Notes under the pieces: generated by a model | What the model was told of the DNA's origin: nothing | Databases searched by the model: none | The model's input: only the letters and a program-made list of their open reading frames with translations | Shown: positions 1 to 38,844 of the stretch, piece after piece | Position numbering within the stretch: position 1 is the stretch's first letter | Layout of the letters: every line of letters begins with the position of its first letter | Assembly (NCBI GenBank): GCA_028875655.1 | Contig: JAPPCX010000078.1 | Location: 1-38,844, forward strand | Length of the DNA: 38,844 bases | DNA from: Chloroflexota bacterium | GTDB lineage: Bacteria > Chloroflexota > Dehalococcoidia > Lucifugimonadales > UBA3495 | Direction: 5' to 3' | Program-made: the position numbers and the translations under genes

Positions 1-42
1 GCAGGATGACGATGATGATCGCTACCGACTTCCGGATTCCGG

Positions 43-112
43 CCCCGTATCGGAGTACGGGGTGACCCCGTGTCGAGCACGGGGCAGGCTGTTCTTTCGC
101 CGGAATGACGGT
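43..112. repeat. Intergenic repeat with two tandem hairpins
   Basis: Two near-identical perfect hairpins lie side by side: CCCCGTA (43-49) with TACGGGG (56-62), and CCCCGTG (66-72) with CACGGGG (78-84). They are followed by a CGCCGGAATGACGG tail. This is the look of the dispersed 'CCGGAATGACGG' type intergenic repeats common in GC-rich environmental bacteria. It sits downstream of the minus-strand gene that ends at 142 and may act as a 3' end structure. There is no T-run. Confidence 0.5.
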
Positions 113-141
113 TGCAGAGGATAGGAATGGAAGGGGAAACA

Positions 142-1554
142 TTACGGCCCCTCAGCGTAAACGCCAAAGGTGAACGCGAACAGTCCGAAGTCGTCGGAGT
201 TGGAGCGCATGGTCAGGATCGACTCGGGGAGGTACTGCGGGTTATCCACCAGGCCATACATCCTGGGCTCGTCCACCAGCACGTAGGAATGGCCGTTTTC
301 GTCCCACTGTACGTCGGCACCGGCGTTCTCCGGCGTCATCATCGCGCCGTCCACCGTGATGACCACCCGGTAGGGTTCGCCCGAGTCCGAGGTCAAAACG
401 GCGTTGACGCTCTTGGCGGCATAGTTGAGGGCCAGGTAGTCCTCCAGGTTTTCCGTCATGCGCGCGTGGCGGATGCGTTCCGGCTCCACCGACCACTGGC
501 CCTGGAAGTACATGGCATGAGGCTGGATGTCCTGGGGAACCGTCACGTCAATGGTCGCGATGGTGTGCTCAGTACGGTTCTCCGCCTTCAGAATCGCGTC
601 GAAGTATTCCTGCTGCGCAACGTATGGCGGCCGGCCGGCCCGCGCGGTGAGGAAATTGCGATGCCAGCCGGCATACAGTTCCGGGGTCACGGCGGCCCGC
701 CCGCTTTGCCGCGCTGACTGGAAGGTGGAATCTCGGGCCTGGTCCTGCGGCGCGTTGAACGGGTCGTCCGAGAGGTCGGCGCCGGCCTCCACCAGGGCGT
801 TGCGGATGCGTTCCTCGGTCTCGGCATAAGCGCCCTCACCGAAGTGCGAATAGATCATCTCGCCGCGAACGTTGTACAGGTACTTGGCCGGCCAGTAGCG
901 GTTTTCAAAGTTTCGCCAGGTGGTCATGTTATTGTCCTGGGCAACCGGCCAGCCTACGCTGTGGGTCTCGATGGCGTCGGCTACGTTCTGGTAGTCCTTC
1001 TCGAACTCGAACTCCGGGGTGTGGATGCCCAAGATCACTAGCCCGTCGTCCTCATACTGCGCCCACCAGTCGCGCAGGTAGGGCAGGGTTCGTATGCAGT
1101 TGATGCAGGTGTACGTCCAGAAGTCCACCAGCACCACGTTGCCTTCAGCGGCCAGCTCCGCAATCTGGAGTTCCATCTCGGTATTCAGCCAAGCGTCGAT
1201 ACCCTCAATGGCCGGAATTTCCTCCGCCGACTGTATCGGGACCGTCTGCGGGCGGGCGGGAGCGGACGTTGCCGTGGGTTCAGCCGCCGCTTGGCTATCC
1301 GGCGCCGCTGTAGGCTGTTCGCTGGTTGTTCCATTGGACTGTCTGGCCGTGGTGTCCGTTGACGGCGTGGTAGGGGATGGTTGCTCGGCCGCCGGAGCGG
1401 TCGTTGGCTCTGTGGCTGGGGCCGGCGACGTTTCGGATGATGCAGCCGGTTCGGCGCTCGGGCCGCAGGCAATGGCTGCGATGAGGAACAGCGCCGTCAG
1501 AAAGACAACGCCGAACGAGACGCGGCGTATTTGGAAAGGCATAACTCTACTCAC
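142..1554 (-). CDS. Thioredoxin-like (DipZ C-terminus type) lipoprotein
   Basis: This is a probable membrane-anchored, extracytoplasmic thiol-disulfide protein. Residues 1-30 form a lipoprotein signal ending in the lipobox IAAIAC, so Cys30 would be lipidated. Residues 31-105 are a Pro/Thr/Ser/Ala tether. A thioredoxin/redoxin fold follows, with the CxxC pair Cys150-Cys153 (TYTCINC) and the following segment WPVAQDNNMTTWRNFENRYW typical of the DipZ/TlpA-like family. About 190 C-terminal residues resemble the extra beta domain of DipZ. Classical DipZ also has an N-terminal CcdA membrane domain for electron delivery; it is absent here. The start is GTG at 1554, and an in-frame ATG at 1542 is an alternative; neither has a clear ribosome site. 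The reductant and substrate are not identifiable. Confidence 0.85.
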   Translation of the reverse strand: MSRVMPFQIRRVSFGVVFLTALFLIAAIACGPSAEPAASSETSPAPATEPTTAPAAEQPSPTTPSTDTTARQSNGTTSEQPTAAPDSQAAAEPTATSAPARPQTVPIQSAEEIPAIEGIDAWLNTEMELQIAELAAEGNVVLVDFWTYTCINCIRTLPYLRDWWAQYEDDGLVILGIHTPEFEFEKDYQNVADAIETHSVGWPVAQDNNMTTWRNFENRYWPAKYLYNVRGEMIYSHFGEGAYAETEERIRNALVEAGADLSDDPFNAPQDQARDSTFQSARQSGRAAVTPELYAGWHRNFLTARAGRPPYVAQQEYFDAILKAENRTEHTIATIDVTVPQDIQPHAMYFQGQWSVEPERIRHARMTENLEDYLALNYAAKSVNAVLTSDSGEPYRVVITVDGAMMTPENAGADVQWDENGHSYVLVDEPRMYGLVDNPQYLPESILTMRSNSDDFGLFAFTFGVYAEGP

Positions 1555-1723
1555 AGGGAAGCATGTATCTAATCGAGATACGCCGGCTGCGCGGGTTCGG
1601 ATTGATCACCGGCGCGCCATAGTATAACCGTTGCTGAAGTTTTCGCGTTTTTGGCATCCGGAGACTTTGTGCTACCATACGGCGAAACGCATCCGCCGCT
1701 GGCGGGACATGGAGGAAGTTTCA

Positions 1724-2188
1724 ATGGCAACTATGATTGACGGCGAGTCCTATCTGGGCAAGGTCATGGTCCGGCCCCTGAGCAAGCAGGGCGACGTCAC
1801 GATGTACCTGTGGCCTCTGCGCTGCCTGAAGGCCAAGTTCGGCGGCCCCACCTTTGGCGTGGACGTGCAGGGCGTCGAGATCATCCGCTTCGACCCCCAC
1901 GGTGCCCGCGGTCACTGGCACAAGGGCGGCTACGACAAGCTCGGCGCCGGCGGTTCCCACGTGGACTACCCCGAGGACATGCGCGAGAGCCAGGCGCAAC
2001 TGGACTGGTCGCTGGACGTGCTCCGCGAGCAAACCGCCGCCTACCTGACCGAGGCCGGCTATCCGGAAGCCGCCGCCAACCTGGACGCGGAAATGGTGAA
2101 CGCCGCCGCCGAAGCCATCAAGGCCCATCTGGCGGAGCAGGGCGACCTGATTCCCGACGCCATCGCCAAGGACCTGATCGCCGCATAA
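1724..2188 (+). CDS. Small conserved protein of unknown function (154 aa)
   Basis: I do not recognise the family with certainty. The start at ATG 1724 is chosen because GGAGGAAG lies 6 bases upstream; the reading frame is open further upstream, but that part looks non-coding. The first half is beta-rich and contains a His/Gly-rich stretch (GHWHKGGYDKLG, then GSHVDYPE). The second half is helical and acidic/alanine-rich (residues about 85-154). No signal peptide or membrane segment is present. The HWH and SHVD motifs could bind metal, but that is only a suggestion from composition. It stands alone, convergent with argB, with a perfect palindromic repeat between them. Confidence 0.75.
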   Translation: MATMIDGESYLGKVMVRPLSKQGDVTMYLWPLRCLKAKFGGPTFGVDVQGVEIIRFDPHGARGHWHKGGYDKLGAGGSHVDYPEDMRESQAQLDWSLDVLREQTAAYLTEAGYPEAAANLDAEMVNAAAEAIKAHLAEQGDLIPDAIAKDLIAA

Positions 2189-2215
2189 CGCACTCAGCGA
2201 ATCCATGTTGGAGCC

Positions 2216-2244
2216 GTAGGGGCGGGTTTCAAACCCGCCCCTAC
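2216..2244. repeat. Perfect 29-bp palindromic intergenic repeat, copy 1
   Basis: The arms are GTAGGGGCGGGTTT and AAACCCGCCCCTAC, a perfect 14-bp inverted repeat around one central base. Related copies occur at 6810-6845, 11157-11185 and 23168-23196. It lies between the convergent ends of the 1724-2188 gene and argB, where such a hairpin could end transcripts from both sides. Confidence 0.85.
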
Positions 2245-2266
2245 CATTTTGAATACCCGCACCCCG

Positions 2267-3070
2267 TCAGGGGGTAATCCGTGTGCCGATGGGCCGGCCG
2301 TTCACACAGTCCATCAGCGCGCCCGGCTGCCGCCCGTCGATGATGTGCGCGCTGGGCACTGCCCGGTCGGCGATGGCGTCCAGGCACGCCGCCAGCTTGG
2401 GCAGCATCCCGCCCCGCGCTATGCCGAACGCGCGCAGCGCCTCCGCTCCGGAGGCGTTCAGCCGGGGAATGACGCGCCCTCCGTTGTCCATCACCCCTGC
2501 GACGTCGGTGAGGAATATCATGCTCTGCGCGCCCATGGCGTGGGCGAGCGCGCCGGCTGCGGTGTCGCCGTTCACGTTCAACGGCTGTCCGGCGTGGTCG
2601 CTGTCGTCGCTCACGTCCACAGCGATGGGTGAAATCATCGGTATGAAACCGGACGACAGGATGGCGTTCACGGGCGTCGGGTCCACCGCCACAATCTCGC
2701 CGACGTAGCCCAGGTCGGGATTGGCGACGTGGGCCTGGAGCAGGCAGCCGTCCATGCCGCTGATGCCGATGGTCGGGCCGCCCAGCTGCTGCATCTGCGC
2801 GGTCAGCTCCTTGTTGACCAGGCCGCCCAACACCGCAACGACGATCTCAAGCGACGGCGCATCCGTGACCCGGAGGCCGTTGACGAAGTTGGGCGCCAGA
2901 TTCTGCCGTTGCATCCACTCGCTGATGACGTTGCCGCCCCCGTGCACGATGACGATGGGCTTGCCATCACGGTGCAGGGCAACCAGGTCCTGCAACGACG
3001 TATCGTTGCCGCCCAGGGTGCTCCCGCCGATTTTGACGACGATAGGCGGTTCGGAGTAGGCTTGAGCCAT
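2267..3070 (-). CDS. argB: Acetylglutamate kinase
   Basis: ArgB phosphorylates N-acetyl-L-glutamate with ATP, the second step of arginine (or ornithine) biosynthesis in the cytoplasm. The amino-acid-kinase fold is clear: VVKIGGS (residues 11-17) and VHGGGN (42-47) form the nucleotide/phosphate loops, GLRVTD (65-70) is the acetylglutamate loop, and NVNGDTAAGALA then FLTDVAGVMD are the usual C-terminal ATP-site elements. The 267-residue length fits the short family members. It starts 14 bases after the argJ stop codon and so is the second gene of an argJ-argB operon. The N-terminal helix linked to arginine feedback inhibition in hexameric ArgB appears absent, since the KIGGS motif comes at residue 13, so control by arginine is uncertain. 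Confidence 0.96.
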   Translation of the reverse strand: MAQAYSEPPIVVKIGGSTLGGNDTSLQDLVALHRDGKPIVIVHGGGNVISEWMQRQNLAPNFVNGLRVTDAPSLEIVVAVLGGLVNKELTAQMQQLGGPTIGISGMDGCLLQAHVANPDLGYVGEIVAVDPTPVNAILSSGFIPMISPIAVDVSDDSDHAGQPLNVNGDTAAGALAHAMGAQSMIFLTDVAGVMDNGGRVIPRLNASGAEALRAFGIARGGMLPKLAACLDAIADRAVPSAHIIDGRQPGALMDCVNGRPIGTRITP

Positions 3071-3084
3071 TTGAGCGCGGCCGC

Positions 3085-4311
3085 CTACGTAGTGTACGCG
3101 CTGTTGATGATCACGTACTCTTCGGTCAGGTCGCAGCCGTAGGCCGTGGCGGCTCCGTCAGCCAGGTTCAGACTCACTCGGAAGTCCACGTGTTCGCCCG
3201 ACATCAGCGCGACCACCGCGTCCCGGTGGAACGGTATCGGCGTACCGGCCTCCATGATGCACACGCCGTTGACGAACAGGTCAACCCTTTCCTCGGTGGC
3301 TTCGGCTCCGCTGCGCCCCAGCGCCATCATCAGCCGTCCCCAGTTGGGATCTGCGCCGTACACGGCGGATTTGACCAGGTTGCTGCCGGCGATGGTCTTG
3401 GCGGCGATGCGGGCGTCGGCGGCGCTGAGGGCTCCGTCCACCTGCACAGTGATGAGTCGGGTCGCGCCCTCGCCGTCGCGGGCCAGCATCCGCGTCAGAT
3501 TGGATGCCACCTGGTGCAGCGCGGCGCGGAAGTTGTCGGCGTCGGGCGACCGTTCGTCGATCACCGGGTTGCCGGCCTGCCCGTTGGCGAAGGCCAGGTA
3601 CGTGTCGTTGGTGCTGCTGTCGCCGTCCACGGTCAGCATGTTGAAGGTCTCGTCGGCGACGGCCCTGACGGTGGTTTGCAGGAACCCGGGGTCAACGGCC
3701 GCGTCGGTGGCGGCGAAGGTGAGCATGGTGGCCATGTTGGGGTGGATCATGCCGGAACCCTTGGCCACGCCGCCCACGGTGATGGTCTGGCCGGTGGACG
3801 CCACGAAGGACACGGCGGTTTCTTTGGGATGGGTGTCGGTGGTCATCATGGCGCGCGCGAGTTCGGGGCCACCGTCACCCTTCAGCGCGATCTCGTCAAC
3901 GCCGGAGCGGATCAGCGACATGGGCAGTTCCACGCCGATGACGCCGGTGCTGCACACCAGCACGTCCTCGGCGGTCAGGCCCAACCGTTCGGCGGCCAAG
4001 CGCGTCATCTCTTCGGCGTCCTTGTAACCCTGGGCTCCGACGCAGGTGTTGGCGATGCCGGCGTTAACGATCAACGCACGGCCCCGGCCCCTGGCGACGC
4101 GCTCCCGGTCCAGGTCAACAGTCGCCGAGCGGATGGCCGACGTGGTGAACACGCCGCCGATGGAACACTCGGTATCGGACACCAGCATGGCCAAGTCCAG
4201 CTTGTCCTCGCCTCGGGTCTTGAGGCCGATGAACACGCCGCCGGCGGAAAAGCCCTGTGCAGACGTGACGGTGCCGTTGGGAATGGGAGTGATCTCTGCG
4301 CTGGCGGGCAT
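3085..4311 (-). CDS. argJ: Bifunctional glutamate N-acetyltransferase / ornithine acetyltransferase
   Basis: ArgJ transfers acetyl from N-acetylornithine to glutamate and, in bifunctional forms, also uses acetyl-CoA. It recycles the acetyl group in arginine synthesis. Recognised motifs are STGVIG (121-126, oxyanion Thr-Gly), KGSGMIHPNMATML (184-197) with the self-cleavage Ala194-Thr195 bond, and a C-terminal part with DPNWGRLMMALG. The protein would be processed to alpha and beta chains with Thr195 as nucleophile. Its 408-residue length is normal. It is the first gene of argJ-argB. Whether it is mono- or bifunctional cannot be read from sequence alone; no argA is present in the window. Confidence 0.96.
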   Translation of the reverse strand: MPASAEITPIPNGTVTSAQGFSAGGVFIGLKTRGEDKLDLAMLVSDTECSIGGVFTTSAIRSATVDLDRERVARGRGRALIVNAGIANTCVGAQGYKDAEEMTRLAAERLGLTAEDVLVCSTGVIGVELPMSLIRSGVDEIALKGDGGPELARAMMTTDTHPKETAVSFVASTGQTITVGGVAKGSGMIHPNMATMLTFAATDAAVDPGFLQTTVRAVADETFNMLTVDGDSSTNDTYLAFANGQAGNPVIDERSPDADNFRAALHQVASNLTRMLARDGEGATRLITVQVDGALSAADARIAAKTIAGSNLVKSAVYGADPNWGRLMMALGRSGAEATEERVDLFVNGVCIMEAGTPIPFHRDAVVALMSGEHVDFRVSLNLADGAATAYGCDLTEEYVIINSAYTT

Positions 4312-4376
4312 GGTGAACGCGCTCCTGGTAGGCCGTGATGAACAAGTATCAAAAATGCCGAATTAATATACCACAG

Positions 4377-4402
4377 GCGCGGCACCGGGCATCATGCCGC
4401 GC
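4377..4402. repeat. 8-bp perfect inverted repeat over the PIN gene stop codon
   Basis: GCGCGGCA (4377-4384) pairs with TGCCGCGC (4395-4402) across a 10-base loop that includes the PIN gene stop codon. On the minus strand it could form a GC hairpin between the AAA-PIN pair and argJ. The following bases are AT-rich (TATATTAATT) but not a clean U-run, so it may be a weak terminator. Confidence 0.45.
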
Positions 4403-4889
4403 AAAGGTCGGTGCGATTGAGTAGGTTGCGGTGCGTCCGCGTTACTCGGGTGATTTCTTGCGGTGCGTACGAGCGAACTCTCCTACCTCGGTTGGTAGTG
4501 TAAATCTGCCCAGGCGTCCCCGGGATGATGTCTGGGTTCGCAAAGTCCCGCTTCAAGTCTTCGTCGTTGGTAAACAATAATCGTGCGCCACTGAGTCTCG
4601 CCAATGCAAGCACGTGGGTATCGTTAGAACGGGGTCGTAACGCTCGGACGGTTTCTTCCTCGGCATCCACCAACGGATTATCGATACTGCGGGCCCGCCC
4701 GGCACCAAATCTGTCGGTGAAAAATTGCAGGTATTTGGGATTTTGGGCAAGTTCACGATGCAGACGGCCACCGGCCACGATGATGCCGCCATTTCTGCGG
4801 CTCAACCACCGCAGAAAATAGAGGGCCGGCTCCGTTGGATCATCCCCAAACAACTGATGGATGACGTCGTTGTCTATGATGGCGCACAT
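4392..4889 (-). CDS. PIN-like domain nuclease, partner of the upstream AAA ATPase
   Basis: This 165-residue protein has the acidic residues expected of a PIN-type metal-dependent RNase: Asp6 and Asp8 (IIDNDVI), Glu46 in the second helix (HRELAQ), Asp90 (SNDTHVLALA) and Asp109/Asp111 (LFTNDEDLKRDF). The layout of first strand, middle helix with Glu, then NDxxxLALA and TNDxDL is the PIN order. Its ATG follows the TAG stop of the AAA ATPase gene directly, with no intervening base, so the two are co-transcribed and probably translationally coupled. By analogy with ATPase-nuclease pairs such as PtuA-PtuB it could be the effector, but that is inference. A Lys/Arg-rich tail (130-165) may bind nucleic acid. 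Confidence 0.75.
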   Translation of the reverse strand: MCAIIDNDVIHQLFGDDPTEPALYFLRWLSRRNGGIIVAGGRLHRELAQNPKYLQFFTDRFGAGRARSIDNPLVDAEEETVRALRPRSNDTHVLALARLSGARLLFTNDEDLKRDFANPDIIPGTPGQIYTTNRGRRVRSYAPQEITRVTRTHRNLLNRTDLCAA

Positions 4890-6233
4890 CTACGCCCAGA
4901 TCGACCTCACCATCTCATCGGTGAAAAACTGCCGGTATCCTGGCGGAGCATCCAGTACATTGCCGGCCTTGTCTAACCTGATGGAGTGAATCTTCACCGC
5001 CAGATCGCCCGGCTCGAAATACAGGATGGACACATCCTCCGGCTTGAGGTCGGTCGTGCCGTCGCGCACGTCCATGCGGACGCGGTCGATGATGTAGTCG
5101 CTGTGCGTCTCGATGATGATCTGCCGCCCGCCGGCCGCCACCTGGCAGAACAGCGTACCAAACGCCGCCTGGGCCTGCGGATGCAGGTGAACTTCCGGCT
5201 GCTGGAGGAGGAACGTGGTGGGGCCATCGGGGCGCAGCAGCTCCGTCAGCACGGGCAATGCCTGGCTTACACCGTATCCCACATCAATAAGGTTACGCCA
5301 TGGCCCCTTGCGCCGCCGGTACTTCGGCCCACTGTGCTTGCGCACCTGTATCTGGAAGGGATCCCCGTCGGATGTGCCGAACGACCGCACATTGATCTCA
5401 TCAAACAACTCGGACACTTTGCCAAAATTCTCGAGTCGGGCTTTAAGCAATTGCCAGTTGTCTGCCTCCCTGCGCGACAAGTTAGCCAGGTAGCTGGGCA
5501 TGGCCGACCCTTCCGGGTCATTGGCAAGCAGCGTGGGGTCATAAGTGCGCCGGGGGCGGGAGCGGATGGGAGCGCCGGCAAATGGACGTTTCGTATCACC
5601 CCATGGGATAAGCAGGTTGCTTAATTGCCGCGCCTCGTCTAAATCGTCTTCGTTAAACGCAACAGAGCTTTCAGTCCATCTCTCGGCGGCAAAGAGGTCG
5701 AGACCAAAAATCCTGCTCCAGGACAAACTTGACATCGGCATCAATGAGATGCCATCGGAAATGCCGGGACCGACATCGAAACTGCGCTGCCATTCTCCCC
5801 TTGATGTAGCGAATCGAACAGCGTGCTCCACAGCGCCCTTGCGGCGTACCTCCCATCGCGATTCGCCCCGCGCCAGTCTACGTTTTACCGGCACAGCAGA
5901 ACCGGTGTGGTTATCAAAACGCGCCTGGAACGATACTCCGTCGCGGAGTTGTTGCGATGAGCCTTGCCCGAACTCTGCGCCGAAGGAATCAGCCGGCTTG
6001 CTCCGCCCACCGGGCTGGTGAACGATATCGTCCCACGACCCCAAATCGTAGGGATGCTCCCGGAAGTTGGGCGCTACCTCCCTGAACGCTACGTCCCACA
6101 GGGCGCGGATGAGGGCAAGGAACGACGTTTTGCCTGTGCTGTTGGGGCCGACCAACAGCGTCAGCGGGGCCAGGAGCGCCGACTGCTCTTCGCTGCCGAA
6201 GCAGCGGTAGTTTTGCAGGGTGATGCGATCCAT
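4890..6233 (-). CDS. AAA family ATPase with DUF3696-like C-terminus
   Basis: This is an ABC/SMC-like AAA ATPase of the AAA_21 type (447 aa). It begins with the family opening TLQNYRCFGS, the Walker A GPNSTGKTS is at residues 29-37, the signature VGYGVSQALPVL is near 318-329, the Walker B region is LLQQPEVHLHPQAQ (342-355), and the switch His is in IETHSDYIIDRVR (from about 377). The QQPEVHLHP form and the C-terminus (IHSIRLDKAGNVLDAPPGY) are typical of DUF3696-bearing ATPases. There is no TOPRIM domain, so it is not a complete OLD nuclease; the separate PIN gene that follows may supply the nuclease. Its start codon abuts a 23-bp palindrome and has no ribosome site. Confidence 0.85.
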   Translation of the reverse strand: MDRITLQNYRCFGSEEQSALLAPLTLLVGPNSTGKTSFLALIRALWDVAFREVAPNFREHPYDLGSWDDIVHQPGGRSKPADSFGAEFGQGSSQQLRDGVSFQARFDNHTGSAVPVKRRLARGESRWEVRRKGAVEHAVRFATSRGEWQRSFDVGPGISDGISLMPMSSLSWSRIFGLDLFAAERWTESSVAFNEDDLDEARQLSNLLIPWGDTKRPFAGAPIRSRPRRTYDPTLLANDPEGSAMPSYLANLSRREADNWQLLKARLENFGKVSELFDEINVRSFGTSDGDPFQIQVRKHSGPKYRRRKGPWRNLIDVGYGVSQALPVLTELLRPDGPTTFLLQQPEVHLHPQAQAAFGTLFCQVAAGGRQIIIETHSDYIIDRVRMDVRDGTTDLKPEDVSILYFEPGDLAVKIHSIRLDKAGNVLDAPPGYRQFFTDEMVRSIWA

Positions 6234-6256
6234 GGGGTTAGTGTAGCACTAACCCC
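6234..6256 (-). promoter_or_regulatory. Perfect palindrome next to the AAA-PIN start codon (operator candidate)
   Basis: GGGGTTAGTG (6234-6243) and CACTAACCCC (6247-6256) form a perfect 10-bp inverted repeat with a 3-base spacer. It ends at the base before the ATG of the AAA ATPase gene. Read on the minus strand it contains TACACT six bases before the ATG, a fair -10 element, which would give a leaderless mRNA whose promoter lies inside the palindrome. Alternatively, the RNA hairpin could hold the start codon. No good -35 is seen. Confidence 0.6.
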
Positions 6257-6263
6257 GATTGCT

Positions 6264-6314
6264 ACGTTCCGGATCCCACGAGGTTGCCCCGCTTCGCTCG
6301 CAATGACGCTCCTC
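6264..6314. repeat. Dispersed intergenic repeat remnant
   Basis: The segment contains the GAGGTTGCCCCGCTTCGCTCGC type sequence followed by AATGAC, which resembles degenerate intergenic repeats ('TTCGCTCGCAATGAC') scattered through many environmental genomes. It fills most of the gap between two minus-strand genes. No gene is visible in it. Confidence 0.35.
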
Positions 6315-6333
6315 AACGGGTGGGAGCGTCCCG

Positions 6334-6795
6334 CTATCCCCGGTTCTGCCGTTCCTCGAAGGCTGCGGTGATGGTCAGTTCGGCGCGCTTGCTGTGGATG
6401 GCGATGAATTGCTCCAGGCGGCGGATCTCGGCCTCGGTTTCGCCCGACATGGGCTGACGTCCGGTTTGCTGTTTCAATCGGGCCAACGCCTTGCGAGCTT
6501 CGTCCACCTGCTGCACCGATTCCAGCGCGGCCAGTTCGTCCTCCGCCGCCTGCTTGATGGTCAGCACACGCCGGCGGTTGTCTTCGGCGTCCCGCAGGCG
6601 CTCCTCGATCTCGCCCATGGCCGACAGCGCCATGTCCAGCGGCGCGCGTCCGTAGATGGTCTGGCGCGGCAAACGACGCAACTGGGTGCGGAACTGCGCG
6701 ATGGACGCATCGAGCTGCTCTTCCTTGTGGCGAATCTCGGCCAGCGACAGCCGCAGCGCCGCCATCGCCTGCTGCAATTGGGAAACTGATGACAT
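6334..6795 (-). CDS. Coiled-coil protein of unknown function
   Basis: The protein (153 aa from ATG 6795) is almost wholly helical with heptad-like spacing: QLQQAMAALRLSLAEIRHKE, IEERLRDAEDNRRRVLTIKQ, then TEAEIRRLEQFIAIHSKRAE. A short Pro/Gly break near residues 40-50 (LPRQTIYGRAPLD) separates two coiled-coil halves. No signal peptide, membrane segment or catalytic motif is present. The frame is open to 6828, but that extension runs into the palindromic repeat at 6810-6845, so the internal ATG is preferred; no ribosome site supports either. A scaffolding or binding role is possible; I do not recognise a family. Confidence 0.65.
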   Translation of the reverse strand: MSSVSQLQQAMAALRLSLAEIRHKEEQLDASIAQFRTQLRRLPRQTIYGRAPLDMALSAMGEIEERLRDAEDNRRRVLTIKQAAEDELAALESVQQVDEARKALARLKQQTGRQPMSGETEAEIRRLEQFIAIHSKRAELTITAAFEERQNRG

Positions 6796-6809
6796 GGCTA
6801 CATATATGC

Positions 6810-6845
6810 GTAGGGGCGAATCCGCCAAAGGCGGATTGCCCCTAC
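6810..6845. repeat. Palindromic intergenic repeat, variant copy
   Basis: GTAGGGGCGAATCCGCC (6810-6826) pairs with GGCGGATTGCCCCTAC (6830-6845) with one unpaired G and a 3-base loop. It shares the GTAGGGGCG outer arm with the copies at 2216, 11157 and 23168 but has a different core. It lies between two minus-strand genes and may end transcription of the aminotransferase's downstream neighbour region. Confidence 0.75.
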
Positions 6846-6863
6846 CGTTGGATTTTGGTTATT

Positions 6864-7979
6864 TTAGCCCTTGAAGCCGACTTTGGGTAGCACCCGCCCT
6901 AGCGCCTCCAGCACCTCGGCGATGTCGGACTTGTTGACCCAGCCCAGGTGCCCGATGCGGAAACAGTGGCCGGTGAGCTTGCCCTGGCCGCCGGCCAGCA
7001 CCACGCCCTCTTCCTCGCGCATCATCGCCATGAACCGGCCGCCGTCGATTTCCTCGGGCATCTTGATGGCCGTTACAGTGTTCGAGGCGCGGGCCTCATC
7101 GTTGGCCAGGAGCGTCAGGCCCAGCGCCTTGACCCCGGCGCGGGTGTATTCGCCGATCTCAGCGTGGCGGTCGTACACCGATTCCAGGCCCTCGCCCAGG
7201 ATGCGATCCAGGCCCAACCGCAGGCCGTAGAGCAGCGCGACGTTGGGCGTCCACGGCGTCTGGCCGCGGACCAGGGAACGCTCGGCGGCCATCAGGTCGA
7301 AGTAGAACTTGGGCATCTTGGCGTCCTGGTAAGCCTCCCAGCCGCGGGCGCTGATGCTGATAAACGCAAGGCCCGGCGGAATCATAAAGCCCTTCTGCGA
7401 GCCGGTGGCCACCAGGTCGCAGTCCCAGCCGTCCACAGGCAGGGGCAGGCAGCCCAGGCTGCTCACCGCGTCAACCAGCAGCAGCTTGTCAAACTCGCCT
7501 TTGACCACGCGGGCAATGGACTCCAGGTCGTGGGTTACGCCGGTGGAGGTCTCGTTGTGGGTCACCAGCACCGCCTTGATGGACGGGTCCTTCTGCAACT
7601 CGGCGCGGATGGCCTCGGGATCGATGGCGTCGCCCCACTCGAAGTCCATGCGCAGCACGTCGGCGCCGTAGGTATCGGCAATCTGCACGAAGCGGTCGCC
7701 AAACGCGCCGGCGGTACACGCGATCACCCGGTCGCCGGGGGACAGGGTGTTGACGACGGCGGCTTCCAGAGCGCCGGTTCCGCTGGCGGTGAGGATGTAC
7801 AGGTCGTCGGTGGTCATAAAGACCTGCTTCAACCCCTCGGTTGTGGCCTCGATCAGCTCCTTGAACTCGGGCCCCCGGTGGTTGATCATGGGCAGCGACA
7901 TTTCCTCGACGATATCGTCGGGGATGGGCGTCGGGCCGGGGGTACGCAGGTTTTGCGGGGCAATCTTGGTCAAGGTCAT
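6864..7979 (-). CDS. Class V aminotransferase (alanine-glyoxylate / serine-pyruvate type)
   Basis: This is a PLP-dependent fold-type I enzyme of the AGXT/serine-pyruvate aminotransferase family. Motifs: TPGPTPIP at the N-terminus (13-20), SGTGALEAA (66-74) that grips the PLP phosphate, HNETSTGV (141-148), Asp170 in LLLVDAVSSLG for the pyridine nitrogen, and Lys196 in ATGSQKGFM as the Schiff-base lysine. The ATG at 7979 is preferred over the longer frame to 8003 because AGGAG lies 8 bases upstream. The likely reaction moves an amino group from Ala or Ser to glyoxylate or pyruvate. Phosphonate-type or purine-catabolism transaminases of the same family remain possible. It is divergent from pepP and has its own promoter. 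Confidence 0.92.
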   Translation of the reverse strand: MTLTKIAPQNLRTPGPTPIPDDIVEEMSLPMINHRGPEFKELIEATTEGLKQVFMTTDDLYILTASGTGALEAAVVNTLSPGDRVIACTAGAFGDRFVQIADTYGADVLRMDFEWGDAIDPEAIRAELQKDPSIKAVLVTHNETSTGVTHDLESIARVVKGEFDKLLLVDAVSSLGCLPLPVDGWDCDLVATGSQKGFMIPPGLAFISISARGWEAYQDAKMPKFYFDLMAAERSLVRGQTPWTPNVALLYGLRLGLDRILGEGLESVYDRHAEIGEYTRAGVKALGLTLLANDEARASNTVTAIKMPEEIDGGRFMAMMREEEGVVLAGGQGKLTGHCFRIGHLGWVNKSDIAEVLEALGRVLPKVGFKG

Positions 7980-8097
7980 AAAAGAAACTCCTGGGCCCAC
8001 CACGTGGGCTGATTCGAACGATTACTTGGCGCGTGGCAAGGTCATACAGCACAAACGGCGTCGGATAGCAACGCCGCAAAGCACACACGCGACGGTT

Positions 8098-8126
8098 ATT
8101 ATATCAGATATTACGAAATCTGTCGG
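8098..8126 (-). promoter_or_regulatory. Promoter of the class V aminotransferase gene
   Basis: Read on the minus strand, CCGACA (8126-8121), a 17-base spacer and a perfect TATAAT (8103-8098) form a sigma-70-like promoter pointing at the gene starting at 7979, with a leader of about 110 bases. Confidence 0.55.
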
Positions 8127-8145
8127 GTCGCCGTGCTGGTTGGTA

Positions 8146-8174
8146 TTGCCATACGCTCGACCCGTTGGTATAAT
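8146..8174 (+). promoter_or_regulatory. Promoter of the aminopeptidase P gene
   Basis: TTGCCA (8146-8151), a 17-base spacer and a perfect TATAAT (8169-8174) give a strong sigma-70-type promoter. The expected start point is near 8181, about 40 bases before the ATG at 8222. It is back to back with the aminotransferase promoter. Confidence 0.75.
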
Positions 8175-8221
8175 TCCTCACGGTCAATATCGATGCTTCA
8201 CTCGCCTGAGACCTGTATCAA

Positions 8222-9550
8222 ATGAGCGCTGGCCTCCTGGCAACGCAACCTCACGAGTTCCGTTCCCGCCGTCGTCGGTTGATGGATTCCCTGACGGACG
8301 GAGCCATCGTCATCGCGGCGGGACACGACGCCCCGCGCAACAACGACGTTGACCACCAGTACCGTCAGGACTCGTCCTTCTGGTATCTGACCGGGTTTGA
8401 CGAGCCCGACGCCGTGGCGGTACTCCGTCCGGGTTCCGACACGCCCTACACCCTGTTCGTGCGTCCATACGATCCCACTTTCGAGATTTGGGTGGGACGC
8501 CGGGCCGGCGTCCGCGGCGCCGTCGGCCAGTTGGGCGCAAACGCAGCCTACCCGCTGGAACAACTGGACTCCCAGCTTCCCAAGCTCCTGGCCGAGTGCG
8601 AGACCATCCACTACGCACTGGGCAGCGACGACCGCGTGGACGGGATCATATCCGGGCTGGTCAAGCAGCGCCGACGGATGGCCCAGCGCGGCGCCAAAAG
8701 CGTCCGCCGGATCGAGGACCCCACCGCTCAAATCGACGCCATGCGGCAGGTGAAAACCGACGAGGAAGTTGCCCTCCTCCAGCGCGCCATTGACATCACC
8801 GCCGTGGGCTTTGAGTCTGCTATGCAGACCGCTGCCCCGGGCATTGCGGAGTACGAAGTACAGGCTGCCCTGGAGCGCCCCTTCCGGCACCTTGGTTCGC
8901 CGCGCAACGGCTATCCTTCCATCGTGGCCGGCGGGGCCAACGCCTGCGTTTTGCACTACGTCCGCAACGACGAAACGCTGGGACCCGATGATCTGCTGCT
9001 GATCGACGCGGGCGCCGAGTACGGCTATTACACCGCCGACGTTACCCGCACCTGGCCCGTATCAGGCACCTTCACCCCGGCCCAAAGGGACATCTACGAT
9101 ATTGTCCTGGAGTCGCAGAAGAAAGCCATCGCCGAAGTGAAGCCCGGCGTCGGCTTTGACGACGTCCACAAGGTCGCCACGCGCACCCTGATCGAAGGGT
9201 TGGTAAACTTGGGTATCATGGGCGGCGACGTAGAGCAAATTCTCAACGATGCTGCTTACCGTGATTACTATATGCACGCCACGTCCCACTGGCTCGGTTT
9301 GGACGTGCACGACTGCGGCGCGTATCGCGATGAGAAAGGCCAGATCCGGCTCCGTCCCGGGATGGTGCTGACCGTCGAGCCCGGCCTTTATTTTGGCGCC
9401 CAGGCCAAAAAGGCCCCCGAAGCCTACCGTGGCATCGGCATTCGCATTGAGGACGATGTGCTCGTGACGGGAGACGGCTGCCGGGTGCTGTCGGAGGCGA
9501 TTCCCAAAGAAGCCGACGAGTTGGAAGCCATCGTCAAGGATGGACGTTAG
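8222..9550 (+). CDS. pepP: Xaa-Pro aminopeptidase (aminopeptidase P, M24B)
   Basis: This is a cytoplasmic metallo-aminopeptidase that removes the N-terminal residue from peptides with proline in second place. The N-terminal creatinase-like domain (about 10-165) carries the family segment QDSSFWYLTGFDEPDAV. The C-terminal pita-bread domain has all five dinuclear-metal ligands: Asp262 (LLIDAG), Asp273 (TADVTR), His356 (ATSHWLG), Glu386 (TVEPGLY) and Glu410 (IRIEDD), plus the substrate His in LDVHD. The 442-residue length matches PepP. It has its own promoter and ends before a strong hairpin terminator at 9624. No transmembrane or export signal is present. Confidence 0.95.
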   Translation: MSAGLLATQPHEFRSRRRRLMDSLTDGAIVIAAGHDAPRNNDVDHQYRQDSSFWYLTGFDEPDAVAVLRPGSDTPYTLFVRPYDPTFEIWVGRRAGVRGAVGQLGANAAYPLEQLDSQLPKLLAECETIHYALGSDDRVDGIISGLVKQRRRMAQRGAKSVRRIEDPTAQIDAMRQVKTDEEVALLQRAIDITAVGFESAMQTAAPGIAEYEVQAALERPFRHLGSPRNGYPSIVAGGANACVLHYVRNDETLGPDDLLLIDAGAEYGYYTADVTRTWPVSGTFTPAQRDIYDIVLESQKKAIAEVKPGVGFDDVHKVATRTLIEGLVNLGIMGGDVEQILNDAAYRDYYMHATSHWLGLDVHDCGAYRDEKGQIRLRPGMVLTVEPGLYFGAQAKKAPEAYRGIGIRIEDDVLVTGDGCRVLSEAIPKEADELEAIVKDGR

Positions 9551-9623
9551 GCCATGCTCTCCGCTGCTGTGAAAAACGCCGCACCTGCTGCACTGCGCCC
9601 TGTGGCGCATTCGTGGACACTCG

Positions 9624-9653
9624 ATACGGGGATTTTATTCCCCGTATTTTTTT
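9624..9653 (+). terminator. Rho-independent terminator after pepP
   Basis: ATACGGGGA (9624-9632) and TCCCCGTAT (9639-9647) form a perfect 9-bp stem with a 6-base loop, followed by a run of seven T (9647-9653). Confidence 0.9.
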
Positions 9654-9763
9654 GGCCCTTTGCCAGCCGGGTCAGAAGCCTCCACAAAGCCGGAGTACTG
9701 AAAATTCCCGCCGTTCCCGGAGCGGCCATTCCCGAGTCGGGATTGGCCCCTTTCCCATTCGCC

Positions 9764-9797
9764 AGAGCGAAGTCTTTACGCTTCGCTCTATTTTTTT
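9764..9797 (+). terminator. Second rho-independent terminator in the pepP-pstS gap
   Basis: AGAGCGAAG (9764-9772) and CTTCGCTCT (9781-9789) form a perfect 9-bp stem with an 8-base loop, followed by A and seven T (9790-9797). It is 110 bases beyond the first terminator, so something may be transcribed between them. Confidence 0.88.
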
Positions 9798-9993
9798 GCC
9801 CGCGCAGTAAGGTCCACGGTTTCGTTGACCGTCACCCTGTTGGGCGATTCGATAATCACCGGTATCGCAACGGAGGGATGCCTATCGAATGATGCTGCTT
9901 GAGGGCGGTCGGCGGATGCCGGCGGTCCGATTTACTCAGAGTGAAATTGCCTAGCGCCAACGAACCTGAAAACCGACGATTCGAGGAGGATCG

Positions 9994-11142
9994 ATGAGTT
10001 CCCCCAATTTGGATGCTCTGAAAAGCTTGCCGATGCGGCTGTTGATTCTGGTGACCGCTACGGCCTGTGCAATCGTCCTGATGTCGGCGGCCTGCGGCCC
10101 GTCGTCCGAAACGCCAGCCAAGACCGGCGGCGCTGCCGCCGGCTCCACCGTGTCCAGTGACGGTTCGACAACTTCAACCACCGCTGCCACCACGGGCAGC
10201 GCCGCCAATCCCACCATGTACGCCAGCCTTTCCGGCGACATTCCGATTGACGGTTCCTCAACCGTGTTCCCCATCACGGAGGCGGTTGCCGAGCAATTCG
10301 GCGACCTCGCCGGCCGCAACGTCCGCGCCGTCGTCGGCATCTCCGGCACCGGCGGCGGATTCAAGAAGTTCTGCGCCAGCGAGACCGTTATCTCAAACGC
10401 GTCTCGTCCCATCAAGCAGAAGGAAGTTGACCTGTGCGCCGCCGCCGGCATCGAATACATCGAGTTGCCCGTAGCCATCGACGGCCTGTCCGTCGTGGTG
10501 AATCCGCAGAACGACTTCGTGGACTGCCTGACCGTTGAGCAACTCAACATGATCTGGAAGCCCGAGTCGGAGGGCGTTATCGCCAAGTGGAACCAGGTTG
10601 ACCCTTCCTGGCCGGCCGAGGACATCAAGATGTACGCCCCCGGCGTTGACTCCGGTACCTTTGACTACTTCACCGAAGCCATCAACGGCGATGGCGGCGT
10701 CTCTCGCGGCGACTTCGTGGCCTCCGAGGACGACAACGTGCTGGTGCAGGGGGTGTCCGGCGACAAGTACAGCCTGGGCTACTTCGGCTACGCCTACTTC
10801 GTGGAGAACCGGGACAAAGTGAAGGTGGTGCCGATTGACGGCGGCAGCGGCTGCATCGCGCCCACCGACGAAGCCATCAACAATGGTTCCTACGCGCCGT
10901 TGAGCCGCCCGCTTTTCATCTACGTTAGGGCCGACGCCGCGCAGGAACCGCACATTGCCGAGTTCGTTCGCTACTACCTGAGTGACCAAGGCCAGCAGTT
11001 GGCCGCCTCGGTGGGATATATCCCGTTCCCTCAGGAGGTGTATGCCCTGAGCCTTACCAAGTTCAACGCCGGTACGGTTGGCACCGTGTTCGGCGGTAAC
11101 AACGCCTTCAACGGCCCCGTCGCCGAAGGACTGATGAAGTAA
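9994..11142 (+). CDS. pstS: PstS-type phosphate-binding lipoprotein
   Basis: This is a substrate-binding protein of a high-affinity phosphate ABC importer, anchored outside the membrane. The signal ends in a lipobox (LMSAAC) near residue 32, followed by a Ser/Thr/Gly tether. The mature part begins with the PstS hallmark [20 protein letters not shown], followed by [34 protein letters not shown], and a C-terminal [19 protein letters not shown]. Cys pairs (CASE...DLCAA) probably form a disulfide. The ribosome site GAGGAGG lies 7 bases before ATG 9994. No pstC, pstA, pstB or phoU gene follows: the next gene is convergent. It therefore works with a transporter encoded elsewhere, or serves as a phosphate sensor/scavenger. 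Confidence 0.93.
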
Positions 11143-11156
11143 TTCATCGGGCTTAC

Positions 11157-11185
11157 ATACGGGCGGGTTTCAAACCCGCCCCTAC
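11157..11185. repeat. Palindromic intergenic repeat, copy 2
   Basis: The 14-bp arms ATACGGGCGGGTTT and AAACCCGCCCCTAC differ from a perfect palindrome at two positions. The right arm is identical to that of the copy at 2216. It lies between the convergent pstS and SulP genes and could serve as a two-way terminator. Confidence 0.8.
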
Positions 11186-11238
11186 ATCGTTTCGGCGCCG
11201 TTGGATTTAGGATGTTGCATTTCTGTCGTTTGACCTGG

Positions 11239-12771
11239 TCAGATTGTCCCCGACCTTATTGCCGCTTTGGCCTCTTCAACATCGGTAACGACGTGGGCTG
11301 TGGACACGTCGCCGAAGGCGGTCAGCAATTCCTGCGCCACCCCGTGCAGGCCGGCGAGCGCTACCCGTCGCCCCGCCACAACCTGCGATACCAGCGTCGC
11401 CGCAGTGTCGTCCATGTACACAACCTTTCCGAAGTCGAAAATCGTAACCTGATTCTCAACTATGTCTCTGTTGAGTATTCGCGCCATTTCTCGTGTGCTG
11501 GCCACTGAAACCCAGTCGGGCATCACGACCAGCCCCACTTGTGATTCGAAAGGGTCGCCATCCGGCCAAATCGTAGAATCCGGCAAGGGCAGCGATACCA
11601 GGCGTTGCAGCTCGGAGCGCTCGCTCCGCACTGCGCCCACCAGCCCCGCGACCACGAGGCCGATGACTACTGCAACGTTGAAGTCCACCAGCATGGCGAC
11701 GACTGCGGTGGTCAACGTCACGGCGGCATATCCGCGCGGGATTTTGACCATCCGCTTCAAATACCGCCAGTCGATGATCAGCCAACCGTTCACGATGACG
11801 ATGCCGGCCAGGGCGGCAATGGGTATCCGCTCTATCGGCAAGAAGAGCAACGTCAACAACACTACCAACGCGGCAACGATGGGAGATAGAACGCTCCGGC
11901 CTCCGGCTTGTATGTTCAGGAAGGTGGTGACGCTGGCTCCGCCGGGATTGCCGCCCAGGAACCCGCCCAGCAGGTTGCCCACCCCCAGGGCGGCGAGCAG
12001 TCGATTCGGCCGATGGCTGCCGCCGACCAGGTTGTCGGCTTGCAAAGCGGTAATCAGCGCGTTGGCGGCGCAAATCAGGGCCATGGTGAACGCCGGCAAG
12101 ATGAAAGACGGGTTGAAAACCGGTATCGTCAGGCTGGGCAATCCGCGTGGAATGTCCCCCACGACCGGCGCGGCCGGGAACCATACCGCGCCGATAACGG
12201 TGCCCACCACCAGCGCTACGAAAGGACCGGGGGTGTATCTGGCCAATCGACGCGGCCACGACAAACCGACGGCTACGGTTGCCGCCGCCACCGCCAGAGC
12301 GTGGAAATTGACCGATGCGCCGGGCCATGCCGCTGCATTGCCGATTGCTCCGCCCGGTGCGGTGGGCAAGCCCAACGCGGGAAGGATATGCGTGACGACC
12401 AGGATGATGCCGGCCGCGGCGAAAAATCCGACGAGCAGCGAGTGGGGAATATACGCGACCAATCTTCCCACTCGAACGACGGCAAAACCTACCAGGATAG
12501 CTCCGGCAAGCATCCCCGTGGTGAAGGCGGCCATCAGCCCGTACTCGGCAGCCACCGGAGCCAGCACTAACGCTACGAACACGTTGGGGCCGGCAATCAG
12601 AGCGCGGCAACTGCCGGCTGCTGCCGCGACCAATCCGATGGCGACCGCTCCGTAAAGGCCGGCCGCCGGCCCGACGCCTGAGATGAACCCGTAGGCCATT
12701 GCCACTGGCCCGAGCACAATGCCCACCACGATTCCCGCTTGCAAGTCAATGCCGATGGCGCGGATATTCAC
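11239..12771 (-). CDS. SulP family anion transporter with STAS domain
   Basis: This is an integral membrane transporter for sulfate, bicarbonate or another small anion (510 aa). The first 390 residues are a series of hydrophobic segments starting GIVVGIVLGPVAMAYGFISG, the SulP Sulfate_transp pattern with the later LGGFLGGNPGGASVTTFLNI signature. A cytoplasmic STAS domain fills about 405-505 (VTIFDFGKVVYMDDTAATLV), with Asp-Thr where many STAS domains have the regulatory Asp-Ser. The start is GTG at 12771 with GGAGG six bases upstream. The substrate cannot be told from sequence. It is divergent from the thiamine-diphosphate enzyme and convergent with pstS. Confidence 0.9.
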   Translation of the reverse strand: MNIRAIGIDLQAGIVVGIVLGPVAMAYGFISGVGPAAGLYGAVAIGLVAAAAGSCRALIAGPNVFVALVLAPVAAEYGLMAAFTTGMLAGAILVGFAVVRVGRLVAYIPHSLLVGFFAAAGIILVVTHILPALGLPTAPGGAIGNAAAWPGASVNFHALAVAAATVAVGLSWPRRLARYTPGPFVALVVGTVIGAVWFPAAPVVGDIPRGLPSLTIPVFNPSFILPAFTMALICAANALITALQADNLVGGSHRPNRLLAALGVGNLLGGFLGGNPGGASVTTFLNIQAGGRSVLSPIVAALVVLLTLLFLPIERIPIAALAGIVIVNGWLIIDWRYLKRMVKIPRGYAAVTLTTAVVAMLVDFNVAVVIGLVVAGLVGAVRSERSELQRLVSLPLPDSTIWPDGDPFESQVGLVVMPDWVSVASTREMARILNRDIVENQVTIFDFGKVVYMDDTAATLVSQVVAGRRVALAGLHGVAQELLTAFGDVSTAHVVTDVEEAKAAIRSGTI

Positions 12772-12844
12772 CGACTGCCTCCGGATGCTCCTTTAAGCCC
12801 ATGATCTGCCATATTGACACCGTTTGCGCTTGGGCGCGTTGCAT

Positions 12845-12874
12845 TTGACGCTAAAACTCGCGGGGGACTATATT
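12845..12874 (+). promoter_or_regulatory. Promoter of the thiamine-diphosphate enzyme gene
   Basis: TTGACG (12845-12850), an 18-base spacer and TATATT (12869-12874) form a good sigma-70-like promoter directed at the gene starting near 12955. Confidence 0.6.
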
Positions 12875-12954
12875 ATGCCCTGATTTCAGAATCACTGCCA
12901 ACGCAAGCCTGTTGAAAAGCAGTGACGAAAAGAGGCTGGTGTATCTTGGCAGTT

Positions 12955-14634
12955 ATGAGCGGAGGGGAAGCGCTGGTTCAGTCCCTGGTGCGAGAAGACG
13001 TCGAGGTAGTTTTTGGCATACCGGGCATCCAGATTTACGGCATTTTCGCAGCGCTCAGGGACGAACCCAGCATCCGCGTGATTACGACCCGTCACGAGCA
13101 GGCTGCCACCTATATGGCCGACGGTTACGCGCGCGCATCCGGGAAACCGGGTGTGGCCCTGGTGGTACCCGGTGTTGGCATATACAATGCGGCGTCCGGC
13201 TTGGCCACCGCTTACGCTCGTTCAGTTCCCGTTATGCTCATCGCCGGCCAGGTGCCGCGTGCCCTTATCGACAGAGGAGTGGGCGCAGTCCATGAAGTTC
13301 AGGATCAAATGGGGACGGTCGGCGCAGTGACCAAGTGGCGCCAGCGAGCGATCAGACCACGCGAAATCCCGTACGTCGTGTCGGAAGGCTTCCGGCAGAT
13401 GCGCACCGGTCGCCCGCGACCGGTCGTCATCGAGATTCCGCCGGATACCGGCGTTGAGCGTGAAGAAGTGGTGCTCCGGAATCCGTCCCCGGTTTCCCGT
13501 ATCATCCCCGACCTGAATCTGCTACGGGAAGCCGCCCACGTCATCGCCCGATCCCGGCTGCCGGTGATTTACGCCGGCGGCGGAGTTGCCCGCTCGGACG
13601 CGGAAGAGGCTTTGATCAATCTGGCGGAAACCACCAACATTCCGGTGGTAACCTCCACCGGGGGCAAAGGAACTGTTCCGGATAGTCATCCCCTTTGCTA
13701 CGGTTCCTGCTTCAGTCCTCGCGGCGAACGTCAGGAGATGAACCAGCTTTATGACGTCCTGGCGTCGGCCGATGTCGTGATTGGCATCGGAGCTCGTTTC
13801 TCCCTGGGTAATCCGGCCGGGGAGGCGTCCACGCTGATCAACATCAACATCGACGACAACGAACTGACCAGAATCCAATCCAACACCATACCGTTGCATG
13901 GCGACGCCAAAGCGACGATCAACGCCCTGCTCCCGCTTCTCATCGCTGCCGGCGCTGAAAATCGCTCCTCTCCCGCAGAAGCTGTCGCAGCAGCCCGGCG
14001 ACTGATCGCCTACTACGACATCGCGCTACAGGAGCCGCAATACCCGTTTTTGGAAGCGATACGCAAAGCCACACCTGACGACGCTTTCGTAACCTGGGAT
14101 GTTTCCCAAATGGGCTTCTACGCCCGCACTCACTGGCCGGTCAATCATCCCAAGACGTACATTGATTCCGGCTACCAGTTCAACCTCGGCTATGCATTTC
14201 CCGAGGCTCTCGGAGCGAAAATCGCGCAACCCGACCGGCCGGTTGTGTGCATCGCCGGTGATGGCGGTTTCATGTTCAACGCCTCGGAACTGGCCACCGC
14301 CGTCAAGTACGGAATCAACGTGGTTACTGTGGTTCTCCGGAATGACTCTTACGGCAACGTTGCCCGGGACCTGCACGAAACGTTTGCCGGCACTTATGAG
14401 ACCGACCTGCACAACCCCGACTTCGTCAAATTTGACGAGTCATTCGGGGCGATTGGAATGCGGACGTCGACTCCAATGGAGATAGCGAGCCTGTTGCCCG
14501 TCGCCCTGGAACAGCAGCGTCCCGTGCTTATCGACGTTCCAATCACGGATATGCCCATTCCGGCAGCGCCCCAGTTGGCTCCGGTGTACGCTCTGCCCTG
14601 GACACGGCCCCAGGAAGGGCTGATTGCAATCTGA
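12955..14634 (+). CDS. Thiamine-diphosphate-dependent enzyme, acetolactate synthase-like
   Basis: The protein has the three-domain ThDP fold of the acetolactate synthase/benzoylformate decarboxylase/oxalyl-CoA decarboxylase superfamily (559 aa). The N-terminal Pyr domain has FGIPGIQIY and the catalytic Glu48 (TTRHEQAATYMADGYAR). A central nucleotide-binding-like domain (about 185-335) follows, and the PP domain has the metal/ThDP motif GDGGFMFN (435-442) ending at Asn463 (LRNDSYGN). Family members begin 'MSGGEALV', so ATG 12955 is chosen; the frame extends to a GTG at 12922 with no better ribosome site. No small regulatory subunit or ilvC is adjacent, which argues against a dedicated branched-chain biosynthetic enzyme. 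The substrate is probably a 2-oxo acid. Confidence 0.88.
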   Translation: MSGGEALVQSLVREDVEVVFGIPGIQIYGIFAALRDEPSIRVITTRHEQAATYMADGYARASGKPGVALVVPGVGIYNAASGLATAYARSVPVMLIAGQVPRALIDRGVGAVHEVQDQMGTVGAVTKWRQRAIRPREIPYVVSEGFRQMRTGRPRPVVIEIPPDTGVEREEVVLRNPSPVSRIIPDLNLLREAAHVIARSRLPVIYAGGGVARSDAEEALINLAETTNIPVVTSTGGKGTVPDSHPLCYGSCFSPRGERQEMNQLYDVLASADVVIGIGARFSLGNPAGEASTLININIDDNELTRIQSNTIPLHGDAKATINALLPLLIAAGAENRSSPAEAVAAARRLIAYYDIALQEPQYPFLEAIRKATPDDAFVTWDVSQMGFYARTHWPVNHPKTYIDSGYQFNLGYAFPEALGAKIAQPDRPVVCIAGDGGFMFNASELATAVKYGINVVTVVLRNDSYGNVARDLHETFAGTYETDLHNPDFVKFDESFGAIGMRTSTPMEIASLLPVALEQQRPVLIDVPITDMPIPAAPQLAPVYALPWTRPQEGLIAI

Positions 14635-14690
14635 AAAACCCGCAGGGCGCCTCCCCTCCGTCCGGTCTTGCAGATTGTGGCGCATCCCGC

Positions 14691-16148
14691 TCAGTCCCGT
14701 TCCAGGAACTCCCGCACCTGCTCCATCAACGGCTCCCGGTCGTAGATGCTGAGCAACAACGCCGCGTTGCGCATCCAGTCCCCCTGGAAATAACGCTCGT
14801 ACAGCACCTGCCGGCTGCCGAACGCGCTGCACGCCGTGTCCCACGCCAGCCGGAACAGGCGCACCCGCTCGCGGGCCGTCGCCGTGTCGGTGTCCAGGTA
14901 GGTATCCAGCACTTCTCCCAGGGGGCCGTTGAAGTCCCGCTCGGACGGCAGCGCCATCAGGCTGCTGGAACCCAGCAACTGGATAATCTCCGCCATTCGC
15001 GGGTACATCTTGATGAACAGGTTGCGCGCTACGTTCAGCGGCACCCGGTCGGGCAGCATGACGCCCCACTCGTCGATGGCTGCGTTCACCTCCGATTGAG
15101 TCAGCAGGGCCTTGGTAATCTCCAGGTTTTCGACCAGTTCGGCTACCAACCCCTGCACCTGCGGGATGTCGCCGCTGCCCAGCGTCTTGACCATCAGGCT
15201 GGCGATGCCGGCCACGAACTCGCACTTGGCGACGTTCTTGGTTACCACCTGGTGGCCGGTGTGGACATACTGTCCCGTGGCGTTGGACATGTTGTTGCAC
15301 TTGTGCCGGTCGCCGTACAAGAACACCCGCTCCCAAGGCACCAGAACATCGTCGAAATAGACGATGGCATCCATTTCCTCGAACCGGGAACCCAGCGGAT
15401 GGTCGAAATGCGACTTGTCCAGGTCGAAGCTCTCGCGGCAGATGAACTTCAAGCCGTCGATTCCGCAGGGGACGGCGAAGGCGAACGCGTACTTGTGCGC
15501 GTCCTCGTCCCGGGCTAGCAAGCTCGACCGAGTCGGGTAGACCATGATCTCGTCGGACAGCGGGCCCAGCGTCGCCAGCACCCGGGGTCCGCGAACCACC
15601 AAGCCCGCGTCGGTTTCCCTGACCACGTGCAGCGCGACGTCGGTGGTGTAGTCCATTGATGTCGCTGCCGGCGTGCGGTTCCGCTGCAGGTTGACCAGCG
15701 TATGCGTCATGCAGAGGTCGTTTTCCCGGGCAAACTCATAGTAGTTGACGACGTTCTCCTTGAACTCCGGCCGGTTGTCGCCGAAGAAATCGCCGGCCGC
15801 CGCCATCGCCATGATGGTCAGATTCAGAAAATCGGGCGTGCGTCCCATCATCCCGTAGCTGGCATGCGCCCAGGCCGACATCATGTCGCGGCGCCGCGAC
15901 AGGTCATGGGCCGTCTTGGGGACGATGAATGACAACCCCACCGGGTCGCCGGTACTCGGCGATGAGTACGTCATGTCGCAACCCCCGTTGCCGTTGTGCT
16001 GCATGTCGTACAACCCGGCGATAGAGCGGGCGCCGCTGGCCAGTCCCGGGAACTCGGTAACGTCGTCAATCCGCGTGCCGTCCAGCCAGATTTCCCGGCG
16101 TTGCTCTTTCAGGCCGGCCAGATATTCGGCCCCGGTTCTAGCGCCCAT
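14691..16148 (-). CDS. HpaB-family flavin-dependent monooxygenase (4-hydroxyphenylacetate 3-hydroxylase type)
   Basis: This is a two-component flavin monooxygenase, oxygenase part, of acyl-CoA-dehydrogenase-like fold (485 aa). The start MGARTGAEYLAGLKEQRREI is the typical HpaB N-terminus, and FGDNRPEFKENVVNYYEFAR, the long central segment RFEEMDAIVYFDDVLVPWER and ATGQYVHTGHQVVTKNVAKC follow the family order. Such enzymes hydroxylate phenols with reduced FAD supplied by a separate HpaC reductase, which is not in the window. Relatives also include 4-hydroxybutyryl-CoA dehydratase, but the Cys/His cluster ligands of that enzyme were not clearly seen. It is the last gene of the operon with the AXE1-type hydrolase (63-base gap) and sulfotransferase. 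Confidence 0.88.
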   Translation of the reverse strand: MGARTGAEYLAGLKEQRREIWLDGTRIDDVTEFPGLASGARSIAGLYDMQHNGNGGCDMTYSSPSTGDPVGLSFIVPKTAHDLSRRRDMMSAWAHASYGMMGRTPDFLNLTIMAMAAAGDFFGDNRPEFKENVVNYYEFARENDLCMTHTLVNLQRNRTPAATSMDYTTDVALHVVRETDAGLVVRGPRVLATLGPLSDEIMVYPTRSSLLARDEDAHKYAFAFAVPCGIDGLKFICRESFDLDKSHFDHPLGSRFEEMDAIVYFDDVLVPWERVFLYGDRHKCNNMSNATGQYVHTGHQVVTKNVAKCEFVAGIASLMVKTLGSGDIPQVQGLVAELVENLEITKALLTQSEVNAAIDEWGVMLPDRVPLNVARNLFIKMYPRMAEIIQLLGSSSLMALPSERDFNGPLGEVLDTYLDTDTATARERVRLFRLAWDTACSAFGSRQVLYERYFQGDWMRNAALLLSIYDREPLMEQVREFLERD

Positions 16149-16211
16149 GATTGACTCCTTCGAGTTATGATGCCTTGAATGTATCGGATGGGGAAAGACC
16201 CGTGCCCCTGA

Positions 16212-17102
16212 TCAGGTCCCCAGGTACCGTTTCAGCCAGTTCATGGCGTGGACGTTGAAATCCGTGCATGGGCTGTGCGGCAGGTCCGGGTACACCAGCA
16301 GCGATTTGTGCGCCTTGATGCGATCGAACACTGGCATGATGGTGTCGTAGGGGCAGGTAGTGTCGGCCATGCCGATGTTAACCAGGATCGGGCACTCAAT
16401 GGCGTCGGCCAGCGTGAGCGTGTCAAAATATCGGAGCGTGTCCAACATCGCCTGACGCTGTTCCGGGTGCTCCTGCACGTAGTTGCGCAGCTCGTGGTAC
16501 GGGCTGGTGTCGATGTCGATGGCCACCGGATAGTTGCACATGAACGGCTCTTCCGCGACCGCCGCCGCGAGCCTTTGATCCAGCGCCGCCGTTGACAATG
16601 TGAAGCCGCCGCCCTGGCTGCGGCTCCACATCCCGATGCGAGCACTGTCCACTTCCTCCCGTTCGGCGAGAAAGTCCACGCCTCGCACGCAGTCCATGTA
16701 CCCGGCCCGGTAGTAGTAAGAATCCCGGTCGGTCACATTGTAGGTCAGCTTGGTGGTCCCCTCGGGCAGGTCCCATTCCGGGATGCTCTCGCCCTGTGCC
16801 CTGGGATACAGCGTGAGGACGGCAAATCCGTGCATCACCACGTGGTAGGGGATGTCCTTGCCGCCACCGTATCCCGGAACCGCCAGCATCGCGGGAAACT
16901 TGCCCGACGGCGCACCGTGCCGGGGCGCCGTATAGAACGCCCGTAGCCGCTGCCCTCGGTAGCTACTCAGGGACACATTCCAGGTCTTATACTCTCGGCC
17001 GCTGCGCTCGGGACACTCAGTGAGTGTTGCGTTGACCGGCGTTTCGTCCAGAATCGTGCGGGTGGCGACCCAGAAATCGCTGACTGCCTGGTCCATTTCC
17101 AA
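16212..17102 (-). CDS. Alpha/beta hydrolase, acetyl xylan esterase (AXE1) family
   Basis: This is an alpha/beta-hydrolase of the AXE1/cephalosporin-C deacetylase type (296 aa, typical length 300-320). The catalytic triad is visible: Ser162 in WSRSQGGG, Asp247 in IGMADTTCP, and His276 in LPHSPC. PGYGGG (76-81) forms the oxyanion region and YYYRAGYMDCVRGVDFL is a family hallmark. AXE1 enzymes remove acetyl groups from small sugars and antibiotics, usually in the cytoplasm; no signal peptide is present here. It lies between a sulfotransferase (32 bases upstream) and an HpaB-type monooxygenase on the same strand, so a role in an acylated or sulfated small molecule is likelier than xylan use. Confidence 0.88.
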   Translation of the reverse strand: MEMDQAVSDFWVATRTILDETPVNATLTECPERSGREYKTWNVSLSSYRGQRLRAFYTAPRHGAPSGKFPAMLAVPGYGGGKDIPYHVVMHGFAVLTLYPRAQGESIPEWDLPEGTTKLTYNVTDRDSYYYRAGYMDCVRGVDFLAEREEVDSARIGMWSRSQGGGFTLSTAALDQRLAAAVAEEPFMCNYPVAIDIDTSPYHELRNYVQEHPEQRQAMLDTLRYFDTLTLADAIECPILVNIGMADTTCPYDTIMPVFDRIKAHKSLLVYPDLPHSPCTDFNVHAMNWLKRYLGT

Positions 17103-17134
17103 CCTCCCTCAGCTGCATCTACATTTCGATATTA

Positions 17135-18367
17135 TCACGGTCGATTCGTTGCCGCCGCGTCCGTCGGTTCCATGAATTCGTAGCCGTATTCGGATACCAG
17201 GAACGGAACGTGGTCGTTGACCAGTTGGATCACCTGGTCGCTGATTTGCGACGGGTTCTTCTGGAAATCGGCGATGGACGCCACGTAATCCGCCAGTTGC
17301 TGGGCGAACTCGTCATACCCGTCCAGGCTCAACGCCCGGTATATGTGCTGCACTTGTCCGATCTTGTCTTCATCGAGATCTTCGTACCTAATCTCCACCA
17401 TTCTACCGTCCGGAATTAGCTCGCGCTGCTCCAGGTAAGCTTCGGCCATGCGCCGGTAAATCCGCACCTGCCTCTGCACCAGTTCATCAAAGTCGAAACT
17501 CTGGAGCGCGTGCCACCCGTTCATCAACCTGAGCAGGTGCAGGTATGAGCGCAGCGTATCGTATGGGTTGCGCTGAATATAGACGAACCTCGCGTCAGGA
17601 AACAGACGCAGCAGTTCGGCGATCCGGCTGGTGTTGGAGGGGGACTTCAGCACCAGCGGTTTGCCCTCCATGTACAGGGTGGCCGCTTTCAACAGCCTCG
17701 TGTACGCAGCGCGCCACCGTTCGAGATCCCGCCGATCTACGTCGTTGCCCATGAAGAGATACTCAAGGGTCTCATTTGCGGTGCGCGGGAAATTGAGCGA
17801 GACGTAAGGACTCAGTCCGCTGGCGCACATCAGCGCAATCTCTTCTTCCTGGGGCATGGCGAAATCAACAGGGATGTTGTCGATGCCCCGGTTCTCCGGC
17901 AATGTGGATTCCAGCATTCGCCGCAGCCGGCGTTGGCCCGCCAGGAACAGATCCGGCAGCGCCGCCTGGTAGGTGTTCACGAAACCCCATTGGGGATCGC
18001 ACGCGAACAGGTTGTGCAGCAGCGTGGTTCCCGAACGCCAGAATCCCAGCAGGAATATCGGCTCAGGGTGAATCTCCGTGCGCGCAATGCTCCGGCCATA
18101 GGCGATGCTTTGCCAGAACCGGAATGGCGCAAACCCCGCGTCCGTCGCCAGGATACCCAGGTAGCGCGGGATGAAACGTCGATCCACCCCGTACCGCATT
18201 CCCAGGCGCAGCGCCAACGACAACCGCCCAGTGGATAAAAAGCTGTTGAATCCCGTGCTGAAACCGGAGTCGGCTTCGGTTCGCGCGGCAGGATTGTATC
18301 CGCTGCGCCCGAATCGCAGACTCCGGCGCGCCTCCGGCTGATCGTTGGTTACCCTGGAACCGGCCAT
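17135..18367 (-). CDS. PAPS-dependent sulfotransferase
   Basis: The enzyme is predicted to transfer sulfate from 3'-phosphoadenosine 5'-phosphosulfate to an unknown acceptor (410 aa, Sulfotransfer_3 type). The 5'-phosphosulfate loop is FLLGFWRSGTTLLHNL (RSGTT at 111-115) and the 3'-phosphate site is in RFVYIQRNPYDTLRSYLHLL. Leu/Arg-rich helices between them match bacterial tyrosylprotein- or carbohydrate-type enzymes. ATG 18367 is chosen over ATG 18376, because the latter lies inside a perfect TATAAT; the message would then be leaderless. It heads an operon with the AXE1-type hydrolase and HpaB-type monooxygenase. The acceptor may be a lipid, glycan or phenol. No sulfate-activation genes (cysD/N/C) are in the window. 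Confidence 0.88.
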   Translation of the reverse strand: MAGSRVTNDQPEARRSLRFGRSGYNPAARTEADSGFSTGFNSFLSTGRLSLALRLGMRYGVDRRFIPRYLGILATDAGFAPFRFWQSIAYGRSIARTEIHPEPIFLLGFWRSGTTLLHNLFACDPQWGFVNTYQAALPDLFLAGQRRLRRMLESTLPENRGIDNIPVDFAMPQEEEIALMCASGLSPYVSLNFPRTANETLEYLFMGNDVDRRDLERWRAAYTRLLKAATLYMEGKPLVLKSPSNTSRIAELLRLFPDARFVYIQRNPYDTLRSYLHLLRLMNGWHALQSFDFDELVQRQVRIYRRMAEAYLEQRELIPDGRMVEIRYEDLDEDKIGQVQHIYRALSLDGYDEFAQQLADYVASIADFQKNPSQISDQVIQLVNDHVPFLVSEYGYEFMEPTDAAATNRP

Positions 18368-18374
18368 GGCCGGC

Positions 18375-18380
18375 ATTATA
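18375..18380 (-). promoter_or_regulatory. -10 element of the sulfotransferase operon
   Basis: On the minus strand a perfect TATAAT (18380-18375) sits seven bases before ATG 18367, with only a weak -35 (TTGCTT, 20-base spacing). This geometry predicts transcription starting at or just before the start codon. Confidence 0.5.
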
Positions 18381-18516
18381 TCGCAAGGTCAGCGTGTGCT
18401 AAGCAATGCCCGCCAACCGGAGCAATTCGGTATGGGAAAAGCAAGCATCAGTATGTTACGCGGGTGTAAAATCCGCCATGCACGAGCGTCGCTCGACGTT
18501 CTCTTGAGAGGTCTCG

Positions 18517-19818
18517 TTGGCAGTTTCCGCCGGACGCCCGGCTTCGCCCATGATGGAGGTTCTGCAGAACCCCCGCTTCCGGGCTATCTGGTACGTGGTG
18601 AACGTCTCCGAGTTGACCCGCTGGATGGAGTTGCTCGTCACCAGCGTTCTCGTCTATTCGCTGACCAATTCCACCCTCATGTTGGGGCTCGTCCTGGGTT
18701 TTGAGAACCTGCCCCGCCCGATATTCTCTCCCTTTACCGGAATCATCGCCGACCGATTTGACCGCAAGAAAATCTGGATCAGTTCCATGGCGATCAAGCT
18801 GGGGGCCGGCGTCGCGCTGTTCTTCCTGCTCTTTTCCGGCCACATTGCGCCGTGGCACGTTTTCGTTGCCATGCTGCTCCAGGGGGTCAGCCGCGCCCTG
18901 GAAGACCCGGCCCGTCGCACCGCCATATTCGACATCGTGGGCGAACGGCGGGTGGTTAACGCCCTGTCCATAGACTCCATGAGCGGTACCGTCGGGCGCA
19001 TGGTCGGGCCATTCGTCGGCGGGTTCCTGATTGAGTATATTGGCTATTTCTGGCCACACTACCCCGGTTACACCTGGGCCTACGCCGCCATCTCCATAAT
19101 GCACATCGCCGCGGTCGCGCTGGCAATTCGGGTACGAATCCCACCGGTCGAACGGGAATGGCGCGTGGAACCAATCTGGAACAGCCTCGGCGACGTGGTG
19201 CGGGCCGCTTTCAACCATAAGCAGCTGATCGGGATGCTCTTCATCACGATAATGATTAACGGACTGGCTTTCCCCGCGCGCCAGTTCGTGCCGGCCATCG
19301 GCAGGGATCATCTGGGAGTTGGCGAGACCCTCGTCGGAGTGCTGGCGGCGGCGGAATCGGTAGGCCAATTGGTGACCGCCGTAATCCTGGCATCGGTCGG
19401 AACCGTGCGCTATCACGGGCGGATTTTCGCGGTCGGCGCATTCAGCGTAATGATTACGTCCACGATTTTCGTCTGGTCGCCGTGGTACGCCGTGACCTTT
19501 GCGATCCTCGTTCTCAGCGGCATCGGCTTATCCTGCTTCGGCACCATGCAGGGCGCAATCACCATGCGGTCCTCGCCGCCGGAGATGCGGGGCCGCATGG
19601 TCGGCTTGCAGAGCCTGTGCATCGGCATCGGCACCCCGCCGGGCGTCCTGCTGATGGGCTGGCTGGGCGACCGCATCGGCATACAAACGTCTGTGACGTT
19701 GAACGCATTGGCCTGCATCGCCATCTCCTTGCCCGCGCTGTTCCTGACCCCGTTGGTGACGCGCCCGTCGGATCCGCCGCCCCAAACGGTGGCCCGTCCG
19801 CAAACCGGAGCATCCTGA
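18517..19818 (+). CDS. MFS transporter (EntS/MFS_3-like exporter)
   Basis: This is a 12-helix major facilitator superfamily permease (433 aa). It has many hydrophobic spans and the MFS loop motif GIIADRFDRKKIWISSMAIK between helices 2 and 3, and its second half carries LMGWLGDRIG. The pattern fits MFS_3, the enterobactin-exporter-like group of efflux pumps. The start is the TTG at 18517, with GAGAGG five bases upstream; an in-frame ATG at 18550 (MMEVLQNPRF) is a possible alternative because family members usually begin shortly before the first helix. It is divergent from the sulfotransferase operon, so export of that operon's product is an attractive but unproven idea. Confidence 0.9.
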   Translation: MAVSAGRPASPMMEVLQNPRFRAIWYVVNVSELTRWMELLVTSVLVYSLTNSTLMLGLVLGFENLPRPIFSPFTGIIADRFDRKKIWISSMAIKLGAGVALFFLLFSGHIAPWHVFVAMLLQGVSRALEDPARRTAIFDIVGERRVVNALSIDSMSGTVGRMVGPFVGGFLIEYIGYFWPHYPGYTWAYAAISIMHIAAVALAIRVRIPPVEREWRVEPIWNSLGDVVRAAFNHKQLIGMLFITIMINGLAFPARQFVPAIGRDHLGVGETLVGVLAAAESVGQLVTAVILASVGTVRYHGRIFAVGAFSVMITSTIFVWSPWYAVTFAILVLSGIGLSCFGTMQGAITMRSSPPEMRGRMVGLQSLCIGIGTPPGVLLMGWLGDRIGIQTSVTLNALACIAISLPALFLTPLVTRPSDPPPQTVARPQTGAS

Positions 19819-19862
19819 CCATCCCCCTGCCTCCTCGCTCAACCTGAGATCGTCAAAGGCGG

Positions 19863-19868
19863 TATAAT
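19863..19868 (+). promoter_or_regulatory. -10 element before the Uma2 gene
   Basis: A perfect TATAAT lies at 19863-19868, about 30 bases before the first possible ATG (19897) and 59 before ATG 19927. No clear -35 is seen. Confidence 0.45.
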
Positions 19869-19926
19869 CGGGCCAGCGTCCTACTCATCCCATGCTATGC
19901 CACCCCGCCACGCAGGTTCAGCAGCC

Positions 19927-20655
19927 ATGACCACAGCCAAGCCCAAAACCCGGACGTCCTTCCGCCTACCCGACCCGCCGGAGCGCCATCCCGACGACAA
20001 GATGACCAGTTTCAAGCAGCTGGCCGCTACCGGCCACGCCCACCATCTCGCCATGCGCCTGGGCAACCCCGATACCACTATCGTCTCCGGCGAGCTGTAC
20101 GTCGTCATACGCCCCACCCGGAACATGGCCGGCAGCCATTATCCCGACCTGCTGGTGGCATTCGACGCGGACCCGGCGTTGTACGATGCCAACAACGGCT
20201 ACGTAATCTCGGAACAGGGCAAGCCGCCGGACTTCGTCCTGGAAATCGCCTCCCGACATACCGGGCATATTGACATTGATGAGAAGCGGGAAGCCTACGA
20301 AGCGCTGACGATCCCGGAGTATTGGCGGTTTGACGAGACGGGACAGTATCACCGGACGCGGCTCGCCGGCGACCGGTTGGTGGGTGACCGGTACCAACCC
20401 ATTGACATCGACGAGTTGGAGCCCGACGTGTTGCAGGGGTATAGCGATGCGCTGAACCTACATCTGCGGTGGACCAACGGGACACTGGGCTGGCACGATC
20501 CGGATACGGGACTGCACATCGCCACCTTCACCAGCGAGCGAGCCGGCCGCATCCAGGCCGAGGCTCGCGCTGACCAGGAGCGGATCGCGCGTCTCCACGC
20601 TGAAGCGCGGGCGCGTGAATTGGAAGAGCAACTCCATCGGCTGCGCGGGGACTGA
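19927..20655 (+). CDS. Uma2 family (DUF820) putative restriction-endonuclease-like protein
   Basis: This is a PD-(D/E)XK-fold protein of the Uma2 family, very abundant in Cyanobacteria and Chloroflexi. The core is visible: IVSGELYVVIRPT near residues 48-60, then YPDLLVAFD supplying the first Asp, PDFVLEIASRHT supplying the Glu and DIDEKREAYEALTIPEYW, the usual Uma2 ending. Residues beyond about 205 form a charged coiled coil (AGRIQAEARADQERIARLH) typical of this group. DNA cleavage has not been shown for most relatives. The start at ATG 19927 is preferred; the frame is open to ATG 19897. No methyltransferase partner is nearby, so it is probably not a restriction system. Confidence 0.88.
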   Translation: MTTAKPKTRTSFRLPDPPERHPDDKMTSFKQLAATGHAHHLAMRLGNPDTTIVSGELYVVIRPTRNMAGSHYPDLLVAFDADPALYDANNGYVISEQGKPPDFVLEIASRHTGHIDIDEKREAYEALTIPEYWRFDETGQYHRTRLAGDRLVGDRYQPIDIDELEPDVLQGYSDALNLHLRWTNGTLGWHDPDTGLHIATFTSERAGRIQAEARADQERIARLHAEARARELEEQLHRLRGD

Positions 20656-20740
20656 TTGACAACCATCACGAGCGGACGGGATGGGAGAATGTGCTAAAAT
20701 CCCGGTGTAACTCATCCTGCTTTTCACTGGCCGCAGCCTG

Positions 20741-21607
20741 ATGCCTCCTCGCAAAGCCACCACCACCCGCCGCTCCCGGCGCGCCAAAAAGCCCGGCGTA
20801 ACCATCTCCGATGCCATCCGGCTGCTGACCGACGAGCACGGGCCGTTTGCCAACGAGCCGCGCCTCGACCCGGCCCACGAGCTTACCTTCACCATCCTGT
20901 CCCAGCACACGTCCGACCTCAATTCCGAGCGCGCTTTCCGCACCCTGATGGAGCGTTTCGGTACTTTGGAGTCCGTGGCTGCCGCTGATGTGGACGACAT
21001 CGAGGAGGCTATCTCCGGCGGTGGGTTGGCCAAGGTCAAGGCTCCGCGCATCAAGACCGTGCTGAACCAAATACTCGAGCTCAACGACGGCTCTCTGGAC
21101 CTCACGTTCCTGGCTGAAATGCCCATGGACGAAGCCCGCGCCTGGTTGCGTCAACTCCCCGGCATCGGCCCCAAGTCGGCCGGCATCATCCTCAGTTTCT
21201 CCCTGGGTATGCCCGCCATGGCCGTGGACACGCACATCTTCCGGGTGAGTCAGCGCCTGGGATTCATCGGTCCCAAGGTCAACGCCGACAAGGCCCACGA
21301 GATACTGGAGGCGGCCATGCCTCCCGAGGACGTGTATCCCTTCCACGCGGCTCTGATCACCCACGGTCGCAAGGTTTGCAAGGCTCAACGCCCCTTGTGC
21401 GGCGCTTGCGTCGTCAGCTACGGTTGCCCGGCTCGCGACGAAAATGCGATTCAGGAGGCCGCAGCCGCAGTCAGCGACACGGCAAATGTCTCCGTCGACT
21501 CCGACCGCCCCGACGGTCAAGCTCCGGGACGCAGGCGACGCGGCGGCAAGTCCGCTTCGCCAACTCCCGTCCCCCACACCCAAGTCGTGAAGGAGCTTCA
21601 ACCGTGA
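20741..21607 (+). CDS. nth: Endonuclease III-family DNA glycosylase with [4Fe-4S] cluster
   Basis: This is a base-excision repair glycosylase/AP lyase. The helix-hairpin-helix LPGIGPKSAGII holds the catalytic Lys, and Asp in AVDTHIFRVSQRLGF is the second catalytic residue. Four cysteines spaced C-x6-C-x2-C-x5-C (CKAQRPLCGACVVSYGC) bind the cluster. The core is flanked by a basic N-terminal extension (about 20 residues rich in Arg/Lys) and a 55-residue Ala/Gly/Arg-rich tail after the cluster; both are unusual in length for Nth (211 aa in E. coli) and may help bind DNA. Its TGA stop overlaps the GTG start of argC, so the two are translationally coupled. Confidence 0.92.
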   Translation: MPPRKATTTRRSRRAKKPGVTISDAIRLLTDEHGPFANEPRLDPAHELTFTILSQHTSDLNSERAFRTLMERFGTLESVAAADVDDIEEAISGGGLAKVKAPRIKTVLNQILELNDGSLDLTFLAEMPMDEARAWLRQLPGIGPKSAGIILSFSLGMPAMAVDTHIFRVSQRLGFIGPKVNADKAHEILEAAMPPEDVYPFHAALITHGRKVCKAQRPLCGACVVSYGCPARDENAIQEAAAAVSDTANVSVDSDRPDGQAPGRRRRGGKSASPTPVPHTQVVKELQP

Positions 21608-22632
21608 AAGTCGGAATTATCAACGTTACCGGATACGCCGGCTGCGAGCTGGTCCGCATCCTGCGCCACCATCCCGAAGTGGAAATCGCGTCCGTAACGG
21701 GGCGCAGCGCTGCCGGCCAGCCCTTGGGCGAGGTGTTCCCTCACCTGGACAACATGGAGCTGGATATCACCGCCGACCTGTGCGACGAGCTCGACCTCGT
21801 TTTCTCAGCGTTGCCCCACAAAGCCAGCGCCGAAGCCTGTATCCCCCTGCTGGAGCAGGGCGTCAAGGTCGTGGACATATCCGCCGATTTCCGCCTCAAG
21901 CAGGCCGACGTGTATTCGCAATGGTACGGCGTCGAACACCCCGACCCCACCTACCTCGAAGAGGCAGTGTACGGCCTCACCGAGCTGAACCGGGACGCCG
22001 TCGCCGACGCGCGCCTGGTGGCCAACCCCGGCTGCTACCCCAGCAGCGCGATTCTTGCCCTCGCTCCCGCCATCCGGCACGGATTGATCGGCGGCGACAT
22101 CATCGTGGACAGCAAGTCCGGTGTCTCCGGCGCCGGCCGCACGCTGAGCATGACCACCCACTTCTCCGAAGTGAACGAAAACGTCATGGCCTACTCGGTC
22201 AACGGCCACCGCCACCTGCCGGAAATCAGCCAGGAGCTGGACACCATGTCCGATTCCCCGGTCAATCTCACCTTCCTCACTCACCTGATTCCCATGACCC
22301 GCGGCATCCTTAGCTCCTGCTACGCGCCGCTGAGTCCCGACATCGCCCAAGAACCCGACGCATCCGAGCGTATCCGGCAGATATACGCGGACTTCTACGC
22401 CGCCGACGCATTCGTCCAGGTCACCAACGCGCCGCCACAGACCAAGCAGACCCTCGGCAACAACCACTGCCTGGTGTATCCGGTGGTTGACCCACGCACC
22501 AACCGGCTCATCGTCATCAGTTGCCTGGACAACCTGGTGAAGGGTGCCGCGGGGCAGGCCGTGCAGAACATGAACCTCATGTGCGGGTTCCCCGAGGAAA
22601 TGTCTCTGGAAGCCCTCGCGGTTTATCCGTAG
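21604..22632 (+). CDS. argC: N-acetyl-gamma-glutamyl-phosphate reductase
   Basis: ArgC reduces N-acetylglutamyl phosphate to the semialdehyde with NADPH, the third step of arginine synthesis. The NAD(P) fold starts at KVGIINVTGYAGCELVRIL, the active-site Cys144 is in ANPGCYPSS, and SGVSGAGR, NGHRHLPEI and FLTHLIPMTRGI are family hallmarks. Length (342 aa) is normal. The start is GTG at 21604, overlapping the nth stop as GTGA, with AAGGAG ten bases upstream. It is far from argJ-argB in this window, so the pathway is split, and its expression is tied to the DNA-repair gene nth. Confidence 0.96.
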   Translation: MKVGIINVTGYAGCELVRILRHHPEVEIASVTGRSAAGQPLGEVFPHLDNMELDITADLCDELDLVFSALPHKASAEACIPLLEQGVKVVDISADFRLKQADVYSQWYGVEHPDPTYLEEAVYGLTELNRDAVADARLVANPGCYPSSAILALAPAIRHGLIGGDIIVDSKSGVSGAGRTLSMTTHFSEVNENVMAYSVNGHRHLPEISQELDTMSDSPVNLTFLTHLIPMTRGILSSCYAPLSPDIAQEPDASERIRQIYADFYAADAFVQVTNAPPQTKQTLGNNHCLVYPVVDPRTNRLIVISCLDNLVKGAAGQAVQNMNLMCGFPEEMSLEALAVYP

Positions 22633-22636
22633 TCTG

Positions 22637-22671
22637 CCACCACCATCCGTCGCCTCCCACCACCATCCGTC
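22637..22671. repeat. 15-bp direct repeat after argC
   Basis: CCACCACCATCCGTC occurs at 22637-22651 and again at 22657-22671, a 20-base period, directly after the argC stop codon. Confidence 0.7.
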
Positions 22672-22691
22672 ACTCCCGCACCCCATTTGTC

Positions 22692-22711
22692 ATTCCCGCT
22701 TTCGCGGGAAT
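22692..22711. repeat. Palindromic 'CATTCCCGC-GCGGGAATCC' intergenic repeat
   Basis: ATTCCCGC (22692-22699) and GCGGGAAT (22704-22711) form a perfect 8-bp stem with a TTTC loop, preceded by GTC and followed by CCAG. This is the widespread intergenic repeat type 'GTCATTCCCGC...GCGGGAATCCAG'. It lies between argC and tRNA-Glu and may end the argC transcript. Confidence 0.7.
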
Positions 22712-22750
22712 CCAGGGAGCGATGACTGCCGTTCCTGTGGTACACTATCC

Positions 22751-22772
22751 GGGCGTTGCCTCGGTAACGCCC
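22751..22772 (+). promoter_or_regulatory. Leader hairpin before tRNA-Glu
   Basis: GGGCGTT (22751-22757) and AACGCCC (22766-22772) form a perfect 7-bp stem with an 8-base loop, ending two bases before the tRNA. A TACACT (22741-22746) just upstream could be the -10 box, so the hairpin would be the 5' end of the precursor RNA. Confidence 0.4.
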
Positions 22773-22774
22773 AT

Positions 22775-22853
22775 GCCCCGGTCGTCTAGCCTGGTCAAGG
22801 ACGCCACCCTTTCAAGGTGGAGATCATGGGATCGAAGCCCATCCGGGGTACCA
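22775..22853 (+). tRNA. tRNA-Glu (anticodon UUC)
   Basis: A full cloverleaf can be drawn. The acceptor stem is GCCCCGG with CCGGGGT (a G1-U72 pair). The D arm is GTCT/GGAC with an AGCCTGGTCAA loop. The anticodon stem is CCACC/GGTGG with loop CTTTCAA (anticodon TTC, glutamate). The T arm is ATGGG/CCCAT with loop ATCGAAG, and the discriminator A and CCA are encoded. The T loop begins with A rather than the usual T. It is followed at once by a terminator. Confidence 0.93.
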
Positions 22854-22863
22854 GCAAACAAAC

Positions 22864-22889
22864 AGCCCTCCGCACTTGCGGGGGGCTTT
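22864..22889 (+). terminator. Terminator of tRNA-Glu
   Basis: AGCCCTCCGC (22864-22873) pairs with GCGGGGGGCT (22878-22887), with one T-G pair, around an ACTT loop, followed by TTTA. It stands 10 bases after the CCA of tRNA-Glu. Confidence 0.75.
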
Positions 22890-22955
22890 ATGCTATGCTG
22901 GCGCCCCGGCGGCGATCCGGTCGGGCACACCCTATTCTGTCAGGAGCGAATGGAA

Positions 22956-23147
22956 ATGGCAGGCACCAAAACCGCACTCACCGTTGACGTCAACGCGGAG
23001 CACATCGGGCTCATCAACACGTCCAAAGAGAAGTACAACATCGCCGACGAAGGCAAGGTCGTCCGTATCATCATGGACTACCTCATCACCAACCCCGGCA
23101 TCCACGACACCGTTTTCAAGGATGTCCGCTGCCTCCGCTGCGAGTAA
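22956..23147 (+). CDS. 63-residue protein, ribbon-helix-helix-like, with C-terminal CxxC
   Basis: The small protein reads as one beta strand (KTALTVDVN), two helices (about 17-45), and a tail ending CLRCE. A strand followed by two helices is the order of CopG/Arc-type DNA-binding proteins, but the match is by pattern only. The C-terminal Cys-x-x-Cys could bind a metal or be redox active. AGGAG lies nine bases before ATG 22956 (a second ATG at 22950 is only three bases from it), so 22956 is chosen. The frame continues upstream to 22521 through the tRNA gene; that part is not coding. It is convergent with the AroQ-like gene. Confidence 0.7.
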   Translation: MAGTKTALTVDVNAEHIGLINTSKEKYNIADEGKVVRIIMDYLITNPGIHDTVFKDVRCLRCE

Positions 23148-23167
23148 CGAAGCAACCGGCTGCAACT

Positions 23168-23196
23168 GTAGGGGCGGGTTTCAAACCCGCCCCGTG
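23168..23196. repeat. Palindromic intergenic repeat, copy 3
   Basis: GTAGGGGCGGGTTT (23168-23181), one base, then AAACCCGCCCC (23183-23193). The left arm is identical to copy 1; the last three bases of the right arm (GTG) have diverged. It lies between convergent genes, ending at the AroQ-like stop codon. Confidence 0.8.
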
Positions 23197-23625
23197 TTAT
23201 TCCGCAGTGTGCTTCACCGCTTCCAGGGCCAGGTAATAACCGTACACCCCGAACCCGTACACGCATCCCTTGCTTACCGGCAGCACCGCTGAAACCGTGC
23301 CCCGAGCCGTGGGATTGCTGGCGTGCACCTCGATCACCGGCATCGGCACCTGCTGGATCGCGCCCCGCAGCGGGCCGTTGGCTGTGGTGTAGCCCGCCGG
23401 GTTGATCAGGCACGCGTCGTAGCCTTCCTCCCAGGCCTCGTACAGCGCGTTCACCACTTCGCCCTCGATGTTCGAGTGCACGATCTTCACGTCCACGCCC
23501 AGGCTCTCGCCGTAGCCGCGGATCTGCTCGTTGATCTGGTCCAGCGTGTTGGGGCCGAAGATCTCGACCTGCACCTTGCCGCGCATGTTCATGCCGGCTC
23601 CTTGAATTACCAATACCTTGGTCAT
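23197..23625 (-). CDS. AroQ-like (type II dehydroquinase fold) protein with altered active site
   Basis: The protein (142 aa) aligns along its length with type II 3-dehydroquinate dehydratase: VLVIQGAGMNMRG, IVHSNIEGEVVNALYEAW, CLINPAGYTTANGPLRGAI, PVIEVHASNP and SKGCVYGFGVYGYYLALEAV. Several catalytic positions differ from the classical enzyme. The NGPN loop is QGAG, the loop that normally reads REPxxYG is VQVEIFG (Arg lost, Tyr to Phe), and the His after NPxxYT is Thr. Asn75, Glu99 and His101 remain. Dehydroquinase activity is therefore doubtful; a related lyase or binding role is possible. Its ATG is one base after the protoglobin stop, and its ribosome site CAGGAG lies inside the protoglobin gene. 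Confidence 0.82.
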   Translation of the reverse strand: MTKVLVIQGAGMNMRGKVQVEIFGPNTLDQINEQIRGYGESLGVDVKIVHSNIEGEVVNALYEAWEEGYDACLINPAGYTTANGPLRGAIQQVPMPVIEVHASNPTARGTVSAVLPVSKGCVYGFGVYGYYLALEAVKHTAE

Positions 23626-23626
23626 G

Positions 23627-24271
23627 CTAATTCTCCTGTTGAGTCTGTGGGGAACCGTTACGGCGGCTGCTGTCGGGCGTAACGGTAATTTCCGGCTCTA
23701 TTTCCCTTCCGTCATCGTCCATCAGCGGCGCGTCCGGGCGCGGCGCTGTGGGTGTTTCGGTGATGTAGCCGGCCAGCAATACGTCCAGTTGCAGCATCAG
23801 CATCTTGTTCCAGGCAATGGCCGTTCGCATCGCTGCCACTGGGTCATCCATCTCCTCCGCCAGCGTGGACGCGATCTGAGTCTGGATGAATGAAATGGTG
23901 CCCGTCATAAACCGCGCCGGCACCGAACCATGCCGGCCGGCCGGCGCCGGCGGGTTGCTGTGCACCACCCCCACCGCCAGCAGGAAGACGGGGAACTGCT
24001 CGTCGATGTTAAACTCGATGCTGTTGCGCAGCCAGCGGGCCAGGCTGTGTTTGCGCCGGGTCAGCCGTGTCTCGTTGACCTCGCCGTCCCGGGTCAGGAA
24101 GTAGCGGGCCGTCGCCGGGTAGGACAGGAAATGCTCATAAACGGCAGCAGCCAGATCGTCGGCCCGATCGATCAGCAACGGCCCGCTGGCCCTGAGCAGC
24201 TCCAGGTCATCATCGGTGAATCCCACGAAATCGGCCATTTGCCGCATACGGGCCGGCCAGTCAAAAATCAT
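23627..24271 (-). CDS. Protoglobin / globin-coupled-sensor-like heme protein
   Basis: This is a single-domain heme globin of the protoglobin group (214 aa). The fold is recognised from FTDDDLELLRASGPLLIDRA, VYEHFLSYPATARYF, then FPVFLLAVGVVHSNPP with the proximal His104, FMTGTISFIQTQIASTLAEE, and the last helix TAIAWNKMLMLQLDVLLAGY. A disordered acidic C-terminal tail of about 40 residues follows, and there is no transmitter domain. ATG 24271 is chosen because GAGAGG lies ten bases upstream; the longer TTG start is unlikely. It probably binds O2, NO or CO in the cytoplasm. Its tight coupling to the AroQ-like gene suggests a shared role, unknown at present. Confidence 0.85.
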   Translation of the reverse strand: MIFDWPARMRQMADFVGFTDDDLELLRASGPLLIDRADDLAAAVYEHFLSYPATARYFLTRDGEVNETRLTRRKHSLARWLRNSIEFNIDEQFPVFLLAVGVVHSNPPAPAGRHGSVPARFMTGTISFIQTQIASTLAEEMDDPVAAMRTAIAWNKMLMLQLDVLLAGYITETPTAPRPDAPLMDDDGREIEPEITVTPDSSRRNGSPQTQQEN

Positions 24272-24354
24272 CAAAGGGCGACCTCTCAACCACAGAATCA
24301 GGGTCGGCTTTGACTATACCGCCCCGCCGATTGTCCGGCAACCCAGCATCTACC

Positions 24355-25239
24355 CTACAATCCGCCGCCCCGTTCGGCCCGCAAGAACTGCTCCAGCTCC
24401 ATGACCAACTCGGCCGGATTGGGCATTTCTCTACTTTCGCTGGCCGCGTCGTAGCGTTCTTCCAGTGTAACGATGTATTTGCCCAACTGTTCGTCCTCGG
24501 CAATCACCTTTTCCACTTCGCGGTCGAAAGCGTCGGCCATGCTGTACAGTTTTCCCAGGTCGATGGGCATCGCCAGCATATCCGACAGGTACCGGGCCAG
24601 GCCCAGGCTGACCCGAAAATTCGGCGTAGCGTGCAGGTAGTGGGACACGTGGCCCCACAACGAGGTGTAGCTGATGCCGCGCGCCGCCAACGACTCTGAG
24701 ATCGGCAGCGTTATTCCCGAGGGCCCTTGATAGTTGGACGACCGGATGTTGCCCTTGTCAAAGCTTGCCTGGATGTTGCGGTTGGTGGACGTTCCGGTGA
24801 ACCGTATGGCTCGCGTATGCGGCACCGCGTCCAGCAGGGCGCCGATATGCACCACAGACTTTACGCCACACCGGCGCGCGACATCGCCGACCAGGGATGA
24901 GAACGTGCGCCATCGCAAGTGCGGCTCCGTACCGAGATACAGCACCACCGGGGGCGAGTTAGGATTCCCCCGCCAGAGGTAAAACTCGTTGGCCGGCCAT
25001 TGCAGGTGCCGCGTGCCGTCCTTGCCGCGGGTAGAGCGCGGTCGCTCCTGGGCGAAGTTGAAAAATTCTTCCGGATCAATCTCGGCGAACTTTTCAGCGT
25101 TGAACGTGGTCAGCAGGTAGTTGAGCGTGGCCGTGGCGGCGTCTCCCGCATCCGGCCAGCCCCTGAATGCCACCACCATCCGTTCTACGGAGTTCTCCGG
25201 GAATTCACTTACGATCAGATAATCGTCAAAGTCAGGCAT
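24355..25239 (-). CDS. PAC2 family protein
   Basis: The protein (294 aa) belongs to the PAC2 (proteasome assembly chaperone 2) ATP-grasp-like family, common in Actinobacteria, Chloroflexi and archaea. Family features are VVAFRGWPDAGDAATATLNY near the start, VVLYLGTEPHLRWRTFSSLV, VVHIGALLDAVPHTRAIR, GISYTSLWGHVSHYLHATP and a helical C-terminus. Despite the name the bacterial members have no proven proteasome link. No proteasome gene is seen in the window. No signal peptide or membrane span is present. It lies 87 bases downstream of crcB and 83 upstream of the protoglobin gene on the same strand. Confidence 0.9.
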   Translation of the reverse strand: MPDFDDYLIVSEFPENSVERMVVAFRGWPDAGDAATATLNYLLTTFNAEKFAEIDPEEFFNFAQERPRSTRGKDGTRHLQWPANEFYLWRGNPNSPPVVLYLGTEPHLRWRTFSSLVGDVARRCGVKSVVHIGALLDAVPHTRAIRFTGTSTNRNIQASFDKGNIRSSNYQGPSGITLPISESLAARGISYTSLWGHVSHYLHATPNFRVSLGLARYLSDMLAMPIDLGKLYSMADAFDREVEKVIAEDEQLGKYIVTLEERYDAASESREMPNPAELVMELEQFLRAERGGGL

Positions 25240-25301
25240 TACTTTCGTCCGCGTGGGTCTGTATCACAAGTTCGCTGAACATAACGGCGAGCATTCTATC
25301 A

Positions 25302-25318
25302 CCGGGGCAGTACCCCGG
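25302..25318. repeat. GC hairpin between crcB and the PAC2 gene
   Basis: CCGGGG (25302-25307) and CCCCGG (25313-25318) form a 6-bp stem with a 5-base loop just after the crcB stop codon on the minus strand. A U-run is lacking, so termination is uncertain. Confidence 0.4.
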
Positions 25319-25326
25319 CAACGCCG

Positions 25327-25701
25327 TCAGCCGGCCGCGCGCCCGGCAATTACTCCCAGCCAGGCGGCCAGCAAGCCGATTACCACGTTCGCCCCCAGCG
25401 ACAACCCGGCCCTCATATACTCGCCGCCGGAGAGCAGCCGGACACCGTCGTAAGCCAGCGTCGAGAAGGTGGTGAACCCTCCCAGCAAGCCCACGGTTGC
25501 CATCGCCCGTAGTTCAATCGGCAGGCCGGATCGCTGGATGAATACGGTCGCCAGGAACCCCAGCGCGAACGACCCTACCACGTTGACCGCGAGGATACCC
25601 ACCACCGTGTCGGCGCCGAAGTAGTGGGCGGCCACCCGGTTCGCCGCGTAGCGCAGCACTGACCCAGCCGCGCCGCCGATTGCCACCAGTACCCAGATCA
25701 C
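25327..25701 (-). CDS. crcB: Fluoride ion channel CrcB/Fluc
   Basis: This is a small four-helix membrane channel that expels fluoride (124 aa). The family signatures are present: the N-terminal GGAAGSVLRYAANRV, NVVGSFALGF in the second helix, and GLLGGFTTFSTLAYD with the Phe-box Thr-Thr-Phe-Ser that lines the pore. Flucs work as antiparallel dimers, and one gene per genome is common. It follows the oxidase gene by nine bases and so appears co-transcribed; no fluoride riboswitch-like leader can lie in that gap. Confidence 0.93.
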   Translation of the reverse strand: MIWVLVAIGGAAGSVLRYAANRVAAHYFGADTVVGILAVNVVGSFALGFLATVFIQRSGLPIELRAMATVGLLGGFTTFSTLAYDGVRLLSGGEYMRAGLSLGANVVIGLLAAWLGVIAGRAAG

Positions 25702-25710
25702 CGGCCGTCA

Positions 25711-26850
25711 TCATCCCTGGCTATCAAAACGCCCCAGCCGGAACAGGCCGATGTCGTGTTCGGTGGAGCCACGCTCCGCCAGGTCGGCCATGATCTCCCC
25801 GATCACGCTGCTGAACTTGAATCCGTGGCCGGAGAAACCCGCCGCCACCGACACCTGCGGATGCTCGGTCAGCGTGTCGATGATGAAATGCTCGTCGGGT
25901 GTGTTGGTGAACATGCACGTCTTCAACGCCAGCGTCGGCCCTGCCGCCTCCGGGAAGTACCGCTCGGTGAACTGCCGCAGGACCGCCTCGTCCCGCGCGT
26001 TCGGCTCCCGGTCCATGGTGTCAGGATCAACCTGCTCGCGGAAATGGTTGAACATGCCCAGCTTGAAACCCGGTATGCCGTAGGACGGAAAGCCGTAAAA
26101 GCGTCCTTCCTCGACCTCCATCCCGAACACGGGGAACGTCTCCGGCCTGAACAGCTCAGGACGGTACGGAGCGAACCACCCCAGCACCTGCCGTTCCGGC
26201 ACGGCGTTGTCGGCAACCTCCGGCGCAACCTTGCCGGCCCACGCGCCCGCCGTAACCACCAACCGCCGCGCAGTGTACGTATCCTTGTCCGTGGTAACGA
26301 CGACTCCACCGCCGGCCGTAGGCTCCCAATCAGTCGCAGCCTCGCGTCCATGCACCTCCGCGCCCAGATCCAGCGCCGCAGACACGTGCGCCACGATGCA
26401 CCGCTCGGACAGGACGAACCCGCCCTGCTGCTCGTACAGCATCTCGGCATCTTCGGGCAGTTGGTAGCCCGGCCATTCCTGGTTCACCTCCGGGCCGCTG
26501 AGCATGCGGTAGGGCAGGTGATGCTCGGTGACCGTGGCCAGCGATCCCTCCAGCAGCCGGTTCGCGCCCACGCCGCCCCGGACGCATCCGGTGGTGACCA
26601 GCAGCTTTTCGCCGGCCAGATTTTCCATCTGATGCCAAAGCTCGTAAGCCCGATACAGCAGCGGAACGTATGACGGGTCCTCGTGGTACGCCAGCCGTAT
26701 CATCCGGCTGATCCCGTGCGACGACCCCATCTCGTTGGGAATGTCGTACTGCTCCAGCCCCAGCACGCGCCAACCGCGCCGCGCCAGATGATAAACGGCG
26801 GAACTGCCCATGCCGCCAACCCCAATAACGATAGCATCAAACTCTCTCAT
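25711..26850 (-). CDS. solA: Sarcosine oxidase/N-methyl-L-tryptophan oxidase family FAD protein
   Basis: This is a DAO-type flavoprotein oxidase (379 aa, as in monomeric sarcosine oxidase). The FAD fold is IVIGVGGMGSSAVYHLARRG, SSHGISRMIRLAYHEDPSYV is the substrate-loop signature, and Cys312 in KTCMFTNTPDEHFIID is at the position of the covalent FAD link of monomeric sarcosine oxidase. It would oxidise an N-methyl amino acid to the amino acid, formaldehyde and hydrogen peroxide. The actual substrate (sarcosine, N-methyltryptophan or another) cannot be told. It is downstream of the SMP-30 gene (46-base gap) in the long minus-strand catabolic run. The symbol is the family's best-known member. 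Confidence 0.88.
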   Translation of the reverse strand: MREFDAIVIGVGGMGSSAVYHLARRGWRVLGLEQYDIPNEMGSSHGISRMIRLAYHEDPSYVPLLYRAYELWHQMENLAGEKLLVTTGCVRGGVGANRLLEGSLATVTEHHLPYRMLSGPEVNQEWPGYQLPEDAEMLYEQQGGFVLSERCIVAHVSAALDLGAEVHGREAATDWEPTAGGGVVVTTDKDTYTARRLVVTAGAWAGKVAPEVADNAVPERQVLGWFAPYRPELFRPETFPVFGMEVEEGRFYGFPSYGIPGFKLGMFNHFREQVDPDTMDREPNARDEAVLRQFTERYFPEAAGPTLALKTCMFTNTPDEHFIIDTLTEHPQVSVAAGFSGHGFKFSSVIGEIMADLAERGSTEHDIGLFRLGRFDSQG

Positions 26851-26896
26851 CAGACCTATCCTTGTCCCCTATCCCTTGATGGGTGAGGGTGAAAAT

Positions 26897-27814
26897 CTAC
26901 GCCCTGGGCAGCGCCGCCCCCGGCGTCGTCATCCTCAGCGAATACACCGACGTGCGCGCCGTGAACAGCATGGTCTTGAAATCCGGCCCGCCGAACGCGC
27001 AGTTCGCCGGTATCTCCGGCACCCGTATGATGCCCAGGTGCTCACCGGCGGCATCGAACACCCACACGCCGCCGGAGCCGGTGCAATAGACCCGACCTTC
27101 CGCGTCCACCTTCATGCCGTCTGGCACTCCGTCCTCAGCCGAGGCCATATCGCCAAACTTTCGGCTGTTGCTGAGCGAGCCGTCGTCGGCCACGTCATAA
27201 GCTTGGATGAACTGGTTAGGCTTGACCTCGCCGTCCCAATACTGATCCGGCCGTTCGCCCAGCTTGCGGGTATTCGACACATAGAGTACCGACTCGTCGG
27301 GCGAGAATGCGATGCCGTTGGGAAAGTCTATGTCGTGGGCCAGCAATTCCACCGTCCCATCGGTGGTTATCCGGTGGATGGTGCCGGGCCACTCGATCTC
27401 CTGGTCCGCTTCCGGAACGCGCCCGCTGGGGTTGGTGATGTAGATGCTGCCGTCGCTGCGGCACACGATGTCATTGGGCCGATGGAACCGTTTGCTGTCC
27501 CAGCGGTCAGCAACCACGTTGATGGTGCCGTCCGCTTCCATCCGAGTGATGCGGCGGTTATCTCCCTCGCACATCAGTAGCCGCCCTTGCAGGTCCAGGG
27601 TCATGCCGTTGGTGCCGCCACTGGGCTCACGGAGGATCTCGGGTGTGCCGCCCGCCGGCGACATCCGGTGAATCACCGGCGGCTCGCGCCGCAGGTCAAC
27701 GAACAGCCAGTACCCATCGGGATGCCAAAGCGGCCCCTCAGTAAACGCAAAATCGGTCGCCAATTGCTGGGCTTCCTGGTTGGGTTCAACGATGCCGGGC
27801 AGGTATTCAGTCAT
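26897..27814 (-). CDS. SMP-30/gluconolactonase family protein
   Basis: This is a six-bladed beta-propeller lactonase of the SMP-30/gluconolaconase/LRE family (305 aa). Recognised segments are FTEGPLWHPDGYWLFVD (metal-binding Glu), GTNGMTLDLQGRLLMCEG, RFHRPNDIVCRSDGSIYITN, FPNGIAFSPDESVLYVSNTR and DGMKVDAEGRVYCTGSGGV, which carry the acidic and Asn ligands of the central divalent metal. It probably opens sugar lactones. ATG 27814 is preferred over the frame start at 27853 because GAGAGG lies six bases upstream. No signal peptide is present. Confidence 0.92.
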   Translation of the reverse strand: MTEYLPGIVEPNQEAQQLATDFAFTEGPLWHPDGYWLFVDLRREPPVIHRMSPAGGTPEILREPSGGTNGMTLDLQGRLLMCEGDNRRITRMEADGTINVVADRWDSKRFHRPNDIVCRSDGSIYITNPSGRVPEADQEIEWPGTIHRITTDGTVELLAHDIDFPNGIAFSPDESVLYVSNTRKLGERPDQYWDGEVKPNQFIQAYDVADDGSLSNSRKFGDMASAEDGVPDGMKVDAEGRVYCTGSGGVWVFDAAGEHLGIIRVPEIPANCAFGGPDFKTMLFTARTSVYSLRMTTPGAALPRA

Positions 27815-27871
27815 GGAGCACCTCTCAAGAAAATGTGCATAAGGGCGTCGCAATTGAGGAGTTGTGACAGA

Positions 27872-28462
27872 TTATGGCATGATTACGGGAGGGATCCCAA
27901 AATCCATGCCCATGAATTTGAAAGCTGACTCCAGCTTGTCAGATTCCCGTCGTTTCAGTTTCTTCGGGTCAATTATGCAATCTCGGTCTTGGTTCCATAC
28001 GGCTGCTTTCATTGCCATCGCATCGTCTGCGTGCTTCGTTTTTCGCGTTTTGAACGACACAAAGCCTTCGAACAACACCAAGTGGCGTTGGATGCCGCAA
28101 TTGACCAGAGCGTGCATCAGATAACCTGCGGAAAGAATCATCTGAGGCCCGGCATATCTATACCAATCCCTTTGCATACCAGCTCTCCGATCAATGCGTC
28201 GAGGCACAGGATTGCCATCCTTGTCGAAAGCCACCGACAGGGGAGCTTCAAGCACTAGATTTAGTGGCGATGGTCCAGGTCTTCTAGCTTCCCGCTTCAC
28301 CAGACGCACCAGATCACCGAACTTGACCTCAGTGGATGTCCCGTCTCCCCTGGAGATGCCACATGATACTGCTTTTTCCCCAAAGCCCAGGTCAACGAAC
28401 ACCCACTCACCTTTGCGTTGGTCAATTTCCTTCATTCTGCCGGCTCTAATTGGCTTTCGCAT
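27872..28462 (-). CDS. Unknown protein, possible RNase H-like fold
   Basis: I do not recognise a named family. The 196-residue protein has a first strand WVFVDLGFGEKAVSCGIS (Asp24), a strand NLVLEAPLSVAFD (Glu72), a helix/strand LMHALVNCGIQRHLVLFEGF, and an acidic pair Asp146-Asp147 in KHADDAMAMKAAVW. Asp on the first strand, an acidic residue on a middle strand and Asp in the last helix is the layout of the RNase H-like fold, and resembles DUF429-type proteins. Whether it cleaves nucleic acid is unknown. Its codon use and GC content look a little lower than its neighbours'. It sits between SMP-30 and the class IV aminotransferase genes, which it does not obviously serve. Confidence 0.6.
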   Translation of the reverse strand: MRKPIRAGRMKEIDQRKGEWVFVDLGFGEKAVSCGISRGDGTSTEVKFGDLVRLVKREARRPGPSPLNLVLEAPLSVAFDKDGNPVPRRIDRRAGMQRDWYRYAGPQMILSAGYLMHALVNCGIQRHLVLFEGFVSFKTRKTKHADDAMAMKAAVWNQDRDCIIDPKKLKRRESDKLESAFKFMGMDFGIPPVIMP

Positions 28463-28531
28463 TCAGATACCCGTTCCCTCACGTGCTTGCTGATTGTTAA
28501 AGCGACCTCCCAATTGCGCGACCGCCTAAGA

Positions 28532-29452
28532 TTAAGCAGGGAGGTGAGCCAGGTACTGCTCGGCAAAGTCCATCCCCACCAGGTCGCTGAACGCCGTCAT
28601 CAGCTGGTGCGTCACCGGCCCCGGCACCTTGCCGTCAGCCACCGGCGAGCCATTCACCCCCGACACCGGGCAGATGCACAGGCTGGTGGAGGTCAAAAAC
28701 GCTTCGTCGGCGGTGTAGGCGTCGTACAGGTCAATGTCGCACTCCATCGTGGGAATGCCCAAACCCTGCGCCAATTCCAGCGTCTGGTTGCGGGTCACGC
28801 CTTCCAGCACGTACTGCGACTTTGGAGTCATGGCGACCCCGTCCTTTACCAGGAACACATTGCTGCCGCGCCCCTCGGTCAAGTTGCCGAATTCGTCCAG
28901 CAGGATGGCCCAGGCGTCGGGATCCTCGCCGTGGGCCTCCAGTTCGCCCATGATGAGGTTCAGGTAGTTGTGGGTCTTGGCTCGCGGACTCAGGAACCGC
29001 GGCGGGATGCGCGGCACCGACGGCGTGTTGATGCGAGCGCCGTCCCGGTACAAGGCGGCCCGCGCTGCGAAGGGGATCGCGTGGCTCTCAATTATGATGG
29101 TCGGCTGCAACCCACTGGCGCGGTCCGGCGCCTCCACGCCCCGGCTGATGCGCTGCATCACCCACATGTCCTGCCCCGCCGGCAGCAGCGGGTAATTGTG
29201 CGCCACTACCGCCTCGGTAGCTTCCGTCATCTCCCCCTTGCTCATCCCCACGTCAATCCGCAGATAGCGTAGCGAGTTGTAAAGCCGGTCGATGTGCCGG
29301 TCCAGCCGGAAAGTCTTGCCGCCGAAGGTCCGTGTGGCATCAAAAACCGCGTCGCCATACAGAAACCCGCGGTCGTAGATAGACAGCGCCACCTGGCTGG
29401 CCGGCGTCATCACGCCATTGAAATAAACGATCTTTTCCTCGGCCATCATCAA
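28532..29452 (-). CDS. Class IV aminotransferase (branched-chain / D-amino acid type)
   Basis: This is a PLP enzyme of fold type IV (306 aa), the group of IlvE, D-alanine aminotransferase and PabC. Family motifs are VALSIYDRGFLYGDAVFDATRT, the Schiff-base Lys159 in SPRAKTHNYLNLIMG, LLDEFGNLTEGRGSNVFLV, and VLEGVTRNQTLELA. The substrate class is not decided by these motifs. RAKTHNYLN is frequent in IlvE-like members annotated as branched-chain aminotransferases. It starts at the first of three ATG codons with GGGAG five bases upstream. It lies 41 bases after a hydroxyisobutyrate-dehydrogenase-like gene, which would fit valine or beta-amino-acid breakdown. Confidence 0.9.
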   Translation of the reverse strand: MMMAEEKIVYFNGVMTPASQVALSIYDRGFLYGDAVFDATRTFGGKTFRLDRHIDRLYNSLRYLRIDVGMSKGEMTEATEAVVAHNYPLLPAGQDMWVMQRISRGVEAPDRASGLQPTIIIESHAIPFAARAALYRDGARINTPSVPRIPPRFLSPRAKTHNYLNLIMGELEAHGEDPDAWAILLDEFGNLTEGRGSNVFLVKDGVAMTPKSQYVLEGVTRNQTLELAQGLGIPTMECDIDLYDAYTADEAFLTSTSLCICPVSGVNGSPVADGKVPGPVTHQLMTAFSDLVGMDFAEQYLAHLPA

Positions 29453-29493
29453 AACTCCCGATTCATCCTGTCGATCCTGTGCATCGATGTAAT

Positions 29494-30390
29494 TTACTTC
29501 CGCCGGATTTGGAACCCGGCTTCCTCTTCCATGGGCAGCACGATGGCCGCTCCGTCCATATCGCCAAGTCCCTGCTCAACGGCCTCGCTGAATAACCGAT
29601 AAGCCAGGTCTCCGCCGGGTATCGGCGTCTCCAAGTCCCGCGCCATTTCCTGTATCAACCCCAGATCCTTCAGGAATACCCTCACTTGGGTGCGGATTCC
29701 TTCAAAGTCCCGGTCCAGCATCGCCGGAGCATTGCGCCCCAGGATGAAACTCTGGCCCCAGCCGGAGTTCACCAACTCGAACACCAGTGCCGGGTCGGCC
29801 CCCGACTTTGCCGCCAGCAGCATTGCCTCCGCCGCCGCCACCTTGTGGACGCCCACGAGCAACTGGTTGACCAGCTTGGCCGCAGTACCTGATCCGGTCG
29901 GGCCCACGTGGCGCACCACTGCGCCCATTACGTCAAAAGCCGGCTGCGCCCGCGCGTAGGCTTCCACCGGCCCGCCCACCATGATGGTCAATGTGCCATC
30001 GGTGGCCCGCTCCGTGCCGCCGCTGATGGGCGCGTCCAGGAACATCGCGCCCCGCGCTTCCGCCGCCGCCGCGCACGCTTTGGACATGGACGCGCCGACG
30101 GTGCTGTGATCGACAATAATCTGGCCCGGCCGGGCGTTGGGCAGTGCGCCGTTCTCGCCCAGCAGCACCTCCTCGCACGTCTCCACGTCGGGCAGGCACG
30201 CCAGCACGATGTCGCACCTCTCCACCACTTCGGCGGTGGACGTCGCCGCCGTAGCGCCGGCATCGGCAATCTGCCGCACCTTCTCCTGGCTACGGTTATG
30301 CACGGTCAGGTCATACCCCGCCCGCAGCAGGTTATACGACATGGGCAACCCCATGCGCCCCAGGCCGATAATACCGATCTTTTCACTCAA
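29494..30390 (-). CDS. 3-hydroxyisobutyrate dehydrogenase-like oxidoreductase
   Basis: This NAD(P)-dependent beta-hydroxyacid dehydrogenase (298 aa) has the nucleotide fold GIIGLGRMGLPMSYNLLRAG (GLGRMG at 9-14), the substrate motif DAPISGGTERATDGTLTIM, and the catalytic Lys172 in GSGTAAKLVNQ. Members oxidise 3-hydroxyisobutyrate, tartronate semialdehyde (GarR) or related acids; the substrate cannot be fixed from sequence. It is 11 bases from the downstream end of the PaREP1-like pair and 41 bases before the class IV aminotransferase on the same strand, so it is probably in one operon with them. Confidence 0.93.
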   Translation of the reverse strand: MSEKIGIIGLGRMGLPMSYNLLRAGYDLTVHNRSQEKVRQIADAGATAATSTAEVVERCDIVLACLPDVETCEEVLLGENGALPNARPGQIIVDHSTVGASMSKACAAAAEARGAMFLDAPISGGTERATDGTLTIMVGGPVEAYARAQPAFDVMGAVVRHVGPTGSGTAAKLVNQLLVGVHKVAAAEAMLLAAKSGADPALVFELVNSGWGQSFILGRNAPAMLDRDFEGIRTQVRVFLKDLGLIQEMARDLETPIPGGDLAYRLFSEAVEQGLGDMDGAAIVLPMEEEAGFQIRRK

Positions 30391-30401
30391 ACCGTCAACT
30401 C

Positions 30402-30782
30402 CTATCCATTCGCCGGTTGCGCCACGGCCAGCAGACGGGCAACAAGGGCATGCGCTCGTTGCAAAGAATCAAACAATTTCTCATCTGTCAGGTGCCCGTG
30501 ATAGAAATGGCTATGGCACTCCTCAGCTACGTCGAATTCAGTCATCCAATGCGATTGTCCGGGAACGTTGGTCAATTCGCGGGCTATGTTTTTCATCGCT
30601 CCGTGGCTGTTGTAAGGGCGGTGTCGCCGTAGGGCAACGGCGATTAAAGCGTGAGCCACAGCGCCCCAAGTCATTTCGGCGCCTTTTGCCATTTTGCCAA
30701 CTGAGAATTCCAGCTCTGCTTCGTCCAGCAACTCGAGGGCCGCTCGCGCGTGCTCCGGTATCGGCAGCGTGGGTGTAGTCAT
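30402..30782 (-). CDS. PaREP1/HEPN-like helical protein, second of a tandem pair
   Basis: The protein (126 aa) is all-helical: a first helix ARAALELLDEAELEFSVG, then KGAEMTWGAVAHALIAVALR, a variable middle, and final helices EECHSHFYHGHLTDEKLFDS and QRAHALVARLL. TWGAVAHALIAVA and HxxFYHGxL match the PaREP1/DUF5618-type HEPN-like family pattern. It aligns with its upstream neighbour from end to end. The clear R-x4-6-H RNase motif of HEPN toxins is not evident, although RRHRPYNSH is nearby. It begins six bases after the stop of its paralogue, so they are probably co-translated. No minimal nucleotidyltransferase partner is visible. Confidence 0.65.
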   Translation of the reverse strand: MTTPTLPIPEHARAALELLDEAELEFSVGKMAKGAEMTWGAVAHALIAVALRRHRPYNSHGAMKNIARELTNVPGQSHWMTEFDVAEECHSHFYHGHLTDEKLFDSLQRAHALVARLLAVAQPANG

Positions 30783-30788
30783 CGGGAT

Positions 30789-31151
30789 TTATTCCGCCAA
30801 TTTCCACGCTCTTTCGATGAACCCACGCACCACACGCAGCATTCGATGGCTGTCCCCATCTTGCCAGACGAAACGGCCGTAGTGAACTTTATCCGGGTAA
30901 TGGTATGCCGCTAGAAATTCGCCAAGCAGGATATCCCCCTGCTGCTCGTCGCGTTCGGCAAGTTTTTTCACCACCGGGTACAGGTCAGTGTCATCGTATG
31001 ACCAACCCTTTTCAACGGCCACCTGCGTCAGCGTATGCGTCAATGCCGCCCGCAGCAGTTCCGTAGCCGCCAGCGCGTCCGCATTCTCAAACTCCCGGTC
31101 GGCGGCGTCCAGGTAATCCTGGGCGGTTTTCAGTTCCTTGTGCGACTGCAT
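30789..31151 (-). CDS. PaREP1/HEPN-like helical protein, first of a tandem pair
   Basis: This 120-residue helical protein is a paralogue of the next gene: YLDAADREFENADALAATEL corresponds to LLDEAELEFSVGKMAKGAEM, and the helix LRAALTHTLTQVAVEKGW to GAVAHALIAVALRRHR. The C-terminal half (GEFLAAYHYPDKVHYGRFVW, then DSHRMLRVVRGFIERAW) follows the PaREP1-like order. No catalytic residue can be named. A possible ribosome site AGGGATG lies before ATG 31151. An RNA- or nucleotide-binding or protein-complex role is possible by family analogy; the function is unknown. Confidence 0.65.
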   Translation of the reverse strand: MQSHKELKTAQDYLDAADREFENADALAATELLRAALTHTLTQVAVEKGWSYDDTDLYPVVKKLAERDEQQGDILLGEFLAAYHYPDKVHYGRFVWQDGDSHRMLRVVRGFIERAWKLAE

Positions 31152-31216
31152 CGTGCATCCCTTTGACGATTTGGTAGTGACCAGCGTAGCGCATCCTTTC
31201 TAACGCGGCAACGCGC

Positions 31217-32011
31217 TCACCAAATCAGCCCTTCCGCCAACGCCGCCGCCTCCACCAGTTCCCAGCCGTCCTGTATTCCGGGCAAGAGCCGGTCGCACGC
31301 CTCCGCTTTCAGCACCGCCCTTCCTACGTCGTCGCTGTCGTCCACCGATACCAGCGCGGCAGTCACTTGCGCCGCCTCGTCAGCGTCCACCTCGGGACGC
31401 GCCGTAAAGCAGCAGTGGCTGTAGCCCGGGCTGCTCCAGAACACGCGCAGATCACCAGTGTCGATGCCATGCGCATCAGTCAGCGATTCCATGGCCCGCG
31501 CGCTGATCGCGCCGGCGTCGTAGGTATGATCCAGGACCTGCAACGCCACGTCCACCTGGTCGTTGCTGTGATGCGCCGTCCGCTGGTCATAGAAGTCCGC
31601 CGCCGCCAGCGACTGCGATGGGACGATCCCCACCTGCTTCAGAAAATACACCGGCAGCAATCCCGCTTCTACCGAATCCCGCGCGGCGAACGCGAATCGC
31701 TTCCCCGGCAGGTCCTCCACCGTATCTATGCCTGAATCCGCCCGCGTGATGAACCTGGTGGTGAACCCCACGTCCACGTCCCGCAGCGCCAGCACCGGGG
31801 CGCCGTCCTCCATCGCCCGGCGCATCTTGACGTGGGACAGCGGCCCGTTCCACGCCAGGTTGATCTCCCCGCGCACGAAGGCGTCAACCATCTCGTCATA
31901 ACCGGAATAAAGCACCCAGTCAAACTCAACAACGTTCCTGCGGAACACCGTCTCCAACGCCCTGCATAAGTCCAGATGCGCTATCGAACCCGTAGCTCCC
32001 ATGCGTATCAT
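31217..32011 (-). CDS. PhnD-like periplasmic-binding-fold protein without signal peptide
   Basis: This is a substrate-binding fold protein of the phosphate/phosphite/phosphonate PBP_like family (264 aa). Segments such as VLYSGYDEMVDAFVRGEINLAWNGPLSHV, ADSGIDTVEDLPGKRFAFAARDSVEAGLLPVYFLKQ and QVLDHTYDAGAISARAMESL follow the PhnD order. ATG 32011 is chosen because GGAGGTG lies seven bases upstream; the frame extension to 32119 has no signal peptide either. The protein therefore appears cytoplasmic and no permease or ATPase is next to it, so it may sense or bind a ligand inside the cell. The ligand is unknown. Confidence 0.82.
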   Translation of the reverse strand: MIRMGATGSIAHLDLCRALETVFRRNVVEFDWVLYSGYDEMVDAFVRGEINLAWNGPLSHVKMRRAMEDGAPVLALRDVDVGFTTRFITRADSGIDTVEDLPGKRFAFAARDSVEAGLLPVYFLKQVGIVPSQSLAAADFYDQRTAHHSNDQVDVALQVLDHTYDAGAISARAMESLTDAHGIDTGDLRVFWSSPGYSHCCFTARPEVDADEAAQVTAALVSVDDSDDVGRAVLKAEACDRLLPGIQDGWELVEAAALAEGLIW

Positions 32012-32155
32012 CTCGCCACCTCCGGCAGTTCCTGAACCCGTCCCGGCCGATTCGATTCGTGGTTCTCTCTCATCCGTCGCCAGTCTAACAGTCCACCCCC
32101 ACACTGCCAACCAACGCAAAAACGAGGGCAGGGGTTAAGGGTATCAACCCCCGCT

Positions 32156-32178
32156 CATCCTGAGCCTGTCGAAGGATG
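32156..32178. repeat. 'CATCCTGAGCCTGTCGAAGG' intergenic repeat
   Basis: CATCCT (32156-32161) pairs with AGGATG (32173-32178) around the segment GAGCCTGTCGA. This short sequence is a well-known dispersed element in several environmental genomes. It sits in the divergent gap upstream of the FAD/Fe-S dehydrogenase. Nothing else is seen in the 251-base gap. Confidence 0.6.
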
Positions 32179-32262
32179 TCCTGCTCAGAGCAAGTTGCCG
32201 CCCACGTCCGGGTAAGTTAGTCTATCCTCCGTCTAATGGGCGTATCGCAGGAGGACTTTGCC

Positions 32263-35187
32263 ATGGCAACGGTAATGGAGCGCAAGATCAGAGGCCGGGA
32301 GCGCCAGGAAATCGCCGATGAACTCAGCCGCCGCGTGGACGGCGAGGTGCGGTTCGACCCCTACTCACGCCTGCTCTACAGCACCGACGCCAGCATCTAC
32401 CAGATGGAACCCGTCGGCGTCGTGATCCCCCGCAACGCTGCCGACGTTCAGGCCGTGGTGGAGTTCGGCGCGCGCGAGGGTATCCCTGTGCTACCCCGTT
32501 CCGGCGGCACCAGCCTCGCCGGCCAGACCGTCAACCACGCCATCGTCCTCGATTTCAGCAAGTACCTCAACAACGTCCTGGAAGTGAACCCCGAGGAGCA
32601 GTGGGCGCGTGTCCAGCCCGGCATCATCCTCGAACAGCTTACCCGCCAGGTATCGTCCCACGGCCTCCAGTACGCTCCGGATCCCACCACCGCCAACCGC
32701 GCCTGCGTCGGCGGCGGCATCGGCAACAACACCTGCGGCGCCCACTCCGTCATCTACGGCAAGACCCTCGACCACATCAAGGAACTCGACGTAATCCTGT
32801 CCGACGGTTCCACCGCCCACCTGGGCGAGTTGACGCCGGCCGAGCTGGAATCCCGGTTGAGCGCCAGCGGCCTGGAGGGGGAAATCTATCGCGGCGTCCT
32901 CCGCATCGCCCGCGAGCAGAAGGACGAGATTGACCGCACCTATGCCAAGATCCAGCGTCGCGTCAGCGGCTACAATCTGGACGAGTTCATCCTGGACGAC
33001 GGCCACGGCCACCCCGTCAACCTGGCCCGCATGGTGGTGGGTTCCGAGGGTACACTCTGCGTGGTGACCGAGGCCAAGGTGAACCTCGTTCCGCGCCCCA
33101 CCATGACTTCCCTGTCCATCCTGCACTTCCGCACCATATTCGACGCCAGCGAAGCCACGACCCGCGTCCTCACTCACGACCCGTCGTCCATCGAGCTGAT
33201 TGACAAGATGGTTCTGGATCGTGGACGTGAGGCCCTTGGTTCCTCCCGCAACCTTTCGTTCATCGAGGGCGACCCCGGCGCCATGCTCGTCGTTGAGTTC
33301 TACGGCGAATCCGAGGACGAGCTGACCGCCCGCATGAATGCCCTGAAAGCCGACATCGGCCTCGCCTACGCTTGCGTCAACATCCTGGACCGTGCCGGCC
33401 AGGCCGCCGTCTGGAACGTCCGCAAGGGCGGCCTCGGCCTCTTGATGAGCACCCGCGGCGACGCCAAGCCCATCCCGTTCGTGGAAGACCCCGCGGTCGA
33501 TCCATCGGTCATGGGCGAGTTCGTCCGCCGCTTTGACGAGATCGTGACCGAGCACGGCACCACCGCCGGCTACTACGGCCACGCCTCCGTGGGCTGCCTG
33601 CACATCCGCCCGCTCATCAGCCTCAAGGACGAGGAGGGCATCAACAAGATGGTTTCCATAGGCGATGCCGTCTCCGATCTGATCAAGGAGTTTGGCGGCT
33701 CCATGAGCGGCGAGCACGGCGACGGCATCGTGCGCGGCGTCTGGACCCGCAAGATGTTCGGCGATCAAATCTACAATGCCTTCCGCGAACTCAAGCAGAC
33801 GTGGGACCCGCAAGGCATCATGAACCCCGGCAAGATCATCGACACGCCGCCCATGACGGAAAACCTCCGCTACGGCATGACCTACCAGGCCGCCGACCTG
33901 CCCACCGCGCTGGATTTCTCCGCCGATTTCGGGTACGCCGGCGCGGTGGAAATGTGCAACGGCATGGGCGCCTGCCGCAAGCTGGACGGCTCCATGTGCC
34001 CGTCCTTCATGGCCACGCGGGACGAGGAACACTCCACCCGCGGCCGCGCCAACCTGCTCCGCGCCGCCCTGTCCGGCCGGATGCCCGAGGGCGCGGAAGG
34101 TTCCATTACTGACCAGCGATTACACCAGGCCCTCGACCTCTGCCTGGAATGCAAGGCGTGCAAGGCCGAATGCGAGTCCGGCGTGGACATGGCCAAGCTC
34201 AAGTACGAATTTCTGGACCATTACCACAAAGAGCATGGCGTCCCGTTGCGCTCCCGCCTGTTCGCCAACATCAACGCCCTGAACCGCTTGGGCAGCCGGT
34301 ACGCTCCCATCAGCAACTGGCTGGCCGGCACGAGCCTCGGCAAATCCCTGGCATCCACGTTCCTCGGCATCGCGCCCCAACGCCAGCAACCTGCGTTCGC
34401 TCCCCAGTCCCTGCCCCAGTGGTTCGCGGAACGAGGAAACAACGGCCATGGGGCCAAGTATGGAACCGTAGCCCTCTACAACGACACCTTCATGAACTAC
34501 AACTACCCCGAAATCGGCATTGCCGCTGTCGAAGTTCTGGAAGCCGCCGGATACAGCGTCGAACTGGTCAACGGTGGCTGCTGTGGCCGTCCCATGATCT
34601 CCAAGGGCCTGCTCAGCCAGGCGCGGGAGCAGGCCAACGCCAGCATCGACGCCCTCCACGCCTACGCCGATCGCGGCATCCCCATCGTCGGCTGCGAGCC
34701 CAGTTGCCTGCTCACCCTGCGCGACGAGTACCCGGAATTTGTCGCCGACCAGCGAGCTAAAACCGTAGCCGAAAACTCATTCCTCATCGACGAATTCATG
34801 GCGCAAGCCCACTCCGCCGGCAAACTCGACCTGCAATTCTCCGACGTGAACCGGAACGTTATGTTCCACGGCCATTGCCATCAGAAAGCCATCACCGGCA
34901 CTGGCGACGCCATGTTCCTGCTCAACCTACCCCCCGGCTACCAGGCAGAGCTGATCAACGCCGGCTGCTGCGGCATGGCCGGCTCCTTCGGATTCGAAAA
35001 GGAGCACTACGACATCTCCATGCAGATCGGCGGTCTGTCGCTGTTCCCCGCCATCGGGGCCAAGCCCGATTGGGAGGTCGCGGTCATGGGCGTGTCTTGC
35101 CGCCAGCAGGTGGAGCACGGCGCCGGACGCCGCGCCCGTCACCTGATCGAGGTGCTGAGGGATGCAGTGGTAACACCGACTGGCTAG
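32263..35187 (+). CDS. FAD-linked oxidase fused to Fe-S/CCG domains (GlcD-GlcF type dehydrogenase)
   Basis: This is a large 2-hydroxyacid-type dehydrogenase (974 aa) with three parts. Residues 1-230 are an FAD-binding_4 domain (RSGGTSLAGQ at 79-88). Residues 230-540 are the FAD-oxidase C-terminal domain (GYYGHASVGCLHIRPL, SGEHGDGIVRG, with histidines at the catalytic positions of the family). The rest has two 4Fe-4S motifs (first Cys565, then C-x2-C-x2-C from Cys627) and CCG domains (Cys-Cys at 773-774 and 902-903, plus GHCHQK). The layout is that of D-lactate or glycolate dehydrogenases in which GlcD and GlcF are one chain; it would feed electrons to quinones. ATG 32263 is chosen for AGGAGG seven bases upstream. 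Confidence 0.93.
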   Translation: MATVMERKIRGRERQEIADELSRRVDGEVRFDPYSRLLYSTDASIYQMEPVGVVIPRNAADVQAVVEFGAREGIPVLPRSGGTSLAGQTVNHAIVLDFSKYLNNVLEVNPEEQWARVQPGIILEQLTRQVSSHGLQYAPDPTTANRACVGGGIGNNTCGAHSVIYGKTLDHIKELDVILSDGSTAHLGELTPAELESRLSASGLEGEIYRGVLRIAREQKDEIDRTYAKIQRRVSGYNLDEFILDDGHGHPVNLARMVVGSEGTLCVVTEAKVNLVPRPTMTSLSILHFRTIFDASEATTRVLTHDPSSIELIDKMVLDRGREALGSSRNLSFIEGDPGAMLVVEFYGESEDELTARMNALKADIGLAYACVNILDRAGQAAVWNVRKGGLGLLMSTRGDAKPIPFVEDPAVDPSVMGEFVRRFDEIVTEHGTTAGYYGHASVGCLHIRPLISLKDEEGINKMVSIGDAVSDLIKEFGGSMSGEHGDGIVRGVWTRKMFGDQIYNAFRELKQTWDPQGIMNPGKIIDTPPMTENLRYGMTYQAADLPTALDFSADFGYAGAVEMCNGMGACRKLDGSMCPSFMATRDEEHSTRGRANLLRAALSGRMPEGAEGSITDQRLHQALDLCLECKACKAECESGVDMAKLKYEFLDHYHKEHGVPLRSRLFANINALNRLGSRYAPISNWLAGTSLGKSLASTFLGIAPQRQQPAFAPQSLPQWFAERGNNGHGAKYGTVALYNDTFMNYNYPEIGIAAVEVLEAAGYSVELVNGGCCGRPMISKGLLSQAREQANASIDALHAYADRGIPIVGCEPSCLLTLRDEYPEFVADQRAKTVAENSFLIDEFMAQAHSAGKLDLQFSDVNRNVMFHGHCHQKAITGTGDAMFLLNLPPGYQAELINAGCCGMAGSFGFEKEHYDISMQIGGLSLFPAIGAKPDWEVAVMGVSCRQQVEHGAGRRARHLIEVLRDAVVTPTG

Positions 35188-35200
35188 AGTCTGTTAACAA

Positions 35201-35935
35201 TTAGTCCGCTTCAAGTTCCTTGGGATCGAACTGAAGCCAATGGATTGTTCCGACATCGACCAGTTCCTGCACGGCACGGTCATTGACCACGCTGGCCACC
35301 ACGGGGTGTGCGACGCGGCCGGTCATCCTGGTTAAAAATCCTGCGTTGCGGATAGCCCGGTCGCTATCGCGCGAGTCTGCGGTGAATGATGCTTCGGCGG
35401 CGACGTAATGAGTATCGCCATGTTCGTCGATGCCCTCGAGGACCATATCGGCTCGGTAGAAACTCTGACGTTGTCCCAAGTTCACGTCGTTGGAAAGACC
35501 GGATTGTCGGGCCATGCGGACAAGGACGTTGCGGTGTAGGATGCTCACGAAGTCAAGCTGGAAGGTGTCCAGGATGGTTTCGAAACTGTCAATGAGGAGA
35601 CGGCGAGCGGCATTGCCTTTCAGAATGCCGAGGGTGTCCTCAGTGCGCTGGTTGAACCCTTCCTGACGCTGGTTGAACCCTTCCTGACGCTGGTTGAACT
35701 CGCGCTGTTCCGTGATGAAATCCTGGAATGACTGGTTCAGCGTTTCCTGGCGCTGGTTGAACTTTTCCTGGCGTTCGATGAACGCTGTGACGAACGATGC
35801 GAATTGCGCGAAGCGTTCGGGCAACTCAAGGAGCTCCCGGGCCAGCAAGAGGCTGCGGACCTCGCTGCGGAACTGGGCGTCGTCCTGGAGCGTTTGCAGG
35901 AAACGGGCGCGGTCTTGTTGGTTCATGGTGGTCAT
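35201..35935 (-). CDS. Coiled-coil protein with PD-(D/E)XK-like C-terminus
   Basis: The protein (244 aa) has a helical N-terminus, then a coiled coil (about 50-105) built on seven-residue repeats of the RQEGFNQ kind, encoded by exact 21-base tandem DNA repeats (35646-35699). The C-terminal half has an Asp (FYRADMVLEG, Asp163), a strand with Glu181 (YVAAEASFTADS) and a later VVASVVND strand, the outline of a PD-(D/E)XK nuclease-like fold as in several coiled-coil proteins of Chloroflexi and Cyanobacteria. Activity is not established. It lies on the opposite strand, 13 bases after the FAD/Fe-S dehydrogenase. The function is unknown. Confidence 0.7.
   Translation of the reverse strand: MTTMNQQDRARFLQTLQDDAQFRSEVRSLLLARELLELPERFAQFASFVTAFIERQEKFNQRQETLNQSFQDFITEQREFNQRQEGFNQRQEGFNQRTEDTLGILKGNAARRLLIDSFETILDTFQLDFVSILHRNVLVRMARQSGLSNDVNLGQRQSFYRADMVLEGIDEHGDTHYVAAEASFTADSRDSDRAIRNAGFLTRMTGRVAHPVVASVVNDRAVQELVDVGTIHWLQFDPKELEAD
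35646..35699. repeat. 21-bp tandem repeat inside the coiled-coil gene
   Basis: CGCTGGTTGAACCCTTCCTGA, a 21-base unit, occurs at 35646-35666 and again exactly at 35667-35687, and its first 12 bases at 35688-35699. Each unit encodes one heptad of the coiled coil, so repeat number changes would lengthen or shorten the coil without breaking the frame. Confidence 0.85.
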
Positions 35936-36063
35936 GAGCGCAAAGGATATACTCTCATTTTAGCAGCGCCGGAAGACGCGTGGCAAAACGCCCTGTAACT
36001 GCTGCTTGAGGAAACGTCGTGAGAACCTTGGAAGACGGTGTTGATAGGTATCGCTCACACACC

Positions 36064-38742
36064 TTAGCGAACCAATGCCCACACGCCGGGACATTGTTCC
36101 CATCGGGGTCGCGAACCTACCGTCGGGCGCTGATTTTGAGCGCATTGGAACGGCGACATCCTATAGTCCTGCCTGCCCAATGCGATGCCATGATATGCCG
36201 CGGACCGCTCTTGCGGTATTGGGGCCACGCTGAAATTTGTTTGTGGCTGCGCGAACTGCTGTATCATGGTTTCTGACGGAACGTCATTGAGGACAGCAAC
36301 ATTCTCCGGGCGTTCTCCCGCCGACTTGATGCGAGGTCTCGAGGTTTCAGCCCTAATGCCCTGTATTGGTTGGTCGTGCCCGAATCCCAGCGTTATATCC
36401 CGGTTGGTGAAGATCTCCGCGTAGACGACCTCGGAACGGTCATTCGACCTGTCCACGTCATACTGGGCGTCCGCCTCGACCCGTATCCAGCGGCCGCCCG
36501 GATCGTACCTCAACGTCTTCCAGGTGAATTCCACGATGCGCGATTCGCCGGGGTCCAGGCTGACGCTTTGATCGTACATGGTCCGCCCTTCCGTCAGGTC
36601 TCTCAGGCTTATCGTGGCACGGCCTTTGTATTCACCTACGTTGCGCACGAACGCCGCCACTTCCATCCAGTCGCCTTTCACAATCGGATGCGACGGGTGT
36701 GGCGGGTAAATGTCCACCACCGCAAAGTCCACCGTTGGCGGCAGCAACTCCACGAAGAACACTCTCCTGTCATTCGGGGTTTCGATGCGGAACCGATGGG
36801 TTCCCGGCGCATACCTGCCGGTCCGCCAGGTGAAATTGCGAACCACGGTCTCGCCGGCCCGGACCCGCGGCCGGCGGCTTTCCGGCTGCTTGTCGGCGGA
36901 TGGAAAGTACAACATGACCGGCGTGCTCCCGGCCTGTGTCCCCCCGTTGTAAATCTCCACCGTGATTGATACAGCCTCGCCCGCCACCGGCGCCTCTGGC
37001 GTCCATGATACCCCTGCAATTGTAAGGCTGGCCTGCGTTGCACTGACGACCGGCCCGGCGGCTCCTCCGCTTGCTCCACCCGACCCCCCGCCGACCTGCG
37101 GAGTTGGAGTCGGCGTAGGTGTGCGCGGGGGCGCAGCCAATACAACGCTGAAAGTCCGTTCGGCCCCCGGCACCTCCACTCGGAACTGGTGGTTCCCAGG
37201 TTGGTAGTTGCTGGTGAGCCAGGTGAACGTAGTGGAGTTGGTTTCCCCCGGCCCAGCGCGCGGCTTGCGTGTTTCCGGTTGCCTACGCTCAGACGGATAG
37301 TGCAGAGTAACCGGAATGTATTCGGCCACTATCCCCTCGTTGCGCACGGTCACGGTTATTTCCACCGGCTCGCCCACCGCCGCAGATTCTGGAGAGACCT
37401 CTACGTTTTCTATCGCAGCGCTCACAATCGGCGGGACCAATTCCAGCCCGATTTCCGACGAGACGAAGCCGAACGTGGCGTTGTCCTCCAGCAATAAGTC
37501 AGCGCGCAGGCTGTGGTAGCCGACCTCGTAATTGCTGGTTTTCCACACGAATGTCGCCACGCCGGTTTCTCCTGGCTGAATCCGGGGCGACTTGGAAGCA
37601 GCTTGCTTATTCTCAGACGGAAACGTCAGCTGAACCGGAGTTCTGATGGCATGACTGCCGTTGTTCAGTACGGTAACTGCGATAGACACTTGCTGACCCC
37701 GCACTGCTGATCCCGACGGGTCGCTGGTCATGCTGATTATCTCGGCATCGATACGCGGTGTCGGCGTCGGAGTAAAAGTAGGCGTCAGCGTCGGGTAAAC
37801 CGCCCGCGTGTCAATGATGGGACGCGGCTGCGCCACTTCGCCCATAATTTTCCCCAAGGTTTGCTTGCTTTCCGAGATGAGCACGAACATGGCATCGCCA
37901 TTCGGCGCCAGGATGACGCTGAGATCTTTGGTAGCCATTCCGTCCGTCTGGTCGGGCGTCAACACTGAAACGAACAGCTCATGAGATCCGGGCCCATATC
38001 CCGTGGTATCCCATTCCAAGTCCACATCGGTGGACGAATCGGGTGGAACTACCACGTTGGCAATCTCCGCCAGCATTTCGTAAATGCCCGCGCTAGCTCT
38101 ATGCAACTGGACTGGAACTGAAAGATCTGCGCCTCCATCACTGGCAACGGTAGCGGACACGGTAATCGTTTCGCCGATTATCCCCGCCCGCGCAGTGGTT
38201 GACGCTATCGTTATCTCAACGCTAGGCAGTGGTGTGGGTGTAGCCGCAAGCGTCGGGGGGAGGGTATGCGTAGGGGTAAATTTCGGCGTATTGGTTAGCG
38301 TCGGCGTCGCTGTTGGGTAGATCGCTTGCGTGTTGATCATTGGCTGCGGCGCCACCACTGCACCCACAAATTTGCCGTCGTTCCCGCCACCCGGACCCAT
38401 GAGCACGAATATGGCACCGTCGTCAGGCGCCAGGATTATCGTGTGCTGCGCCCTGGACAGAGTGTAAGGATCTTCTCCTTCCGAAGGTCCCGGAATCAGA
38501 GCCGACAAGTGTAACGAGTGCGACCCACTGGCCTGGCCCGCAGTGCCCCACTCCAAGTTGACGGTTCCGCCATCCTCGGGTTGCGCCTTCGACGCCGGTT
38601 CCGCGCAATCAGGTGAGCCAACGCATAGTCGCACTTCCAGGCCATCCACATCCTCCCACTCGCCGGCGACGATAGCGGGAATAGTAATGGTGTCTCCCGC
38701 TACACCCGCGCTTGGCGCCGTTGTCGAGATGCTCAACTCCAC
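36064..38742 (-). CDS. CARDB-repeat secreted or surface protein, 5' end missing
   Basis: The protein (892 aa seen) is built of six or so CARDB-type Ig-like beta domains joined by Pro/Thr linkers. Each domain opens with a strand and a 'VTVxNxG' phrase (e.g. SIAVTVLNNGSHAI, VEITVTVRNEG, SITVEIYNGG) and ends with the repeated phrase FTWxTxxYxxGxHxxR. Two large N-terminal modules also share an 'AIYPTATPT / AVYPTLTPT' ending. Such proteins are usually outside the cell and bind partners or sugars; no signal or anchor is visible because the start is missing. The frame stays open above 38742 to 38799 as another PT linker, with no start codon except a CTG, and then hits a stop in sequence resembling an insertion-sequence end. 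Confidence 0.82.
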   Translation of the reverse strand: MELSISTTAPSAGVAGDTITIPAIVAGEWEDVDGLEVRLCVGSPDCAEPASKAQPEDGGTVNLEWGTAGQASGSHSLHLSALIPGPSEGEDPYTLSRAQHTIILAPDDGAIFVLMGPGGGNDGKFVGAVVAPQPMINTQAIYPTATPTLTNTPKFTPTHTLPPTLAATPTPLPSVEITIASTTARAGIIGETITVSATVASDGGADLSVPVQLHRASAGIYEMLAEIANVVVPPDSSTDVDLEWDTTGYGPGSHELFVSVLTPDQTDGMATKDLSVILAPNGDAMFVLISESKQTLGKIMGEVAQPRPIIDTRAVYPTLTPTFTPTPTPRIDAEIISMTSDPSGSAVRGQQVSIAVTVLNNGSHAIRTPVQLTFPSENKQAASKSPRIQPGETGVATFVWKTSNYEVGYHSLRADLLLEDNATFGFVSSEIGLELVPPIVSAAIENVEVSPESAAVGEPVEITVTVRNEGIVAEYIPVTLHYPSERRQPETRKPRAGPGETNSTTFTWLTSNYQPGNHQFRVEVPGAERTFSVVLAAPPRTPTPTPTPQVGGGSGGASGGAAGPVVSATQASLTIAGVSWTPEAPVAGEAVSITVEIYNGGTQAGSTPVMLYFPSADKQPESRRPRVRAGETVVRNFTWRTGRYAPGTHRFRIETPNDRRVFFVELLPPTVDFAVVDIYPPHPSHPIVKGDWMEVAAFVRNVGEYKGRATISLRDLTEGRTMYDQSVSLDPGESRIVEFTWKTLRYDPGGRWIRVEADAQYDVDRSNDRSEVVYAEIFTNRDITLGFGHDQPIQGIRAETSRPRIKSAGERPENVAVLNDVPSETMIQQFAQPQTNFSVAPIPQERSAAYHGIALGRQDYRMSPFQCAQNQRPTVGSRPRWEQCPGVWALVR

Positions 38743-38790
38743 GTCAGGCAGTGGCGTCGGGGTTGGTGTGGCCGTTGGCGTCGGCGTATT

Positions 38791-38844
38791 AGGGCCTGTT
38801 CACACAAACTATGCGGAGATGGTATCATCCCCACATGGAGATTA
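38791..38844 (+). mobile_element. Probable end of an insertion sequence with transposase start (cut by window edge)
   Basis: The proline-threonine linker frame of the CARDB protein breaks off at 38790, where AGGGCCTGTTCACACA starts. That sequence is like terminal inverted repeats of IS5-type elements. An ATG at 38835 begins ATG GAG ATT, which would be Met-Glu-Ile, a common opening of IS5-family transposases. Only 54 bases are visible, so neither the other end, the target-site duplication nor the transposase can be checked. Confidence 0.5.

Follow-up and report, generated by a model that had tools for sequence, protein, structure and literature searches.

Two described groups of globins bear on the locus presented here. 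The protoglobin of M. acetivorans (PDB 2veb) is a single-domain globin of family PF11563; PMC3680402 deals with the roles of its residues Trp60 (B9) and Phe93 (E11) and states that its biological role is unknown. Globin-coupled sensors such as AfGcHK/NmpU and HemAT carry an output domain in the same chain as the globin. For type II dehydroquinases (AroQ/DHQ2), PMC6011038 lists three essential residues, Arg19, Tyr24 and Asp88 of the neighbouring subunit. According to the same paper, the carboxylate and the C1 hydroxyl of the substrate are held by Asn75, Ser103 and His101, while His81 and Arg112 hold the C5 hydroxyl and Arg108 tunes the tyrosine.

In the window, the whole stretch of 38,844 nucleotides analysed here, a PF11563 globin is encoded directly upstream of an AroQ-like protein. 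Neither a pairing of protoglobin with dehydroquinate nor the globin/AroQ-like pair itself was found in print among the open-licence papers covered, and these yielded nothing related on globins in SAR202. By term search, PMC6946804 and PMC10444878 mention neither 'globin' nor 'dehydroquinate' in their main text. A conserved genetic partner provides a testable handle on the role of single-domain protoglobins.

Junction and conservation of the gene pair

As contig 115, the window belongs to a genome of 3.45 Mb; its nearest named relatives are Chloroflexi/SAR202/Dehalococcoidia MAGs. In agreement with the preliminary description, the AroQ-like ATG follows the globin stop after a single base, a C, and the AGGAGA that would serve as its ribosome-binding site lies within the globin gene (Table 1). 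For the globin, an alternative TTG start at 24289 is possible. The layout with AGGAGA inside the globin gene recurs in many relatives. The start codon of the AroQ-like gene lies -8 to +88 bp from the end of the globin gene in all but one lineage, with a 4-base ATGA overlap being frequent; in the outlying lineage (G261) the two genes are separated by ~1.1 kb. These junctions suggest that translation of the two genes is coupled. A globin fused to the AroQ-like reading frame was not seen at any of the junctions of the relatives; one apparent natural fusion, in the open reading frame listing of locus L050, was rejected, as the two frames overlap by four bases.

Table 1. Features of the window around the globin/AroQ-like pair
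Feature	Position	Strand	Remarks
PF11563 single-domain globin, 214 aa	24271..23627	-	ATG start, TAG stop
AroQ-like gene, type II dehydroquinase fold, 142 aa	23625..23197	-	PF01220, residue table, AF2 model
AGGAGA, putative ribosome-binding site for the AroQ-like ATG	23637-23632	-	within the final codons of the globin
PAC2-family gene, upstream of the globin	24355..25239	-	PF09754
MFS_3 exporter homologue	18517..19818	+	3.4 kb from the pair, opposite strand
Small open reading frame, 63 aa, ends in RCLRCE	22956..23147	+	convergent with the AroQ-like gene

Within the GTDB family of the window, the PF11563 globin is present in 34 of 50 genomes and the AroQ-like gene, scored at E <= 1e-30, in 40. 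Both genes occur together in 33 genomes, the AroQ-like gene alone in seven (7/40 of its carriers) and the globin alone in one (G017); nine genomes have neither, several of which are incomplete assemblies. The co-occurrence is significant by Fisher's test (p = 4e-5, relatedness not corrected for). In 32 of the 34 globin-bearing genomes the globin lies just upstream of the AroQ-like gene, in the same order and on the same strand. The remaining two genomes are G016 and G017, where the globin is located at or nearly at a contig edge; the AroQ-like gene of G016 likewise sits at an edge, with its upstream side cut. No genome of the family was found that has a globin with a sequenced downstream flank but no AroQ-like gene. 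The pair is thus kept in related genomes, and it persists down to a globin identity of 45-50%. The pair is not a product of chance but real, conserved and selected. Both genes are under purifying selection, dN/dS being 0.04-0.26 in the globin and 0.02-0.05 in its partner; two genomes of the window's genus share 65% identity in the globin versus 95% in the AroQ-like protein, the globin changing much faster. Across the class, 25 of 197 sampled genomes contain a PF11563 globin, and among those for which the places of both genes are listed, adjacency to the AroQ-like gene is seen only in the window's own genome.

Residues and folds of the two proteins

The globin matches PF11563 with 87.4 bits (cut-off 25, E 1.3e-24). 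Its AF2 model (pLDDT 84) comprises a globin fold from approximately residue 2 to 173, followed by a low-confidence tail of ~40 residues, and matches protoglobins and sensor globins with Z values in the range of 16-20, the VIA Z being 18.6 for M. acetivorans protoglobin and 20.3 for the globin domains of globin-coupled sensors. All 29 aligned globins have Tyr45, Phe58 and His104. In the alignment to the M. acetivorans protein, His104 corresponds to the proximal His120 (F8) and Tyr45 to the distal Tyr61 (B10). Phe58 occupies the CD1 position. Heme-pocket residues other than His104 are therefore present, and the globin very likely binds heme. Neither of the two findings that the preliminary description named as grounds for a chance link, a pair confined to a single genome or a globin without such further residues, applies here.

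As judged from the same alignment, the distal pocket differs from that of the classic protoglobin. The window globin has Val44 at B9 (Trp60 in M. acetivorans) and Leu77 at E11 (Phe93), so both marks of a strict, M. acetivorans-like protoglobin, Trp B9 and Phe E11, are absent from it. It shares with 2veb the PF11563 family, the proximal histidine, the B10 tyrosine, the globin fold and the single-domain architecture, but lacks the long N-terminal extension and differs further in its low-confidence C-terminal tail and its operon-like pairing with the AroQ-like gene. The globin domains of globin-coupled sensors are equally near to it in fold (Z 19-20), but the window globin has no output domain in its own chain, and its possible partner is a separate protein. 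No plasmid relatives of the globin were found.

The AroQ-like protein was described beforehand as divergent, and the scores bear this out. It clearly belongs to PF01220 (112.9 bits, cut-off 23.3, E 1.2e-32) but with 108.3 bits remains below the NCBIfam aroQ equivalog cut-off of 169.85, as it does below the cut-off of each of four PRK05395 models. It is also only 34% identical to an ordinary AroQ encoded on contig 75 of the same genome. Given this second, ordinary AroQ, the AroQ-like protein is a paralogue. The fold itself is that of the family: the best PDB matches of its AF2 model (pLDDT 83) are type II dehydroquinases, with a TM-score on the query of 0.81-0.88. In a tree built after thinning of the rows from the window's genus, 10 ordinary AroQ rows fall on one side of a branch with an SH-aLRT of 95, in an alignment of few columns and with several long branches.

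With AroQ/DHQ2 the protein has in common, besides fold and length, Asn75, Glu99, His101, Ser103 and Arg108, but it has lost the equivalents of Arg19, Tyr24, Asp88, His81 and Arg112 and gained Arg15 and His50. In place of Arg19, Tyr24 and Asp88, which are found in all 10 ordinary AroQ rows, the window protein has Val, Phe and Gly; position 81 is a Thr, and a three-residue deletion after Arg108 removes the 112 region. In 104 aligned subfamily matches, a set that includes repeat copies of the same loci from different collections as well as an outlying second copy (L128), R19 and Y24 are each found in 1 row, D88 and N12 each in 2 and H81 in none, while N75, H101 and R108 are present in 104/104, as is a Ser or Thr at position 103. 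R15 (102/104) and H50 (100/104) are newly near-invariant. The subfamily excludes the betaproteobacterial matches L076-L080, L082 (partial) and L083, which align as ordinary AroQ. Matches to the AroQ-like query were also obtained in 271 plasmid records, all under 60% identity. In the Acetobacteraceae genome G874, a second, much diverged AroQ-like copy lies on the same contig (L128, 739-1200).

That the protein is a working second dehydroquinase using other residues appears highly improbable from this pattern. The fold and the retained Asn75, His101, Ser103 and Arg108 would be compatible with such a function, but the three essential residues, Arg112 and His81 are all lost, and the window's genome as well as both Acetobacteraceae genomes tested encode an ordinary AroQ. 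Of the proposal that the partner is a small lyase-fold enzyme, the dehydroquinase fold stands; a dehydroquinase-type lyase reaction is unlikely, given the loss of Arg19, Tyr24 and Asp88, all essential to it. Since the subfamily falls within the 3-dehydroquinate dehydratase Pfam family without having its catalytic residues, pathway annotation from the family name is unsafe here and, going by these residues, the subfamily should not be annotated as dehydroquinase. A new substrate for the dehydroquinase fold is likely.

Neighbourhoods with and without the globin

Of 43 loci, 28 have a called globin beside the AroQ-like gene; the gene directly upstream of the globin is MFS_3 in 13 of these and PAC2 in 11. 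The counts are those of the automatic gene caller, which missed the globins of L050 and L069, both of which were found by direct search. Five of the 43 loci (L052, L053, L060, L063 and L072) come from other families within the order, a placement made from matching coordinates, identities and identical neighbour strings, and probable for L060/G047. In the window's genus the upstream gene is usually PAC2, while in other genera an MFS_3 gene, PF05977 in one such case, directly precedes the globin. This upstream position of a PF05977 gene recalls the EntS-like MFS_3 exporters, but the pair-linked MFS_3 gene scores below the EntS cut-off. The MFS_3 homologue of the window has 45-50% identity (tblastn) to the pair-linked MFS genes elsewhere. 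On the other side of the pair, the 63-residue open reading frame is the next downstream gene in 31/43 loci and has two invariant cysteines. Profile searches placed it in no known family, with no noteworthy match in Pfam, NCBIfam or PDB; an assignment as ribbon-helix-helix regulator, guessed from its appearance, is without support.

The AroQ-like subfamily extends beyond the pair. With a threshold of E <= 1e-27 it was detected in 85/250 genomes of the order, in 24/249 genomes of an Acetobacteraceae set and in 1/350 genomes of a phylum-wide sample, this one being the window's own. A globin was seen in 0/33 other loci of the order and class and in 0/22 Acetobacteraceae loci. As the AroQ-like gene is widespread without a globin, the latter is best read as an addition made in a single family, which the AroQ-like unit does not require.

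The question then arises whether the two genes share more than a putative transcript. A conserved neighbourhood without shared function, in which the globin handles NO or O2 independently of the AroQ-like protein, would fit with the AroQ-like gene often being alone or with other partners, and with the ~5 changes of the globin-neighbour label that are required on the tree. We nevertheless consider it rather unlikely, because the pair survives changes of the upstream neighbour between MFS_3 and PAC2 even at the lowest globin identities, its junctions are of the overlap type, and no family genome whose globin has a sequenced downstream flank lacks the AroQ-like gene.

The neighbours of globin-free AroQ-like genes point to acid metabolism in part of the cases. 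In other families of the order, the gene is located directly behind an aceE/transketolase-like TPP enzyme in 15/32 loci, and in 17/32 loci a 2-oxo-tetronate/hydroxypyruvate isomerase gene lies within three genes upstream; one representative of the latter was scored and is above both cut-offs (hydroxypyruvate and 2-oxo-tetronate). A GFO/IDH/MocA dehydrogenase is found nearby in several of these loci. In two Acetobacteraceae loci (L128 and L129; 2/22), an enolase-superfamily gene resembling sugar-acid dehydratases is directly upstream on the same strand, and in L141 a similar gene adjoins on the opposite strand; in most of the 22 loci no common theme was found in the neighbourhood. PMC6946804 describes a strong expansion of the enolase superfamily in these bacteria, so some of the neighbours may be due to chance. 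Within the family of the window, the unit has no constant sugar-acid gene. An MFS_3 gene is directly upstream of the AroQ-like gene in the globin-free family loci L062, L065 and L066, and adjoins it in the distant class member L084.

In loci L148-L178 (e.g. L150 and L162), which are from other families of the order, the isomerase-like gene, the aceE-like TPP enzyme and the AroQ-like gene form a conserved run, which is a candidate for a keto-acid pathway. The aceE-like enzyme of this run has ~800 residues and scores far under the aceE cut-off.

Possible roles of the pair

The explanation that we favour, tentatively, is a translationally coupled unit of a repurposed dehydroquinase paralogue for a small hydroxy or keto acid and an O2/NO-binding globin, which would protect or tune the pathway. 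For the AroQ-like protein we infer an enzymatic activity and the substrate class as follows. It keeps the part of the pocket for the hydroxy-carboxylate together with the acid His101, and the positions that contact the ring hydroxyls and remove the proton at C2 have been replaced. SAR202 isolates grow on sugar acids (PMC10444878). Taken together, the retained residues, the keto-acid and acid-sugar neighbours and this sugar-acid use suggest, as the simplest explanation, an enzyme or binding protein for a small hydroxy or keto acid, most likely one of the alpha-hydroxy or 2-oxo (sugar) acids. For the globin we infer heme binding and a protective or tuning role: made together with the AroQ-like protein, it would bind heme and O2, NO or CO, and most likely protects the enzyme's pathway from O2/NO or lets these gases tune it. 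In this one family the globin would add O2/NO handling to the unit, be it by scavenging, sensing or direct contact. An exporter-type MFS transporter would often complete the unit.

The O2- or NO-linked step proposed in the preliminary description is plausible in this light. Its suggestion that the globin acts as oxygen donor is unsupported, as dehydroquinase-fold chemistry uses no oxygen and the pair holds no oxygenase.

A more direct link would be a split gas sensor, in which the globin binds the AroQ-like protein and O2 or NO switches its activity or ligand binding, similar to a globin-coupled sensor. The sensor domains being the closest fold matches of the globin (Z 20.3), the coupled gene order kept through the whole family and the part of the ligand pocket retained by the partner are in line with such an arrangement. 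We judge it unlikely, as none of the junctions holds a natural fusion and many genomes encode the AroQ-like protein with no globin beside it; the much faster evolution of the globin, with 65% versus 95% identity between two genomes of the genus, also argues mildly against a tight, fixed interface. The more specific version, a free sensor-type globin that gates a hydroxy- or keto-acid reaction of the AroQ-like enzyme with O2 or NO, would be quite improbable. If such gating were true, the use of acid sugars in these bacteria would be set directly by gas at the level of the enzyme.

A related globin, 39% identical, was observed without an AroQ-like neighbour in genome G044 (L184, 2200-9498). It is flanked by a TPP enzyme on one side and by genes for hydantoinase/oxoprolinase A and B on the other, and these flanking gene types recur near the AroQ-like gene in some Acetobacteraceae.
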